Origin: Aestuariivivens sediminis
GTDB taxonomy: Bacteria; Bacteroidota; Bacteroidia; Flavobacteriales; Flavobacteriaceae
NCBI RefSeq assembly: GCF_022662105.1
Contig: NZ_JAKMCP010000001.1
Span: 868,001-932,000, forward strand
Direction: 5' to 3'
DNA: 64,000 nt
The notes under the pieces are model-generated. The model was not told the DNA's origin. It made no database searches and saw only the letters and a list, made by a program, of their open reading frames with translations. Position 1 is the first letter of the stretch, and each line of letters opens with the position of its first letter. The translations under genes were made by a program, and so were the position numbers. This document shows positions 1-64,000 of the stretch, piece after piece.

Positions 1-16
1 TTAACGGCCTTTGTTA

Positions 17-1099
17 TTACACTTTTATAAATATCTTCCTTCTATACAGGATATAGGCTAAACATAAATAAAAGGCCACCACACTTAAAGCATATAACAA
101 TGAAGACATGTTATCGCTTATAAATTCATGAACAAACACATGACGATACAACCAAGAGTGAATATTAGTGTCTCCAACCTTCGTTAGATAAAAGGTTTTA
201 CTGATAAAACTGGATAAAAAGTAAATGGTAATCGCATTCATTCCGGTGTATTTAAAAATAGTTCCAAATTTCACCTTCCTTTCATCACTTAAGTAATAAA
301 TAATGCTCAGGATGAGCGTTCCCCAACCACTGGTTACCAAAACAAAACTACTGCTCCAAAGGGCCTTGTTTATTGGAAACCATAAATCAAAAATATAGCC
401 TGTTAGCAGTAAGCCCCCTGAAATTAAAAGTAAAAGTTTAGAGCTTTTAAAGGCACTCAGCACTTTCCCTACCAGAATTCCAAAAAGACAAGTCACTACA
501 GCCGGAAAGGTACTTAAGATCCCTTCCGGGTCGTAATCTTCTTTCCACATATGGCTTCCTAATACGTTTAGGTCCAGATAATTCGCCCAGTTATTGGGAG
601 CACGATCAAAGGTTGGCCATTCGCCATTGGGCAATGGCACAAATCCCAGCAACAGCCAATAGCCTATTAATATGCTAACGCTCAGACCCAATAATGCTTT
701 CCAGTTAAAATTGAGGTATAAAATGGCGGAGATAAAAAATACAATTCCTATACGCTGCAAAACACCAAAAAACCGCAGGGTTTCAAAATCCTTAATAAAA
801 GGAGCATAGGGTAAAAACAGACTTAAAAAAAGTCCCAATCCAATAAGTTTGACACTTCTAATGGTTATTTTTTTATATGTTGAGGCCTCATTGGCTTTAT
901 TTTTATAGGCCAGATGAATGGAGATCCCTACGATGAATAAAAAGAATGGGAAAATCAAATCTGTAGGCGTCAACCCATGCCAATCCGCATGTAATAGGGG
1001 CGGATAAACATGGCTCCACGTCCCCGGCGTATTCACCAAAATCATAGCTGCGATGGTAAATCCTCTCAATAGATCGACAGATTCTATTCGGTGTGCCAT
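17..1099 (-). CDS. heparan-alpha-glucosaminide N-acetyltransferase-like membrane protein (DUF5009/NagX type)
   Basis: A 360-residue multispanning inner-membrane protein. The N-terminal block with SVDLLRG, NTPGTWSHVYPPLLHADWHG and TPTDLIFPFFLFIVG is the signature of the bacterial NagX/HGSNAT-like acyltransferase family, with about ten further hydrophobic segments behind it. Family members are thought to move an acetyl group across the membrane onto a sugar, but the substrate here is not visible. It lies 43 bp behind the LytTR regulator on the same strand and may be the last gene of that signalling operon. The gene is complete, with its stop codon at positions 17-19. Family assignment is firm; biochemical role is inference. 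Confidence 0.85.
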   Translation of the reverse strand: MAHRIESVDLLRGFTIAAMILVNTPGTWSHVYPPLLHADWHGLTPTDLIFPFFLFIVGISIHLAYKNKANEASTYKKITIRSVKLIGLGLFLSLFLPYAPFIKDFETLRFFGVLQRIGIVFFISAILYLNFNWKALLGLSVSILIGYWLLLGFVPLPNGEWPTFDRAPNNWANYLDLNVLGSHMWKEDYDPEGILSTFPAVVTCLFGILVGKVLSAFKSSKLLLLISGGLLLTGYIFDLWFPINKALWSSSFVLVTSGWGTLILSIIYYLSDERKVKFGTIFKYTGMNAITIYFLSSFISKTFYLTKVGDTNIHSWLYRHVFVHEFISDNMSSLLYALSVVAFYLCLAYILYRRKIFIKV

Positions 1100-1142
1100 A
1101 TGCTGGTTTTAATTTTTAGGTTTTCAGGACGCTTCCAAAAGT

Positions 1143-1862
1143 TTAAGCCCCACTGTCATTAATATTAAAAATACGTTCTTTGGCCTCCTTTAGGTACATC
1201 CTCCCAATAGGTATTTTTTTATCTGCTATTTCAATCGTATTACCATCTAAGGCCTTCACCTGACTAATAGACACCGTGAATGATCGGTGTACCCGAATAA
1301 AATTGGAGGACGGCAATTCTTCGGTTATGGCCGTTAATGATTTATGGACCACATAATCTCCTAAATTAGTGATAACTTTTATGTAATCTTTTAAACTTTC
1401 AATATAAAAAATATCCGATAAGTAAACCTTGATTAGTTTTTTATTAACTTTTAAAAAAATATGGGGTTCCTGGTGCAGATTAGAGTCACTCGAACCGCTG
1501 GTTGATTGCTTGAGTTTATACACCTTATTTATGGTTTTTAAAAACCGGTTAAATGGGATAGGCTTCACCAGATAGTCGGTCACATCCAGTTCAAAACTTT
1601 CAACGGCATACTCTCTGTAAGCTGTGGTCACCACAATTAAAGGCTTATATCCCAAATTTTGCAAAAAGGTAAATCCGGTCATTTGAGGCATATTGATGTC
1701 CAAAAAAATCACATCTGGTTGGCTCTGTTGAAGCTCCTCAAATGCTTTTAGGGGGTTGTTAAACGTATTGGAAACCTCTATATTATCAAATTCCTTCAAA
1801 TGGCTTTCAATAACTTGAATAGCTAAAGGTTCATCGTCTATAATGGCACATGTAATTTTCAC
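1143..1862 (-). CDS. LytTR-family response regulator
   Basis: A 239-residue two-domain regulator. The receiver domain (about residues 3-120) has the acidic pocket DDE at 9-11, the phospho-acceptor Asp55 in VIFLDINMP and the conserved Lys in DYLVKPI. The C-terminal LytTR DNA-binding domain (about 135-235) contains FIRVHRSFTVS and KIPIGRMY. It is the partner of the LytS-type kinase ending 15 bp upstream. LytTR proteins bind paired direct repeats in promoters; I did not identify the target, though the neighbouring acyltransferase or lipoprotein genes are candidates by position only. Confidence 0.93.
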   Translation of the reverse strand: MKITCAIIDDEPLAIQVIESHLKEFDNIEVSNTFNNPLKAFEELQQSQPDVIFLDINMPQMTGFTFLQNLGYKPLIVVTTAYREYAVESFELDVTDYLVKPIPFNRFLKTINKVYKLKQSTSGSSDSNLHQEPHIFLKVNKKLIKVYLSDIFYIESLKDYIKVITNLGDYVVHKSLTAITEELPSSNFIRVHRSFTVSISQVKALDGNTIEIADKKIPIGRMYLKEAKERIFNINDSGA

Positions 1863-1877
1863 GTGATTAATTTTTAT

Positions 1878-2948
1878 TTAGTTCACCGGAATTTTCAAAA
1901 ATAAGCTGTAAATCCCATTATCCACGTTTGTTTGTAAAATAAAATCCTTTCCAAACAAAAGTTTTAGCCGTCGCAATGAATTAGAAATCCCTATGCCCTT
2001 TTTCTCTTCATCTACAGTTTCAGGATTAAAATTGTTCGAGATCCTAAATTCGAGGTACCTTTCATTAATTATTTCAAAACTCATATCAATCTTAATCTTA
2101 TCATTGCTCTTTAATCCATGTTTAAAACAATTTTCAACAAAGGTGATCAGCAGTAATGGAGGTATTTTAATGTCATCTAAATCTCCCGTAATATGCATTT
2201 CGGTTTCCACCCTGTCCTTAAACCTGAGGTTTTCTATATCTATATAATTATTGATATGATCTATTTCTTGCAATAAACTTGCTTTGGAATCCTGTACTTC
2301 ATAGAGCACATATTCCATCATATGCGATAATTTTAAAAGGAGTCGGGGCATACTATCGGACTTGCTTAACGCAAGTGCGTATAGGTTGTTAAGGGTGTTA
2401 AAGAAAAAATGGGGTTGGACCTGGGTTCTTAAAAATTTCAATTCCGTACTTAACTGCAATTGGGACAGTTCCTCATTGCGCTTTTTTTCTATACTCCAAT
2501 CTACCAGTACCTTAATAGCAGTAACAAAAGTAATCACATAAAGCTCTCCCAGTGCAACGACGATAAAGTGATTGAAATCCAAAAAGGATACCGGCCTGCC
2601 CAATTCAGGGGATAAAACCCCAGTAACCGTAAAAATAAGTGACGTTCTTATAATGTAGACCAGTACTAAAATAAGAAAAATAGCCCCTATATAGTTTAGA
2701 TACTTTTTCTTTAGGAATAAATTGGGTATTAAATAGTACACATTGAGATAAATAACAATAATGTGTATGGGGAATTCGACTAAATTGGTTTTAAGGGAAT
2801 ACGCAAAATCATTGAAGAAACTCCCCCATCGTATCACATTAAACGTAAAATAGCCTATCCAAAAAATAACGTGATATTTAATTGGAATCGTACTTCCGAC
2901 TCTTTCCTTGAGAGGTGTAAAAAAAGGACCTTTAATAATTGTTCTCAT
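1878..2948 (-). CDS. LytS/YehU-type sensor histidine kinase
   Basis: A 356-residue membrane kinase. About four hydrophobic segments fill residues 25-160. They are followed by a His_kinase domain with the phospho-acceptor motif QVQPHFFFNTLNNLYAL and a C-terminal HATPase domain with N-box FVENCFKHG and G-box GIGISNSLRRL. No extracytoplasmic sensor domain is present, so the signal is probably read by the membrane segments. It is the first gene of a tight operon with the LytTR regulator (15-bp gap), the standard LytS-LytTR arrangement in Bacteroidota. Confidence 0.92.
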   Translation of the reverse strand: MRTIIKGPFFTPLKERVGSTIPIKYHVIFWIGYFTFNVIRWGSFFNDFAYSLKTNLVEFPIHIIVIYLNVYYLIPNLFLKKKYLNYIGAIFLILVLVYIIRTSLIFTVTGVLSPELGRPVSFLDFNHFIVVALGELYVITFVTAIKVLVDWSIEKKRNEELSQLQLSTELKFLRTQVQPHFFFNTLNNLYALALSKSDSMPRLLLKLSHMMEYVLYEVQDSKASLLQEIDHINNYIDIENLRFKDRVETEMHITGDLDDIKIPPLLLITFVENCFKHGLKSNDKIKIDMSFEIINERYLEFRISNNFNPETVDEEKKGIGISNSLRRLKLLFGKDFILQTNVDNGIYSLFLKIPVN

Positions 2949-3024
2949 TTCAGGATGGGCTATTTTTGGTATCTATTTATGAATTCATTATCATTTTTTC
3001 ACAACCCTTTTTATTCAAATGATA

Positions 3025-6000
3025 TTAGGGACCTAATAATCTAAAAACAGATGATTGGTTATTATTATTTCCTGACACTAGATACTGTTGGTTATTTATG
3101 CTAATCCATTCTAACTGCTTCAAATCGAATGGCAAAAACAGTCCAGTTTTATCTGAATTTAAAGGTTTAAAACTAAAATCCCCTTCATTTAATAAAACCA
3201 ACCCATATCCGGCATCATTTCGAGGGGTTTCTATCTCTGAAACGAATAAGTTGCCTCCAATGATAATATCTTCATCCCCATCATCGTCAATATCGGTTGT
3301 TAAAATATCATTAATTGAAGATATCTGAGTCAAATCGGGAAAAGGCATAAAACTATAATCCCCATTCCCGTTATTCTTCATCACGCCACTTTTAAAGTTG
3401 TAACATAATAGATGTAAGGCTTTTTCCAGGTTCTCTTTGCCATAAATATCCGCTACTGTAGATTTACCAAATTCGTCATAGGTGGGAATTATTTTTTTTA
3501 TTTCTGGAATTTGTTCTGTAGAACAGGATTTGCCCCGCACCGGGAACAATTCTCCAAAATTGTAGTAACTCAAAACAATATCACGCTTTCCATTCTCATC
3601 AAAATCATCGTAATACACTTCAAATGGTTCGCTTGAACTTGCTTTGTATTTATAATTATCTCCAACATTACCTAGGATATAATCGTCATCACCATCTTGG
3701 TCCAGATCAATCGCTTTAAGAGAAAAATACCATCCTGTTAAACTATCCAATTTCGTTAAGGTTGTTTTTTGAAAATGGTTATCGGTATTCTCTAAAAATG
3801 TTGGTGCCATCCATTCTCCTACCACGCAAATATCGAGATCATCATCATTATCAAAATCCGTCCATACAGCATCAGTAACCAACCCAATGTCTTTTAAATC
3901 AGGGGCATTTTCCAATGTAATGTCCTTAAAAATACCTTTATCGTTCCTTAAAATATAGCTACTTGCCGGTGCCGGGTAATCATGTGGTATATGCCTTCCG
4001 CCTACAAAAATATCCAGATCACCATCCTTATCAAAATCGGCCGTACGTATTCTCGATCCACTATAATTTAAATGTTCAGGCAGCAAATCCATTCTCTTAA
4101 CAAATCTTCCTGATCTGTTTTCATAGAGTCTATCTGCATAACTTAAAGCATTTGCCGGAAATTCATTTCCACCACTTACCACAAAAAGGTCTAAATCGCC
4201 ATCATTATCAAAATCGAAAAACGTAGCATCAACATCTTCAAAAAGAGCGTCATCATTAAATGCCTGGTGCAGGTCAAATCCCCCTTCTGTGTTTTGAGTG
4301 TAAAGTGATGACACCGTACCAGATGCCTGTCCAAAATAAAGATCATCCCTTCCATCAGCATTAATATCTCCAACCGCCATGGCTGGTCCAAACTGAGACA
4401 ATTTATGCGGTAAGAGTACCTGTTCCTGATAATCATCATAATCATTCTCTTGATGGACTAATTGTTCCATTACATTCGATTGTACAAAATACTGAGGGCT
4501 AGAATGATGTCCCGTAGCCTTTGTGATATTTTTTTCATCATAGGCTATAAGCATGCGCTTGTTGATTTCAGGATTAAAGAATTTTTGATACTTCTTATTA
4601 GGCCATATCACTAGCATAGAATCAATTACCGTTTCATCACCTAAACCAACATGAATTCTTGGGGGTATGGACGATTGATAGCCCCGAACGCTGTAGTTCT
4701 CAAATACCTGTTCCTTGTCGTTGGTATAAATAATGGTTTTAACACCTATCCCCTTGGAATTATTGGGCAACCCTTTAAATTCAATATCCAAATAATTACG
4801 GTGTTGTTCATTGGAATTATTCCTTAAAATTAAGGCCGTCTCATCTACATTATTTACAACAAGATCCAAATCACCGTCATTATCCAAATCGGCATAAGCA
4901 GCACCATTAGATAATGATTTTAAATTATTCTCCAACCATACATCAGAACAATTTTTAAAGGAAAGGCCTCCTTCATTTTTATAAAAATAATTTTTATGGG
5001 GCCTCGATGGCATTTCCTCCAGTAGAAACATGATTTTTTTCTCGTTCGTCAAGGCATCGGGATTGTCATGCCTATACTGCTTCATCATGTTGTAATAATC
5101 CTTATTCCTGAAATCCTTTTTTATACCATTAGTAATAAATATATCCTTCAATCCATCATTGTCAAAGTCCGCTAACAAGGGTGCCCAGCTCCAATCGGTA
5201 TTGGAAATTCCGGTAATTTGACCAACATCGGAGAAAAATGGTACACCCGTACTGTCAATATGGGTGCTGTGTTTAAGCAAAACATTGTACATGTATTGGT
5301 AATGCTTTCCAGCTTCAACATTTTTGTTGAATTTCTCCGGATTCATACTTGCCATACTGGTTTTCATCCCATAATTATCTTCAGAAACCATGTCCAATGT
5401 CATGATATCCATGAAACCGTCATTGTCGAAATCGGCAATATCATTACCCATTGAGAAATTGGCGATGTGATTGGTCGCACTTTTTATAACCTCTTTAAAT
5501 GTGCCGTCCTTTTGATTGATATACAAATAATCCGGTTCATCATAATCATTAGAAATATAAATGTCCGGCCAGCCATCTATATTTAAGTCGGATACTGCAA
5601 TCCCCAAACCATAGGATATGGAGTTGGAGTAAATTTTAACCTCTTCTGTTCTGTCAATATATTTGCCATCCTCATTAACGAAGAACTTATCCCCATAGGC
5701 AGAAAACAAATTGGAATCATTATTTATTGAAATGGTCTGTGGATTATGATTCATTAGATACATATCCAAATCACCGTCGAGGTCAAAATCTATAAAAGCA
5801 GATTGAATAGAATTGGAGGTATCATCTAAGCCATAGTCTTTTGCCGCTTCCTTAAAAACAGGAATCCCATCGCCATTGATTCCTGTGTTTATAAATAATT
5901 CATTGGTTAACATCGAAGGTCTGGCATAAGGTCCGGAGCGACATACATAAATGTCCAGCAGTCCATCATTATTTATATCGACCATGCTCGTCCCTGTTGC

Positions 6001-6339
6001 CCATCCCCTTTTACCTTTGGTATGCGATACCTCCGATATGTCCTTAAATTCAAGATTACCCTCATTTAAATACAGATGATTATCTCCCAGATTGGAGGTA
6101 AAATAGATGTCATCCAAACCATCGTTATTAACATCTCCAATGGCCACACCACCTCCGTTATATACATATTCATAAATGAACGAATTGGTGAGTTTATCTA
6201 CGGGAATTATATTTTTAAAGTTTATTTTGGAGTGTTTACTATTTACTTCTTCAAATAAATAGAATGTCCCGGAGTCCTTCTTACAGGAACAAAAACCAAT
6301 AACAACCAAAAGGATAAGGTATCCGCTTGAAATCTTCAT
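3025..6339 (-). CDS. FG-GAP/VCBS-repeat lipoprotein with ASPIC/UnbV-type domain
   Basis: A 1104-residue secreted lipoprotein. The signal peptide ends in a lipobox-like GFCSC at about residues 16-20. The rest is filled with FG-GAP/VCBS repeats: at least a dozen copies of a D-x-[DN]-x-DG-x-x-D[IL] calcium-binding-type loop (for example DVNNDGLDDIYF, DFDNDGDLDLFV). Such repeats fold into seven-bladed propellers, so two propellers are likely. The middle section (about 525-610) with NSKGIGVKTIIYT, YSVRGYQSSIPPRIHVGLG and LVIWPNKK matches the ASPIC/UnbV domain. Similar proteins are often found beside SusCD pairs. Here it lies downstream of SusD but beyond a strong terminator, so it may be separately or only partly co-transcribed. 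Ligand unknown. Confidence 0.9.
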   Translation of the reverse strand: MKISSGYLILLVVIGFCSCKKDSGTFYLFEEVNSKHSKINFKNIIPVDKLTNSFIYEYVYNGGGVAIGDVNNDGLDDIYFTSNLGDNHLYLNEGNLEFKDISEVSHTKGKRGWATGTSMVDINNDGLLDIYVCRSGPYARPSMLTNELFINTGINGDGIPVFKEAAKDYGLDDTSNSIQSAFIDFDLDGDLDMYLMNHNPQTISINNDSNLFSAYGDKFFVNEDGKYIDRTEEVKIYSNSISYGLGIAVSDLNIDGWPDIYISNDYDEPDYLYINQKDGTFKEVIKSATNHIANFSMGNDIADFDNDGFMDIMTLDMVSEDNYGMKTSMASMNPEKFNKNVEAGKHYQYMYNVLLKHSTHIDSTGVPFFSDVGQITGISNTDWSWAPLLADFDNDGLKDIFITNGIKKDFRNKDYYNMMKQYRHDNPDALTNEKKIMFLLEEMPSRPHKNYFYKNEGGLSFKNCSDVWLENNLKSLSNGAAYADLDNDGDLDLVVNNVDETALILRNNSNEQHRNYLDIEFKGLPNNSKGIGVKTIIYTNDKEQVFENYSVRGYQSSIPPRIHVGLGDETVIDSMLVIWPNKKYQKFFNPEINKRMLIAYDEKNITKATGHHSSPQYFVQSNVMEQLVHQENDYDDYQEQVLLPHKLSQFGPAMAVGDINADGRDDLYFGQASGTVSSLYTQNTEGGFDLHQAFNDDALFEDVDATFFDFDNDGDLDLFVVSGGNEFPANALSYADRLYENRSGRFVKRMDLLPEHLNYSGSRIRTADFDKDGDLDIFVGGRHIPHDYPAPASSYILRNDKGIFKDITLENAPDLKDIGLVTDAVWTDFDNDDDLDICVVGEWMAPTFLENTDNHFQKTTLTKLDSLTGWYFSLKAIDLDQDGDDDYILGNVGDNYKYKASSSEPFEVYYDDFDENGKRDIVLSYYNFGELFPVRGKSCSTEQIPEIKKIIPTYDEFGKSTVADIYGKENLEKALHLLCYNFKSGVMKNNGNGDYSFMPFPDLTQISSINDILTTDIDDDGDEDIIIGGNLFVSEIETPRNDAGYGLVLLNEGDFSFKPLNSDKTGLFLPFDLKQLEWISINNQQYLVSGNNNNQSSVFRLLGP

Positions 6340-6392
6340 GAAGTTTACTTTTTGTTTACTAATTGACCTAATCTAAAGTATTCAAAAATCGT

Positions 6393-6432
6393 ATAAAAAA
6401 GAGGTTGATTATATAGCAATCAACCTCTTTAA
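6393..6432 (-). terminator. rho-independent terminator behind the SusCD pair
   Basis: A perfect 13-bp stem (AAAGAGGTTGATT pairing with AATCAACCTCTTT) with a 6-7 base loop. In the minus-strand transcript it is followed by a run of six T. It lies 24 bp after the susD stop and before the FG-GAP gene, so it should separate, or at least strongly attenuate, the two. Confidence 0.88.
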
Positions 6433-6455
6433 GAAATTCACATTATTAACACTTA

Positions 6456-8135
6456 TTATTTCGCATACCAAAGTTTGGTTCCCTGTAGATCAGGCCCTTG
6501 TGCAGAAAGTACAGCATCGTAATTCGGATTGGACTGGGCTCCGCCTCCGTAACGCATACGTTGAGGATAGGCTCCGTTTAATTCTCCTAATCCAAAAATA
6601 ACAGCATCCGATACGCCGGCTGCTAATTCCGAAGGATATCCTGTATCTCTAACTACAGCCCAGGCTTCAAAACCATCAGTATATGAAGCAATCCATCTTT
6701 GAATGGCAATCTTTTCAAGTTTTTCTTCCATGGTCCCCGTAGTGATATCGGCCATAGGCTCACTGGCAATGTAATCATCGCCGGAGACATTCCATAATTT
6801 CATAGCCTCTCTAATACCGGACTCATAAAGAGCTTGGGCATCACCTGATCCTATTCCTCTGACAACGGCCTCAGCCTGCAAGAAATAAGATTCCGCACTG
6901 GTTAAAATGATCTCCGGATAGGCATTTACCTGAGTCCCTCTTTTATGGGTTACTGTTTCACTCGGAATACTGAACATTTCATATCGTATGAACGGATACG
7001 TATCACTATTTATTCTGGAGGGCTGTCCAATATATTGGCCAGACGGTACCTCTATAGTGGTTACATTTCCTGCAACCGACATTGTATACTCAGCACTAGA
7101 GGCATCTAAAGCAGAAATAACGAAATTCAAGCGATCCTGAAAGTTAGGATCAGTACCATCATCAGTATAGGCAAAACTACCTCCAGGTGCCGGTAAAGCA
7201 TAGGCGGATAATCTTGGATCATTACTGTGTTTCAGTGTATTTAAAAGCGTTGCTCCCATCGTCCAGGAAGCACCACTACCAACTCCAAAGTCATGCCACA
7301 TGTCGCCGTAGGAAGAGGAAGCCCATTCACTAATTATAAAGTCTTTTTTCATTACTGCACTACCTGTTTGGTCATCCAAGAGCGGTGCACTTAAGGCACT
7401 GGTAATGGCCCCTTGGGCGAAATTATCCCCATCGGCTCCTAATGCACGCATGGCTATTCTTAACTTTAAGGTGTTGGCCAATCGCTTCCACTTTTGCAGA
7501 TCTCCACCACAATAAATATCGTTGGAACCGGCATCATCTACACCAAGACCGGTACGCTCAGCAGATCCTATAAGGGTCATTGCATTTTCCAGATCGGCTA
7601 TAATGCCTTTATAGACATCTATTTGAGCATCGAATTTTGGATTTAATATGCCATCCACGCCAGCTTCACTGAATGGAACCATTCCATAGATATCCGTATA
7701 CATCTGGAAATACAAGCCTTTCATGATCAATGCCATGGCATACATGTATTGGTTTTCAAATTCACCGCCTTCCTTGGTCAAATCAAGAAAGCCTTTAATC
7801 TGGCCGAAATGACCAGCTATCCAACCATATGTGGCTCCCGAATAACTCCCGTTATAATTATAGCATAAATCATCGCCCCACCATGAATTGTCATGCCCAA
7901 AGGTAAAATGCCCGGCAAACCTATCCGAATGGATTAAATGTGCCCGCCAATATGGAAAACGATCCGGTGCATAAAGTCTTACTTGAGCACTCGTTAAAAA
8001 GAACTTTGCACTCACCTCGTCTGAAGTAAACCCAGTCTGGCTGGTGTTTATCTCATCGAAATCATCGGTACATGATATAGCCAGTAATGCAAACATGGCT
8101 AACATCGAAAGTTTAATATATCTCATAGTTATCAA
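6456..8135 (-). CDS. SusD/RagB-family nutrient-binding outer-membrane lipoprotein
   Basis: A 559-residue lipoprotein (lipobox LAISC, Cys near residue 22). An internal Met three codons in (8126) is an equally good start. Family features include the N-terminal NTSQTGFT section, the helical TPR-like body (LANTLKLRIAMRA), and the C-terminal MRYGGGAQSNPNYDA loop and LWYAK end. This resembles the SusD-like group (SusD_2 type). SusD lids the TonB-dependent barrel and captures substrate at the cell surface. It follows susC by only a few bases and is followed by a strong terminator. The ligand cannot be read from sequence, and no glycoside hydrolase or protease lies beside the pair. Confidence 0.95.
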   Translation of the reverse strand: MITMRYIKLSMLAMFALLAISCTDDFDEINTSQTGFTSDEVSAKFFLTSAQVRLYAPDRFPYWRAHLIHSDRFAGHFTFGHDNSWWGDDLCYNYNGSYSGATYGWIAGHFGQIKGFLDLTKEGGEFENQYMYAMALIMKGLYFQMYTDIYGMVPFSEAGVDGILNPKFDAQIDVYKGIIADLENAMTLIGSAERTGLGVDDAGSNDIYCGGDLQKWKRLANTLKLRIAMRALGADGDNFAQGAITSALSAPLLDDQTGSAVMKKDFIISEWASSSYGDMWHDFGVGSGASWTMGATLLNTLKHSNDPRLSAYALPAPGGSFAYTDDGTDPNFQDRLNFVISALDASSAEYTMSVAGNVTTIEVPSGQYIGQPSRINSDTYPFIRYEMFSIPSETVTHKRGTQVNAYPEIILTSAESYFLQAEAVVRGIGSGDAQALYESGIREAMKLWNVSGDDYIASEPMADITTGTMEEKLEKIAIQRWIASYTDGFEAWAVVRDTGYPSELAAGVSDAVIFGLGELNGAYPQRMRYGGGAQSNPNYDAVLSAQGPDLQGTKLWYAK

Positions 8136-8140
8136 TTTTT

Positions 8141-11100
8141 TTAAAAGTTAACATTTAAGCTAAAACCAATACTCCTTGTTGTTGGTAAAGCATAAAATAG
8201 AACACCTTGACCAAAGTTAGAAGTGGAATAACTCGACTCAGGGTCAAAATTATCTGTTTTCTTACTTATGAAGAACAGATTTCTTCCCGTAAAACTGACC
8301 GATGCATTCTGAATAAATGTATCCTCCAAAATACTTCTTGGAAACCGATATGTGAGGCTTAATTCCCTCAATCTCACATTCGTTTGATCGAAGACATATT
8401 CAGAACCAATACCACTCACAGCGGCCCAGTATTGTTGCCCTGTAATAGTAGTAGTGTTGGCAGCGCCTGCATTCGTAGTCCCTTCATCGTAAACACCTTC
8501 TACTATCACGCCACCTTCTCTGTATTGCAGTGATCTTTTTGTTACACCGGCACCATCTAAAGCGGCATCGGTAAAGGAAAATACTTCACCCCCAATTCTA
8601 AAATCAACAAGCGCATTAAGCGACCAGTTCTTGTAATTGAATGTATTGGTTATACCACCGGAATAATCAGGTTGGTAATTACCGAATTTCTCACGTCCGG
8701 AAGTTGCCTGTGGCCGTCCTTCTTCGGTGATCAATAATTGGCCTGCATCGTTACGTTTCCAAGTTGTGGCATAAATGTCGCCATAACCTTCACCAACCTG
8801 AGCTCGAACATCTACAATACCCCCATTACTCGAACTAAACTGGAAAACTTCCTGCCCTTCTATCAAACTTACTAATTTATTGTTATTATGCGAAATATTG
8901 GCCGAAATATCCCAGCTAAAGTTGTCATTTTGTACAGGTTTTCCTCCAAGTAATATCTCAACACCCTTATTGGACAACTCTCCAACGTTGGTCCTTGCTG
9001 CCGAATATCCGGAATTCGGATCAAGCGGCACATCGAAAATTAGATCCTTGGTCGTTATATCATAAACAGATATATCGCCATACAATCTACTCCCCAATAA
9101 TTTAAACTCCAAACCAAACTCTGTTGATCTGATATCCTCAGGTTTTAAACTTTCACTAAATAAGATGGAACTCCTATTAACCTGAATATTACCTAAATAA
9201 CCATCACCTGCAACACTAAATAAATTGACGATTTGCTGGGCCCCTGTATCGTTACCCACATTGGCCGTACTGGCTCTTACCTTCAGAAAATCGATTGGGG
9301 CATTACCCATATCAAAAATATTATGTAATAATAAGGACAAACTTTGTGAGCTGTAGAAATAGGATCTGTTTTCCTTTGCTAAAGCCGAAGACCAGTCATT
9401 TCTTCCGTTAAGATCCAAATACACCATATCCTTATAAGACACAGAAGCCTGAGCATATAATGAATGTACTTTTTTCTCAATTAAATCCCCTTGACTGGCT
9501 GTTATTCTTTGACCATCAGTATTATTGAGGAAATATTTACCGGGAATTTTAAAGTCTGCACCTGCAGAACCAGAACCAATATCCGTAGTATGTCTTGCAT
9601 TACCACCAACACTTGCACTTAAATCAAAATCTTCATTGATATCCTTATTAAAAGAGACTAAGAAGTCATAATTGGTTTCGGTATTATCTCTCTGGGAGTA
9701 ACTGATCCGTCCATCCCTGAAGAAGTGATATCCTTGAGGAATAACATTTTTAGTATCATGACTTATGGCATCATGCCCAACTCTAATAAAAGCAGTCAAC
9801 CAATCTGTAAATTGATAATCCAATTTGGCGAAGCCTGTTATCCTCGATCTGTTATCTCTCTGTTGGTTCTGATACATGATCCAATACGGGTTACCCGTGC
9901 CGGCCAGTGGGGCAATAACATCAAATGGAGAAATTTCATCCGCTCCAGGATGATCATGTATGGGACTCGTTAAGTCCTGATATACTCTTAAGTCTGAATC
10001 TCGAACGTTTCTTGGTAAATTATATAAATATGCTGCTACACCCTCTGTTCCCTGAGTGGGTCTGTTTCTCCCGTCTTGTAAAAAATAGGTCACCCTTCCA
10101 TCGAAAGTCATCTTATCCGAAAGTTTGGCATAGCCCCTTAAATTAAAGTTATGTCTTTTGATTCCGGAATTCGGTAAAATGGATTGTATATCAGAATTGG
10201 TATAGGAAAAACGAACTGAGGAGTTCTCATTACTGTTACTAAGGGCTATGGTATTTACAAAGCTCGTTCCCGTCTCGAAGAAATCCTTAACATTATCAGG
10301 CTGGGCCTCGTAAGGTCGCATCTCACCATTAAACTCCAAATGTGAAGACCCATCAAATCGTGGTCCCCAGGAATTGCTACCTCTTACCGTAATGACATTG
10401 TCGTACAAGGTGGCATTAGGATCGTTTAACACCGGGAAATTACCGTTCGTACCACGACCATACTCGTTTTGATATTCAGGTAGGACTAAAGGCGTATCAA
10501 ATAAAGCACTTGTGGTATAGGTTACACCTAACCCACGTTTTAAAGCCCCTTTTTTGGTAGTTATAAGGATAACACCATTGGCTGCGCGCGAACCATAAAG
10601 GGCAGCCGCATTAGGTCCTTTTAAAACCGTCATGGATTCAATATCATCGGCGTTGATATCAGAGATCCCTGTACCCAAATCAGGAACGCTAAATTCTGCT
10701 GCGCCTTGAGATACTCTAGCTGAGTTATCAATCGGAATACCATCCACAACATAAAGTGGTTGGTTATTGCCGGTCAGCGAACCGTTACCTCGAATAACCA
10801 CACGGGTCCCACCACCGGGACCGGAAGTCGATTTAGACACCACAACTCCAGCCACTTTACCGGCTAAAGAACTGGCAACGTTGGCCTCTTTAGCCAACGA
10901 TACATCCCCACCATCTAATTGTGTCACAGCATAACCTAAAGATTTTCTTTCCCGACTAATACCTAAGGCTGTTACGACCACCTCATCCAATTGACTGGCA
11001 TCTTCTTCTAGTGTTGCATTTACAACACTTTGTCCATTTACCGCTATTTCCTGGGTCACATAACCTACATAAGTTATTTGTAAAACTGCATTATCGCCGG

Positions 11101-11299
11101 AAAGTGTAATGCTGTAATTTCCATCAAAATCGGTGGAAGCTCCATTTGAAGTTCCTTCTTCAATAATATTAGCTCCTAATAGTGGAACCCCATTATTATC
11201 GGTAATTGTTCCTGTTACTGTCGCTCCTGTTTGCGCAAACACGCCTTGAATACTTAAGGCACAAACAAAAACCATGAGTTTTAGTAATTGTTTAATCAT
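8141..11299 (-). CDS. SusC/RagA-family TonB-linked outer-membrane transporter
   Basis: A 1052-residue protein of typical SusC length. In order: signal peptide ending GVFAQ; carboxypeptidase-regulatory-like domain (about 27-105, ATVTGTITDNNGVPLLGANI); TonB-box-like region (DEVVVTALGI); plug domain (SLAGKVAGVVV, VVIRGNGSLTGNN, PLYVVDGIPIDN, LKGPNAAALYGSRAANGVILITTKKG); then a long beta-barrel ending in an aromatic strand (GFSLNVNF). It imports a ligand captured by SusD using TonB energy. First gene of the susC-susD unit. Confidence 0.97.
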   Translation of the reverse strand: MIKQLLKLMVFVCALSIQGVFAQTGATVTGTITDNNGVPLLGANIIEEGTSNGASTDFDGNYSITLSGDNAVLQITYVGYVTQEIAVNGQSVVNATLEEDASQLDEVVVTALGISRERKSLGYAVTQLDGGDVSLAKEANVASSLAGKVAGVVVSKSTSGPGGGTRVVIRGNGSLTGNNQPLYVVDGIPIDNSARVSQGAAEFSVPDLGTGISDINADDIESMTVLKGPNAAALYGSRAANGVILITTKKGALKRGLGVTYTTSALFDTPLVLPEYQNEYGRGTNGNFPVLNDPNATLYDNVITVRGSNSWGPRFDGSSHLEFNGEMRPYEAQPDNVKDFFETGTSFVNTIALSNSNENSSVRFSYTNSDIQSILPNSGIKRHNFNLRGYAKLSDKMTFDGRVTYFLQDGRNRPTQGTEGVAAYLYNLPRNVRDSDLRVYQDLTSPIHDHPGADEISPFDVIAPLAGTGNPYWIMYQNQQRDNRSRITGFAKLDYQFTDWLTAFIRVGHDAISHDTKNVIPQGYHFFRDGRISYSQRDNTETNYDFLVSFNKDINEDFDLSASVGGNARHTTDIGSGSAGADFKIPGKYFLNNTDGQRITASQGDLIEKKVHSLYAQASVSYKDMVYLDLNGRNDWSSALAKENRSYFYSSQSLSLLLHNIFDMGNAPIDFLKVRASTANVGNDTGAQQIVNLFSVAGDGYLGNIQVNRSSILFSESLKPEDIRSTEFGLEFKLLGSRLYGDISVYDITTKDLIFDVPLDPNSGYSAARTNVGELSNKGVEILLGGKPVQNDNFSWDISANISHNNNKLVSLIEGQEVFQFSSSNGGIVDVRAQVGEGYGDIYATTWKRNDAGQLLITEEGRPQATSGREKFGNYQPDYSGGITNTFNYKNWSLNALVDFRIGGEVFSFTDAALDGAGVTKRSLQYREGGVIVEGVYDEGTTNAGAANTTTITGQQYWAAVSGIGSEYVFDQTNVRLRELSLTYRFPRSILEDTFIQNASVSFTGRNLFFISKKTDNFDPESSYSTSNFGQGVLFYALPTTRSIGFSLNVNF

Positions 11300-11620
11300 A
11301 ATTGTTTTTGAATTAGTTAATTTAATCTTGAATTAGTGTATTAAACTCTTTTATAGTTTAATGAATCATTTAGGATTAAAGGGTTTTTACCATACACGAA
11401 TTGTTTTAAGTTAGTATTTGAATTGTTGAGTTTATCGAAATAAAAATTTAAAGTATTAATTTTTGGATGCCACGAGAAAAAAAATATATAAACAACATCA
11501 TTTTACACACAAACAACTAATTCTAAAAGATGTCTGTTAATTTAGTAAAAAAACCATCTCCAAAATGTTAAAATCAAAATAGGTTTGGGGTTAGGCTGTG
11601 GATGTGATAAATAATTTCAA
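11300..11620. other. intergenic region upstream of susC
   Basis: 321 bp of very AT-rich DNA between the umuD-like stop and the susC start, both on the minus strand. It must carry the susC promoter, but I could not place a clear TAnnTTTG box. No ORF, RNA gene or strong hairpin is visible. Confidence 0.5.
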
Positions 11621-12064
11621 CTAATAGACCCGTTTAATGACATTGGTAACAATACCCCAAATCACAAAGTGGTTTTCTTCGGTAATTTTGATGGGTAAGT
11701 ACTGGTCATTTTCAGGTTGTAACCAAATGCCATCCGATTCTACCTTGAGACGCTTAACGGTAAACGCTCCATCGAGAAAACAAACGGCTATTTTATTGTG
11801 CTCTGGTGCCAAACTGCGATCTATGACCAAAAGATCATGATCATCCAGTCCGGCATTAACCATAGATTGTCCGGAAACACGCGCAAAAAACGTGGTTTCT
11901 TTATTTTTAATAAGTTCACGATCCAAAGACAATCGTCCTTCATTAAAATCTTCAACCGGTGATGGGAATCCTGCAGAAATACCTGTATCCATAAATAAGG
12001 CCCCTAATCCGGACTCATGATCCGGATTAAAAAAAGACAAATGCTTGGCGGTATGTAACTGCAT
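11621..12064 (-). CDS. umuD: UmuD/LexA-like S24-family self-cleaving protein, no UmuC beside it
   Basis: Using the internal Met at 12064 gives 147 residues, the normal UmuD length; the longer frame to 12139 adds 25 residues unlike the family. Features, numbered from that Met: cleavage-site-like Ala31-Gly32 in ISAGFPSPVEDF, catalytic Ser67 in RVSGQSM, and general-base Lys104 in FTVKRLKVE. The C-terminal FVIWGIVTNVIKRVY is typical of Bacteroidota UmuD. UmuD is the accessory subunit of error-prone polymerase V and is activated by RecA-stimulated self-cleavage. The usual partner umuC is absent: susC lies downstream and recX lies divergently upstream. It may act with a distant UmuC or another polymerase. 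Confidence 0.88.
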   Translation of the reverse strand: MQLHTAKHLSFFNPDHESGLGALFMDTGISAGFPSPVEDFNEGRLSLDRELIKNKETTFFARVSGQSMVNAGLDDHDLLVIDRSLAPEHNKIAVCFLDGAFTVKRLKVESDGIWLQPENDQYLPIKITEENHFVIWGIVTNVIKRVY

Positions 12065-12433
12065 TACTTGTGGAAACTCAGGCAGAGCATTAGTGCTCCG
12101 CTTCAGATTAAAAGTAAACAAAATAAATGAGAACACCATGTGTTTTTGATTTCAAAATCCATAAATTTAGGTATCCGGTTCTTATCCTGCCAAATCCTCC
12201 ATCTTTTCTACCAAAACCCAATGGGTTATCCCCCTTTTTGAAAATTACATAAGCATAAGTTCATACCATTCAATCCCGCTCCCCTTTATATTTAGGAGTA
12301 AAGGCTATGCAAAATCAACATCGCTATATTCTCTTGAATGGCAGGTGAGATCATGGAAAGACTTTTTTATTTTTTCATATTTTGAAGTCGATAAGCCATT
12401 CCTAATGTCAAAATAATCGCCTATTTTTAACTT
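12065..12433. promoter_or_regulatory. divergent control region between umuD-like gene and recX
   Basis: 369 bp separating two divergent genes of DNA-damage physiology. It contains an imperfect dyad, GATTTTGAAATC, near 12150 on the minus strand, about 85 bp upstream of the chosen umuD start. The SOS operator of flavobacteria is not something I can assign from this, so any operator role is speculative. Confidence 0.35.
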
Positions 12434-12907
12434 ATGTATCAAAATACCACATACACCGTAGAAGAGGCTATAAAAAAACTCGAATATTATTGTGCCTATC
12501 AAGAACGTTGTCATAAGGAGGTAAGACAAAAACTCCTGGGTATGAGAATGATTCCCGAGGCTATTGACCATATTATGGTGCATTTAATTGAACAAAACTT
12601 TTTAAATGAAACGCGTTATGCCAAAGCATTTGTGCAAGGCAAGTTTCGAATAAAGCAATGGGGCAAACGCCGTTTAACTTTAGAGTTAATGAAAAAAGAT
12701 ATCTCCAAATCTCTGATACATGAAGTAATTAATGATATCCATGACAACGATTACCACCAGACCCTGCATAATCTGGCCCAAAAAGCCCTGGCTGGCATTA
12801 CTGAAAAAAACCGTCTGAAAAAGAAAAAAAAATTGTCCGATTATTTACTATATCGGGGTTGGGAGCCCCATTTGGTTTACGAGAAAGTGAATGCGCTCAT
12901 TACATAG
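12434..12907 (+). CDS. recX: RecX-family recombination regulator
   Basis: A 157-residue protein matching RecX. It has the N-terminal EEAIKKLEYYCAYQERCHKEVRQKL helix repeat, then YAKAFVQGKFRIKQWGKRRL in the middle and a C-terminal third repeat (KKKLSDYLLYRGWEPHLVYE). RecX binds RecA filaments and limits their activity in the cytoplasm. Its last bases overlap the last bases of the convergent JmjC-like gene by 8 bp. It is divergent from the UmuD-like gene, so both neighbours relate to RecA. Confidence 0.9.
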   Translation: MYQNTTYTVEEAIKKLEYYCAYQERCHKEVRQKLLGMRMIPEAIDHIMVHLIEQNFLNETRYAKAFVQGKFRIKQWGKRRLTLELMKKDISKSLIHEVINDIHDNDYHQTLHNLAQKALAGITEKNRLKKKKKLSDYLLYRGWEPHLVYEKVNALIT

Positions 12908-13766
12908 CCATTTTTTTATGTGTTCTTACAATGGCCTGCTCATTTTTCCAGTCTATCCATTTTTGTCCTTTCCACTTACGCATGCCATTGTCCAGCATTC
13001 GCATGATAACTATATTATAAATAGCCCGAGCCAGATTTTTAGGATTTCTGGGAACAGCACGCAAACTCATAGAAAACCCCGGTGTTAGATAACGCATATA
13101 GTGCCAATAGCCCTCCGGCATGTATAATATGTCCCCATGATGGAGTTCACAAATCCACCCTTTAGCCCGTTTAAGTGCCGGCCATTTTTCAAAATCGGGA
13201 TTATTAAAATCAATATCCTCCCTGGTGATCAATGAATGAGGGACCTTATACAAAAAGTCATTTTGCTTTTGATCAAACAAGATGCATTGTTTTTTGCCAT
13301 CAAAATGAACATGTAAAATATTGGCTAAATCGATGTCATAATGCATGAAGGTATAGGAATTACTGCCACCAAAAAACAGCATGGGCAGGCCTTTCATCAG
13401 TGACAACCCCAAATCGGGAAATGAGAAATCCCCTTGAAGATGGGGAACCTCCTTCAATATATTCCAAAGAAAAATACGATATTTTGTAGGTTCGGTTTTA
13501 AGCAAATCCACATAATCACTCATCTTCATTTTGGCATGTGCCTGGTTAAATCCTTCTTCATAGTCAACAGGTCTGTCGTCGTACAACGGTACTATTTTAT
13601 CTCCTGCCGTGGTTTTCATATAATCCAAATTCCATTTGCTGTATGCGGGCCAATCTTCAATAAAATGTTCAATCACCACAGGTTTTTGTGGCCTAAAATA
13701 ATGCCTTAAAAAGTCCGCTTTGGACGGGTTCTTAACACGTGGAATGTCTTGCAGGTTTAACGACAC
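12900..13766 (-). CDS. cupin-like (JmjC-type) domain protein
   Basis: A 288-residue protein of the cupin_8/JmjC-like group. It starts with IPRVKNPSKADFLRHYFRPQKPVVIEHF and has the metal-binding HxD in FMHYDIDLANILH and the distal His in MPEGYWHYMRY. The spacing fits an Fe(II)/2-oxoglutarate dioxygenase fold, and such proteins hydroxylate proteins or small molecules. The target is unknown. Its 3' end overlaps recX by 8 bp on the opposite strand, so the transcripts are antisense at their ends. Confidence 0.85.
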   Translation of the reverse strand: MSLNLQDIPRVKNPSKADFLRHYFRPQKPVVIEHFIEDWPAYSKWNLDYMKTTAGDKIVPLYDDRPVDYEEGFNQAHAKMKMSDYVDLLKTEPTKYRIFLWNILKEVPHLQGDFSFPDLGLSLMKGLPMLFFGGSNSYTFMHYDIDLANILHVHFDGKKQCILFDQKQNDFLYKVPHSLITREDIDFNNPDFEKWPALKRAKGWICELHHGDILYMPEGYWHYMRYLTPGFSMSLRAVPRNPKNLARAIYNIVIMRMLDNGMRKWKGQKWIDWKNEQAIVRTHKKMAM

Positions 13767-14316
13767 AAGCCTAAATATTTAGAACCCCAAAGTTAAGAAA
13801 ACCATACCAGAATGGAAATAATATTTAAGGGTAGTGCCATCCCCTTTTTTATGTACATTACCGTAATTAGCTTAACAGGTATGTCATGCCTAATCCAATG
13901 GACCTATTCCTTTATTATTGGGTTACGAATAATATATAGCAGGGCATGACCGCATTGGTGGTAGCAGTTTCTGAAGCCCCCAAATGAAATCTCCAGGGAT
14001 AAGGCCTCAATTATCGAATGGCTGCCTGAGTATGGCCCCTTTTATAACCGGGAATCATTAAAAAACTCCTGTGAATTTCTAAAAAACTCCTGTGAAATTT
14101 GAAAATTCACAGGAGTTTTTAGCTCATATCTGCCGGTTCAATGAAGAATCCCTAAGCAGATATTGGTGAAAGTCTGCTTACAAAATGGAACCTTGGTGAG
14201 CACGAGCATGTTATAAAGAAAATATCAATATAATATGGCAAAGGCCTATGAAGTGATCGTACTTTGCCTAATGGCCCTATGTCGCTACCGTAAAAGCACC
14301 TTTAATGCCATTTTAT
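13767..14316. other. 550-bp intergenic region with no recognisable gene
   Basis: Lies between the start of the JmjC-like gene and the end of bioB. No plausible ORF. Its one clear feature is the bidirectional hairpin with a duplicated left arm at 14060-14121. The rest is ordinary AT-rich spacer. Confidence 0.5.
14060..14121. terminator. bidirectional terminator-like hairpin with duplicated left arm
   Basis: Two left arms (AAAAACTCCTGTGAATTT and a near copy 21 bp later) can each pair with one right arm (AAATTCACAGGAGTTTTT). The first left arm is an 18-base perfect complement and the second has a slightly shorter match. A runs before and T runs after the stem make it terminator-like on both strands. 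It lies about 200 bp beyond the bioB stop. Confidence 0.7.
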
Positions 14317-15405
14317 TTATCTGTTTTTAGCTTTCCTCGCTGCCTCGTTACGTGCAATGGAATGCTCCGGCCTGGTCCATTTCGGGTTTTCTCCTAAAGA
14401 TTGGTATTGCGAGTTTTCGGCATCTACGGTCTGTGGATGGACGTGCTTTAAAAATGGTTTTTGTGGATGCAACCCGAGTACTTCGAACATTTCCATATCT
14501 TCATGCACATCCGGATTTGGGGTCGTCAACAATTTATCTCCCGCAAAAATGGAATTGGCTCCGGCAAAAAAGCACATGGCTTGTCCCTCGCGGGTCATCT
14601 GGGTACGACCTGCACTCAGGCGCACCTGGGTTTCGGGCATAACAATCCGCGTGGTGGCCACCATGCGGACCATTTCCCAAATGGATACAGGTTCTTGATC
14701 TTCCAATGGTGTTCCCTCTACCGCCACCAGGGCATTTATCGGTACGGATTCCGGTTGTGGGTTTAAGGTAGATAAGGCCACCAACATTCCTGCCCGATCT
14801 TCAATCTTTTCGCCCATACCAATAATACCCCCGCTACATACGGTAACATTTGTTTTACGGACATTATCAATGGTTTTGAGTCGGTCTTCAAAACCACGGG
14901 TGGAAATAACTTCTTTATAATAGGCTTCCGAAGAATCTAAATTATGGTTGTAGGCATACAACCCGGCTTCGGCCAATCGCTTGGCTTGATTTTCGGTAAG
15001 CATGCCCAAAGTACAACAGACTTCCATATCCAGTTTGTTAATGGTCCTTACCATTTCCAGCACCTGGTCAAACTCGGGTCCATCCTTAACATTACGCCAG
15101 GCCGCACCCATGCACACGCGTGAACTGCCTGTAGATTTGGCTCTTAAGGCCTGCGCTTTAACCTGCTGCACCGACATCAAATCATTCCCTTCAATAGGGG
15201 TGTGGTAACGGGCTGCTTGTGGGCAATACCCACAATCCTCCGGACATCCTCCGGTCTTTATGGATAACAATGTGGACACCTGTACCGTATTGGGGTCATG
15301 ATGTTCTCTATGTATGGTCGCCGCTTGATAAAGCAACTCCATTAATGGTTGGTTATATACCGCCAGGATATCCTCTTTAGTCCAATTGTGTTTTGTCTTG
15401 CCCAT
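14317..15405 (-). CDS. bioB: biotin synthase
   Basis: Radical-SAM enzyme that inserts sulfur into dethiobiotin, the last step of biotin synthesis. I chose the Met at 15405 (362 residues, starting MGKTKHNW); the longer frame to 15486 adds 27 hydrophobic, family-foreign residues. Features: the cluster motif GGCPEDCGYCPQ, the conserved CMGAAWRNVKDG, YNHNLDSS, and CSGGIIGMGE, plus RLSAGR near the C-terminus. It is separated from bioF-bioD-bioA by the aguA/aguB genes and is divergent from the Gfo/Idh/MocA gene. Confidence 0.97.
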   Translation of the reverse strand: MGKTKHNWTKEDILAVYNQPLMELLYQAATIHREHHDPNTVQVSTLLSIKTGGCPEDCGYCPQAARYHTPIEGNDLMSVQQVKAQALRAKSTGSSRVCMGAAWRNVKDGPEFDQVLEMVRTINKLDMEVCCTLGMLTENQAKRLAEAGLYAYNHNLDSSEAYYKEVISTRGFEDRLKTIDNVRKTNVTVCSGGIIGMGEKIEDRAGMLVALSTLNPQPESVPINALVAVEGTPLEDQEPVSIWEMVRMVATTRIVMPETQVRLSAGRTQMTREGQAMCFFAGANSIFAGDKLLTTPNPDVHEDMEMFEVLGLHPQKPFLKHVHPQTVDAENSQYQSLGENPKWTRPEHSIARNEAARKAKNR

Positions 15406-15499
15406 AGTTAAGCTCAATTTTAAACAAAAGTAAGTATTATGCCAAATATAGTTAAAGATAAAAACTATTAATTTATCATGAAACATTTAAATTAGAGGC

Positions 15500-16426
15500 A
15501 TGGCAAATGTATTAAAAAAGCGAATGGGACTCATAGGTCTGGGTAGCATTGCACAAAAAGCTTATTTACCTATAATAACGAACCACCCCAAAATAGCACC
15601 TGTTTTTTGTACGAGAAATGTAAAGGTATTGAACACTTTAGCCGATACCTATCGTGTTGGCGAATGCTATACGGATATCGACACCCTCATAAAAAGCCGA
15701 CCCCATGCGGCCATGGTCCATACATCTACGGAAAGTCATTATAAGATTGTAAAGGCCCTTTTAACACACCGTATACCTGTATTTGTTGACAAACCCATTT
15801 GCTATACCCTAAAGGAAACCGAAGCCCTTCTGGATTTAGCCATCGCAACCCAAACCCCTTTGTGTGTCGGATTTAACCGCAGGTATGCGCCCTTAATTGC
15901 GGATTTAAAAAAGAAACCAGCTCCATTACATGTGCATTGGCAAAAACACAGGGTGAATATTCCAGCAGACCCAAGGGTGTTCATCTTTGATGATTTTATA
16001 CATGTTGTGGACAGTTTACGGTTTTTATCTCACGGAAAAGTTGAAGATCTGCAGGTCTTCCCTGGATTACATAACGGTTTGCTTGAGCATATTCATGTGC
16101 AATGGAGACAAGAACACACCTTATTAAGTGGGACGATGAACCGTGTGAGTGGGATCACCGAGGAGCGCCTGGAATATTTTACCCATGGACACAAATGGGA
16201 GATTCATGAATTGGAATCCGGATACCATTGTCATAACGAAAGCAAAACCCCGTTGTCATTTGATCCTTGGACCCCCACACTGCATAAAAGAGGGTTTTAC
16301 CATTTAATAGAAGATTGGTTGCAGACATTGGAAGAAGTCCCCTTTAATACCCAAAGACTGGATGATATTTTTGAAACCCACCGCCTTTGTGAGGTTATTT
16401 TAAATAAGGCATTAAAACACTCTTGA
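15500..16426 (+). CDS. Gfo/Idh/MocA-family NAD(P)-dependent oxidoreductase
   Basis: A 308-residue protein with an N-terminal Rossmann fold (GLIGLGSIAQKAYLP). It carries the family signature VFVDKPICYTLKE with the conserved Lys and a C-terminal alpha/beta substrate domain (VGFNRRYAPLI, FDDFIHVVDSLRFL). Such enzymes oxidise or reduce sugar-like or inositol-like substrates; which one cannot be told. It is the only plus-strand gene inside the biotin/putrescine block, divergent from bioB and convergent with aguA. Confidence 0.88.
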   Translation: MANVLKKRMGLIGLGSIAQKAYLPIITNHPKIAPVFCTRNVKVLNTLADTYRVGECYTDIDTLIKSRPHAAMVHTSTESHYKIVKALLTHRIPVFVDKPICYTLKETEALLDLAIATQTPLCVGFNRRYAPLIADLKKKPAPLHVHWQKHRVNIPADPRVFIFDDFIHVVDSLRFLSHGKVEDLQVFPGLHNGLLEHIHVQWRQEHTLLSGTMNRVSGITEERLEYFTHGHKWEIHELESGYHCHNESKTPLSFDPWTPTLHKRGFYHLIEDWLQTLEEVPFNTQRLDDIFETHRLCEVILNKALKHS

Positions 16427-16509
16427 CGCCTAAAATGCCCATCCTGACCCTTGTCCATGACGTTCATAACGGGTATCGACGAACTGCACTACGGCTTCAA
16501 CCAATCCTT

Positions 16510-17568
16510 TCATTCGGGAGGCAACCCTCCATGAGGAATTTGCTGACTGAGGCAATGCAAGGTGCCAAAACCCCAGATAAGATCAATGGCATGTATCGGT
16601 ACGACTTCCCGGTTTGGAAAACAGGATGCCAGAATATTCAAGGCTTCTCTGTCTTTAGAATCGTTAAACGTAGGCACCAGGACCAAGTTGTTAAGGATTA
16701 AAAAATTAGCATAGCTGGCCGGTAATCTAATGCCATTAAACCAGATAGGTTTAGGCATGGGCAAGTGTAGAATATTAGGTTTTTTACCATTCTCAAGGGT
16801 AGCCTGTTCTAACCGATTAAGGTTATCCTGAAGGGCTCTGTAATTGGGATCGGTTTTGTTCGTTTCCACGACGGTTACGATGGTGTTTTCATTCACAAAA
16901 CGGGCAAGATCGTCAATATGGCCATGGGTATCATCTCCTGCAATACCGTCTCCCAACCAAATGGTATGGGTAACCCCCAGATAGGTTTTAAAAACAGCTT
17001 CGTAATCTGCTTTGGTCAGCCCCGGATTTCTTACCTGTACCTCCTGGTCCAGAAGACATTCCTCAGAGGTCAGTAAAGTCCCTTTGCCATTAACATCAAT
17101 GGCGCCCCCTTCCAGGGTTACCGGCCTGCCGTTATACAATGCCTGTTCAAACTCCAAATCAAGAAAAGAAGCGACCTTACCGGGCACTTGGCGATCCCGT
17201 TTAAAATTGGAATATTTTGCCCAACCATTAAAGTTGAAGTCGATCGCCTTTCTTTTATTTCCCTGCTTGACCACAATGGGTCCGGCATCCCTCATCCAGC
17301 TTCGATTGGTTTTATAGGGTAAGTAAGACACGTGGTCCAGGTTAACCTCTGCCAGAGCCAGCATATCATGCAATCTATTTTGCAGTTTTGGTGTCGCTAC
17401 AATAATAAAGACCCGTTCAACCGTGGCAATTTTTTTTATAAATTCTACGAAAGCCCACTGTACTGCCGCATATTTACCGGGCCAATCCTTACCGTTATAT
17501 GGGAAACAAAGCAATATACCTTCCTGTTTTTCCCATTCTGCGGGAAACCTCCAAAACGTATCCATCAT
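16510..17568 (-). CDS. aguA: agmatine deiminase
   Basis: Converts agmatine to N-carbamoylputrescine and ammonia. The 352-residue length fits the family. Motifs: NRSWMRDAGPIVV, the LEGGAIDVNGKGTLLTSEECLL block, WLGDGIAGDDTHGHIDDLARFV, and the catalytic Cys339 in GTLHCLSQQIPHGG. Two adjacent Met codons give start choices three bases apart. It lies directly behind aguB (2-bp gap), so the two form a complete agmatine-to-putrescine pair. Confidence 0.95.
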   Translation of the reverse strand: MMDTFWRFPAEWEKQEGILLCFPYNGKDWPGKYAAVQWAFVEFIKKIATVERVFIIVATPKLQNRLHDMLALAEVNLDHVSYLPYKTNRSWMRDAGPIVVKQGNKRKAIDFNFNGWAKYSNFKRDRQVPGKVASFLDLEFEQALYNGRPVTLEGGAIDVNGKGTLLTSEECLLDQEVQVRNPGLTKADYEAVFKTYLGVTHTIWLGDGIAGDDTHGHIDDLARFVNENTIVTVVETNKTDPNYRALQDNLNRLEQATLENGKKPNILHLPMPKPIWFNGIRLPASYANFLILNNLVLVPTFNDSKDREALNILASCFPNREVVPIHAIDLIWGFGTLHCLSQQIPHGGLPPE

Positions 17569-17570
17569 CC

Positions 17571-18458
17571 TTAATCTATTACCCGTTTGGTGATATTCCC
17601 ATACGCGTCAATTCTGCGATCTCTGAGAAAGGGCCAATTTTGCCGGACGTTTTCCTGCAATCCCGGATCGACCTCAGCTATTAATAGCTCTTCCCGGTCG
17701 CTCGATGCCTGAGCAAGGATTTCTCCCTGAGGGCCACAAATAAATGAAGATCCCCAAAACTGAATTCCGTCGGTCCCCGGCACATATTGTTCCAGGCCTA
17801 TCCTGTTGGCTGCCGCTAAGTACACGCCATTAGCAACGGCATGGCCTCTCATCACATTCATCCAGGCGCCATGCTGATTTTCGCCAAATTCCTCCTTCTC
17901 CCGGGGATGCCATCCAATGGCGGTAGGGTAAAAAAGTACCTCAGCGCCTTGAAGGGCGGTTAACCTTGCTGCTTCGGGATACCACTGGTCCCAGCATATT
18001 AAAGTCCCTATTTTTCCTTTTTTGGTTGGAATGGTTTTAAATCCCAAATCCCCCGGGGTAAAGTAAAACTTTTCATAATAATGCGGATCATCCGGAATGT
18101 GCATTTTTCTGTACAATCCGGCCTCAGATCCATCCGAGTCGATAACATATGCACTGTTGTGATATACCCCGGCCATGCGCTTTTCAAAAAATGGCACAAT
18201 AATAACGACCCCCAATGCCTTGGACAACGCACTAAAAGCGTTAAAAGAGGTACTGTATAAAGGCTCGGCCAAGGCAAAGTTCTCTGTATCTTCACTCTGA
18301 CAAAAATAATGACTGCTATACAGCTCCGGAAGGGAGATCACTTCTGCTCCTTTCGCCGCAGCCTTTCTAACCCATTCCATACATTTTTTTAGGTTGTTTT
18401 CGGGGGTATTATTAAGATTGAGTTGAATTACCGAAATCTTATAGTTTTGTTTGGACAT
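17571..18458 (-). CDS. aguB: N-carbamoylputrescine amidase
   Basis: A 295-residue nitrilase-superfamily hydrolase. The catalytic triad is visible: Glu45 in SLPELYS, Lys118 in YRKMHIPDDPHYYEKFYFTPG and Cys155 in LICWDQWYPEAAR. The EKFYFTPGD and NRIG segments are typical of the carbamoylputrescine branch. It completes putrescine synthesis from agmatine with aguA immediately downstream. It follows the ketoacyl-synthase gene by about 90 bp on the same strand and may share the upstream biotin transcript. Confidence 0.95.
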   Translation of the reverse strand: MSKQNYKISVIQLNLNNTPENNLKKCMEWVRKAAAKGAEVISLPELYSSHYFCQSEDTENFALAEPLYSTSFNAFSALSKALGVVIIVPFFEKRMAGVYHNSAYVIDSDGSEAGLYRKMHIPDDPHYYEKFYFTPGDLGFKTIPTKKGKIGTLICWDQWYPEAARLTALQGAEVLFYPTAIGWHPREKEEFGENQHGAWMNVMRGHAVANGVYLAAANRIGLEQYVPGTDGIQFWGSSFICGPQGEILAQASSDREELLIAEVDPGLQENVRQNWPFLRDRRIDAYGNITKRVID

Positions 18459-18549
18459 GTCTTAATGGTTAAACAATTTAAGTTTTCTAATCGGGTCTAA
18501 ATGAGGGCGTAAATATAGCCAATTTTGTGGCTAAATCCCCTTTTAGACT

Positions 18550-19701
18550 TTATTTTGAAATCAAAATACTCACCGCATTACCACCAAACCCCACCGCATT
18601 TACCAATATATATTTAAGGTGTTTGGGCGTTTCCTGCGCATAAAATGGCACATGGATAAACTGTTGGTGGCTCAACATCAATACAGCCATTTCCAGACTC
18701 AAAAGTCCTGAGGCCCCAAAACTGTGGCCTATTTTCCATTTATTGGTCGTTAAACCGGGTATCTTATTCCCGAACACGGCTTTAATGGCATTGTATTCGC
18801 TTAAATCCCCCTTCACCGTTCCTGGAGCATGCATGACAATGGCATCGACATCATCCGGCTGAAGATTTCCCAAAGCCATGGTCATGGAACGCTGAAAACA
18901 TTGGGCATCACTGGAAATAGAAATGTTATGCTCCAATATTTCCGTGGCATAGCCGTAGCCTTTTATTATAGCCAAAGCGTTATCTTTCACCCCTGCTTCC
19001 AGGCAGGCCATGGAAGCCCCTTCACCCAAAACCATGGTATTTTGTTTTTTAGCCAAATCCAAGGCCCTGCAGGGATACTCCCCTTTTTCCTTTGAGTAAA
19101 TTTTTAAGGCCTGCATCTGTGCAACTGTAAAAGGGGTTAACGGTGCCTCACTACCCCCAACCAAAAAGGATTTGCACATCCCTGAATTTATCCACGCAAT
19201 ACCATTTAATACCGCATGCAAGGCGGTAGAACAGGTTATGGAATGACTTACTTCCGGTCCTTGAGTCTGCAAGTCATGTGCCACCCAGGACGATATGTTT
19301 CCCAAAGTAGTCGTTGGAGAACTGAGCGTTTTGGCTCTGTTTTTCTTTAAAAAGTTTTCATGATAGGACTCAAAAAGACCGGTTGCACCCCGCGAGGAAC
19401 CAATATTAATCCCGAAATGGTCCAAAGCGGTCCAACCCGCCTCCTTTACGGCCTGCCGGGAGGCAAAAATGGCAAACAAAACCGTATCGTCCAGTGCTTT
19501 GTATTTATGATCATACTGTCTAAGGTATTCAATCTGCTGTCTGGCTTCTTCAGGAATTTCAGCCACATAAACAGGTGTATCCGATAGTGGTTTTGGGACC
19601 AAACCGTGATGATTATTCTGGTAGCCTGTCCAGGTTTCCTGTAATGAGGTCCCCAGGGGCGAGATAGAAGATATAGCCGTTATGGAAATTGGTTTTTGCA
19701 A
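18550..19701 (-). CDS. beta-ketoacyl synthase-like protein in the biotin cluster
   Basis: A 383-residue condensing enzyme of the FabF type. The full Cys-His-His set is present: Cys157 in SITCSTALHA, His291 in VMHAPGTVKGD and His326 in NKWKIGHSFGASG (with Lys321). It is therefore probably active rather than a chain-length factor. It lies 21 bp behind bioA. No bioC, bioH or other pimelate-forming gene is visible in the window, so a role in making the pimeloyl chain is an attractive inference. It is shorter than FabF (about 410 residues) and diverges in the N-terminal third. Confidence 0.85.
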   Translation of the reverse strand: MQKPISITAISSISPLGTSLQETWTGYQNNHHGLVPKPLSDTPVYVAEIPEEARQQIEYLRQYDHKYKALDDTVLFAIFASRQAVKEAGWTALDHFGINIGSSRGATGLFESYHENFLKKNRAKTLSSPTTTLGNISSWVAHDLQTQGPEVSHSITCSTALHAVLNGIAWINSGMCKSFLVGGSEAPLTPFTVAQMQALKIYSKEKGEYPCRALDLAKKQNTMVLGEGASMACLEAGVKDNALAIIKGYGYATEILEHNISISSDAQCFQRSMTMALGNLQPDDVDAIVMHAPGTVKGDLSEYNAIKAVFGNKIPGLTTNKWKIGHSFGASGLLSLEMAVLMLSHQQFIHVPFYAQETPKHLKYILVNAVGFGGNAVSILISK

Positions 19702-19722
19702 AGCCTGATTTTGGATGCAAAT

Positions 19723-20988
19723 TTATACTATTTCTAAGGCTTCTTCAATAACTTGATAGATTTTCTGTAATTGTTCATCGGAAATCACATAGGGCACCTG
19801 AATGTAAATGGTATTCCCAAGCGGTCTTAAAAATACACCGCGGTCCATAAAGAATTTTAACAATTTATCCCGCAAATGGCCATACCGTTCTATTTTAGTA
19901 TCCATATCCAACGCGAAAACTACACCTAAACACCTAATAGCCTTTACTTTTGGATGCTCCCGTACTTTATTTTTAAACCTTTCGTGGGAGGCTTCAATGC
20001 GCTTGATATTTCCCTGAATGTCTTTGGAGGTTAATAATTCAATCCCCGCTATAGCCGCCGCACAGGCCAGAGGGTTAGCCGAATAGGTATGACAATGAAA
20101 AAATCCTTTTGCAATATCATCGCTTAAAAAGGCCTCATAAACAGATTCCGTACAAGAGGTAATGGCCATGGGTAACAACCCGGCCGTTAGTGCTTTGCTC
20201 AAACACATGATATCCGGCTTGGTGTCCATGTGATCTGAGGCGAAATACATTCCCGTTTTTCCAAATCCGGTCATGACCTCATCGGCAATGGTTAGAATGC
20301 CATGGGTTTTACAAAACGAAAGGATATCGTTCAGGCCCCGGGCATCATGAATGGTCATTCCCGCCGCACCCTGCAACAGGGGTTCATAAATAAACCCTGC
20401 AATCTTATGGGAGGTGTTAAGGGTTTCGAGTTGTCTTAAAATACGCTCATGATTAGAGCCATCTGGAGTTGGAATGCGCTCAACTTCTATTAAAAAGTCC
20501 TCGAATGGGCCATTATAAACCGATAACCCGGACACACTCATAGCACCGAAGGTGTCCCCGTGAAACCCATTTTCGAAGGCAATAAACGTAGAGCGCTTGT
20601 CCCCGGTATTGAAATAATACTGAAGTACCATTTTTATGCCGGCTTCTACGGCCGTGGAACCATTGTCATTAAAAAAAATGCGGTTCTGATTATCCGGGAG
20701 AATCTGCATCAGTGCTTCCGATAATCTCACGGCCGGTTCATGGGTGAAATCACTAAACATCACCTGGTCCAACTGTTGCATTTGTTTATAAACCCGGTCT
20801 ACAATAAATGCATTGCAATGCCCATAAACAGCGGTATACCAGGAGGCAATCGCATCAATATACTCATTGCCCTGTTCATCGGTTAAGATACAGCCCCTGG
20901 CTTTTACAATACCCAAACTATTCGGGTTTAATTGATGTTGCCTCAAGGGGTGCCACAAATGTTTTTTATCACGATCCTGTAAACTCAT
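19723..20988 (-). CDS. bioA: adenosylmethionine-8-amino-7-oxononanoate aminotransferase
   Basis: A PLP-dependent class III aminotransferase of 421 residues. It makes 7,8-diaminopelargonate using SAM as amino donor. Motifs: the N-terminal LWHPLRQHQ and ASWYTAVYGHCN (substrate pocket), NGFHGDTFGAMSVSG, ADEVMTGFGKTG, and PLP Lys in MCLSKALTAGLLPM. The bioD stop and bioA start overlap by four bases, indicating translational coupling. Confidence 0.96.
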   Translation of the reverse strand: MSLQDRDKKHLWHPLRQHQLNPNSLGIVKARGCILTDEQGNEYIDAIASWYTAVYGHCNAFIVDRVYKQMQQLDQVMFSDFTHEPAVRLSEALMQILPDNQNRIFFNDNGSTAVEAGIKMVLQYYFNTGDKRSTFIAFENGFHGDTFGAMSVSGLSVYNGPFEDFLIEVERIPTPDGSNHERILRQLETLNTSHKIAGFIYEPLLQGAAGMTIHDARGLNDILSFCKTHGILTIADEVMTGFGKTGMYFASDHMDTKPDIMCLSKALTAGLLPMAITSCTESVYEAFLSDDIAKGFFHCHTYSANPLACAAAIAGIELLTSKDIQGNIKRIEASHERFKNKVREHPKVKAIRCLGVVFALDMDTKIERYGHLRDKLLKFFMDRGVFLRPLGNTIYIQVPYVISDEQLQKIYQVIEEALEIV

Positions 20989-21596
20989 AAGCTTGTTTTA
21001 AACCGTTCGGCATATTCTTTTATGACATTATGGTCAAAATAGGGTTCTTCCTCAATGCGTCCTATAACGGGAATCCCTGTCATTTTTTTGATAATCTCCT
21101 CGGTACTGGCATGTTCATTCCCACTAAAAATCAAAGCCACCTTAAACCCTTTATCCTTCAGCGTATTAACGGTTAACAAGGTATGATTGATGCTGCCTAA
21201 ATAGTGTCGTGAGACCACAATAACCTTATAACCGGGCTTTATCATATCCAAAACAGTATGTCCTTGGTTTAAGGGTACCATTAATCCTCCGGCACCTTCA
21301 ATAACCAAATGATTGTTGGTTTTAGGAGTTTTAATGGCTTTCAATTCAATTTCAATTCCATCAATTTTCGCCGCTGCATGCGGACTCATAGGGGTTGTAA
21401 GGGCATAGGCATTAGAATGGAACACCGATTTGGAATTGGACACCCATTTTTTAACTTTATAGGTATCGCAATGATCGAGATCCCCCGCTTGAACGGGTTT
21501 CCAATAATCGGCTTCCAGGGCTTCCGTAACTATGGCAGAAACTATGGTTTTACCGACGTCGGTTCCTATACCTGTTATGAAATATGTTTTTTTCAT
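20985..21596 (-). CDS. bioD: dethiobiotin synthetase
   Basis: A 203-residue ATP-dependent carboxylase that closes the ureido ring. It has the P-loop GIGTDVGKTIVS, WKPVQAGDLDHCDT, and VIEGAGGLMVPLN. Placed between bioF (79-bp gap) and bioA (4-bp overlap) in a bioF-bioD-bioA-KAS unit. Confidence 0.95.
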   Translation of the reverse strand: MKKTYFITGIGTDVGKTIVSAIVTEALEADYWKPVQAGDLDHCDTYKVKKWVSNSKSVFHSNAYALTTPMSPHAAAKIDGIEIELKAIKTPKTNNHLVIEGAGGLMVPLNQGHTVLDMIKPGYKVIVVSRHYLGSINHTLLTVNTLKDKGFKVALIFSGNEHASTEEIIKKMTGIPVIGRIEEEPYFDHNVIKEYAERFKTSL

Positions 21597-21675
21597 GTGC
21601 TTTTATTCTGAAGGCTTAGCCCAAAATGATCCTTTAAATATCATGGTTCTGTAGTTTCAGGGATCAAAATAACGA

Positions 21676-22899
21676 TTAAATCTCAAACATGGACAGCGTC
21701 TCTAAAACATGGATTATTTCTTCTTCTGAATTATAGGCGTGCAAGCAAAAGCGCAAGCGCTCCTGACCTTTAGGCACTGTAGGCGATAATATCGGCTTAA
21801 CCCCATAACCATTGGATTGTAAGATCCTTGCCAGATGCTTCACCTTCGCATTTCCGGGAATGACACAACTATGAATGGCCGAGTCACTCTCTATAAAGCC
21901 CCGAATCTCTTCGGGCGCCTCACCCCGGGACACTGCATTCAGTTTTAATCGTTTAATTTCAGCTTTAAACACCATAATGTTTTGATGTAATTTTCGAATA
22001 TTGGGATGCCATTTTTCCCTATGTTGATCCCCTGATAGGGCGTTGTCGGTCTTGTACAGTTCATTGTAAATGGTATGGACTGTTGCCAAACTATGCGGTG
22101 GCAAGGCCGTTGTATAGATCAGGCTACGTGAAAAGTTAACCAAGTATTCTTTTAAGGTTTCACTGCCTAAAATGGCAGCACCATGACACCCCAATGCCTT
22201 TCCAAAAGTAACGAGTCTGGCGAACACCTCTTTCTCAATTCCAAATTTTTGGACCAATCCAACCCCATTTTCACCAAACACACCAACGGCATGGGCCTCA
22301 TCGATGATCAAATGGGCAGTATGCGCTTTGCAGAGTTGTACCAGCGTTTCCAGATCCGGGGAATCCCCATCCATGGAGAATACCGATTCTGTGACGATAT
22401 AGACCACCTCGTTATTTCGCGTCTTTAGAAGTCGAGCCAGATGAAGACTTAAATCTTCGATGTTATTATGTTTAAACTTATAAGCCTTTGCATGACTCAT
22501 ACTTATGCCGTCCCGTATGGAGGCATGGATGTATTCATCAAAAAGAATGATGTCTCCTCGTTGTGGTACACAGGAAAAAAATCCCAAATTGGCATCGTAG
22601 CCCGAATTAAAAACCAGCGCCGCCGCACTCTGGTGAAATTCACAAAGAACAGCCTCTAAAGCGGCATAAAGCGGATGATTCCCGGAAAGCAATCGAGAAC
22701 CTGTACTTCCATTTTGATGCATGTTATGATGCATTAAATAGGCATGTGTTTTTTCAAACACGTCTTTAGCCCTTGCAAAACCTAAATAATCATTCGATGA
22801 AAAATCCACCAAATGACCTGGTGTCTCTAATTGACGAAAGGCATTAGTTTCTTTTCTAAAATCGAGTTTTTTCTGAAGGTTTTGAGGAAATGGTCCCAT
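21676..22899 (-). CDS. bioF: 8-amino-7-oxononanoate synthase
   Basis: A PLP-dependent alpha-oxoamine synthase of about 407 residues when started at the Met at 22899 (MGPFPQNLQKKLDFRK). The longer frame to 22983 would overlap the divergent GNAT gene. Motifs: DFSSNDYLGFA, NGSTGSRLLSGNHPLYAALE, FNSGYDANLGF, DEAHAVGVFGENG, and the PLP Lys in VTFGKALGCHGAAI. It condenses pimeloyl-thioester with alanine, the first committed biotin step, and is the first gene of the bio unit. Confidence 0.95.
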   Translation of the reverse strand: MGPFPQNLQKKLDFRKETNAFRQLETPGHLVDFSSNDYLGFARAKDVFEKTHAYLMHHNMHQNGSTGSRLLSGNHPLYAALEAVLCEFHQSAAALVFNSGYDANLGFFSCVPQRGDIILFDEYIHASIRDGISMSHAKAYKFKHNNIEDLSLHLARLLKTRNNEVVYIVTESVFSMDGDSPDLETLVQLCKAHTAHLIIDEAHAVGVFGENGVGLVQKFGIEKEVFARLVTFGKALGCHGAAILGSETLKEYLVNFSRSLIYTTALPPHSLATVHTIYNELYKTDNALSGDQHREKWHPNIRKLHQNIMVFKAEIKRLKLNAVSRGEAPEEIRGFIESDSAIHSCVIPGNAKVKHLARILQSNGYGVKPILSPTVPKGQERLRFCLHAYNSEEEIIHVLETLSMFEI

Positions 22900-22963
22900 A
22901 AAACAAATGTATATAAAATACCTATCTTTATACGCATGTTTTTCTTCTTGAACATAACACGTC

Positions 22964-23515
22964 ATGCATATACTATCTGGCACTATATCCTATCAAAGGG
23001 CGGCATCTGATGATGAGCTCCGTCAAATTTTAGCGCTTCAACAAAAAAATTTGCCTCAATCGCTATCTTTAAAAGAGCGAGAACAAGAAGGTTTTGTAAC
23101 GGTCGTCCATTCTTTTGAGCTATTGAAACAAATGAATGCCGCCTGTTCGCATATTATTGCCAAATACCAGGGTGAGGTTATAGGTTATGCCCTATGCATG
23201 ACCAAAGATTTTAAATTAAAAATTCCCGTTCTTATCCCCATGTTCAACGAAATTGAATCCGTAATTACCGATACTTCCACTTATGTAGTTATGGGGCAAA
23301 TTTGTATCGACAAGCACATGAGGGGGCTAGGTATATTCAGGGGATTATATGAATACATGTCACGGACCTTAAAAAACAAATTTAATATGATCATCACTGA
23401 GGTGGATATTAAAAACACCCGATCTTCCAATGCCCATAAATCGGTAGGATTTAGACTCTTAACCCACTATGAATCCAATCATCAGGGCTGGGAACTCATT
23501 GGATTGGATCTGTAG
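22964..23515 (+). CDS. GNAT-family N-acetyltransferase
   Basis: A 183-residue acetyltransferase. The acetyl-CoA-binding stretch is VVMGQICIDKHMRGLGIFRGLYEYM (motif A, R-G-x-G form). The end VDIKNTRSSNAHKSVGFRLL is motif B. Substrate unknown. Divergent from bioF with 64 bp between the starts; a TATCTTTA box near 22922 is a possible -7 element. Confidence 0.82.
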   Translation: MHILSGTISYQRAASDDELRQILALQQKNLPQSLSLKEREQEGFVTVVHSFELLKQMNAACSHIIAKYQGEVIGYALCMTKDFKLKIPVLIPMFNEIESVITDTSTYVVMGQICIDKHMRGLGIFRGLYEYMSRTLKNKFNMIITEVDIKNTRSSNAHKSVGFRLLTHYESNHQGWELIGLDL

Positions 23516-23577
23516 TTCCGTTCCTTCAAAGTTTTAGCTCATAACCATTGCCGGGAGCGCATTGAAGAATAGTTTTG

Positions 23578-23585
23578 TATTTTTG
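23578..23585 (+). promoter_or_regulatory. flavobacterial -7 box upstream of the DUF3157-like gene
   Basis: TATTTTTG fits the Bacteroidota TAnnTTTG -7 consensus exactly and ends 25 bp before the ATG at 23611. No well-spaced -33 TTTG is obvious. Confidence 0.5.
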
Positions 23586-23610
23586 GAATTCATATTAAAC
23601 CAAATGAGCT

Positions 23611-24063
23611 ATGAAAAATGGATTTTTTCTTTATCTGTGTCTTTTGTTTTCCGGTTTGGGTTTTGCTCAAAACAATTATATTGTAAAAACGGAAGATGGT
23701 CGTCGGGTATTACTTAAAGCAGACTATACATGGGAATATATTGATGCCGCACCCAATAAAACGATGACGGAAGTCCCTCAAATATCCCATTCCAAAACGG
23801 ACAAGGCGTGTCAGTTAACCCCGGATTTTGTAGAACCAAAATTGGACCAAAAGATTCAAAACCAATTAAAAAAAGGTCGGGCAACCCTAGATCATATCAA
23901 ACAAAAAGTAGCTAAAGATTACGAGTGTTCCGTTGAAGATGTCCTATTATTGCGGGTCTCGGAGCAAAAATCCAAAGGAAGCTATGACTTCTGTGCAAAC
24001 GGCCGGAAGGTCTCCTATAAACGTGTCGGTAATGCCATTATTGAAAAAGGCAAACTATTTTAA
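23611..24063 (+). CDS. DUF3157-like secreted protein
   Basis: A 150-residue protein with a signal peptide ending GLGFAQ. The opening VKTEDGRRVLLKADYTWEYID is the conserved start of the DUF3157 family, whose function is unknown to me. The second half (about 70-150) is rich in Lys and contains two Cys (DYECSVEDV, YDFCANGRKV) that could form a disulfide. It is convergent with the TonB-receptor gene, 30 bp away. Confidence 0.75.
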   Translation: MKNGFFLYLCLLFSGLGFAQNNYIVKTEDGRRVLLKADYTWEYIDAAPNKTMTEVPQISHSKTDKACQLTPDFVEPKLDQKIQNQLKKGRATLDHIKQKVAKDYECSVEDVLLLRVSEQKSKGSYDFCANGRKVSYKRVGNAIIEKGKLF

Positions 24064-24093
24064 ATTTTAAAAAATGGCATGCTTGGTGGTTTA

Positions 24094-26502
24094 TTAGTAA
24101 CTGTACTTTAACGACAGTATGTAATTCCTTCCTGCAGCCGTTATGCCAGAAGAATAGGGTCGATACCGTTCATCGGTGATATTCTCAATGCCGGCCGTAA
24201 GGACTAAGGACTCATGAAGTTGATACTGCGTCCTTAAATTTAATGTCATCCATGACGGAGAATAGGGATTGCCCCTAACATCTGAGGCATATAAATACGC
24301 TTTACTGGTCTCTGAAGGCGCTAACTGGTTAAATGAAAATGGGCCATTGAAATTGATAAAGGCATCCGCTTTAAAATGGTTTGAGGTCCAAATGACATGT
24401 ACATCTCCGAAATCTGGCGCGGCATGCCGAACAGGCACTTCGGTACCGTCGTCTTCCTCCATGCCTCCAACAACGCTGTAATGGGCCTTTAACCTCAGGT
24501 TTCTGGAAATCTGTGCATTACATCCCATTTCAAATCCATATATCCGTGCTTCGGAGGCATTTTGAATGGCCTGAACATGGCTCAGTTCGCCATCATAATC
24601 AATTTGGGTATCCCCATTTAAGGTATAAGCCCTTCGGACCAGGGCATTATCCAAATAGGTATAATAAGAGCTTAGATCCAGCACTATATTTTTAAAATGT
24701 AATTTCAGACCCAATTCGCCTCCATAGGCGTATTCCGGCCTTAAATGGTCGTTTGGTACCACGACGGAACCGGGTTCAGAATCGAATACTTTGCCAATAT
24801 CGTCAATGTTTGGTGCTCTGAAGGCAGATGATGCATTTAAACGCCACACCAGGGTAGAATTGGGCATCCACGTTATACCCGCCGTTCCCGTCAATGCTCC
24901 GGATGTATTTTTGGAGGAATTAAACGGTAGGTTTAAAAAGACATTATTCTCCTCAAAATCAGCTTTAGAAACAACATGGTTAAAACGTAATCCCGACTGA
25001 AATACAAATTTAACATGGGGTTTGTATTTTAAGCTCGAGTACACCGCAGCGGATTGCCAGGTGGCGCCATTGGGGTATCTCGAAACATCCGGAGAAACCA
25101 TTTTGGTATCAATGTTTTCCTCTCGCCCGCTAGAGTGCACCTTATTGAAAACATATTCTGCGCCATAAAAGAATTCTGTCTTTGAATTTAGCCGCTTTTC
25201 AAAATCAACGTTTACGGAATAGGCCTCTACCGTTTCTTCCCGTATATTTCTCAGGCTGGATTGAAAGTCCCGATCCATCCTACTTTCCTGGAAATTTTGG
25301 TAGGCTACAGTTGCCTTTATTTTGTCGTATAAGTTCGACCCACTGCTCAACTTAGTCAGGTGAAAGTTAGTCATGAACCAGTTTTGCGGGCCATAATTCC
25401 ATTCGGCAGAACGCAAGTTATCCCCTCTGTATCGAATTAAACGGTCGTACCTTGGTATATTTGAACTTGATGTATAGTAAAGCCCCAGGTCAAAACTTAA
25501 GTGTTTGGTGGCTTCGTGTCGTATTTTTTGAAGCAGGTTAATTTGATGGTATCCCGTGTATTTTTGAACCAGGGGATCACTATTTTCAACCATGAGGTCC
25601 TCGTTGTTGATACGTGCAATGAATTCCGGTCTTAAATAGGTTTTGGGGCCATGCTTACCCATCCTTAAATCACCAAAATCCGTATAGCTTAAACTTGTAT
25701 AAAAGGCCCATTTTTTATAGCCTAAATTCACATCGACATGCCCGGTATTTTCCTGATTCGCCGAGGCGTATCTCAGCACGGCATGAGACTTATACAATAA
25801 GGAATCTTTATAGGAAAGTTCTGGTTGTTGCGAATAAAACCCCATGACCCCGCCTATGGCATCACTACCATAAATAACAGAGCCGGCTCCTAAGGTGACT
25901 TCGGTTCGCTGAATCGAAAAGGGGTCGATTGAGATCACATTATGTAAATTACCCCCTCTAAAAATAGCATTATTCATTCTCACCCCGTCGACAGTAATTA
26001 ACAACCTGTTGGTAGAAAATCCCCGAATCATGGGACTTCCTCCCCCTAACTGACTTTTCTGCACAAAGACTTGCCCGGTGTTCTCCAATACATCTGCACT
26101 GGTTTGGGGATTTTCGAAGTTGATTTTTTCTTCATTAATACTGATTATCTTTTGAGGAATATCGCGTTTATTTTGTTCAAATTTAGATGCCGAAACCACA
26201 ATCTCTTCCAATCCTAAGGTATTCGATTCTAAAAAGACCAGACCATTTTCATCGATATCCTCTTTTCTCATGGATGTCAACACATGGGTTAAATGCTGAA
26301 AATAGATGAATTCTGAATCATAAAACCGATCTAAAGAGGCCTCTCCTTTAAAATTGGATATCACACTTTTAGATTTATCTGTATTATAAATGGCCACCCC
26401 ATAAACCGGTTCATGGGTTAGTTTGTTGAGAATTTTAATTTGCTGTGCTTGCGTAACCCCTATAACTAATAAAAAGAAAAGTGTTGGTTGGAAGCGTTTC
26501 AT
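24094..26502 (-). CDS. TonB-dependent outer-membrane receptor (HmuR/haem-like group)
   Basis: An 802-residue TonB receptor. In order: signal peptide (IGVTQAQQ); short CarboxypepD-reg-like domain (about 22-95, with the family's GVAIYNTDKSKSVIS); TonB box-like LEEIVVSASKFEQ; plug domain (LGGGSPMIRGFSTNRLLITVDGVRMNN, GAGSVIYGSDAIGGVMGFY); and barrel ending NITDERYRPYSSGITAAGRNYILSLKYSY. The plug motifs and C-terminus match the haemoglobin/transferrin receptor-like group, so an iron or haem source is plausible but unproven. It follows recO by 3 bp. Confidence 0.9.
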   Translation of the reverse strand: MKRFQPTLFFLLVIGVTQAQQIKILNKLTHEPVYGVAIYNTDKSKSVISNFKGEASLDRFYDSEFIYFQHLTHVLTSMRKEDIDENGLVFLESNTLGLEEIVVSASKFEQNKRDIPQKIISINEEKINFENPQTSADVLENTGQVFVQKSQLGGGSPMIRGFSTNRLLITVDGVRMNNAIFRGGNLHNVISIDPFSIQRTEVTLGAGSVIYGSDAIGGVMGFYSQQPELSYKDSLLYKSHAVLRYASANQENTGHVDVNLGYKKWAFYTSLSYTDFGDLRMGKHGPKTYLRPEFIARINNEDLMVENSDPLVQKYTGYHQINLLQKIRHEATKHLSFDLGLYYTSSSNIPRYDRLIRYRGDNLRSAEWNYGPQNWFMTNFHLTKLSSGSNLYDKIKATVAYQNFQESRMDRDFQSSLRNIREETVEAYSVNVDFEKRLNSKTEFFYGAEYVFNKVHSSGREENIDTKMVSPDVSRYPNGATWQSAAVYSSLKYKPHVKFVFQSGLRFNHVVSKADFEENNVFLNLPFNSSKNTSGALTGTAGITWMPNSTLVWRLNASSAFRAPNIDDIGKVFDSEPGSVVVPNDHLRPEYAYGGELGLKLHFKNIVLDLSSYYTYLDNALVRRAYTLNGDTQIDYDGELSHVQAIQNASEARIYGFEMGCNAQISRNLRLKAHYSVVGGMEEDDGTEVPVRHAAPDFGDVHVIWTSNHFKADAFINFNGPFSFNQLAPSETSKAYLYASDVRGNPYSPSWMTLNLRTQYQLHESLVLTAGIENITDERYRPYSSGITAAGRNYILSLKYSY

Positions 26503-26505
26503 GTT

Positions 26506-27225
26506 TTAGTTAAAAACTTGGTTAAAGATTGGTAAGGATCTGGGATATTTAAAATGTCCCAAATGCATCCCAAAATAGCGCAACATCAAATCCAAAAAGG
26601 ATTGCCTTTGTTTTGATTTGATTTTTACTGTGTTTAAGTCATCAAATGTCGTGCCTAACAGTTGTTTTAAAAGTACAATATTTTCACCTGAAATCGTATG
26701 GTTATGGACTTCCCTGGCGACAAATTTTCCCTCCTGCAAATTAAAAAATGGATGTCCCATAGTGCTGATATCAGGATAGAACCCTAAATATTTGGTTAGT
26801 TTAAGTAAAAATAAGACATGGAAGTTGGTATACTCTGAATGGGAGTCCAGCCATTGCAAGGTCGTTTCCAAATAGCTGAATAGGATCTTATTCTCCTCTT
26901 CCTCCTGCAACACTCCGGAGAGCACTTCAGCGATGAACATGGCTATGGCACTTTTAAATACATTGGTATGAATGGTTTCATATAAATAACCCGTTTTCAT
27001 TTCCTTAATGGTCTGTAACGCTCTGTTTTCTTTATATATCATCACCACTTCCAACTGGGATAGCAGCTGAAAATAAGCGGCTTTGGCATGCCCTCTCTTA
27101 CTCTGCAGCACGTTGCGCAACAGGACGCTAACAACACCCCGCTTTTCGGTATAACATCTTATAATTAAATCACTGTCCCGATATTTAATTTTTGATAAAA
27201 CAATGGCTTTTGTTGATATCAGCAT
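26506..27225 (-). CDS. recO: DNA repair protein RecO
   Basis: A 239-residue protein. The N-terminal OB fold begins STKAIVLSKIKYRDSDLIIRCYTEKRG and continues with VLRNVLQSKRGHAKAAYFQLLSQLEVV. The C-terminal helical part matches RecO, though the zinc-binding Cys set of some RecO proteins is absent, as is common in flavobacteria. RecO loads RecA with RecR. Its ATG overlaps the PorZ stop (TAATG), a sign of translational coupling. Confidence 0.92.
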   Translation of the reverse strand: MLISTKAIVLSKIKYRDSDLIIRCYTEKRGVVSVLLRNVLQSKRGHAKAAYFQLLSQLEVVMIYKENRALQTIKEMKTGYLYETIHTNVFKSAIAMFIAEVLSGVLQEEEENKILFSYLETTLQWLDSHSEYTNFHVLFLLKLTKYLGFYPDISTMGHPFFNLQEGKFVAREVHNHTISGENIVLLKQLLGTTFDDLNTVKIKSKQRQSFLDLMLRYFGMHLGHFKYPRSLPIFNQVFN

Positions 27226-29567
27226 TATCTAACCACCATTAATTTTAAAACCTTCGTTTCGAAAGTATCTAAATCCGACAGCATAATGAGGTAAACCCCG
27301 GAGGCCACAACATGATTAGCCAAATTTTTACCATTCCAATAGGCGGTACCACCGTCGATTTCGAGATTATAACCTCTATATCGCAGATTGTTTCTGGATT
27401 GGGCCTCGGCCACCAAATTCCCCTCGATATCGGTTATTTTGATATTTACATTTTCCGAAATGTCTTTAATTTTCACTTTCTGGTCTACAATATCGAACTG
27501 AGGCCTTACGGGATTCGGATAGGCATATGCTTTTTGTAAATCTTCTAGCGGACGCGATCCTCCAGATTTAAAGGACACCAAGCCTCGTGAGGTCGCTATG
27601 TAAACCTCCCCGTTGTTATTATCAATGGAAATATCGTTTATAGTGTTGGAAGGTAAGGGAGAATTATCTGTAGTAAAATGGAAAATAGTCTCTTGTCCGT
27701 CCGATGAAAAATAAAATATACCCGAATCACCGGTACCCACCCATTTATTGTTGGACCCGTCAACTTTTATGTCTGTAATTTGCTGTTGAAATAACAATTC
27801 CTTTGCAATCCCATCTTCCAGAATAATAATTTCGTTGGCTTCGACGCCTTCACTGGAAAAGAAGTTGGATGTATTGTACAGCACCCTAAGACCTCTAAAT
27901 GTCCCTATCCACAATTGCCCCCTGTTATCCATGGCTAAGGCTGTAACGTAATCGTTGGGCAGGTTCCCGTCTTCCACATCTATACGTTTGGTGGTTTGAC
28001 CGCTGTTATTTTCATTAAAAGCCACCAAACCGTATTCATAGGTGCCAATCCATTTCGTACCATCGCTGCCAATAACCAAATCCGGATATCCATTATTATC
28101 TAATTCTGCAGCGGCCTCAATACTGTAGGACTGCCACGAATTACCGGATGGATTAAATGCTTTTAAGGCAGGGTCCACGAAATTAGTAAGCGTCCATAAG
28201 ATGCCGTTGGTATCAAAAGCGGCGGATGCCAATCTAAGATCTCCGGTATAATTTGGCAAATTCGGAAAAAACGCATCCTCTAAACCACTATTGTTTTCGT
28301 CATATAACACCGTGGGGACCTCTTCATTAATTTCGAGCAGACCATCAATGTACGATCCTATAAAAACCTGGCTGTTGCGCAGTGGATTAATCACAATTTG
28401 TTTCAGGCATCTGGCTCCCAGAAGTTCACTGAATGGCGTATTAAGCCATGTCCCCTCTTTTAAATGGCTCATACCGCGACTATTTAAAGGATAGGGATTC
28501 AAAAATATATCATGCTCCCCAAAGGTAACCCACAATCCGTTGGCTTCCGTTTGTATGGCAAACGGATTGTTTAATAAAGGCCCGTCAGGTCTTATCTCTT
28601 CAAAGGTAGTGGGGTTAAGCCATGCCGTTTTTAACATCCCATATTCGGCAGTCCCGATGTACAGGTATTCCTGATCGATCATGGCCGAGCTGAAGTCGGT
28701 TGGAAACATGGGGTCATCTGCAACTTGCACGATCAGGTTAAAACTGCTGTCGTAAACAAACACATTATCCTTGGTGGTTACTATTACATAATCATCCACA
28801 AGTTTTAGGTCTACCGGAACACTCCCATATAAGAACAGCTCGGTAAGGGTGTCATTGGTAATGCTGTAAATTCTTCTATTTGTACTTGTGGTATACAATT
28901 GGTTAAAAGCAGATTCTATAGCTACAAAATTACCCGTGGCAATGGTTTGCCAATTGTTATAATCAATACTATTTGAATCGTTTACAAGTGCTTTCCTTAT
29001 CCCCTGACCCCCGAGACAAGAGGCGTAAATATAATCGCCATAAAGAGTGGTTTGACTCACCTGGATCTGCTCTCCGCTACTGCCGATAAAATAGGTGTCC
29101 CCAAATTCAAGGCGTTCCAGATCGTAAACAGAAATGCCGTAGTCTGTTGCAATATAGACCAAATTATTTTCAATATTAAAATGATTAATACGTCTGTTTG
29201 TGGGTAATATGGTTGGCTTTTCTATGATATCAACTATGGAAAGGACATCATCATCACCATCAAAACGAATTTCAATTAGTCCGTTGTCATACCCAATAAT
29301 TAGGAGCGCATAGGCTTCACTATAGTTGATGGTTGATATGGTCTGTCCGGACAACCCATTTATGGTCGTAATGGTTTCTAATGTATTCGTTTGCGTATCG
29401 TAGGTGAAAATGGCATTTTCTGTAGCGGCATAAATGTTATTGTTCCCCTTAACGACATGGGAGACCATATTATAAGAAAAATAGCCCTGCCATAAACTCG
29501 AATAATCCTGAGCGTTTAGCCAAAAGGGCATAACCAAACCTAAAATTACAATTAATCTTTTGTACAT
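27225..29567 (-). CDS. porZ: PorZ-like type IX secretion protein (two-component-type propellers, sorting tail)
   Basis: Started at the Met at 29567 (MYKRLIVILGLVMPFWLNAQ, a good signal peptide) the protein has 780 residues; the longer frame adds 19 unlikely residues. The N-terminal WQGYFSYNMVSHVVKGNNNIYAATENAIFTYD is the PorZ propeller start. Regulator-propeller motifs follow (NDYVTALAMDNRGQLWIGTFRGL, NTINDISIDN). The C-terminus is a type IX sorting-type domain (YAYPNPVRP, GNLVAE, GVYLIMLSDL, KLMVVR). PorZ helps attach type IX cargo to surface lipopolysaccharide. Placement immediately before recO is what is usually seen in flavobacteria. Confidence 0.88.
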   Translation of the reverse strand: MYKRLIVILGLVMPFWLNAQDYSSLWQGYFSYNMVSHVVKGNNNIYAATENAIFTYDTQTNTLETITTINGLSGQTISTINYSEAYALLIIGYDNGLIEIRFDGDDDVLSIVDIIEKPTILPTNRRINHFNIENNLVYIATDYGISVYDLERLEFGDTYFIGSSGEQIQVSQTTLYGDYIYASCLGGQGIRKALVNDSNSIDYNNWQTIATGNFVAIESAFNQLYTTSTNRRIYSITNDTLTELFLYGSVPVDLKLVDDYVIVTTKDNVFVYDSSFNLIVQVADDPMFPTDFSSAMIDQEYLYIGTAEYGMLKTAWLNPTTFEEIRPDGPLLNNPFAIQTEANGLWVTFGEHDIFLNPYPLNSRGMSHLKEGTWLNTPFSELLGARCLKQIVINPLRNSQVFIGSYIDGLLEINEEVPTVLYDENNSGLEDAFFPNLPNYTGDLRLASAAFDTNGILWTLTNFVDPALKAFNPSGNSWQSYSIEAAAELDNNGYPDLVIGSDGTKWIGTYEYGLVAFNENNSGQTTKRIDVEDGNLPNDYVTALAMDNRGQLWIGTFRGLRVLYNTSNFFSSEGVEANEIIILEDGIAKELLFQQQITDIKVDGSNNKWVGTGDSGIFYFSSDGQETIFHFTTDNSPLPSNTINDISIDNNNGEVYIATSRGLVSFKSGGSRPLEDLQKAYAYPNPVRPQFDIVDQKVKIKDISENVNIKITDIEGNLVAEAQSRNNLRYRGYNLEIDGGTAYWNGKNLANHVVASGVYLIMLSDLDTFETKVLKLMVVR

Positions 29568-29629
29568 GACATCCTTTAGAGGTTCAAATATATTTATATA
29601 TAACGAATTATGATTGAAAATCATATAAA

Positions 29630-29660
29630 TAAAAAAGCTCCCTAACTCTAGGAAGCTTTT
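29630..29660 (-). terminator. rho-independent terminator of gdhA
   Basis: On the minus strand AAAAGCTTCC, a short loop, GGGAGCTTTTTT: a stem followed by a T run, 22 bp after the gdhA stop. The A run on the other side makes it partly bidirectional. Confidence 0.8.
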
Positions 29661-29681
29661 ACACTCTAATTACCCTTGAAA

Positions 29682-31025
29682 TTAAACAATTCCCTGAGCC
29701 AGCATAGCATCGGCTACCTTAACAAAGCCGGCAATGTTTGCCCCTTTAACATAGTCGATATATCCGTCTTCTTCCGTACCATATTCGATACAGGATTGGT
29801 GAATATCGGCCATGATTTCTCTTAATTTATTATCGACTTCCTCTCGTGTCCATTTATATCTTAAGGAGTTTTGTGTCATTTCCAATCCCGAAGTGGCCAC
29901 ACCACCCGCATTCGATGCCTTGCCTGGTGCAAATAAAATTTTTGCTGCATGGAAGCTATGAACGGCCTCTTTGGTTGAAGGCATGTTGGCGCCTTCACTT
30001 ACACAAATACAACCATTTTTCACCAGGGTTTCAGCATCTTCCTTGTTCAATTCATTTTGTGTTGCACAGGGTAAGGCGATATCGCATTTTATTCCCCATG
30101 GTGTTTTTCCCTTAACGAACTTCGCTTTAGGGTAAGTATTAACATATTCACTAATTCTGGCCCTTTTTTCATTCTTGAGGTACATGACGTGTTTCAATTT
30201 CTCCTGATCGATACCTTCCTCATCATAAATATATCCTGAAGAATCGGACAGGGTCAATACTTTTGCTCCCAGTTGTAATGCTTTTTCCGCTGCAAACTGT
30301 GCCACATTTCCTGAGCCAGAAATAACCACATTTTTCCGGTCAAAGCTGTCCCCTTTTAATTCCAACATGTTTTGTGCAAAATATACCGTTCCATAACCTG
30401 TAGCCTCCGGTCTAATCAAAGAACCGCCCCAAGACATTCCTTTTCCGGTTAACACGCCTGTAAATTCATTCCGAAGTTTCTTATACATCCCAAAAAGGAA
30501 TCCGATCTCACGTGCCCCTACACCAATATCCCCAGCCGGGATATCTGTATTCGGGCCTATATGTCTAAACAGTTCACTCATGAAGGCATGGCAGAAACGC
30601 ATGATCTCATTATCGCTTTTCCCTTTGGGGTCAAAGTCACTTCCTCCTTTACCACCACCCATTGGTAAAGTGGTAAGGCTATTTTTAAAAACTTGTTCGA
30701 AGGCCAAAAACTTTAATATACTTAGGTTTACGGTAGGATGAAAACGCAATCCTCCTTTGTAGGGGCCAATCGCCGAATTCATTTGAACGCGATATCCCCT
30801 GTTAACTTGAATTTCACCATCATCATCTACCCAACAAACTCTAAAACTAATAACCCGTTCCGGTTCTACCATTCGCAATAAAATGTTCTTCCCGTAATAA
30901 ATGTCATGTTGAACGATATAAGGAATTACTGTTTCAGCAACTTCCTCTACAGCTTGTAAAAACTCCGGTTCATGCCCATTACGTTGTTTTACAAGATCCA
31001 AAAATTCATTAATGATATCTTTCAT
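29682..31025 (-). CDS. gdhA: NADP-type glutamate dehydrogenase
   Basis: A 447-residue enzyme of the hexameric bacterial class, which links ammonia and 2-oxoglutarate to glutamate. Motifs: GPYKGGLRFHPTVNLSILKFLAFEQ, PMGGGKGGSDFDPKGKS (catalytic Lys), GVGAREIGFLFGMYKK, the nucleotide-binding GSGNVAQFAAEKA, and CVSEGANMPST. Monocistronic: it has its own terminator and a promoter box upstream. The KSDNE and SDSSG context suggests NADPH preference. Confidence 0.97.
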   Translation of the reverse strand: MKDIINEFLDLVKQRNGHEPEFLQAVEEVAETVIPYIVQHDIYYGKNILLRMVEPERVISFRVCWVDDDGEIQVNRGYRVQMNSAIGPYKGGLRFHPTVNLSILKFLAFEQVFKNSLTTLPMGGGKGGSDFDPKGKSDNEIMRFCHAFMSELFRHIGPNTDIPAGDIGVGAREIGFLFGMYKKLRNEFTGVLTGKGMSWGGSLIRPEATGYGTVYFAQNMLELKGDSFDRKNVVISGSGNVAQFAAEKALQLGAKVLTLSDSSGYIYDEEGIDQEKLKHVMYLKNEKRARISEYVNTYPKAKFVKGKTPWGIKCDIALPCATQNELNKEDAETLVKNGCICVSEGANMPSTKEAVHSFHAAKILFAPGKASNAGGVATSGLEMTQNSLRYKWTREEVDNKLREIMADIHQSCIEYGTEEDGYIDYVKGANIAGFVKVADAMLAQGIV

Positions 31026-31116
31026 GTGTTTAAATTTAATACTTTTTATTTGTCAATCTTCTACAAAGTTTAGCTTAAAACTGATTATAAATTATAAAAT
31101 ACATAATTTTAAAGCG

Positions 31117-31124
31117 CAAATATA
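31117..31124 (-). promoter_or_regulatory. flavobacterial -7 box for gdhA
   Basis: Minus strand reads TATATTTG, an exact TAnnTTTG match, about 90 bp upstream of the gdhA ATG. The -33 element is weak. Confidence 0.45.
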
Positions 31125-31205
31125 CGTTATCTTTAAAAATTACACCGTTTTTTTTTGAATTTCGTAATACATTTGGACTTATCCTCCCGGTTAATTTTAT
31201 AATCA

Positions 31206-31236
31206 TTTGAATGTTAGGCGGGTTTTCATATATTTG
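31206..31236 (+). promoter_or_regulatory. flavobacterial promoter (TTTG / TAnnTTTG)
   Basis: TTTG ending at 31209, a 19-bp spacer and TATATTTG at 31229-31236 fit the Bacteroidota consensus. The start codon at 31270 lies 33 bp downstream. Confidence 0.6.
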
Positions 31237-31269
31237 CTAATGTAACTCCCCAAAAAGCAATGCCAATTT

Positions 31270-32109
31270 ATGCTTAGCTTAAAACACGTATTAACCGCTT
31301 TTCTCTTGCTTGCTTTTGGTAAATCAACCTATTCTCAGTTGGGATTTTCCCATGAAATAGGCGTCATTGCGGGTCCTGTTGAATTTCGATCGGATTTTGG
31401 AAGTCGCTTTGACGAAGCCACAAACCTCGGTAACTCGGGTATTGGGATTGGGATTGTCCATTACATAAATTTTGCTTATCGCGCTGATTGTAACTGCTAC
31501 TCTACGGACACTTATTTTAACGACCACTTTAAACTGAGAAATGAAATTTCATGGAATTATACCGTTTTAGACCATCACGGGGAATGGGTAAGACCCTTTC
31601 GCACCTCGGTTAATGCGAATAAACTAAGAGCACACCATGGTGTAGCCGAAAATTTTGATATTGGGACACAAATAGAATATTTTCCAAGAAGCATCCGCTC
31701 GTTTCAAGCCTTTAGTTACTTACTGGCCCCTTATGTAAGCCTCGGGATACACTACACCGCATCATCGCCACAAGCCAGCACGACCTATGGTGATGGGAAC
31801 GTTTTTGATGGTAGGAATATCTATTCGTTTTGGTATCAAGATCCAAGATTTTTACCCCCACTCCCGGCAGGCGTACCGGAAAGTGAACGCCAATATCCCA
31901 TCGATGTGAGCCCGCGCTCAGACTGGTCTATGGTAACCAGTGTAGGGGTACGTTATAAAATTGGCGTTTTATCCGATTTACTTCTGGATTTACGTTGGCA
32001 ACTCTATTTTAACGATTGGGTAGATGGCTTTAACCACAAACTAAGCTATAATAAGTTTAATGACTGGTTGATATGGCTAAACTTTGGATATATCTATTAT
32101 CTCGATTAA
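31270..32109 (+). CDS. outer-membrane beta-barrel protein of the THC0290_0291 type
   Basis: A 279-residue protein with a signal peptide ending STYSQ. LGFSHEIGVIAGPVEFRSDFG followed by GIGIGIVHYINFAYR and YFNDHFKLRNEISWN matches the flavobacterial family annotated as THC0290_0291. Alternating hydrophobic strands and a C-terminal LIWLNFGYIYYLD suggest an outer-membrane barrel of about eight to ten strands. Function unknown. Divergent from gdhA. Confidence 0.8.
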   Translation: MLSLKHVLTAFLLLAFGKSTYSQLGFSHEIGVIAGPVEFRSDFGSRFDEATNLGNSGIGIGIVHYINFAYRADCNCYSTDTYFNDHFKLRNEISWNYTVLDHHGEWVRPFRTSVNANKLRAHHGVAENFDIGTQIEYFPRSIRSFQAFSYLLAPYVSLGIHYTASSPQASTTYGDGNVFDGRNIYSFWYQDPRFLPPLPAGVPESERQYPIDVSPRSDWSMVTSVGVRYKIGVLSDLLLDLRWQLYFNDWVDGFNHKLSYNKFNDWLIWLNFGYIYYLD

Positions 32110-32182
32110 GCGCTACCGTAAAATCCCTGGAATGAAATTATACCCTGCCATGACATTTACGCACGGCTAATATCCCGGTCCG

Positions 32183-32647
32183 TTATGCCTTAATTACTTT
32201 AAAAAGGGCTAAAATATAACCGTAATGAAGCCCTTCGTGAACCGCTATAAATTGTAGGGCATCATCGATATGACGCAAGGTGTTGCCTGTTGTAGATACC
32301 GTATACGAAGTATAGTCTTCAAAAACACCGTTGTCATAATCGGTTTTGGTCTGGCTTATGGTTGTACTTAACAAGTCCTTGATCTCATTAACGGCTTCTT
32401 GGCTTAAAGGGTGGCTTGGTTTACTGCCCTTTCGGTAATTGTCAATCATTTCGTCCGACAGGGACGATTCCAATCCAGATAGCTTATAGGCCAATAACTG
32501 CTCCGTAACTAAAACGTGTCCGATATTCCATATGATGTTATTGTTAAAGCCCGCAGGGATTTTATTTAAATCTTCAAGGGTGTTGTCTTCGATGATCCCT
32601 TTGAAAATTTTACGTGTATTACTTAAAACTTGAAACACAAAATCCAT
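32183..32647 (-). CDS. DinB-family protein
   Basis: A 154-residue four-helix-bundle protein. The metal-site His residues are in NIGHVLVTEQLLAY (about residue 43) and in VHEGLHYGYILALFKV near the end. DinB-like proteins (DfsB/YfiT superfamily) are metal-dependent thiol transferases in some cases; the actual reaction here is unknown. Divergent from the ArsC/Spx-like gene. Confidence 0.85.
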   Translation of the reverse strand: MDFVFQVLSNTRKIFKGIIEDNTLEDLNKIPAGFNNNIIWNIGHVLVTEQLLAYKLSGLESSLSDEMIDNYRKGSKPSHPLSQEAVNEIKDLLSTTISQTKTDYDNGVFEDYTSYTVSTTGNTLRHIDDALQFIAVHEGLHYGYILALFKVIKA

Positions 32648-32701
32648 ATTATTTAATTTTTCGATAAATATAGTTTTAATTTGTTTTTAGAAACTCATGG
32701 A

Positions 32702-33061
32702 ATGATGAAAAAAGTATATTATCTAAAAACCTGTAATACCTGCATTCGCATTTTAAAAGCACTGAATCTCCCTCCGGAATTTATTTTACAGGATATAAAG
32801 CACGATGCCATTACGGTAAAACAACTGGAGGAAATGAAATCCCTTGCCGGAAGTTATGAAGCCTTGTTCAGCAAACGCGCAAAGTTATACAAGGAGATGG
32901 ATTTAAAAAACCAAAAGCTTGAAGAACGGGATTACAAGCATTATATATTAGAGCACTATACCTTTTTAAGCAGACCGGTAATTATCATTGACCATGATAT
33001 TTTTATTGGTAATTCCAAAAGGTCGGTGGAGGCCGTTAAATCCAAACTCCAAGCGCACTGA
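32702..33061 (+). CDS. ArsC/Spx-family thioredoxin-fold protein
   Basis: About 119 residues if started at 32702 (MMKKVYYLKTCNTC); the frame extends to 32681 but the extra seven residues precede the thioredoxin-fold start. It has the redox CxxC in LKTCNTCIRIL, a central helical insert, and FLSRPVIIIDHDIFIGN, the cis-Pro region of ArsC/Spx proteins. It could be an arsenate-reductase-like or Spx-like protein. No arsenic genes are nearby, so arsenate reduction is not supported by context. Confidence 0.82.
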   Translation: MMKKVYYLKTCNTCIRILKALNLPPEFILQDIKHDAITVKQLEEMKSLAGSYEALFSKRAKLYKEMDLKNQKLEERDYKHYILEHYTFLSRPVIIIDHDIFIGNSKRSVEAVKSKLQAH

Positions 33062-33203
33062 GCCTTACTTCATATTCCTATACCGAAACGGATATCCTCA
33101 GGAAAGAGCGTTCCGTTCTGTTAAGGGAAATGATACAATTTGCGATGTTAATCCATGAATATTACCACTTAATTTAAATTGTCCTTCATACCATTAAAGC
33201 AGC

Positions 33204-33998
33204 ATGTTACACCCATTAAAAAAGCGCCAGGTCCCATTCATATTAATTTTATCTTTACTATCTTTTGGGACTTTTAAAGCACAAAATCGATTATCCACTG
33301 GAAAGATGGATGGAAAGACAGAGCAACAGATCCTGGAAGAATACAAGTATTGGTCTGCCGTAAAGGAGGATTGGGCCAATTTAGCGTATTACAGAGACGC
33401 CAATGCCTCACTAAATGCTCCGGGAGAAAACGAGAACCGGGTGGTATTTATGGGAAATTCCATAACCGAAATGTGGCAAGTCCATGCCCCACCATTCTTT
33501 AAGAAGACCGGGTTTATTAATCGAGGGATTAGTGGGCAAACCACACCTCAAATGTTAGTTCGTTTTCGACAGGACGTTATTGAACTTCGACCAAAGGTCG
33601 TGGTCATACTTGCCGGCACCAATGACATTGCAGGGAATACCGGCCCTACAACAAACCACATGATTTTAAATAACATCCTGTCCATGGTCGACATCGCTCA
33701 ATCAAACCGTATTCATGTCGTGTTATGCTCTGTGTTGCCGGTTAACCATTATCCCTGGGCCCCTGAACTGCAACCGGCCCAAAGGGTGATCTCACTCAAT
33801 GCATCACTGGAGTCCTACTGTAAAAAGCACAACATCCCTTATGTCGATTATTATACCGCTATGGTTGATGCTGAACAAGGCTTACCTACCAGGTATGCCC
33901 CGGATGGCGTGCACCCCAACACACAGGGCTATGCCGTTATGGAACCCCTGGTTATGGCCGCGATTAACACCATTTTAGAAACAAAGGGCAAAGATTAA
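33204..33998 (+). CDS. secreted SGNH/GDSL-family hydrolase
   Basis: A 264-residue protein with an N-terminal signal (FILILSLLSFGTFKAQ). SGNH blocks: catalytic Ser86 in VVFMGNSITEMW, Gly in RGISGQTTPQML, Asn in VVILAGTNDIAGNTG, and the Asp/His pair in APDGVHPNTQGYAVM. Members include esterases and carbohydrate deacetylases; the substrate is not apparent. It stands alone between convergent and same-strand singletons. Confidence 0.9.
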   Translation: MLHPLKKRQVPFILILSLLSFGTFKAQNRLSTGKMDGKTEQQILEEYKYWSAVKEDWANLAYYRDANASLNAPGENENRVVFMGNSITEMWQVHAPPFFKKTGFINRGISGQTTPQMLVRFRQDVIELRPKVVVILAGTNDIAGNTGPTTNHMILNNILSMVDIAQSNRIHVVLCSVLPVNHYPWAPELQPAQRVISLNASLESYCKKHNIPYVDYYTAMVDAEQGLPTRYAPDGVHPNTQGYAVMEPLVMAAINTILETKGKD

Positions 33999-34062
33999 TT
34001 CGAAGGATACCAGGCCTTCCTTAAGGTCTTCAAAGACCTTTAACACATCTGCGGGCAAGGTG

Positions 34063-35316
34063 TTAGGGGTAATACTCCAGGGTTCTTTCAACGAGAATAT
34101 AAAGCGGTTGATTTTTTTCATGATCAGAAAGCAAACATTCTATCCAATCGCCATGAGTGTTATAGGTGTATTTGGCCATAATCTCGGATACTTTTTTATC
34201 CTTTTTAAATACGGTATGGCTTATATGATTGCCCTTATCATTGTATTTATCCACGGATTTACGCGTTCCTGCAGCTTCCAAAAATTCCATTAACTGATGC
34301 GCGTCATTAAAAATTTCGGTCGTTGTATACTCTAAATTCCCTTTGTCGTCATAGGTATAAATAATATGCTTTTTGTTATGGTCCAAATAGTCATGGGTCC
34401 GCTTAAATGTTCGTGTCGTTCCCTTTATTTTCAAAAATCCCGTCTTACTGGGCATTTGTTCCACAATTTTAATTTCTTCCTTCAGGTTATCATCTTCCGT
34501 GTAGTTGTATTCCCAGGTCGTGATACTCATATCGTGCATTCTAACAGGTGGCAACCCCTTTTGCAAGGACCTTTTCTCCAAGCTCTTTTTTTTCATCTTC
34601 AAAAGGCCGTTTTCCAAATAATCATATTCCCACTGAACCGTTATGGTATCGATGGTTTTTGGATATAAAGGCCCCATTTGAGTAGTATCCACGTACATCA
34701 ACTTCTCTTTCAGCAAATGCCCTTGTGCATCAAATAATTCAAAATGATGATTCTTCCATAACTCGAGGGTATCAAATGTCCTTTCGGTTATATGGTTCAG
34801 GCTATCCTGGTCTGAAAGATAATATCTGTGAAAGTCTTCGTCGGTAAGGTCCTTACTAAAATACTTATAAAACAATTTATTAAACCACCCTTTTATAGGA
34901 ACTGCCCTTTTATTCCACCTTGTTTTTTCAAGACGCCCCAGAGCATCATAGGACATGTTTAAGACCACACTGTCTTGTAATTCAAACATGGTCATTACCG
35001 CTTTAACCACATGTTGGTTGTTATCATAGTAATAATTATCTTTTAAATAATATTCCCCTTTGTTATTGGGATAATATATTTCTGATGTCAGACCATCCTC
35101 GGTATAAACCATTTTACCCGTAAAAAAGTTTTCCCTAATGGGGTATCCGGCCCTGATAGTAAAAACAGGCTTTTCCTTAAACATTTCACCATTTAAAAAT
35201 GTAACCTTATACAGCTTGGTTTCACTACTTTTTATCTGCTGTTTTTCATTGGCATCTTGAGTCCAGGAAATGAGGCTGACCAACATTAACAGCACTGCAC
35301 AAAATGACGTCTTCAT
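34063..35316 (-). CDS. secreted protein with RHS/YD-like repeats, function unknown
   Basis: A 417-residue protein with a signal peptide (VLLMLVSLISWTQ). The body is made of imperfect tyrosine-rich motifs resembling YD/RHS or MORN-like units: DALGRLEKTRW, FDAQGHLLKEKL, YDDKGNLEYTTT, YNDKGNHISHTV. These suggest an extended repetitive beta structure outside the cytoplasm. I do not recognise the family. It ends near the SGNH gene in convergent orientation. Confidence 0.7.
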   Translation of the reverse strand: MKTSFCAVLLMLVSLISWTQDANEKQQIKSSETKLYKVTFLNGEMFKEKPVFTIRAGYPIRENFFTGKMVYTEDGLTSEIYYPNNKGEYYLKDNYYYDNNQHVVKAVMTMFELQDSVVLNMSYDALGRLEKTRWNKRAVPIKGWFNKLFYKYFSKDLTDEDFHRYYLSDQDSLNHITERTFDTLELWKNHHFELFDAQGHLLKEKLMYVDTTQMGPLYPKTIDTITVQWEYDYLENGLLKMKKKSLEKRSLQKGLPPVRMHDMSITTWEYNYTEDDNLKEEIKIVEQMPSKTGFLKIKGTTRTFKRTHDYLDHNKKHIIYTYDDKGNLEYTTTEIFNDAHQLMEFLEAAGTRKSVDKYNDKGNHISHTVFKKDKKVSEIMAKYTYNTHGDWIECLLSDHEKNQPLYILVERTLEYYP

Positions 35317-35497
35317 TTTCCTTATACTAAAATTCTTTAATTTAAAATTTCATCTTAGTAATTTACCCCTTTAATTCAACCCTTAAAATGATTTGCATCA
35401 TTTTCCCATAACGGTAAAAAGGCATCCGAATTTTAAAAGGTACGCGCCCGACTGTATTTGCATTTTTACTATATTTCATGGCTCAAGTACACAGCCC

Positions 35498-36268
35498 ATG
35501 GTAAAATTCTTTCGTAAAATCCGGCAACAATTGCTCGCTGAAAACAAATTCAGAACATATCTCGTTTATGCCTTTGGTGAAATTTTTCTTGTGGTGATTG
35601 GTATTTTGATTGCCTTGGGCGTTAACAATTGGAACGAAGAAAACAAGGAGCATCAATTGGGTAACGATCTATTGATTAGAATTCACAGGGATTTGGTGCA
35701 GGACACCATACAATTCAGCCGTTTAATCAACCGCAATAACGCCTTAAGAGAAGAGCTCAAGCAGGAACTCGTCAATGTATACGATGGGATCGGATCTATG
35801 GAAGAGGTACATCGCTTGAGCGATACCTGGGACAACTTACTGGATCAGCAATTTGCGCCTAATGACAACACCTATCAGAGCATGTTACATTCAGGCTCCG
35901 TTGGGTTCATTAAAAACCCCGAATTAAAAGATGCCATCATAGATTTATACAGTGATTACGATCAAATTAGTACGTTGTTAGGATCTATTAGCGATTGGAT
36001 GATTGGTATTGCCTCCCATATGGATTCTGAAACGGACTTTATTAAATTCGGCAGTGGGGTCTCTGACCTGTTTACCACCCCGGAAATGTTCAATGCGGAT
36101 GATTATGCCTTTCTCAATGAAAAGGATCATCCCAAGTTTAAATTGTTTATTAGGGCCATGTCTTCGGTCGCATTCTACCAAAAAGTCAATAACCATTATC
36201 GGTCAGAATTAATTAAGAAATGCACTACCGTTTTGAACCGTATTGATCACGAACTACAGAAGCAGTAA
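35498..36268 (+). CDS. DUF6090-like single-span membrane protein
   Basis: I chose the Met at 35498 (256 residues, MVKFFRKIRQQLLAENKFRTY); the frame opens at 35393 but the first 35 residues are unlike the family. The FRTYLVYAFGEIFLVVIGILIALGVNNWNE section is the hallmark of DUF6090: one transmembrane helix followed by a largely helical soluble domain. Function unknown; such genes are numerous in flavobacteria. Its 3' end meets the SpeD-like gene convergently with 18 bp between. Confidence 0.82.
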   Translation: MVKFFRKIRQQLLAENKFRTYLVYAFGEIFLVVIGILIALGVNNWNEENKEHQLGNDLLIRIHRDLVQDTIQFSRLINRNNALREELKQELVNVYDGIGSMEEVHRLSDTWDNLLDQQFAPNDNTYQSMLHSGSVGFIKNPELKDAIIDLYSDYDQISTLLGSISDWMIGIASHMDSETDFIKFGSGVSDLFTTPEMFNADDYAFLNEKDHPKFKLFIRAMSSVAFYQKVNNHYRSELIKKCTTVLNRIDHELQKQ

Positions 36269-36286
36269 ACCATTAGAAAAATCAAT

Positions 36287-36646
36287 TTAGAATGTTCGAA
36301 ACACCAGGTCATGAACATCAAAAAAATACTTAGTAACCTTTATGGCAATACCATTATCAAAATCTTTACAGGTATAAATAATTATCGATAAAAACGTCTC
36401 GGAGGACCAATAGTATAATGAAATACCGGAGTCAATTAAAGGGACAAAGGCATCATACCCCCGATTTTCCTCTTTACCCTCTCCCCCTGGTGAAAAAATA
36501 ATGGGTTGTCCATACATTCTTAAGTTCAGCGCCTTTGTAATTTCATTAAAATAGGCTGTAATTACGTATTGGTCTACTCGCTTTCCTGAAAACCCTTCCA
36601 TGAGCAACCGCTGCCTTGTTATGGTTGGTGCTAAATCTGTCATCAT
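36287..36646 (-). CDS. divergent AdoMet-decarboxylase-like (SpeD-fold) protein
   Basis: A 119-residue protein that I align by eye to bacterial SpeD. RQRLLMEGF corresponds to the opening strand. IDSGISLYYW aligns with the ESHISIHTW self-cleavage region. IIYTCKDF aligns with the catalytic-Cys strand, with Cys93 exactly 20 residues after Ser73, as in SpeD. The cleavable Ser73 and Cys93 are kept, but the His next to Ser is Gly74, the His needed for pyruvoyl formation is Tyr78, and Glu before Ser is Asp72. Canonical decarboxylase activity is therefore doubtful. It lies 10 bp behind the porin-like gene, at the end of the RND operon. A SpeD-like family with this DSGISL form may exist in polyamine-linked operons; I cannot confirm this. 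Confidence 0.65.
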   Translation of the reverse strand: MMTDLAPTITRQRLLMEGFSGKRVDQYVITAYFNEITKALNLRMYGQPIIFSPGGEGKEENRGYDAFVPLIDSGISLYYWSSETFLSIIIYTCKDFDNGIAIKVTKYFFDVHDLVFRTF

Positions 36647-36656
36647 TAAGATTGAT

Positions 36657-37862
36657 TTAAAAATATTTTATTAAGGTAAGTCCTATAAAACTATCCTTCC
36701 TAAAGTTCGATAAAAACAATTCATTATGGTCTATACGGCTAAATATTCGCCCTTCTAATTCAAGTTTCATACTTTCTCCTAGTCGTCTTGAAGCCTCTAT
36801 TCCTATTATTTTACTGCTCCTTTCCAAATCGCTTATAACTCCCAATAGAATAGACGTGTCCTGCACATCATTAAAGGCAATTCTTGAACCCAAAAAGCAA
36901 TCATTTTGCAAAGCATTAAATGCAAGATCACCCCTGTCGTCATAAAGATACTCCATTATTAATCCGACATCAATTCCTGAGCTTTTTATATTGCCAATGG
37001 TATATTCAAAACCAGCTGTAAGCGCCAAAAAATTCTGAAGTTCGCCGGATCTGTAAATAGATTCCAGTTTCCACAAAAAGGCATTATTGGTAATCTGCAG
37101 GTCCAGTCCCACCTGATGAATAACGGGATACAAGGCTGATATACCGGATGGTGCATCAAATTGTACAAGGGGTTCCCGGCCTGTCCCATAAAAATAAGAC
37201 AACCCTAAATCAACACTGTTAAAGCTATTGTTATACCTCAAAGCAACATCCTGATGCCATTCCTGAGCTGCACTTTCATAAAGCACATCATCGGTGTTAA
37301 TGATTATGGGAAATCGGAATCGCCCTTTTGCCCCTGGCAAGGTTCTCTTTCTGTGATAGGGCAAATAAAACAGATCCAAAGTGCCAAGGTTGGTATAAAT
37401 GGAAAACTGCACCATGGGCTGGCCCAGTTTTTCCTCACCATCAAAACTTTCGATGGCATCGGTCTGATTGATAATGTCAACCAAATGGTTGCTCTCGGTA
37501 ACACCCCAAAAGACCTTCTTTAAGCCAATACTCAATTCCCAGTTCCCTCTTACCTTATGGAAATAGAATTCCCTGAAATCAAAATGAGTTCTTTCATCAT
37601 CACGATCCATCCTTACAAACCCTTCTATGTTCATACTATGGTCTCCATCATTCCAATCCAGAGTGTATTTGGGTCTTAATGCCACCGACGGATAGTATCT
37701 TTTCTGGTCGTTGAATGCCGGGGCTTCCAAAAAATATCTGTTTTCCAATTCAACATCCAACTCCAAGTCATGATTGTGTACTTTAACAATGGTGTCATTC
37801 TGAGCATTTGCAACACTTAGAAACAGACCCACTAAAATATATATTATATGTTTTTTCATCAT
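36657..37862 (-). CDS. porin-like outer-membrane protein (DUF1302-like role)
   Basis: A 401-residue protein with a signal peptide (LFLSVANAQ). It has many amphipathic strands and a terminal Phe (LTLIKYF), typical of an outer-membrane barrel. FREFYFHKVRGNWELSIGLKKVFWGVTESNHLVDIINQTD resembles DUF1302-type barrels, which in Proteobacteria sit with DUF1329 and an MMPL transporter. Here the same neighbours are present in analogous form: a LolA-like protein and an RND/MMPL gene upstream. Likely the outer-membrane end of that system. Confidence 0.75.
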   Translation of the reverse strand: MMKKHIIYILVGLFLSVANAQNDTIVKVHNHDLELDVELENRYFLEAPAFNDQKRYYPSVALRPKYTLDWNDGDHSMNIEGFVRMDRDDERTHFDFREFYFHKVRGNWELSIGLKKVFWGVTESNHLVDIINQTDAIESFDGEEKLGQPMVQFSIYTNLGTLDLFYLPYHRKRTLPGAKGRFRFPIIINTDDVLYESAAQEWHQDVALRYNNSFNSVDLGLSYFYGTGREPLVQFDAPSGISALYPVIHQVGLDLQITNNAFLWKLESIYRSGELQNFLALTAGFEYTIGNIKSSGIDVGLIMEYLYDDRGDLAFNALQNDCFLGSRIAFNDVQDTSILLGVISDLERSSKIIGIEASRRLGESMKLELEGRIFSRIDHNELFLSNFRKDSFIGLTLIKYF

Positions 37863-37963
37863 TTTTCTTTTAAGTTCATTAAACTAATTCCCGTTAACCT
37901 CACGTGCCTACTTCCTGTAATGAACTCACCTGGCAGCTGTACTATTTGTTGCCGATTTTAAAA

Positions 37964-37993
37964 CATCGGGGGCTTTAATCAAGGCCCCCAATG
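37964..37993 (-). terminator. intra-operon hairpin (attenuator-like)
   Basis: The GC-rich stem GGGGGC/GCCCCC is extended by further pairs on both sides, with a TTTT run following on the minus strand. It lies in the 171-bp gap between the LolA-like gene and the porin-like gene. It may lower expression of the two distal genes or protect the upstream mRNA end. Confidence 0.6.
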
Positions 37994-38033
37994 TCATCAT
38001 CAACCAACAAATTAAAATCGAAGCAGCACGATT

Positions 38034-38795
38034 CTAATTTCTCTTTAAAGCATTTTGGGTGAAATCATCATCCGTTAAGTTCACATCAAAATCATAGCTT
38101 AAAAATTGCAACTGTGTTTCCTTTTTACTTTGGTGGTTCACCATATGCAGTTCCGCTGCTCTCCAAAATTTGTTCTTATAAAGGTTATAATTGGCATAGG
38201 TTAAGGTCTTTAACAAGGCATTCTTCCTATCATAAAAATCAATTGATTCTATCCGGTAACCCGCATCCTGGTTATAGGTCACGACTCTTCTGGTATATCC
38301 GGATTTTGGATCGACGGGATATTGTTCAACGACCAGATAGTTATTCTGCTCCTTCAAAAATTTGTAGGTGTATTTCTCTACTTCCTGTGATGATAAATCC
38401 TCATAAGCAAATTCACTTCCCACAAAAGGTCCCGATTTGTTACTGGAAGAAATGCGCTTCACTCTTTTAATCGAGGGCAAATACAACCACTGATCGTCGG
38501 GTTCAATCTTATGGGTATAGGTTAAGGTGGATGTCCCCTTAACATCCTTAGGGCTGCTGAATACAATCAAAGATTTGTCGCCGTCCTCAACCAACTCGAG
38601 AGTTCTCACCTCTAAGGCACGTTCACTCACTTGTCCGTTCTTGTTTTTTAAAACCATCTTTAAAGTCGAGGCGGAGCTCTTGAAGCCCATATCTGCCTTT
38701 TCAGCAGCTATTGCAATTTCCAGTCCTCTGTCTTGTGCCTGACTTGCCGTGTAGACGGTAAGTAACAGGACCATTGTTAATACTGTATTTTTCAT
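38034..38795 (-). CDS. LolA-like periplasmic carrier (outer-membrane lipoprotein-sorting family)
   Basis: A 253-residue exported protein (signal TVYTASQAQ). The conserved block QWLYLPSIKRVKRISSSNKSGPFVGSEFAYEDL is the signature of the LolA-like family PF17131. The fold offers a half-open hydrophobic cavity that carries acyl chains or other hydrophobic molecules through the periplasm. It sits between an RND/MMPL transporter (18-bp gap) and a porin-like protein, which suits a carrier handing cargo from one to the other. Confidence 0.9.
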   Translation of the reverse strand: MKNTVLTMVLLLTVYTASQAQDRGLEIAIAAEKADMGFKSSASTLKMVLKNKNGQVSERALEVRTLELVEDGDKSLIVFSSPKDVKGTSTLTYTHKIEPDDQWLYLPSIKRVKRISSSNKSGPFVGSEFAYEDLSSQEVEKYTYKFLKEQNNYLVVEQYPVDPKSGYTRRVVTYNQDAGYRIESIDFYDRKNALLKTLTYANYNLYKNKFWRAAELHMVNHQSKKETQLQFLSYDFDVNLTDDDFTQNALKRN

Positions 38796-38813
38796 GTTTT
38801 CTGTTTTTAATTG

Positions 38814-41192
38814 TTATCTGTAAAATAAAATTGAGGTGTATTTCCTCCTGGCCCTTTTTATGGGGCTTGTTAATATGAGCAATGCCGGTAGTAGTAAAAA
38901 GTCGATGATGAGCGCTGCTATAATAATGACCACCGTAATTCTGGCCATATAACTATTTAGTGCAAAGGAAGAGGTAGACAGGACTAAAAAACCGGACAGT
39001 AACACTATGGTTGTTGTAACCAAGGCCTTCCCCACGGTTTGGAAGGCATATTCCACTGCCCGTTGCGGACTGTGTCCATACTCTCTCCTGGCTCTCAGGA
39101 ATTTACTCATAAAGTGTACGGTGTCGTCCACTATGATGCCCAGAGTCATTCCAAAAACTATGACCATTCCTGTATTGATCTGGGCCTTGTACAACGCCCA
39201 GATCCCAAACCCAACCAATACTGGGGCCACATTTGGTATTAAGCTTAAGAGCCCGAGTTTAAAATTCCTTAATGCTAACATGAGGACAAGAGAAATTAAC
39301 AGAAGGGCTACGATATTACCCTTAAACATACTGTTTGCCTGTCTAAATCCAAGTTTAGAGAACATGAGCATCGGGCTTACGCCAATGGCATGCATATAGT
39401 CCGGGGTATGTTGGCTTAACCAATCTTCACCTCTTTTGGCAAAAGCGATCATATCCGGGCTGTCTAAGTTTTTAACCGTAACGGTAACCCTGGATTCAGA
39501 TTTGTCAACATTAATCTGGTTATTTAAGTCCAACCCAAATGGCAAGGACAATTCATAAAGCAATAAATACTGTGCAGCTTCCTCACGTGAATCCGGTATC
39601 CTATAATACCCTTCATCATCCCCATGCATCGATCTATTAATGCGCCGGGCCACTTCACTAAAGGCACTCACATGAATGACTTCAGGTTGTTCGTATAGCC
39701 AATCTTCAAATTCATTTAGCTTCTTTAAATAGTCGGGGTTGTTGATGCCCCCGCTCTCACCACTTCCAATGGAGTATTCGACGTTATAAACCCCTGTTAA
39801 ATGGTTGCTGATATAATCGGTATCGGATCTAAACTGAACGGTTTGATCAAAGTAATTGATGAACTCGTCATTAAAGCTGTTTTTGGTGGACAGATAAGTT
39901 AACCCCCCAATAATTGCTACGGAAATTACGGTGATGGCTATAGGCTGTCTAATCACCAGACTTGATAAAATCGTATGCCATTCGTAATTAAACCTGGAGA
40001 CCTTTCCAGTCTTATCCACTCGACCCTTTTTTAATGGCAAAATTGCCATAAGTGCCGGTAATACCGTTGTCGAATAAAGAAAGGCCATCGTCATGCCAAA
40101 TGCAACTATGTTTCCCAAGTCCCAAAACGGTGGTACATCCCCAAAATTCATGGTCAGGAAACCAATAACCGTTGTTAGACTGGTTATAAAAACCGGCATA
40201 AAATTCAGACGCATCGATTCGATCAAGGCATCAAACTTGCTCATACGCTCCTTTCTGATTTTCTGAAGCATGGTCATTAAGATATGTATGCTATCGGCAA
40301 CTGCTAAGGTTAGAATCATGGTAGGGAATACCGACGAGGGCGGTGTTAATTTAATTCCCATGATCCCTACAAAACCCACTGAGCTAATGATAGAAAACAG
40401 CACGACCAATAGGGTAGCGAATGTGCTTTGAACACTTCGGGTTAAAATAAAGGTAGTCAGAATTACAATGAGTAACATGATACCGGTTAGGGCCATATCC
40501 TTCATTGAGGCTTCAAAAAAGGCCGTGGTTAAGGGCACCATTCCAGAGGTATGAATCTCGAATTGCGGGTACTTTTTCTGAAATTCAGTAATCATTGCCC
40601 TAATGGAATTCATTACCTCAGGCACTTCCAGGGCACTGTCTTCTCCGGGTAGTCGAACCGTTATGTTAATGGCCGTTACACTACCCTCAGGGTTAATAAT
40701 CCTATTAACCAACATGGGCTCGCTTAAGGCGATTTGCCTAATATCCTCTATTTCCGATTCACTCTTATTTATGGAATCATAGGACAAATCATCCACATAC
40801 AGATCGTCATTCTCGGCCCTGGTATATTGAAAATTGGTAATTGCATCAACTCTGGACGAGTAGGGGGTGTTCCATGCCTGTTGGGTTAGTTCCTCAATAG
40901 CGGTAAGGTTGACCTTAGTAAAGATATTTTTGTTTTTTGGGGATAAAACCAAAATAACATTATCATCCTTGGTGTACTTATCCTGCAAAGCATCAAAGGC
41001 TTCCAGCTCAGGATTGGATTTACTAAAAAATACATGGTAATCCCCATCAAATTTCATCGCCCCTTGTAACCCCAACACGGTGGTTAACACAACGGCTGAC
41101 ACAAAGACATACCATTTATTTTTGATCACAAATCTTGCCCAGTTGATGGCAAATTTGTTTGCTGAATTTTTTATTTTTTTAAACGCATTCAT
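38814..41192 (-). CDS. RND-superfamily (MMPL-type) exporter
   Basis: A 792-residue inner-membrane transporter. It has the two-fold RND/MMPL plan: one N-terminal helix, a periplasmic domain (about 55-230), five helices with the sterol-sensing-like block PTMILTLAVADSIHIL, then the same pattern repeated with GMTLGIIVDDTVHFMSKFLRARRE. The conserved Asp residues in AVADS and IVDD fit proton coupling. Members without a membrane-fusion protein export lipids or hydrophobic molecules. The start overlaps the DUF2461 stop by four bases, so it is translationally coupled. Confidence 0.92.
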   Translation of the reverse strand: MNAFKKIKNSANKFAINWARFVIKNKWYVFVSAVVLTTVLGLQGAMKFDGDYHVFFSKSNPELEAFDALQDKYTKDDNVILVLSPKNKNIFTKVNLTAIEELTQQAWNTPYSSRVDAITNFQYTRAENDDLYVDDLSYDSINKSESEIEDIRQIALSEPMLVNRIINPEGSVTAINITVRLPGEDSALEVPEVMNSIRAMITEFQKKYPQFEIHTSGMVPLTTAFFEASMKDMALTGIMLLIVILTTFILTRSVQSTFATLLVVLFSIISSVGFVGIMGIKLTPPSSVFPTMILTLAVADSIHILMTMLQKIRKERMSKFDALIESMRLNFMPVFITSLTTVIGFLTMNFGDVPPFWDLGNIVAFGMTMAFLYSTTVLPALMAILPLKKGRVDKTGKVSRFNYEWHTILSSLVIRQPIAITVISVAIIGGLTYLSTKNSFNDEFINYFDQTVQFRSDTDYISNHLTGVYNVEYSIGSGESGGINNPDYLKKLNEFEDWLYEQPEVIHVSAFSEVARRINRSMHGDDEGYYRIPDSREEAAQYLLLYELSLPFGLDLNNQINVDKSESRVTVTVKNLDSPDMIAFAKRGEDWLSQHTPDYMHAIGVSPMLMFSKLGFRQANSMFKGNIVALLLISLVLMLALRNFKLGLLSLIPNVAPVLVGFGIWALYKAQINTGMVIVFGMTLGIIVDDTVHFMSKFLRARREYGHSPQRAVEYAFQTVGKALVTTTIVLLSGFLVLSTSSFALNSYMARITVVIIIAALIIDFLLLPALLILTSPIKRARRKYTSILFYR

Positions 41193-41803
41193 AAGGATTT
41201 ATTTAATAGTGTTCTTAAAGTTTTGATTACCGGATTTGCCATCCGCCAATAGGTTAGAAACAGTTCGTTTAAACCTACATTATCGATAATATGAACGGGT
41301 ATTATCGTTTGAAATACCACGCTGTTCTCCGTTCGGAGCAACGCTCCAAAGGTGCTTTTGAATCGGGCATCCTCAGTAAAAACATTAATCTCATGTATGT
41401 GACGTTCAAGCATTTTCATTTGAGGCTTTGTGAGCTTGAAACATCCTATGGCAATCTTGATATATCTCGCGCCTATCTCCAGATAAAATCCAGGCTCATC
41501 TCTCTGCCTCCTGCCTTTAGGACTAATCAATGCGGACTTGAACAGTTTATAGGGGGTCCCATCTCTATTGAATCGCATGTCCTTCTGAATCCTGAATACC
41601 GCATCATTAGCTTGAATGTCGATAGATGGATCTTCAAAGTTTATGGCTTCCAAAAGGTCTTCAACAAGTCGATTAAACGGACCATGAACATCGTTCTCGT
41701 AACGGGATTTGTTAAGTACGAACCATTCGCGACTATTGTTTTGTTCGAGCGCTTCAAAGAAGGATATATAGTCTCGTGTAAAGTATTTTGAATCTGTTTC
41801 CAT
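41189..41803 (-). CDS. DUF2461-family protein
   Basis: A 204-residue protein. FFEALEQNNSREWFVLNKSRYENDVHGPF, FRIQKDMRFNRDGTPYKLFKSALIS and GFYLEIGARYIKIAIGCF match DUF2461. Function unknown to me; the family is soluble and cytoplasmic. It overlaps the RND gene by four bases and is separated by 3 bp from the upstream membrane protein, so it is firmly inside the operon. It is shorter than many members at the C-terminus (no obvious truncation scar). Confidence 0.88.
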   Translation of the reverse strand: METDSKYFTRDYISFFEALEQNNSREWFVLNKSRYENDVHGPFNRLVEDLLEAINFEDPSIDIQANDAVFRIQKDMRFNRDGTPYKLFKSALISPKGRRQRDEPGFYLEIGARYIKIAIGCFKLTKPQMKMLERHIHEINVFTEDARFKSTFGALLRTENSVVFQTIIPVHIIDNVGLNELFLTYWRMANPVIKTLRTLLNKSL

Positions 41804-41806
41804 GCT

Positions 41807-42529
41807 TTATGATTTTAAGGGGTCCATTTGTTTCGAAGGGTTAAGCACTAATTTTCGCAATGTGAAGATGTGCAACAGCAGCGCTATGGGAGCAGCTATA
41901 CCTATTATGAGCATCATGGGAAAAGCACCGGCCATGGCCGTGTTTGGGAACTCCTTGAACCATATGGGATCGTGTTTTAACAAAATAAAAAGCACAACCA
42001 ACAAGTCTATAGTACCAATTATGGTTAACATCCAAAGCCCCGGTCTGAACCATTTGCTGCTCTTCAGGAACGCAACCAAAGTCAATATGGCAATAAGACC
42101 GGTAGTGGCATCACCATACCCGGAAGCCATAAATGCTTTTGGTCCTATGCCCCACAGAGCAATCAGGAAAAATAGGGATCCCAACATTCTCCAAATCTGG
42201 CCCAGTGCCAGATCTTTAAAGGAAATAGCATTCAGTATGGTTCGAAAATGTTCGCTTTTAAACATAAGCAGTACGGCAATTACCGGGACAAACAGGCCAA
42301 TTAAGAATTTGGGAAAGGCATCCTCCTGGTCATGGACAAAGGTTCCCGCTAAGGTTAAGATGTATATTGCTATAACCCAGATCCCTATTCCTGCAAGCCC
42401 TAATTTTTGATACCATTTTCTTAATGAAGGCTCCAGGTTGGATTTTTTTATCCCATTCCAAAACACAAGGACAAAAACGGCAGCCGCTAAAAGACTTATT
42501 ATTACTGAAACTGTTTTAATGAGTAACAT
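41807..42529 (-). CDS. multispanning membrane protein, unknown function
   Basis: A 240-residue hydrophobic protein with about seven predicted helices. I do not recognise a family. It lies 22 bp behind the acyl-CoA-dehydrogenase-like gene and 3 bp before DUF2461, so it belongs to the RND operon. Its LFIPVIAVLLM- and GLIAILTLVAFL-type segments give no catalytic clue. It may be a partner of the transporter. Confidence 0.75.
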   Translation of the reverse strand: MLLIKTVSVIISLLAAAVFVLVFWNGIKKSNLEPSLRKWYQKLGLAGIGIWVIAIYILTLAGTFVHDQEDAFPKFLIGLFVPVIAVLLMFKSEHFRTILNAISFKDLALGQIWRMLGSLFFLIALWGIGPKAFMASGYGDATTGLIAILTLVAFLKSSKWFRPGLWMLTIIGTIDLLVVLFILLKHDPIWFKEFPNTAMAGAFPMMLIIGIAAPIALLLHIFTLRKLVLNPSKQMDPLKS

Positions 42530-42551
42530 AGTTATTGTTTTTTAGTTTATT

Positions 42552-43688
42552 TTATTTTTCATTCTTATAATCACTGAGCAATTCGCGCCCTGTAAAGTCA
42601 TATTGATCCCATTTTGGTAAGGGGTGAAAATGTCCGGCCTGAACATCCCTGAACATTCTTTCAATAGCATGAGATTTATAGAAGCTCTGGCCTCCAATCA
42701 TATCCATGCATTGGTTAACCGTCGATATACAGGCCTCTGTTACATTCGTTTTCAAGCTTAAAATATCGATGGTCGTTTTATGGTTTGGTTCGAAAAGCAG
42801 GTCCCCAGCCTGTTGCACCATATACTGCCATTGCGTCCAGGCCATTATGAGTGCGTTATAAGCTTTTCCTACGATATAGTTGAGGTGCTTTTGATTTCTG
42901 GAATACGTTTTACCTATCCCAACGGCATCATGAAACGCACTTTCCGCGATACCAACATAGGCGGACATGATAAGCGGCATGGCCACTGGTATCACAACAT
43001 TCCATACCCCATGGTATGCCCCCTGAGGCCTTTGTAATGAAATGGCCGAATCCGGAATAAATACCTTATCGAAAACAAGGGTCTGCGATCCGGTGGAACG
43101 CATACCCATAACATCCCAATCATCCAAAATATTAACACCGAATGAATTGGTTGGAACCCCAAAATGAAATACCGAATTGCCTTTATCTGCATCTTGGTAA
43201 ATACCACTGGTAACGATCAGGTCGCCGGCAATGGACTGAGAGGCAAAATGTTTTTTACCTGAAAATAAATAGCCTCCCTCTGTCTTTATTAAAGACCCAT
43301 TAGAACTGAGCCAATCCCTGGCACCCGTACTGACAAGAACCAGTTGGTGTTTAGCGACATTCTTGAGTAACACCTTATTGGATCCATCCTGGTAATATTT
43401 CCATACACTGGCTGCTATTAAATGCTGGTGCATGGATAGTGCTAAAGCCGTAGAACCACATGATTTACCAATAATTTTTAGGCATTCACATATGTCCTTG
43501 TAGCTTACGCCCCTGCCTCCCAATGCCTTGGGAATCATTGCAGAAAAATAGTGGTGCTCTTTTAAGACCTCATAATTGTCGTAAACAAAACCACCGTTGT
43601 CGTCATGCGCTTTAGCATTTTCTTTAAATGCTGTTGCTAAGCGCTCCGTTAAAGCAACCCATGAAATATCTGTTTTCTCCTTAAACAT
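42552..43688 (-). CDS. acyl-CoA dehydrogenase-like flavoprotein (monooxygenase-type C-terminus)
   Basis: Started at the Met at 43688 (378 residues); the longer frame adds 14 odd residues. Acyl-CoA dehydrogenase N-, middle and C-domains are visible: MIPKALGGRGVSYKDIC, STALALSMHQHL, GARDWLSSNGSL, GMRSTGSQTLVFDKVFIPD and MDMIGGQSFYKSHAIERMFRDVQAGHFHPLP. The usual catalytic Glu of the C-terminal YEGT-type loop is not present, being replaced by the HPLPKWDQYDFTGR region. That pattern is seen in flavin monooxygenase-like members such as DszC. The substrate is unknown. First gene of the operon that leads to the RND exporter. Confidence 0.82.
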   Translation of the reverse strand: MFKEKTDISWVALTERLATAFKENAKAHDDNGGFVYDNYEVLKEHHYFSAMIPKALGGRGVSYKDICECLKIIGKSCGSTALALSMHQHLIAASVWKYYQDGSNKVLLKNVAKHQLVLVSTGARDWLSSNGSLIKTEGGYLFSGKKHFASQSIAGDLIVTSGIYQDADKGNSVFHFGVPTNSFGVNILDDWDVMGMRSTGSQTLVFDKVFIPDSAISLQRPQGAYHGVWNVVIPVAMPLIMSAYVGIAESAFHDAVGIGKTYSRNQKHLNYIVGKAYNALIMAWTQWQYMVQQAGDLLFEPNHKTTIDILSLKTNVTEACISTVNQCMDMIGGQSFYKSHAIERMFRDVQAGHFHPLPKWDQYDFTGRELLSDYKNEK

Positions 43689-43801
43689 GATTGAACTCTT
43701 TTTAAGTTTCCATGCAAAGGAATAGAACAAATAGGGTTTAGATTATTCAATAAAGTCCAATGTTTTGACTGAGAAGTCCAGACTAGTAAACTGAAGGTTT
43801 T

Positions 43802-44665
43802 TTAGTTTGTTTTCCTAAAGGAAGAAGGTGTTGTACCGTATTTTGATTTAAAAGCTCTGCTAAAATGAGCAACACTTTCAAACCCGCAATCGTACGCAAT
43901 TTGAGAAATCGTATCTAAATTATATGTTAAGAGTTCGGCTGCTTTCTTCAGCCGTCTTTCAAGAATCCATTTTCCGGGACTCGTGTTATAGTGATTTTTA
44001 AAATCCCGTTTAAAACTGGACTTGCTTCTGTGACATAACTTTGCCAATTGCTCCAAACGTAAATTGTAATGAAAATTCGCTTCCATAATATTAGGAAGTG
44101 AAGGGAGGTCGCTTAGGGTGGTACTTTTTAAATAAGAAGCAATCTTAACATTATTCTTGCTGTTGGCCAGGCTTAGCAAAAGTTCCTTGGCCTTTAACTG
44201 AAGAATACTGTTCAGTGGTTTATTGGTATCGTAAAAATATCCCAATAAGGACTGAAAAAAAGATTTAAATTCAACATTTATTTTAATGCGGTCTATAATA
44301 AAGGTATCGGCCCCTTCCACATGCTTAATAGGAATATTTTTTATATCCTCTTTTAGACTTGACTTTATAATATCGTCTGAAAAGAATATCCCCAGCATAC
44401 AGAACTCTTCCTTGAAATTTTGCTTGATTATCGAAGCTCCCTTTTTAATATATATGGCTTCCCCCTTCTTGACCGCCCATTGTGACTCCTTAGTACTCCA
44501 AGTTTTTTCACCACTTAATATGTAAATAATATAATCGTACTGTGACCAGATTTCTACAGTATCCTGTTCAAGAGGGCATTTATACTCAACAAATAAGAGA
44601 TTATCGACTTCAAATTTATTGAAGACGATATCACTCCTCATGGTTTCGTAAAAGTCGTATACCAT
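43802..44665 (-). CDS. AraC-family transcriptional regulator
   Basis: A 287-residue regulator. The N-terminal cupin-like sensor (about 20-160) includes IIYILSGEKTWSTKESQWAVKKGEAIYIKKGASII. The C-terminal pair of helix-turn-helices includes FHYNLRLEQLAKLCHRSKSSFKRDFKNHYNTSPGKWI and ISQIAYDCGFESVAHFSRAFKSKYGTTPSSF. It lies 113 bp upstream of the flavoprotein gene on the same strand and is the natural candidate to control the 36.3-43.7 kb operon, probably in response to a small ligand. Confidence 0.92.
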   Translation of the reverse strand: MVYDFYETMRSDIVFNKFEVDNLLFVEYKCPLEQDTVEIWSQYDYIIYILSGEKTWSTKESQWAVKKGEAIYIKKGASIIKQNFKEEFCMLGIFFSDDIIKSSLKEDIKNIPIKHVEGADTFIIDRIKINVEFKSFFQSLLGYFYDTNKPLNSILQLKAKELLLSLANSKNNVKIASYLKSTTLSDLPSLPNIMEANFHYNLRLEQLAKLCHRSKSSFKRDFKNHYNTSPGKWILERRLKKAAELLTYNLDTISQIAYDCGFESVAHFSRAFKSKYGTTPSSFRKTN

Positions 44666-44908
44666 AACTATGTATGACAGGATCCCTCAAAATTAATTAA
44701 TTTTTACCAATTCCATCACCCATCATAAACCTGTACTATACGTTAAAGGGCATCATTCCATTAAGGAAAAGTCCAGCCCTATGATCATGCTTAAAATGAT
44801 AGTTATGCCGGGTAAAACTATAATGCTATCCGGAATGTATTTAAAAAATGGTCACCTTTAATAACCACGAAATATGAGGAATTACCAGGACTCGAACCTG
44901 GATCTAGA

Positions 44909-44936
44909 CCTGCCCGAATTGCTTCAGGAAGGCGGG
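44909..44936. repeat. 28-bp hairpin inserted in tRNA 3'-half copy
   Basis: CCTGCC at the left pairs with GGCGGG at the right around a partly complementary interior. It splits the 3' strand of the anticodon stem: the flanking TCTAGA and GTTTAGG are contiguous in the intact gene. An identical insert lies at 45002-45029. Confidence 0.85.
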
Positions 44937-45001
44937 GTTTAGGAAACTCCTATTCCCTGCCTGCCGTAGTGGCCTTACCAGGACTCGAACCTGGATCTAG
45001 A

Positions 45002-45029
45002 CCTGCCCGAATTGCTTCAGGAAGGCGGG
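45002..45029. repeat. second copy of the 28-bp hairpin insert
   Basis: Same sequence and same position inside the next tRNA 3'-half copy, 93 bp away. The pair therefore arose by tandem duplication after the insertion. Confidence 0.85.
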
Positions 45030-45127
45030 GTTTAGGAAACTCCTATTCCCTGCCTGCCGTAGTGGCCTTACCAGGACTCGAACCTGGATCTAGAGTTTAG
45101 GAAACTCCTATTCCCTGCCTGCCGTAG

Positions 45128-45199
45128 TGGCCTTACCAGGACTCGAACCTGGATCTAGAGTTTAGGAAACTCCTATTCTATCCCTTGAACTATAAGGCC
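45128..45199 (-). tRNA. tRNA-Arg (anticodon CCT)
   Basis: A 72-nt cloverleaf folds cleanly on the minus strand. Acceptor stem GGCCTTA/TAAGGCC with discriminator A; D stem GTTC/GAAT with GG in the loop; anticodon stem GGAGT/ACTCT with loop TTCCTAA (anticodon CCT at 34-36); T stem CCAGG/CCTGG with loop TTCGAGT. CCA is not encoded. This is the only intact tRNA in the array of partial copies on either side. Confidence 0.95.
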
Positions 45200-45335
45200 A
45201 TTTGTTTGGCACGCAGGCAGGTATCCCTTGAACTATAAGGCCATTTGTTTGGCACGCAGGCAGGTATCCCTTGAACTATAAGGCCATTTGTTTGGCACGC
45301 AGGCAGGTATCCCTTGAACTATAGAGCCATAAATG
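45200..45335 (-). repeat. three extra copies of the tRNA-Arg 5' half
   Basis: The acceptor plus D-arm portion recurs (TATCCCTTGAACTATA on the plus strand at 45222, 45265 and 45308, with the intact gene at 45179), an exact period of 43 bp. Units are joined by a TTTGTTTGGCACGCAGGCAGG linker. The outermost copy reads ATAGAGCCA instead of ATAAGGCCA. No unit contains an anticodon. Confidence 0.9.
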
Positions 45336-45737
45336 GCGTCAGGCAGGCGGGGGTCCCATAGTCGCTATGCCCAATGGGTAGCAAACATACTAAACTTGGA
45401 TAACATAAAAAAGCTTAAATAAGTCGATGTTAAGGCATTCTATTGTGCTTCCCCCCTTATCTATGGTATTGAACAGATATGCAGCATGACCCGGATATTA
45501 AAGCAAAGGCATTTCAATAAGGAGATATAAAGCATATAATAGGTACGAAACCCCTATAAACTCACGGTGTTTGCTGCCTTTCCCGGAACTATACGAATCC
45601 CCTGTTTGAATTTTCCTGTACTTCTGTAGCAATCCTATCAAAATTTACTATCTTTAAATGCAACTTTGAGATCTCATGCATTTATGTATATTCATATATT
45701 ATATATATCACCTTCTAACCCATTAAATTATTGACTT
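45336..45737. other. intergenic region right of the tRNA array
   Basis: About 400 bp. The left end carries a CAGGCAGGCGGGGG remnant like the array linkers. The rest is AT-rich with no credible ORF. A TATCTTTA box near 45650 could serve the small downstream gene. Confidence 0.4.
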
Positions 45738-45926
45738 ATGGATTTCAAGAAAACCATTATTAATCTTTTCACTTGCCTTATTCTATCGCCTATTATTGTT
45801 TATATCATTTTAGGTATTGCCAGCTTAGCGGGATCGACTTACGAGATGTCGCACGGAGAAACCTGGATCATTTGGCTGCTTATGGCCATAATGATCAATC
45901 TATCGATTTCGAAGAAATCAACCTGA
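45738..45926 (+). CDS. small membrane protein, unknown
   Basis: A 62-residue ORF with two hydrophobic segments (LFTCLILSPIIVYIILGIASL and WIIWLLMAIMINLSI), a Lys at each end and a short polar turn. A terminator-like hairpin follows 64 bp later, which supports transcription here. No homologue is recognised, so it could also be a chance ORF. Confidence 0.45.
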   Translation: MDFKKTIINLFTCLILSPIIVYIILGIASLAGSTYEMSHGETWIIWLLMAIMINLSISKKST

Positions 45927-45989
45927 ATACGGAGACAGCCTATTTATTAGGCAGCTATCGTGTGGAAGGATTCCATTTTAATCACACCC

Positions 45990-46016
45990 AAAACCACTTC
46001 ATTGGAGTGGTTTTTT
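45990..46016 (+). terminator. rho-independent terminator
   Basis: AAACCACT, loop TCATTGG, AGTGGTTTTTT: a stable stem followed by a T run, 64 bp after the small ORF. Confidence 0.75.
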
Positions 46017-46265
46017 AGTGCTCTTCCGCTTTGGATCCAAACAGGTGAACCTCAGTAGTTCGCCAAAAAAACATATTTAGCGTGCTTTTAGTTGCCATTG
46101 AGGGCCCGATGTTTAAATTAGGACAACAACATCGGGAAATGGTTACAGCCTTTCCTTTTGTTGAAGAATTAAAATCACCCTTTATCATTATACACGCGGA
46201 GTTCCGGCACAATAAGGCTGTTCCATATAATATGGCAGAATTATAATTTATGACTTCTCATACCC
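46017..46265. other. intergenic, no recognisable gene
   Basis: About 250 bp between the terminator and the foldback element. Short open stretches are present in several frames but none has a start, length or composition that supports a gene. Confidence 0.4.
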
Positions 46266-46476
46266 ATTGGCATTTTGAATAAAATTTGTCAACCCGCCTG
46301 ACCGGACGGGTAGCTTCGAGTGAATTTATGGAATGAAATAAATTAGCCTGCCTGCCTTTGGTAGGTATGGAAAATCCCATTTTTGTTCTTAAACTCGTGT
46401 TCGCGATACCATTTTCTATGGAAAATCACTCCACCTGACATTCATTTGTAACCTATAAATCAAAATACACAACGCG
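46266..46476. repeat. dispersed foldback element, copy 1
   Basis: Shares long identity with 61095-61310, including a 41-bp exact match beginning GCATTTTGAATAAAATTTG at 46270 and a right end AAATACACAACGCG. It contains a CCCGCCT...CGGGTAG hairpin and a GCCTGCCTTTGGTAGG hairpin. The terminal inverted repeats are less well kept than in copy 2. It lies just upstream of mltF. Confidence 0.85.
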
Positions 46477-46528
46477 TTTCTCATTTATTTATGTATCTTA
46501 TTCACATTCAATTTATAAAACGCCTATA

Positions 46529-47992
46529 ATGTACTTTAAGCTAAGAACAATCGCTCTAATGGTATCCCTGTTTGTCATGTCCTGTGGACATATAAATGAA
46601 TCATCCGACATCAGGGATCCTCATAATTTTTATAAAAAAGGATTATCAAAACCCATTGCTTTTGATTTGGACAAGATTAAAGCCAGGGGTACTTTGCGTG
46701 CCATTGTCTTTGAAGGTCCCACGAGCTATTTTTTGTATAAAGGACAACCCATGGGTTTTGAGTATGAACTCCTAAAACATTTTGCCAAATATTTGGACGT
46801 CGATTTAAAGCTTATCGTTGCGAAGAATTTTGATGAATTAGGTGAACTTCTAAATACGGGAGAAGGGGATCTTATTGCCCATGGATTCACGGTAACCCTG
46901 GATCGCCAAAAATCGTTTTTGTTTTCAGATTATCTCTATCTCACCAAGCAAGTGTTGGTTCAAAAAAAGCCCGATAATTGGAGAAATATGAAACTTCATG
47001 AAATAGACAAAGTGCTGAAACACGACCCTATTCATTTGATTGGGGACACCGTAACCATCAGGGACCACTCTTCCTATAAGATGAGACTCGAAAATTTAAT
47101 GAATGAAATTGGCGGATTAATTCACATGAACATTGTCGATTCGGCGATTTCTACAGACGAATTAATTCATTTAGTGCATAACGGTGACATTAAATACACC
47201 ATTGCGGATAATACCATAGCGAAAGTTTTTGCATATCACTTTAAGGACCTCCATGTTTCTACACCCATTAGTTTTTCACAGCGGGCGTCCTGGGTCTTAA
47301 GAAAAAATACGTCTAAACTAAAAGCGGCTTTGGACCAATGGATTAGTTCCATGAAGAAGCGCACCGATTATTATGTCATTTACAATCGTTATTTTAAAAA
47401 CAGATCCAGCATATTAAGACATGTAGAGAGTGATTACTATTTTAACCGGACGGGACAAATCAGCCCCTATGACGATTTAATAAAAAAATATGCCGAAAAA
47501 CTTCCATGGGATTGGATCCTTCTGGCGAGCCAGGTCTATCAGGAATCGCGTTTTGACCCTAACGCCAAGAGTTGGGCCAGAGCCCATGGCTTAATGCAAA
47601 TTATGCCCTCTACCGCGAAAGAGCTTGGTATAAAAAATACGGCCAATCCCGAAGAAAGTCTAAAAGGGGGTACTTCCTATTTACTTGATCTGTGGAAGGC
47701 ATGGACATCCATTCCCGACCACAACGAACGTATCAAGTTTACCCTGGCAAGTTATAATGCGGGACTATACCACATTAAAGATGCGGTGCAACTCACCAAA
47801 ATAATGGGAGGCAATCCCATGCTCTGGGACGACCATGTTGAGCAAGCCGTACTAAAGTTAACCTTAAAAAAGTATTACACCTTACCGGACATTAAATACG
47901 GTTACGTTCAAGGGACCGAACCTGTGAACTACGTAAAAGATATTTTAAAACGGCACCGTTTGTATCAATCTTTTTTTGAAGAAGACATTTAA
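46529..47992 (+). CDS. mltF: membrane-bound lytic transglycosylase F
   Basis: A 487-residue lipoprotein (lipobox VMSCG). Two domains are seen. An SBP_bac_3-type ligand-binding domain (about 45-280: GTLRAIVFEGPTSYFLYKGQPMGFEYELLKHF, and DLIAHGFTVTLDRQKSFLFSDYL) is followed by an SLT transglycosylase domain (about 325-440). The catalytic Glu339 is in SQVYQESRFDPNAKSWARAHGLMQIMPSTAKELG. It cleaves peptidoglycan to 1,6-anhydro-muropeptides and may be regulated by the substrate-binding domain. Monocistronic. Confidence 0.93.
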   Translation: MYFKLRTIALMVSLFVMSCGHINESSDIRDPHNFYKKGLSKPIAFDLDKIKARGTLRAIVFEGPTSYFLYKGQPMGFEYELLKHFAKYLDVDLKLIVAKNFDELGELLNTGEGDLIAHGFTVTLDRQKSFLFSDYLYLTKQVLVQKKPDNWRNMKLHEIDKVLKHDPIHLIGDTVTIRDHSSYKMRLENLMNEIGGLIHMNIVDSAISTDELIHLVHNGDIKYTIADNTIAKVFAYHFKDLHVSTPISFSQRASWVLRKNTSKLKAALDQWISSMKKRTDYYVIYNRYFKNRSSILRHVESDYYFNRTGQISPYDDLIKKYAEKLPWDWILLASQVYQESRFDPNAKSWARAHGLMQIMPSTAKELGIKNTANPEESLKGGTSYLLDLWKAWTSIPDHNERIKFTLASYNAGLYHIKDAVQLTKIMGGNPMLWDDHVEQAVLKLTLKKYYTLPDIKYGYVQGTEPVNYVKDILKRHRLYQSFFEEDI

Positions 47993-48221
47993 ATACTTGT
48001 TTAGCATTCCTTTCGACGGTAAAGAGGGGTTCCCGATTGATTTTAATATCGATCTCAGAAAAAAAGGTAAGTATACCAACGAGAACCGGTAAATTAACAA
48101 CTGCAACGGACGCTATACGTAGCAGGCTAAAAAAGAGCATGGCTATTTTTCATACCTCCAAAACAGTCGCTCCTTTTTAACCTATTCCATTCATGATGAC
48201 GATGGTCACTCCCTATGGAAC

Positions 48222-49619
48222 CTACTTCACAAGTAAGAATTTAAAGGTAACCGGGGTTTGCAAGGTGACCGGGTTATTTTTTGGATTAAACAAGATCACC
48301 TGAACATTTGCCTGTCCATTACCATCAATACTTTGCAGATAGACTGATAATATACATCCCTGTAAATCAATATCGGCCGACGCCAGAAAAATATCCCCCA
48401 TTTCAAAAGGTTTGTCCGCCGGAGGATCGACCTTCAGACTATTGGGTGAATACCAGGCAGTATTAGGCCCAATAACGCCGTTACTTCCAACAGGAATATT
48501 AAAAGAGCCATCGGCACTGGTGGAAACAGGTGGTGAGATAATGGTAACATTACCCGGGGTGTTTTCAATTACAATGCCTGTGCCCGCAGTAAGTGTTGTT
48601 AAATTGAAGGTATTGGTCGTGCCATCTCCAATTAAAATTTCACCATCTGCAACAGCAGAGGCATCGAGACCTGTACCTCCATTTTCAAGCGGTAAAATAT
48701 CGGTCACCTTGGTGGTTAGGTTTATCGTATTGTTCGCAATATCTTCATTAAGAATGGTTTCATTTAAGATCTCAGAGGTCTCCACAGCACCCTCAGCAAT
48801 ATCTTCGGCCAGAATGGTTTCATTTAAAATCTCTGAGGTCTCCACAGCACCCTCAGCAATATCTTCGGCCAGAATGGTTTCATTTAAAATCTCTGAGGTC
48901 TCCACAGCCCCCTCGGCAATATCTTCAGCCAGAATGGTTTCATTTAAAATCTCTGAAGTTTCAACCGCACCCTCCGCAATATCTTCAGCCAGAATGGTTT
49001 CATTTAAAATCTCTGAGGTCTCCACAGCACCCTCAGCAATATCTTCAGCCAGAATGGTTTCATTTAAAATCTCTGAAGTTTCAACCGCACCCTCCGCAAT
49101 ATCCTCGGCAAGGATTTCTTCATTGAGTATTTTTTCTGTTGTAATGGCATCATCGGCAATATCGTCGGTATAAAAAGCATAAGGCACTGCCATAAATTTC
49201 TGATTGCTCACTATTTTGTAATTACCGTCATTTTTGGTGGATATTTCCACCTTTAAGAACTGATCTGCGTCAATCCAGGGAATATCCAGTAGCCTTGAAT
49301 AGGTTGAACTGGACACCACCCCTTTTCCTATAACCAGGTTAAACAGACCATAGGCATCTGTGGTGGTCACATGTGTTTCTTCCCACTGGACTGCTCCATC
49401 CAGCCCTTTTGTAATGGTGAACCGCACGCCAATTTCCCGATTATACAGTGGTTTTGCTTCTATATCGAGACCCACAATCTCTTGCGTTTCATCGTTAAGG
49501 GCGACAGCTTGATAATATATGCCGTCCAGATTCCCTATGCGCTGTGCCGAAACAAAATTAACAGCGATACTAAAAATTACGATTAATAAAATATATTTAA
49601 ATTTTTTCATGACAATCAA
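48222..49619 (-). CDS. secreted repeat protein (ILNETILAEDIAEGAVETSE repeats)
   Basis: A 465-residue protein with a signal peptide (IVIFSIAVNFVSA). An N-terminal domain (about 30-150) of IYYQAVALND, YNREIGVRFTITKGLDG and GLFNLVIGKG type is followed by six 20-residue repeats (60-bp DNA units) at about 155-280. A beta-rich C-terminal domain comes last. Repeats of the form I-x-x-x-T-I-x-x-x-D-I-A-x-G-A resemble stalk segments of trimeric fibres and adhesins. It is the last of three co-oriented surface genes (14-bp gap to the beta-barrel gene). Function unknown. Confidence 0.8.
   Translation of the reverse strand: MIVMKKFKYILLIVIFSIAVNFVSAQRIGNLDGIYYQAVALNDETQEIVGLDIEAKPLYNREIGVRFTITKGLDGAVQWEETHVTTTDAYGLFNLVIGKGVVSSSTYSRLLDIPWIDADQFLKVEISTKNDGNYKIVSNQKFMAVPYAFYTDDIADDAITTEKILNEEILAEDIAEGAVETSEILNETILAEDIAEGAVETSEILNETILAEDIAEGAVETSEILNETILAEDIAEGAVETSEILNETILAEDIAEGAVETSEILNETILAEDIAEGAVETSEILNETILNEDIANNTINLTTKVTDILPLENGGTGLDASAVADGEILIGDGTTNTFNLTTLTAGTGIVIENTPGNVTIISPPVSTSADGSFNIPVGSNGVIGPNTAWYSPNSLKVDPPADKPFEMGDIFLASADIDLQGCILSVYLQSIDGNGQANVQVILFNPKNNPVTLQTPVTFKFLLVK
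48752..49131 (-). repeat. 60-bp tandem coding repeats
   Basis: Six units of exactly 60 bp. Two adjacent units (48781-48840 and 48841-48900) are base-for-base identical. Two alternative junction sequences (GAGGTCTCCACAGC and GAAGTTTCAACCGC) recur at 120-bp spacing, which indicates higher-order duplication or gene conversion. Confidence 0.9.
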
Positions 49620-49633
49620 ATTAATGGTTTTTA

Positions 49634-50257
49634 CTATTCAGTTAAATTAAAGGCAAGACCCAAGGTGATCCCGAAGCTTCTGTTAGCCGTTGTCTGACCC
49701 GAATCTTCTTCTATATTACTCAGTCCAAATAGATACAGCCCTTCTGCATAGGCCGATATGAAATTAGAAATTTTAAAGTTGAGTCCAATGTTTCCTATGA
49801 GTCCAAAATCTGATTTTTTCAATATCCCGGACTCCGTAATATTAAACTCCTCGTTGTTTAACACCTGAGTCCCCCGTAATAAATGTCCATAGTAGGCATT
49901 AATAACAGCATAGGGACTGAACACGCGTTTTTTTAACATATAGCCTCCCCCAACTTTCAGCTCTGCATACTCCAGGCGCCATGAGTAGTTCGTATTGTCA
50001 TAAACGTAGTTAGCACCTCCGTTCCGCTTGCCCAGGCCTGCTTTTAACATGATATTATTGTCAAAAATATTACGGTATCCTATACCGTAAGCGCCTGTAA
50101 AAATCGATTGATAATCAGAATTTAGTTTGTTGTTATCGCTATCCACAAACCTAAAGGTACTGGTCAATTGAGACGCCTCCAAGGTTAAACTTGACTCTTG
50201 TGCATAACCTGTAAGTGCTATAAGAGTCGTGGTTAATACTAGTATAATTCTTTTCAT
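49634..50257 (-). CDS. outer-membrane beta-barrel protein, unknown
   Basis: A 207-residue protein with a signal peptide (TTTLIALTGYAQ). Strands such as FTGAYGIGYRNIFDNNIMLKAGLG and FGLIGNIGLNFKISNFISAYAEGLYLFGL, with a C-terminal RSFGITLGLAFNLTE, suggest a small eight-stranded barrel. It lies between the sorting-tail protein and the repeat protein, so it could be the membrane anchor of a surface assembly. No family name recognised. Confidence 0.75.
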   Translation of the reverse strand: MKRIILVLTTTLIALTGYAQESSLTLEASQLTSTFRFVDSDNNKLNSDYQSIFTGAYGIGYRNIFDNNIMLKAGLGKRNGGANYVYDNTNYSWRLEYAELKVGGGYMLKKRVFSPYAVINAYYGHLLRGTQVLNNEEFNITESGILKKSDFGLIGNIGLNFKISNFISAYAEGLYLFGLSNIEEDSGQTTANRSFGITLGLAFNLTE

Positions 50258-50265
50258 ATTAATGC

Positions 50266-50799
50266 TTATTTAGATATTATTAATTTACTGACGGATCGTT
50301 TATTGTTCTCGTTTTGAACCTGTAAAAGGTATATGCCGGTAGCCCAGGTACTGCAATTAATGCGGTGTTCTTTTATGCTTTGAATGTGTTGTTCATAAAT
50401 AATATGCCCCTGTACGTTAGTAATCATTATAAAGGCTTCCTTTAACACAAGATTACTTTTTATGGTAATACTATATTGAGATGGGTTGGGAAAGACCTTA
50501 AGATCTAATGCCTCAAACGCATCCTGTTCTACCGGCACAATTTTATAACTGACCGGCTGCAGAAACCCCTGAGTGGCATTCAGGTTTTCAATATGTTGTG
50601 TATTGTAGGCTTGTCCAACGGTTTGCGCGTAAGAATGACCGCCTACCGATGAGGTGGAACCATAGCTCGAAACACTTTGCCTAGCTATCGTTTGCGCGTA
50701 ACTATAGGAGGAGAACAGCATAATAATCCATCCCAGATGGACCAGCCCTGTCCTAAATTTTACTTTTTCTAAAAGCGATTTAACACTCGATTTTTTCAT
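50266..50799 (-). CDS. secreted protein with type IX sorting tail
   Basis: Using the Met at 50799 (MKKSSVKSLLEKVKF) gives 177 residues; upstream residues in the longer frame are unlike a signal. A hydrophobic export signal (IIMLFSSYSYAQ) is followed by a short body and a type A sorting domain (LKVFPNPSQYSITIKSNL, ATGIYLLQVQNENNKRSVSKLIISK). The type IX system would export it, and PorZ in this window belongs to that pathway. First gene of the three-gene cassette. Confidence 0.82.
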   Translation of the reverse strand: MKKSSVKSLLEKVKFRTGLVHLGWIIMLFSSYSYAQTIARQSVSSYGSTSSVGGHSYAQTVGQAYNTQHIENLNATQGFLQPVSYKIVPVEQDAFEALDLKVFPNPSQYSITIKSNLVLKEAFIMITNVQGHIIYEQHIQSIKEHRINCSTWATGIYLLQVQNENNKRSVSKLIISK

Positions 50800-51417
50800 G
50801 GTTATAAAATTTAAATTCTTAGGTTGAAAGCAACACCATATGTTCCGTTCTATCCGGGTATAATTGCGGTAGAAGCTACTCGTTAAACGTCCTGCCCGGA
50901 CCAACAAAAAAACGGTTTAACCCCTGAAGGAGCCTTTTTGTTTTTTATCTATCCCTAAAATCAGAACACATGTGATTCAATCCCCTTTCAAATATAAAAC
51001 CCATAATTTTTTAATAACAATTTATTTGTTGAAATACTTATTTCATCAACTGTACTGCTCATTAACAGATCATTATCGCATTTTTGACATGGTTATACGG
51101 GGTATTCAGGGTTAACGTGTTCCGGTTATTTTTCCGATGTAAATACATGGGGCTCCAAAACAGGGCTCTCCGATGATGATGACAACAGATGCATCGCTTT
51201 GGTCGGTCTTGCCCTGCGCAAAACGATTTACCAACACCTTTTTTTCGCCCTTTAGCATAGCATTTTTGAAAGCCCCTATGAACTTTTAGACAAGGACGGA
51301 CGATGCACAGTATGTAGGACTTGTCCATAAAAGACAATTGAACCCCAAATACTATCTAAATACATAAATTATGGTTTCATCCTTCAGAATTTTAGTGGAT
51401 ATGATTATATTTAAAAT
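50800..51417. other. 618-bp intergenic region
   Basis: AT-rich spacer between divergent genes. It holds a weak hairpin-like AAAAACGG...CCTTTTT near 50912 but no supported gene. Confidence 0.4.
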
Positions 51418-52005
51418 ATGGTAAAAATTCTATTTCCACCAGTTATACTGGTCCTTTTAATTGCAATACTTTCAGCATCAGATGTTTTAAAAGAATTTGG
51501 TCTATTATATTACCCCATTTCATTTGGTCTGGTGATAGGCATTACAAATTTTAACAGGATCAGATTTAAAGTGCAACCTGTCATTCTAAAAATTAGTTTT
51601 TCAGCAGGCTTAAGTATTTTGGTGAGCCTCATCGCTTTTGTTATCGGTTATTACAGCCTGGCCATTTATGGTGTCTTTGAGGAGGATTTACAGCAGTTAT
51701 TTGGGGAGGATCGTTCAAAAATAGTCACCATTACTTTTGGCACTTGTGTGGTTGCCACCCTGGCACTATTCGTTTTATACCAGTTCGTTTTTAAACTGAA
51801 ATCCGGTCGATTTGGTTTTTATGTAAAATTAAGTGCCATAGTCCTACTGGTGATCTATTATTTCTTATTCTTTGAGCATTTTAAGACGAAGGAGACAATT
51901 AATGAAATATTCTATCCAAACACCATTTGGCAAGGCATTATGGCCCTGGCCTTGCAACTCATCCTTGTTCAAAAAAGAAGTCAAAAAGAGCGCGTAGGGG
52001 CATAG
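51418..52005 (+). CDS. multispanning membrane protein, unknown
   Basis: A 195-residue protein with about six hydrophobic helices. A central acidic loop (VFEEDLQQLFGEDRSKIV) is followed by FVFKLKSGRFGFYVKLSAIVLLVIYYFLFF. No recognised family. It is separated by 180 bp from the hybrid kinase. Confidence 0.65.
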   Translation: MVKILFPPVILVLLIAILSASDVLKEFGLLYYPISFGLVIGITNFNRIRFKVQPVILKISFSAGLSILVSLIAFVIGYYSLAIYGVFEEDLQQLFGEDRSKIVTITFGTCVVATLALFVLYQFVFKLKSGRFGFYVKLSAIVLLVIYYFLFFEHFKTKETINEIFYPNTIWQGIMALALQLILVQKRSQKERVGA

Positions 52006-52184
52006 TAAGGGCACACTTAAAGGACTGATATTTATCATAGTTAAAAAAAAGATAATACACTATTTTTAGTAATTAGACCTTAACCACGTGTATCATTAAA
52101 TCCATTAAACCCCTCATACAACACCTAAATGTAGCACTGTCCAACTATGTTTATCAACCCGGGGATAGTTCGGATATTATTGTC

Positions 52185-54236
52185 TTGAAGATCACCTGGT
52201 GGCTACTTAATGTAGGGGGTCTCCTGTTCCTATTGCCCTTTACGTTCCTCTATGGATTTACTTCAGGTTTATGGGTATATATATTGAACCTTTCGTTCAT
52301 TTTGGGTTTAGGCATGCCCCTAATCCTTTTTCATTTCGTTAGAAAACACATTGAAACCTATGCCTTTGCCACCCAATTGGTACTGGTCACGCTGGCCTCA
52401 GCAAAGGTATACTTAATGGGGGGTATGTTACATGTAGGCACCCCGGTTTATGTCGGGTTGATGGCCCCGGTTTATGCATTAACGCTGCCCAATAAAAAAA
52501 GAGCCGTATTTGTTTTTGTATTGTTGATCGTTTCCTTGATTACTGCTACCCTTTTAAATCCGCATCATCCGGACGATCATTTGTTTGCCCATTATTTTAT
52601 TGGATTGTTCATTTTTGCCTCATTCATATTCTTTACGTTGTACTATTACACCACAGCCCTGCAGAAAATCAAACGGCAAGAAAAAAAACAATTAAAGGAA
52701 CTGGATGAGCTTCGCACTAAATTTTACACCCACATTACCCATGAATTTAGAACTCCCGTAAATATCATCACCGGAATGGTCGATCAGATGAAAAACAACC
52801 CTTCAAGGTGGCTCCATGAAGGGCATAGTATAGTGAAACGAAACAGTATGAGTCTCATGAACCTTACGAATCAGTTACTGGATCTTTCAAAATTAGAAGC
52901 GAGTTCCATGCCGTTGCAACTCATTCAGGATGATTTGGCGATGTACATCCGTTATCTCGTGGAGTCCTTTCACTCACTCGCCGCGGTAAAGGCCATCACA
53001 CTCCATTTTTCAGCTGAACCCAAAACCATCCTAATGGATTTTGATCCCGACAAAATCCATGATATCATATACAATCTCATATCCAATGCCATTAAGTATA
53101 CGCCTCGAGCCGGTTCGGTAAAGATAAGACTTGCAGTAACTCAAGATCATATGCTGGAGTTAAGTGTTAAGGACACGGGCATTGGCATCCCAAAAAGCGA
53201 TCTTCACAAGATATTTGACCCTTATTTCCAGGCCAAAAACCATCTTGAAACACTTAAGGAAGGATCGGGCTTAGGCCTTGCTCTAACCAGGGAACTGGTG
53301 AAGCTCCTCAACGGCACCATATGTGTGGACAGTGTTTACAACAAGGGTTCTGTGTTCACCATAACACTCCCCATTACCAATACGGCGCAAAAGGTACAAC
53401 TTCCTTTAGCTACAGAGGGTTCTAGTGAAGATGCCTTTCGATCAAATCCTTTAACAGCTCCTGACAAAACCAAAAAGCAACTGACTTTGCTTATTGTTGA
53501 GGACAATGCCGATGTAATTCGATATCTTCAATCCTTACTCGAAGCAGATTATCATATAGAAATCGCCCGTAATGGATTTGAGGGCCTTAACAAAAGTTTG
53601 GATAAGATCCCGGATCTGATCATCAGTGATGTGATGATGCCTTTAATGGATGGATTCACCATGTGCAGGGAGTTAAAGGAAAATATCAAAACAAGTCATA
53701 TCCCGATAGTGCTTCTAACGGCTCGTGTGGATAGCCATTCCCGTAATGAAGGCCTTAAATCGGGCGCCGATGTTTACCTGGTAAAACCCTTTAATCGGGA
53801 TGAATTATTCATTCGTATAGAAAAACTAATAGAACTACGCCATAATCTGCAGTTACGATACCAATCATTTCCAACACCACACTTCAATCTCAATGCTCTG
53901 AAGAGTTCAACCCGCAACAAAGAGGATCTATTTTTACAAAATGTCCATAACATTCTGGAGGCCCATTTAAGTGATGAAGAATTTGGAATAGAGGCGTTAT
54001 GTCGTTCATTGGCCATGAGTCGCGCCCAATTATACCGTAAATTTTCTGCATTGACCAACACAACCGTTTATGCTTTTATTCGTACCCTCAGGCTTAAAAA
54101 GGCAAAGGAACTCCTTTTAACCACCGATCGAAATGTCACCGAGGTGGCTTACGATACCGGTTTTAAAAGCCTCGCGCATTTTAGTAGAATTTTTACGAAA
54201 GAATTTGGTCATGCCCCCAGTAAAACCAAAATGTAA
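52185..54236 (+). CDS. hybrid two-component sensor with AraC-type output (single polypeptide)
   Basis: A 683-residue protein with six membrane helices (about 5-155) and no periplasmic propeller. Histidine kinase with His186 in THITHEFRTP and HATPase motifs (NLISNAIKYTPRAG, DTGIGIP, GSGLGLAL). Receiver with Asp482 in LIISDVMMPLMDGF. C-terminal AraC HTH (about 580-680, SMSRAQLYRKFSALTNTTV, NVTEVAYDTGFKSLAHFSRIFTKEFG). The start is TTG at 52185: no ATG occurs between the in-frame stop at 52074 and this codon, and the first membrane helix begins at once. It probably controls the nearby esterase or rhamnosidase genes, by proximity only. Confidence 0.9.
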   Translation: MKITWWLLNVGGLLFLLPFTFLYGFTSGLWVYILNLSFILGLGMPLILFHFVRKHIETYAFATQLVLVTLASAKVYLMGGMLHVGTPVYVGLMAPVYALTLPNKKRAVFVFVLLIVSLITATLLNPHHPDDHLFAHYFIGLFIFASFIFFTLYYYTTALQKIKRQEKKQLKELDELRTKFYTHITHEFRTPVNIITGMVDQMKNNPSRWLHEGHSIVKRNSMSLMNLTNQLLDLSKLEASSMPLQLIQDDLAMYIRYLVESFHSLAAVKAITLHFSAEPKTILMDFDPDKIHDIIYNLISNAIKYTPRAGSVKIRLAVTQDHMLELSVKDTGIGIPKSDLHKIFDPYFQAKNHLETLKEGSGLGLALTRELVKLLNGTICVDSVYNKGSVFTITLPITNTAQKVQLPLATEGSSEDAFRSNPLTAPDKTKKQLTLLIVEDNADVIRYLQSLLEADYHIEIARNGFEGLNKSLDKIPDLIISDVMMPLMDGFTMCRELKENIKTSHIPIVLLTARVDSHSRNEGLKSGADVYLVKPFNRDELFIRIEKLIELRHNLQLRYQSFPTPHFNLNALKSSTRNKEDLFLQNVHNILEAHLSDEEFGIEALCRSLAMSRAQLYRKFSALTNTTVYAFIRTLRLKKAKELLLTTDRNVTEVAYDTGFKSLAHFSRIFTKEFGHAPSKTKM

Positions 54237-54442
54237 TCCCGTTTCCTTCCCTCCATTTTTTTCACTTCAACCTGAGACGCGCCGTTAAACATTTGATACC
54301 TAAAGACAAGCCTCTATGAGGAAAGTATATTAATTTTCCTCTTGAAAGCAACGACGTTCCGCATATGGAACTCCTCCTAAGAGAGGTATCTGTAGTATGC
54401 AGAACCGATGAATATAACCGTAAACTTAAAACCATTTGTACC

Positions 54443-55597
54443 ATGAAAACATTCCCGTTTTTTTACATAATAATTGCAGTAACCCTATCATTCTGGAACT
54501 GTGAGGTTGAACCGATTGAACCCATTGACCCAAATTCTAATGCCCTTTATTTGTCAAAAGAAACCCCTAAAGACCTTCATAAAAGTAAACTTCAAAACAA
54601 AGTAATCCTTAGTGAAGCCCTTACCAATAATAGCATTGGGAATTCCAACATCAGGAAATTACAGATATATACCCCCCCGGGATATGATAAACATACCGAT
54701 CGCAGTTATCCCGTTGTTTATTTATTGCATGGTGAACCCTTTTCCGAAAAAACCTTTATCGATATTAAAGCGTGGGATGAAACCATAAATCCAAACGGTT
54801 ATTTTAAGGAGTACCCGGATTTCCCTACCGAGGGCTTTAGAGTATGGGTGGATCATCTCATGGCATCAGGGGCTATTGAACCCATGATTATTGTCATGCC
54901 AAATTCCGACAGTGATGCCGGTTACCGGTTTAGTTTTTATTCCAATTCCATCCTGAACGGTAATTTTGAGGATTACATTGTGCAGGACGTCGTCCAATAT
55001 ATGGATGCCCATTACAGGACCATAACCCATGCCTCCGGACGTGCCGTAATTGGGTATTCCCAGGGAGGCTATGCGGCATTTAAATTTGGTCTCAAATACC
55101 CTGATATATTTGGTACCGTAGCCAGTCATAGTGGCTTACTACTGGTTGATGCCGTCCTTTCAATGGGACCGGTGGTCATAGCCGAAAACCCCGATGGATT
55201 TACAGGTCCTGATCCCACTAAATTCTTAACCTCTGCCGGATATGCCATGAGTGCCGCCTGGTCACCCAATCTTAATAATCCGCCTTTCTATGTCGACCTA
55301 CCCTTTGCGTGGCCCTCACCTGAGGTTCTTCCCGAAGTGGCTAACAGATGGTATCAACATGATGTGTTTTCATTATTGGATACCCATGTCAACGCATTCC
55401 AATCGCTAAATGGTATTTATTTCGACGTTGGACTCTATGATGAACTGGGTACAGGATTGACTTATCCATACCTCATTAATAAACTGGATTATTACGGTAT
55501 TGATTATACGTTTAAAACCTTTGAAGGTGGGCATTTTAATAAAACCTTCGAAAGGTTAGCAGAATCCCTTGCCTTTTGTTCCAATACCATGCATTAG
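54443..55597 (+). CDS. lipoprotein esterase (alpha/beta hydrolase, putative-esterase family)
   Basis: Start at 54443 (MKTFPFFYIIIAVTLSFWNC) gives 384 residues and a clean lipobox; the frame back to 54365 adds 26 unlike residues. The esterase domain begins LQIYTPPGYDKHTDRSYPVVYLLHGEPFSEKTF. The nucleophile motif is VIGYSQGGYAAFKFGLKYP and the His-bearing end is FKTFEGGHFNKTFERL. Likely a surface esterase, perhaps removing acyl groups from polysaccharide, like the EstD/feruloyl-type members. A terminator follows. Confidence 0.85.
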   Translation: MKTFPFFYIIIAVTLSFWNCEVEPIEPIDPNSNALYLSKETPKDLHKSKLQNKVILSEALTNNSIGNSNIRKLQIYTPPGYDKHTDRSYPVVYLLHGEPFSEKTFIDIKAWDETINPNGYFKEYPDFPTEGFRVWVDHLMASGAIEPMIIVMPNSDSDAGYRFSFYSNSILNGNFEDYIVQDVVQYMDAHYRTITHASGRAVIGYSQGGYAAFKFGLKYPDIFGTVASHSGLLLVDAVLSMGPVVIAENPDGFTGPDPTKFLTSAGYAMSAAWSPNLNNPPFYVDLPFAWPSPEVLPEVANRWYQHDVFSLLDTHVNAFQSLNGIYFDVGLYDELGTGLTYPYLINKLDYYGIDYTFKTFEGGHFNKTFERLAESLAFCSNTMH

Positions 55598-55615
55598 CAT
55601 TGGCCCTTTGCATAG

Positions 55616-55646
55616 AAAACCGTCAACGATTGACGGTTTTTTTTTA
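55616..55646 (+). terminator. rho-independent terminator of the esterase gene
   Basis: AAAACCGTCAA, loop CGA, TTGACGGTTTTTTTTT: a near-perfect stem with a long T run, about 20 bp after the stop. Confidence 0.88.
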
Positions 55647-55755
55647 TTTAGCTTCTTACTGTGTTTTGATTTTATGGAGGGCACCCCTTTTAGAAGAAAA
55701 TAGTGGGTTCCAAAGGATCACCAGAAATAATGCTTTAGCTTAAATGGCATGCCAT

Positions 55756-55785
55756 AAAAAACTCCCAAACTAATGGGAGTCTTTA
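55756..55785 (-). terminator. rho-independent terminator of the 55.8-kb gene
   Basis: On the minus strand GACTCCC, loop ATTAGTTT, GGGAGTTTTTT. It lies about 20-45 bp beyond the minus-strand gene stop. On the plus strand only A-rich flanking exists. Confidence 0.78.
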
Positions 55786-55803
55786 TGATTTTTTAATTGG
55801 GGA

Positions 55804-56361
55804 TTAATACGCGTTTTGAATACTGGATTTTAGATTTTTAAACCTATGGAGCCACTCCGTAAACCATTTAAAATGCCTCTTAAATTCATAAGGAACCATA
55901 TCGAACCAGATTTTTGCTTCCGAAGGGTTTCCGCCATTGAGCGTGACCTTGTTCTCGATTTCAAAATCTAAATAATTACAGGCGTTCTTGTTCTCTACAG
56001 CCCCATCCTTAAAATGTAAGGTATTGCCCGTACTCCCCAAATAAAAACGAAAATGGGTGTAGGTATTGGACGGTAAGCTTGAAATCTTTTTTAACTTATA
56101 AAAATGCCCATAACCTATGCCCTTTATATTCAGTGTCATTTGATTTGGAAAATCTAAAATGAAGTGCTCGATTCCTGAACTGTCTATAGCGGTTAATTTA
56201 GTAACATTTAAATGCATTTCAGAAACCCCAAGGTTATAATGTCTGGTGTTTTTTAATATCAATTCTTTGATTTCTCGTTCATCTTCTTCGAGATTGGCCA
56301 ACACATACGATGTAATTGGTGAGAATGCCCAAATGTATGGATGAAAATTTGCTCGTTTCAT
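55804..56361 (-). CDS. hypothetical cytoplasmic protein
   Basis: A 185-residue protein without signal peptide or membrane helix. Beta-rich middle (SEMHLNVTKLTAIDSSGIEHFILDFPNQMTLNIKGIGYG) and a basic, aromatic C-terminus (YEFKRHFKWFTEWLHRFKNLK). No family recognised. It has its own terminator, so it is probably a single-gene transcript. Confidence 0.6.
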   Translation of the reverse strand: MKRANFHPYIWAFSPITSYVLANLEEDEREIKELILKNTRHYNLGVSEMHLNVTKLTAIDSSGIEHFILDFPNQMTLNIKGIGYGHFYKLKKISSLPSNTYTHFRFYLGSTGNTLHFKDGAVENKNACNYLDFEIENKVTLNGGNPSEAKIWFDMVPYEFKRHFKWFTEWLHRFKNLKSSIQNAY

Positions 56362-56791
56362 AACTTAGTGTATTAAAATTATACTGTGCAAAGATGCAAC
56401 ATGAATTGCAGGAAGAAATCCATGCAATTTGCTAATATATATGCTTAATTAACCCAAATATGAAATGCGTTCATTTAAAGGTTAATACAGCATATTTTTA
56501 TATGAAAACGCTATGTATTGCATTTGAAATTGACCCCCTAATGAGATTCAAGACCGTTTAAGTTTATACCTCGGTGCAGCCCTTAAAACTCCTGTTCGTA
56601 AGACGGGCCTAACGAGGACTAACCCGGGTTAACAGTCGCCGTTAAGAACTAACACAAGGCCCAAGACTAGTATAAGTTTTAAAAACCCTAGTACCTAGTA
56701 AGTATTTTAGTTACATTTAGGCAAATCATAGCGCATAGGGAATGAACGTCGTTGGGTTTACCTTGTAGCCAGCCATAATCACAAATACCAT
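56362..56791. other. 430-bp intergenic region with a 12-bp palindrome
   Basis: No ORF. It includes the perfect palindrome TAACCCGGGTTA at 56620-56631, embedded in a longer imperfect dyad (GACT...AGTC), and a direct repeat CTAGTACCTAGTA near 56690. These may be operator-like sites for the downstream gene; not assignable. Confidence 0.4.
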
Positions 56792-57964
56792 ATGAATCGA
56801 CCAAAAACTAAAAGAATTGAATCCCTGGATGTCCTTAAAGGACTGGTTATCCTGTTTATGGCATTGGATCATACCCGTGATTACTTCCATACAGACTCCT
56901 TTCTATTTGATCCTGCCGATCCTGAAAAAAGTAATCTCATCCTGTTCTTTACCCGATGGATCACGCACTTCTGTGCCCCGGCATTTAGTTTTTTGGCAGG
57001 AGTCTCTGCTTTTTTAGTGGGGAGAAGAAAAACGAAATCCCAACTTTCTGCATTTTTATTAAAAAGGGGGATCTGGCTAATAGGTATTGAGTTAACCATT
57101 GTGTATTTTGGATGGAGTTTTAATGTTTCCTTTAGCTCCCTTGGCCTTTTGGTTATCTGGTCGTTAGGGATTAGTATGATTTTTCTGGCGGCTATGGTTC
57201 ACCTGTCCATGAAACATATTCTCATTTTGAGTTTGGCCATTATTTTTGGACATCATTTGCTGGATGGCGTCCATTTTAATCAGAACCTATTTTGGTCCAT
57301 CCTGCATGAACGCGGGTATTTCACCGTATTTGACAGTATTAAATTACGTGTGGTTTACCCCATTATCCCATGGATAGGGGTCATGTCCCTGGGTTACTAT
57401 TTTGGAAAATTCTATGATGGAACAGTCACCCCTGAATACCGACAAAAGCGCTTTACCCAAATTGGCCTGGCCTGTATTGGCGGGTTTTTTATCATGAGAG
57501 CCATTAACCTTTATGGAAATTCGGACCCGTGGATTTCTTTTGATAACGGCGTTCAGACGCTCATCTCATTTATGGATCCTTCAAAATATCCGCCATCAGT
57601 GACTTATTTGCTGATGACCCTGGGGCCTTCCATTCTATTTTTGGGCATTTCAGAACATCTAAAAGGCCGTTTCGTAAACTTCTGCACGACTTTTGGAAAA
57701 GTTCCCTTCTTCTTTTACATTATTCATATCTATGCCATTCACCTGTTGGCGACTATTTTAGCTGAATACTCAGGCTATGGCTATGAATCCATGATATTGG
57801 ATGGGTTTGTATCGACCAATACGCAATTGATAGGTTATGGGGTAAACCTGGGATGGGTGTATGTGGTATGGTTGTTTATTGTGTTTATGTTATTCCCCCT
57901 TTGCCGTAAGTTCGGTGATTATAAAATGAGCCACAAACACTATTGGTGGTTGCATTATTTTTAA
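56792..57964 (+). CDS. DUF1624/HGSNAT-like membrane protein
   Basis: A 390-residue protein with about ten transmembrane helices. The N-terminal RIESLDVLKGLVILFMALDHTRDYFHTDSFL and ITHFCAPAFSFLAGVSAFLVGRRKTK is the DUF1624 pattern, in the same acyltransferase-like superfamily as the gene at 17-1099. Family members act as membrane acyltransferases or are of unknown role. Singleton. Confidence 0.85.
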   Translation: MNRPKTKRIESLDVLKGLVILFMALDHTRDYFHTDSFLFDPADPEKSNLILFFTRWITHFCAPAFSFLAGVSAFLVGRRKTKSQLSAFLLKRGIWLIGIELTIVYFGWSFNVSFSSLGLLVIWSLGISMIFLAAMVHLSMKHILILSLAIIFGHHLLDGVHFNQNLFWSILHERGYFTVFDSIKLRVVYPIIPWIGVMSLGYYFGKFYDGTVTPEYRQKRFTQIGLACIGGFFIMRAINLYGNSDPWISFDNGVQTLISFMDPSKYPPSVTYLLMTLGPSILFLGISEHLKGRFVNFCTTFGKVPFFFYIIHIYAIHLLATILAEYSGYGYESMILDGFVSTNTQLIGYGVNLGWVYVVWLFIVFMLFPLCRKFGDYKMSHKHYWWLHYF

Positions 57965-58222
57965 TAAAATCTATGGCCCATAAGGAGCCTCCGCCACAAT
58001 ACGGTTCATGGTCCTTTTAGCCATGAAGGGCCTAAACGGGTCCCTAATAATGCGATGACAGGCATAGTAAAAAAAGGCAGCATCCTGATGCATAGTTAAC
58101 GATTACCAAGAGTTAAAAAAGCGTAGAAATATTTAATTATCTTTATGGGATGGCCCATTATGGATAAAACCCATGGTGTTCATTACCATTATTTACCCTG
58201 TTGAAAATTAAATCCCGTATTC

Positions 58223-60967
58223 ATGACAAAGGTTATTTACATCCTTATAGCCCTCCAACTATTGGCATCATGCACCGCAACCCTTAATGAGGCCCCGAAC
58301 CAATTAACGGTCTCAGAGGGATTTAAAAACCCGATTGGATTTCATGATCAAACCCCTACATTTTCATGGAAGCTTCCTGTCTTAAAGCAGGTGAAGTCGC
58401 AATCCGGTTATCAAATTGTGGTTGCCAGTGATCCGGAACTTCTGCCTCACCATGCCGATTTATGGGACAGCAAAACCGTTCCATCCGATCAATCTGTTCA
58501 GGTAACATACCAGGGGAAACCCTTACAGTCCAAACAAAAGGTATACTGGCAAGTCAGGTTCACGGATCAGGAAGGCAATGCATCTGCCTGGAGCGAAGTG
58601 GCCAATTTTGAATTAGGGCTCTTGAGTAACGCCGATTGGACCGCCAAGTGGATCTCCTTAGAACCGGAAGTGATTCATGATACGCTGCATGCCAGTACAT
58701 TATTGTACACCCCCCAATACTTAAGAAAGTCCTTTCTCGTAGACCATGAGATCGCACAGGCCAGGTTATTTATAACGGCTAAAGGCCTGTTTGAAGCACA
58801 GATAAATGGAAAAAAAGTGGGTGAAGATGTGATGGTACCCGGCTGGACACCCTACACCAAACGCATTGAGACCCTCAGCTATGATGTGACCGATCTCCTT
58901 AATGAGGACCAGAACACCATCGGCATAATTTTAGGATCCGGTTGGCATAGCGGTCGCTTGGGTTGGTCCAAATTTCTATGGTTCGAAAAGCCCTTACCTC
59001 GTGCACTTTGTCAATTGGAAATAACCTATAAGAATGGCGATAAAGCCATCATCCCAACAAATTCCGAATGGAAAGGAACCAGAAATGGACCTATCCGTTC
59101 TTCCAGCATTTATGATGGTGAGGTTTATGATGCCCGTCTGGAATTTCCCCATTGGAGTACCTTCGATTTTGATGATAGCCAATGGGAAAACGTAATCGCC
59201 GAAGCATTAGATCCTAATGTAGATTTAGTCCCGAAAAGTCATTTGGCAGTGACACCTAAAAGCGTGCTGAAACCCATAGCCATTACGCATCCTGATTCAG
59301 GACGTTATGTTTTTGATCTCGGTCAGAACATGGTGGGTGTGATGGATTTAAAAATACCGGTAAAAAAAGACCAAACGGTTATGGTTCGATTTGCGGAAAT
59401 GTTAAATCCGGATGGGACCCTGTACACGGAAAATTATCGCAATGCCAAGTCCACCGATTACTATATCCCCAAAGAAGACGGGACCATTAGCTATCGTCCC
59501 ACGTTTACGTTTCACGGGTTCAGGTATGTGGAATTAAGTGGATTTGATGAAGACCAACACCCTGAAAAAGATTGGGTAACGGGAATCGTTCAATATTCCA
59601 ACTTCGATAAGACGGGGCACTTTAATGCATCCCACGACAAATTAAATCAACTACAGCAAAACATAACATGGGGTTTAAGAGGTAATTTATTTGACATCCC
59701 GACGGATTGTCCGCAACGCGATGAACGTTTGGGATGGACCGGCGATGCCCAGGTTATTTTACCGACTTCCATGTTCAACTACGGTGTCCATGCCTTTTGG
59801 TCAAGCTGGTTAAAAAGTGCTCGTGAGGAACAGGGCGATGACGGAAGTATTCCTTTTGTCATTCCCAATTGCTTAGGTCCCGAATCCAGTTCCGGTTGGG
59901 CAGATGCCGTTACCGTAATTCCCTGGGAACTCTATTTTAGAACAGGTGATACGCGTATACTGGAAGACAATTACGAGATGATGAAAGGCTTAGTGGCGTA
60001 TTATAAGGCCCATGCCGAAAACCATATTGCAGACGTCAATACCTTTGGGGATTGGCTTCAACCGTATCCTTTAGGCGAGGGGAACCGCGGCGATACGCCT
60101 CAGGACCTTATTGGAACGGCATACTTTGCACGTTCCACCGACTTAACATTGAGAGCGGCACAAGTCCTGGGGAAACTGGAAGACGTTCGTGAGTTAAGGA
60201 CTTTACGAGATACGGTCAGAGCAGCATTTGAAGACCAGTTCATCGACAGTGAAGGAAAGCTCACAACCGAATTTGAAACACAAACGGGGTATCTCATGGC
60301 GCTCGGGTTTGAACTGGTAACAGAAGAAACAGCCCAAAAGATACTCCCCCATTTAATCCGGAAAATAGAGGACGCGGACCATCACCTGCGAACCGGTTTT
60401 TTGGGGACTCCACTTCTTCCTACCGTACTGGATAAATACGGTCTTACAGATATCATGTACACCATCCTCTTTAAGGAGACCTACCCCTCGTGGTTCTACT
60501 GCATCAATCAGGGGGCTACTACCATGTGGGAAAGATGGAACAGTTACAGCCATGAAGATGGTTTTGGAGATGCCGGTATGAATTCATTCAACCATTACGC
60601 CTATGGCGCCATTGGTCAATGGCTTTACGAACGCATTGCAGGACTGGCGCCCTTAGCCCCCGGATATAAAAAGGTGCGAATAGCTCCTATCCCCGGTGGA
60701 CCGCTAAGCTTTGCAGAAGCATCCTATGAATCCATTTATGGTAAGGTGTCGTCGGCCTGGAGGAAAGTGGACTCGGGACTAGAATTACATGTAACTATTG
60801 CACCCAACACCGCTGCACAAATTAGGATCCCCTTCAAGGACGGCATGGCTATACGTGTTGATGGGGAAGAACTTAGTGAACGCTCCGACATAACCTTTGT
60901 TAAACGCACTGAAACGGCCATAGAATTGGAAGCTATGCCCGGCACCTATGTGTTCAAAACCCTTTAA
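58223..60967 (+). CDS. GH78 alpha-L-rhamnosidase (lipoprotein)
   Basis: A 914-residue lipoprotein (signal with LLASCTA). Domains in order: an Ig/FN3-like N-terminal domain (about 25-140), the Bac_rhamnosid_N domain (about 160-320, RLFITAKGLFEAQINGKKVG), a concanavalin-like domain, then the catalytic (alpha/alpha)6 barrel (about 470-800). Catalytic features: CPQRDERLGWTGDAQV, GSGIPFVI-like region, and TTMWERWNSY near 770. A C-terminal beta domain closes it. It hydrolyses terminal alpha-L-rhamnose at or outside the cell surface. No SusCD or lyase is adjacent. Confidence 0.93.
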   Translation: MTKVIYILIALQLLASCTATLNEAPNQLTVSEGFKNPIGFHDQTPTFSWKLPVLKQVKSQSGYQIVVASDPELLPHHADLWDSKTVPSDQSVQVTYQGKPLQSKQKVYWQVRFTDQEGNASAWSEVANFELGLLSNADWTAKWISLEPEVIHDTLHASTLLYTPQYLRKSFLVDHEIAQARLFITAKGLFEAQINGKKVGEDVMVPGWTPYTKRIETLSYDVTDLLNEDQNTIGIILGSGWHSGRLGWSKFLWFEKPLPRALCQLEITYKNGDKAIIPTNSEWKGTRNGPIRSSSIYDGEVYDARLEFPHWSTFDFDDSQWENVIAEALDPNVDLVPKSHLAVTPKSVLKPIAITHPDSGRYVFDLGQNMVGVMDLKIPVKKDQTVMVRFAEMLNPDGTLYTENYRNAKSTDYYIPKEDGTISYRPTFTFHGFRYVELSGFDEDQHPEKDWVTGIVQYSNFDKTGHFNASHDKLNQLQQNITWGLRGNLFDIPTDCPQRDERLGWTGDAQVILPTSMFNYGVHAFWSSWLKSAREEQGDDGSIPFVIPNCLGPESSSGWADAVTVIPWELYFRTGDTRILEDNYEMMKGLVAYYKAHAENHIADVNTFGDWLQPYPLGEGNRGDTPQDLIGTAYFARSTDLTLRAAQVLGKLEDVRELRTLRDTVRAAFEDQFIDSEGKLTTEFETQTGYLMALGFELVTEETAQKILPHLIRKIEDADHHLRTGFLGTPLLPTVLDKYGLTDIMYTILFKETYPSWFYCINQGATTMWERWNSYSHEDGFGDAGMNSFNHYAYGAIGQWLYERIAGLAPLAPGYKKVRIAPIPGGPLSFAEASYESIYGKVSSAWRKVDSGLELHVTIAPNTAAQIRIPFKDGMAIRVDGEELSERSDITFVKRTETAIELEAMPGTYVFKTL

Positions 60968-61431
60968 AATCAGTTCCATGTTGATTAAGGTTGAGCTTCA
61001 GGTATTCCTCCGGAATATCTAATCTTTTTTTTCAGGGCCCTGATCTCCCTGTCGGCCATGGCCGGGTTTTGCCATAAAAAACGATATCCGCATCCGTTGT
61101 GCATTTTGAATAAAATTTGTCAACCCGCCTGACCGGACGGGCAGGTTCGAGTGAATTTTACGAATAAAATGAAATAAATTAGCATGCCTGCCTTTGGCAG
61201 GTATCGAGAATCAAATTTTAGTTCTTAAACTAGTGTTCTCGATACAATTTTCTATCGAAAATCACTCGAACTGACATTCATTTGTAACCTATAAATCAAA
61301 ATGCACAACGCGTTACCCTGATCGTTTTCCATAAGCTTTAGCGTTTTATAATTCGCAGTTTTAAAAGTGGAGCGGATTTTGAAATAGCGCTTTACTATGT
61401 AATGAGATCTCATATCGAGCTTAAACGTGAT
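60968..61431. other. intergenic region containing foldback element copy 2
   Basis: 464 bp between the convergent GH78 and SDR genes, about half of it taken by the dispersed repeat listed separately. The rest holds nothing recognisable. Confidence 0.5.
61095..61310. repeat. dispersed foldback element, copy 2 (MITE-like)
   Basis: About 216 bp with perfect 15-bp terminal inverted repeats (CGTTGTGCATTTTGA at the left, its complement at 61296-61310). Inside are further inverted pairs: GTTCGAGTGA against TCACTCGAAC, TATCGAGAA against TTCTCGATA, and a CCCGCCT/CGGGCAGG hairpin. It contains no ORF. Related to 46266-46476. Confidence 0.85.
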
Positions 61432-62148
61432 CTAAATATAATTTTTCTCCACCATTGGTCTAATGGTCAATTCATCAACAGAAGAATTCCAATCACATGG
61501 CATCATATGTATTATGGTATCTGCCACGATTTCCGGTTTTAGATAGTCCGGCCTTGAAGCCTCTCTGAAAGGGGAGTCCACACCCCCCGGATAAATGGAA
61601 CATACCCTTTTGCCATACGCTCTCACTTCTTTCCTAAATACCTTGCACAAAGCATCATACCCTGCTTTTGAGGCCGTATAAGCGCCTATGCCCTCATTGG
61701 AGAAGTTGCAGACCGTGGATAGCACATTTATAAATACCCCCGGTTTTGCCGGTGCCATATTTTTAAATACCTCTCGCATAAAAATAAAAGGCGCCACCAG
61801 ATTAATTGTTAACATCCACTCCAAATCAGATGTTTTAATATCGGACACCAAATCCTTTGCCGAATTCAATCCTGCACAGTTGACTAAAATATCAGGTTCT
61901 CCCAATCGTTCTGCGGCTTGTTCAACAAAACGGACAATATCTTGCTCCATAGAAATATCGAATACCTTATAAAAATAAGGGTTGGCTTTCCCATTGATTT
62001 CTTTCAGTAACTGTGCCATTTTATCTTCACTCCTTCCACAAAAGGCGACGTTAGCTCCGAAATCCAATAGTTTTAGGGTTAGGCTTTTTCCTATTCCAGA
62101 AGTGGCCCCTGTAACGATTATGTTCTTCCCTTTAACACGTTCTTCCAT
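61432..62148 (-). CDS. short-chain dehydrogenase/reductase
   Basis: Start at the Met at 62148 (MEERVKGKNIIVTGATSGIG, 238 residues). A longer frame to 62229 would overlap the MFS gene. Rossmann TGATSGIGKS, NAG-like motif NCAGLNS, and the catalytic YxxxK in AYTASKAGYDALCK with the preceding Ser in INVLSTVCN. The substrate is unknown. It follows the transporter gene by 20 bp and so belongs to the same transcript. Confidence 0.92.
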   Translation of the reverse strand: MEERVKGKNIIVTGATSGIGKSLTLKLLDFGANVAFCGRSEDKMAQLLKEINGKANPYFYKVFDISMEQDIVRFVEQAAERLGEPDILVNCAGLNSAKDLVSDIKTSDLEWMLTINLVAPFIFMREVFKNMAPAKPGVFINVLSTVCNFSNEGIGAYTASKAGYDALCKVFRKEVRAYGKRVCSIYPGGVDSPFREASRPDYLKPEIVADTIIHMMPCDWNSSVDELTIRPMVEKNYI

Positions 62149-62168
62149 GGGTGTATAATAATACGGTA

Positions 62169-63473
62169 TTAGGTTTTCTTCCAGGTTAATACCGCCAGAA
62201 CCACCGAAATAGATGCCGCTGCTATCCAAAATATGGTGATTGCATTAAAGTTATATAGTGTTTCTCCATGGACTATGGTCTTATTATTCTCAATAAGAAA
62301 CCCACTGGCGATATCCTGTATCCCTGCAGCCAGATAGCTCATGATACCCACTATACCCAGTGCGGCACCAGAGGCCTGCTTTGACGCGATATCCACAGCC
62401 ATCAACCCCCCTAAATAGCAAATCAATGCCCCAATTCCCAGTCCGAATATCACCATACTCAAGGCATCCAGCCACCATATCTTTTCGGGAATCCCCAAAA
62501 AGAGGGATAAGGCCAAAACATTCATCAGTCCAAAAATTAGTGCCGGTGCATTTCTGCGTCCTTTAAAAAATCTATCGGATACGAACCCTGATGAGGCTGT
62601 TCCTAAAATGCCGCACACAGCACTTATGGCCACCAGGGTATTGGCTTCGGTTAAGGAATACCCCTTGGCCGCTTCAAAGTAATACGGCCCCCAACTGTTC
62701 ACCGCATATCTGGAGATGTACATAAAGGCGCTGGATAAGGCCAACAGCCAAACATAAGGGTTCCTTAACACCCCTTTTTGCTCTTCCCATGTGGATACAT
62801 GCGCTTTCTTAAAATCTTTATTAACCGGTGGCAGTCCTTTACTCTCCGGGGTATCATGGAAGAAGATTGAAATGATAAGTGCTCCCAATACACCCACTAT
62901 GGCTGCTGCTCTAAAGCCCCATTGCCATCCAAAATAAGAGACCACAACCGCCGTGAGTATATAAGTTAATGCCTCTCCAATATTATGGCTGGTACTCCAA
63001 AACCCATAGAAACTACCCCGTTCTTTGTCTTTATACCAACGGGACAAGGACACCACACAGGACGGGGCTCCCATGGACTGAACCCAACCATTGACCCCCC
63101 AACACAGGGCAAAAAACAAGAACGTACTGGTAAAGCCCATGATTAAGTTGGCCAGAGCCGATACTAAAAGCCCAATAGACATGAACCGCCTGATGTTACT
63201 ATGGTCGGCTAAAAACCCATTGGTGAGTTTGCCTATGGCATAGGTGAAAAACAAGGCCGAACCTATTAAACCCAACTCCGATTCTGTTAAAACCCCTGCA
63301 TCTACAATCGGTTTTTTAACCACATTCAAACTTAAGCGACATACATAGTACAGACCGTAACCCAAGGTTGCCGATATAAAGACCTGCCATTTTAGATTTT
63401 TGTATTTCTTTGGATCTTCTATTAAGACCCCTCCTATTCCTTTTGGGAGTGATTTTTTAAAATAATTTAACAT
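62169..63473 (-). CDS. MFS transporter of the organophosphate:phosphate antiporter (GlpT/UhpT) family
   Basis: Started at the Met at 63473 (434 residues, MLNYFKKSLPKG). Twelve helices; family motifs YGLYYVCRLSLNVVKKPIV (first helix), LTNGFLADHSNIRRFM, and GWVQSMGAPSCVVSLSRWYKDKERGSFYGFWSTSHNIG. These antiporters exchange glycerol-3-phosphate or hexose-phosphate for phosphate. Beside a glycerophosphodiesterase-like gene, glycerol-3-phosphate or a related phosphate ester is the likely cargo. Confidence 0.9.
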   Translation of the reverse strand: MLNYFKKSLPKGIGGVLIEDPKKYKNLKWQVFISATLGYGLYYVCRLSLNVVKKPIVDAGVLTESELGLIGSALFFTYAIGKLTNGFLADHSNIRRFMSIGLLVSALANLIMGFTSTFLFFALCWGVNGWVQSMGAPSCVVSLSRWYKDKERGSFYGFWSTSHNIGEALTYILTAVVVSYFGWQWGFRAAAIVGVLGALIISIFFHDTPESKGLPPVNKDFKKAHVSTWEEQKGVLRNPYVWLLALSSAFMYISRYAVNSWGPYYFEAAKGYSLTEANTLVAISAVCGILGTASSGFVSDRFFKGRRNAPALIFGLMNVLALSLFLGIPEKIWWLDALSMVIFGLGIGALICYLGGLMAVDIASKQASGAALGIVGIMSYLAAGIQDIASGFLIENNKTIVHGETLYNFNAITIFWIAAASISVVLAVLTWKKT

Positions 63474-63573
63474 CGATATTTTTTTAAAGGCCAAGATGAA
63501 AGGGCACAGCATAACACCATGCCCCATTCAACAACTAAACTCAATTCAACTAACTCAAACGTTTAAATCGCTA

Positions 63574-64000
63574 TTAATCATGAAGGTTTTTGGTTCTTAA
63601 ATAATTAAGTAATAATTCCGGCCTGTCCGTTTGAATCATATTCACGCCCTTTTCAACATACCATCCATAAATACTATCTGTATGAACAAGAGCCACGTCG
63701 TCTTCATATCCTGCATTAAGACTTTTCCAAAGGGAATTGACCCATACCTTGCTCCCCCTTTTTTTAATTATGGAAAACTTGTTAAGGACTTTAGAGGTAT
63801 CCGTAGAAAACACAAATTCAAAAGCCAAAGGCTTAATTTCATGTTGGTATGCTTCAATGATATCTTCTGCATCAACCTGTTTATCCAAATTAATGATGGG
63901 CATAAAAATGATGGAATCGAGTTTTGCTCCAAAATCTGATTTTACATCGGAAACCGATTTGTCATAGCCTTTAATGACCACTTGTTTTGCCGTGCCTGTT
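63574..64000 (-). CDS. glycerophosphodiester phosphodiesterase-like protein (partial, 5' end outside window)
   Basis: The frame runs to the right edge without a stop (visible residues begin TGTAKQVVIKGYDKSVSDVKSD); only the C-terminal 142 residues or so are seen. AKQVVIKGYDK, IKKRGSKVWVNSLWKSLNAGYEDD and WYVEKGVNMIQTDRPELLLNYL match the C-terminal half of GDPD-family TIM barrels, with the typical IQTDRPELL ending. Family enzymes release glycerol-3-phosphate from glycerophosphodiesters, which fits the GlpT-like neighbour. Catalytic His residues would lie outside the window. Confidence 0.85.
   Translation of the reverse strand, partial: TGTAKQVVIKGYDKSVSDVKSDFGAKLDSIIFMPIINLDKQVDAEDIIEAYQHEIKPLAFEFVFSTDTSKVLNKFSIIKKRGSKVWVNSLWKSLNAGYEDDVALVHTDSIYGWYVEKGVNMIQTDRPELLLNYLRTKNLHD

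Follow-up and report, generated by a model that had tools for sequence, protein, structure and literature searches.

REP/BIME palindromic repeats, which are moved by RAYT, have short GC-rich inverted arms and create no target duplication. Integrative elements with a tRNA gene as attB carry their own integrase, and their insertion restores one end of the tRNA. SegB, a GIY-YIG enzyme, cuts inside tRNA genes and by way of recombination amplifies a tRNA segment (PMC13096335). The pieces of split and intron-containing archaeal tRNAs are joined by splicing (PMC4090602).

In the genome of Aestuariivivens sediminis (G000) we analyzed a window, that is, the whole stretch of 64,000 nucleotides, in which one intact tRNA-Arg(CCT) gene is surrounded by pieces of further copies. 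The best explanation as a whole, to which we assign a probability of about 0.55, is that the array arose by nested insertions of a small cassette and by recursive, homing-like deepening; nested insertion as the origin is well supported, and the homing step for the deeper levels is held with moderate confidence. The array is the deepest that we found of a recurrent and apparently undescribed class of self-nesting tRNA cassettes.

Layout of the array and its cassette unit

In an exact parse of the minus strand the array reads 5h0-L-5h-L-5h-L-(intact tRNA-Arg(CCT))-M-3h-M-3h(P)-M-3h0(P), where (P) marks a piece that holds a 28-bp palindrome, P, in the anticodon stem. The array that a preliminary description had reported from the letters of this DNA is real and symmetric in its order, with pieces at 44883-45347; the parse agrees with the three extra 5' and three extra 3' pieces counted there, and repeat comparison recovered the reported periods of 43 bp (45179-45330), 65 bp (45030-45178) and 93 bp (44882-45094). 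The features, all on the minus strand and all from the exact parse unless stated otherwise, are as follows.

45382..45389, minus strand: TATGTTTG, promoter-like (TAnnTTTG), upstream of the whole array and also upstream in the sister species G003 (motif match)
45329..45347, minus strand: L0, older left arm CCTGCCTGACGCCATTTAT (sequence reading)
45308..45328, minus strand: 5h0, 5' piece of the outermost tRNA, with GGCTCTA acceptor
45286..45307, minus strand: L arm of cassette 1
45265..45285, minus strand: 5h1, 5' piece of the cassette 1 tRNA
45243..45264, minus strand: L arm of cassette 2
45222..45242, minus strand: 5h2, 5' piece of the cassette 2 tRNA
45200..45221, minus strand: L arm of cassette 3
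45128..45199, minus strand: innermost, intact tRNA-Arg(CCT) of cassette 3 (ARAGORN at 45127-45199, Rfam and parse)
45114..45127, minus strand: M arm of cassette 3
45063..45113, minus strand: 3h2, 3' piece of the cassette 2 tRNA
45049..45062, minus strand: M arm of cassette 2
44970..45048, minus strand: 3h1(P), 3' piece of the cassette 1 tRNA, split by P (45002-45029)
44956..44969, minus strand: M arm of cassette 1
44883..44955, minus strand: 3h0(P), truncated 3' piece of the outermost tRNA, with the same P (44909-44936) (parse)

The only tRNA that ARAGORN finds in the window is tRNA-Arg(cct), on the minus strand at 45127-45199; it scores 65.1 bits against the Rfam tRNA family, which confirms the one intact gene in the middle. 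Copies of the repeated units are 97-100% identical over the 66-nt reference and 100% identical over the 93-nt pair. The pieces had been called tRNA halves, which is not accurate, as the break lies in the D-loop between GGATA and GAATAG: the 5' pieces are 21 nt long and end in GGATA, and the full 3' pieces are 51 nt long and begin with GAATAG. The outermost pair differs from the others, with an acceptor strand of GGCTCTA in 5h0 vs GGCCTTA elsewhere and a truncated 3h0 (GGTAATTCC); this pair is the older host tRNA.

The three left linkers (L, 22 nt) are identical to one another, as are the three right linkers (M, 14 nt). Since L starts with CCTGCCTGC, a linker whose importance had been proposed before and is borne out here, and M finishes with GCAGGCAGG, L and M are the two arms of one element. 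This element is a 108-bp cassette made of the L arm, the tRNA and the M arm, with ends CCTGCCTG and CAGGCAGG; no endonuclease gene was found in its 108 bp, the content being L, tRNA and M only. A model of three cassettes, each inside the D-loop of the next-outer copy, reproduces 324 of 324 bp when P is set aside, and with P left in it matches 278 bp, up to the first P. The units of the array, in agreement with the preliminary description, are thus a 5' piece with L and M with a 3' piece around one intact gene and not whole genes arranged head to tail. The window contains 8 copies of the motif CCTGCCTGM where 0.48 are expected, a count that none of 100 shuffles reached, and 4 copies of TTCGAGTCC where 0.22 are expected; these enrichments are not due to chance.

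The L and M arms pair over 9 bp in the G000 array, and pairing of 9-10 bp was found in 10 of 13 arm pairs; at offset 0 just 2 bp pair between the arms of L139, L166 and L215, with offset pairing seen by eye only. The array alone folds strongly (z -3.89), which says little because of the repeats. A modelled nested cloverleaf with three added levels is stable but is not the minimum (-131.4 vs -156.8 kcal/mol); the minimum fold retains 144 of 222 nested paired bases, but 42 of 42 of the innermost tRNA. At E<=1 an Rfam search of 43500-46500 returned the tRNA and two weak, unlikely matches, and no intron family. A further inverted repeat, CCTACC..GGCAGG, lies at 46323-46365, about 1 kb upstream of the array, and the predicted protein at 48222-49619 of the window carries a tandem repeat of about 20 residues (AEDIAEGAVETSEILNETIL).

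The G000 assembly is a draft of 13 contigs in which 34 tRNAs were found, and the tRNA-Arg(CCT) of the array is the only CCT among the 30 of these 34 that were read with their anticodon; the four tRNAs without a locus of their own are C7:690666, C6:413540, C13:44875 and C7:321789, two of which were seen as neighbors (Tyr, Leu). The number of contigs and the presence of repeats of up to 93 bp would allow for an assembly artefact, in which repeat handling inflated a single tRNA gene. However, the levels differ from each other in the 5h0 acceptor, in P and in the truncated 3h0, and a like architecture occurs in other assemblies, including G394, a single-contig genome of another genus with a two-level array of its own, so we consider an artefact extremely unlikely.

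Recurrence of the cassettes and origin of the first nesting

When 397 family genomes were searched at the DNA level with a cassette query of 109 bp, full-length matches (108-109/109) were found in five, G000, G394, G002, G402 and G146, and all five cassettes lie within another tRNA-Arg gene. The insertion site is the anticodon arm in G394, G146 and G402. As in endonuclease-encoding homing elements, the insertion sites in a conserved gene are exact, either between GGATA and GAA (D-loop) or between GAAG and TTTC, and an empty allele exists in a relative, G421. The 5'-junction pattern occurs in 4 of the 397 genomes (three times in G000, and in G002, G394 and G146).

A wider contig scan for AGTTCWANGGATA-N(0-12)-CCYGCCYG returned at least 118 loci, a sample biased by its pattern to tRNA-Arg D-loops, with other targets outside it. 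Among the matches listed, the motif immediately follows GGATA at 89 of 127 parsed places. Among the same matches, 93 places (84 loci) have a gap of 0 or 9; 21 of them hold a nested tRNA, 32 a GIY-YIG-like ORF and an intact tRNA-Arg within 900 bases, 20 an intact tRNA-Arg without such an ORF, one the ORF without a tRNA, and 19 none of these. A few pattern places probably match by chance, L149 and L174 among them. Of 204 distinct tRNAs across all loci collected, 22 are tRNA-Arg between such arms, 12 from Bacteroidota (including G000 and G003), nine from Patescibacteria and one unassigned. Read by eye, 21 of the 22 lie directly 3' of the 5' piece of another tRNA-Arg, G003 being the exception, and the 3' piece restarts after the arm in 19 of the 21; it does not in L131, and L133, which runs off its contig, is not counted among the 19. 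Inner and outer anticodons, also read by eye, are the same in 15 of 18 readable loci and one base apart in L077, L212 and L220. At L105, L144, L152 and L160, tRNA-Arg copies carry palindromes in both the D-loop and the T-loop.

Each level could represent a fresh transposition of a non-autonomous transposon with BIME-like palindromic arms, moved by a Y1/RAYT or other transposase. The palindromic arms and the junctions without gain or loss of bases speak for this, as does the 20-bp palindrome CCTGCCTGCCGGCAGGCAGG, which occurs plain in 20 of 120 family genomes and, read by eye, lies in tRNA or tRNA-derived sequence at 5 of 20 loci (L264, L267, L273, L275 and L276), a share that looks far above the tRNA share of the genome. 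Y1_Tnp matches were found in the nested genomes G002, where the best one has internal stop codons, and G402. However, all five full-length cassettes lie inside tRNA genes, and the search for Y1_Tnp (PF01797) in seven genomes gave no match in the other five (G000, G001, G003, G394 and G146). Y1/RAYT was considered as the mover in G000 and rejected, there being no Y1 match in that genome. Transposition at every level is in our judgment decidedly improbable.

We compared inner and outer tRNAs at 16 loci, 14 of which have a readable outer tRNA. At those 14 loci the inner tRNA is 0.68-0.89 identical to its own outer tRNA. In Bacteroidota, in 9 of 9 cases, the inner tRNA is nearer to an inner tRNA from a different locus than to the outer tRNA that encloses it; in Patescibacteria the same holds for three of five (L128, L142 and L217, two by a small margin), and in the other two (L175 and L216) the inner tRNA is nearer to its own outer one. 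Since inner tRNAs are usually unlike their own outer tRNAs, the first nesting is read as an insertion. Slippage from inside the gene, which the preliminary description had proposed, is not supported as the origin; slippage or unequal exchange may have added levels 2 and 3 in G000.

One and the same inner 72-mer is shared by G402, G146, L133 and L212 (Gramella sp. AN32). The neighborhoods compared span 55 kb each in G146, G402 and G394, 5 kb in L133 and 8 kb in L212. G146 has six gene matches with L133 (within 27 kb) and seven with G394, and G247 has seven with G402, two with L133 and two with G394; L212 (8 kb, 7 ORFs) has none with the other three identical-inner loci at the cut-off used. The neighborhoods of these four loci are therefore not all unrelated, and given the shared neighbor genes, common descent of the nested locus can explain part of the inner-tRNA identity. 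Movement of the cassette between genera is likely.

An empty-site series is found in genus g221 (four genomes), where the tRNA at the same chromosomal place is uninterrupted in G421, nested at one level in G422 and at two levels in G394; in G227 the same place holds the inner-type tRNA only. About 980 bp upstream align by BLASTN between G421 and the other g221 genomes at 74.6-75.0%, and the G394-G421 alignment stops at G421 base 1530 (tRNA base 30) and restarts at 1530 past the insert. The outer tRNAs of G422 and G394 have no bases gained or lost at the junction relative to G421, and both show small T-arm deletions. Another candidate for the empty site, G243, was rejected; the tail of a GIY-YIG gene lies directly upstream of its tRNA, and G421 was therefore taken as the empty site. 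Inner tRNAs unlike their own outer ones, together with an uninterrupted site in a syntenic relative, fit insertion of a separate cassette.

Closer to G000, the syntenic place in the sister species G003 holds just one tRNA; the MltF-like neighbor there is 85-86% identical. The acceptor of this tRNA is as in 5h0, and the tRNA lies between CCTGCCTGTGG... and ...GGCGGGCAGG, followed by GAATAG; we infer that it is the older cassette, perhaps on the remnant of a still older host. In G002 a single level occupies the D-loop site used in G000, but the arms and the outer tRNA are different; the G002 locus is that of Aestuariivivens insulae AH-MY3 (L155), six ORFs being 100% identical.

Deepening of the array and a candidate cutter

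We propose that a cassette consisting of a GC-rich L arm, a complete tRNA-Arg(CCT) without a recognizable promoter of its own and a complementary M arm would insert into tRNA-Arg genes whose anticodon is identical or almost identical to its own, with no bases gained or lost at the junction. The insertion would break the host tRNA gene and bring a working substitute driven by the host tRNA promoter; because the insert supplies this substitute, insertion into a like tRNA would be tolerated. The motif TAnnTTTG, which we take to be a Bacteroidota promoter motif, lies within 60 nt upstream of the outermost copy at 9 of 13 loci (not in G002, G146, L166 and L215) and in none of 14 L arms, so that the inner tRNA is probably transcribed from the promoter of the host tRNA. 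Half-tRNA transcripts, an outcome raised earlier, are possible as putative by-products of the array.

Since the cassette contains an intact copy of its own target, it would be open to repeated insertion. A break in the innermost D-loop may be repaired with the interrupted outer copy on the sister chromosome as the template, and each repair would copy in L-tRNA-M, adding one 5' piece with L on the left and one M with a 3' piece on the right. In this break-and-copy scheme, both the repair step and the cutting by a small GIY-YIG endonuclease are inferred. Break-and-copy predicts equal depth on the left and right and co-conversion of near markers. Left and right depths are 3 and 3 in G000 and 2 and 2 in G394, the two multi-level arrays with both sides kept on which the equal-depth argument rests; at L131 two pieces remain on the left, and the right side is damaged. 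P is present in 3h0 and 3h1 and in none of the pieces deeper inside, in keeping with co-conversion of a nearby marker, but an identical P in both pieces requires exchange or a second identical insertion, and this counts against our best explanation.

Independent unequal exchange can be regarded as the main rival for the deeper levels: a single insertion would be followed by unequal crossing-over or slippage between direct repeats, the two sides growing independently by 43-bp units on the left and 65-bp and 93-bp units on the right. All units are indeed direct repeats with 97-100% identity over the references, a single 93-bp duplication would explain P in two 3' pieces, and the single tRNA of G003 and single level of G002 are in keeping with it. 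It would, however, need four independent duplications that by chance gave equal counts on both sides here, with equal counts once more in G394, and it leaves unexplained the first nesting and the inner tRNAs unlike the outer ones. We consider it somewhat unlikely, and prefer nested insertion with homing-like deepening.

Small GIY-YIG genes beside palindrome-broken tRNA-Arg copies offer a lead as the candidate nuclease source for this deepening, SegB being a precedent both for cutting within tRNA genes and for recombinational amplification of tRNA segments (PMC13096335). GIY-YIG-like ORFs were called by regular expression, and Pfam GIY-YIG was confirmed in 5 of 5 proteins tested. They form a chromosomal element in which the 5' part of a tRNA-Arg is broken by a palindrome and both a small GIY-YIG-like ORF and an intact tRNA-Arg are present within 900 bases; L112, L114, L115, L117, L125, L126 and L130 are examples. 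Among the matches listed, the intact tRNA is CCT at 30 of the 32 places with this ORF, at 15 of them the end of the ORF lies 9 nt beyond the first base of that tRNA, and the ORF follows the tRNA at five (L119 twice, L168, L178 and L198). In genus g237 (three genomes), G402 carries its nest and three more palindromes in the same outer tRNA, and in G423 L and a broken inner 5' piece are followed first by a GIY-YIG gene and next by an intact tRNA of the outer type. No endonuclease gene was found adjoining the G000 array; the clearest small GIY-YIG gene of that genome is elsewhere, at the end of contig C8. Other GIY-YIG genes lie near genes for tRNA-Arg(TCG) (L251), tRNA-Pro(GGG) (L254) and tRNA-Leu(CAA) (L238/L252); by eye, a partial tRNA copy with a palindrome is present at the tRNA-Arg(TCG) and tRNA-Pro(GGG) loci, and the genes at the tRNA-Pro and tRNA-Leu loci are tandem pairs.

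Significance and comparison with described systems

Nested tRNA cassettes occur in two distant groups, Bacteroidota and Patescibacteria. Our tentative reading, to which we give slightly less than even odds, is that they are minimal mobile elements with palindromic arms and a tRNA gene as their sole cargo, which insert into loops of isoaccepting tRNA genes, substitute their own tRNA for that of the host, move between species and nest recursively. If this is true, a tRNA gene can be a selfish element, and an important gene can be broken and replaced from inside repeatedly with the tRNA kept. It would also give a direct account of tRNA gene turnover, as may be compared with G227 and its lone inner-type tRNA, and provide a testable system for the movement of palindromes and tRNA-associated GIY-YIG genes in Bacteroidota and Patescibacteria.

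No description of tRNA-in-tRNA nests or of palindromes in bacterial tRNA genes was found in the open-licence literature, and none of the known kinds considered agrees with the nests in all of its defining features. They resemble REP/BIME in their GC-rich inverted arms, in the lack of target duplication and in the dispersed plain palindromes of the same kind, but the cargo of the cassette is a tRNA gene, its target is an isoaccepting tRNA gene, and G000 has no Y1 match. With integrative elements that use tRNA genes as attB they share the tRNA gene target and the restoration of a working tRNA; unlike those elements, they place a whole tRNA in the middle of the broken one and do not rebuild one end.

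For free GIY-YIG homing endonucleases of the SegB type, and for the tRNA amplification that SegB drives in phage T6, tRNA genes are likewise both cutting site and cargo, and the likeness extends to copies gained by recombination after a break and to GIY-YIG genes that adjoin tRNA genes (PMC13096335). The differences are that our cassette has no endonuclease gene, that it grows by nesting and not by repeats of a whole segment, and that it occurs in chromosomes of Bacteroidota and Patescibacteria instead of a phage (PMC13096335). Split and intron-containing archaeal tRNAs likewise have complementary flanks and, in some cases, breaks in the anticodon arm (30/31) (PMC4090602); the nests, by contrast, provide an intact tRNA from within, and the outermost copy of the G000 array has decayed.
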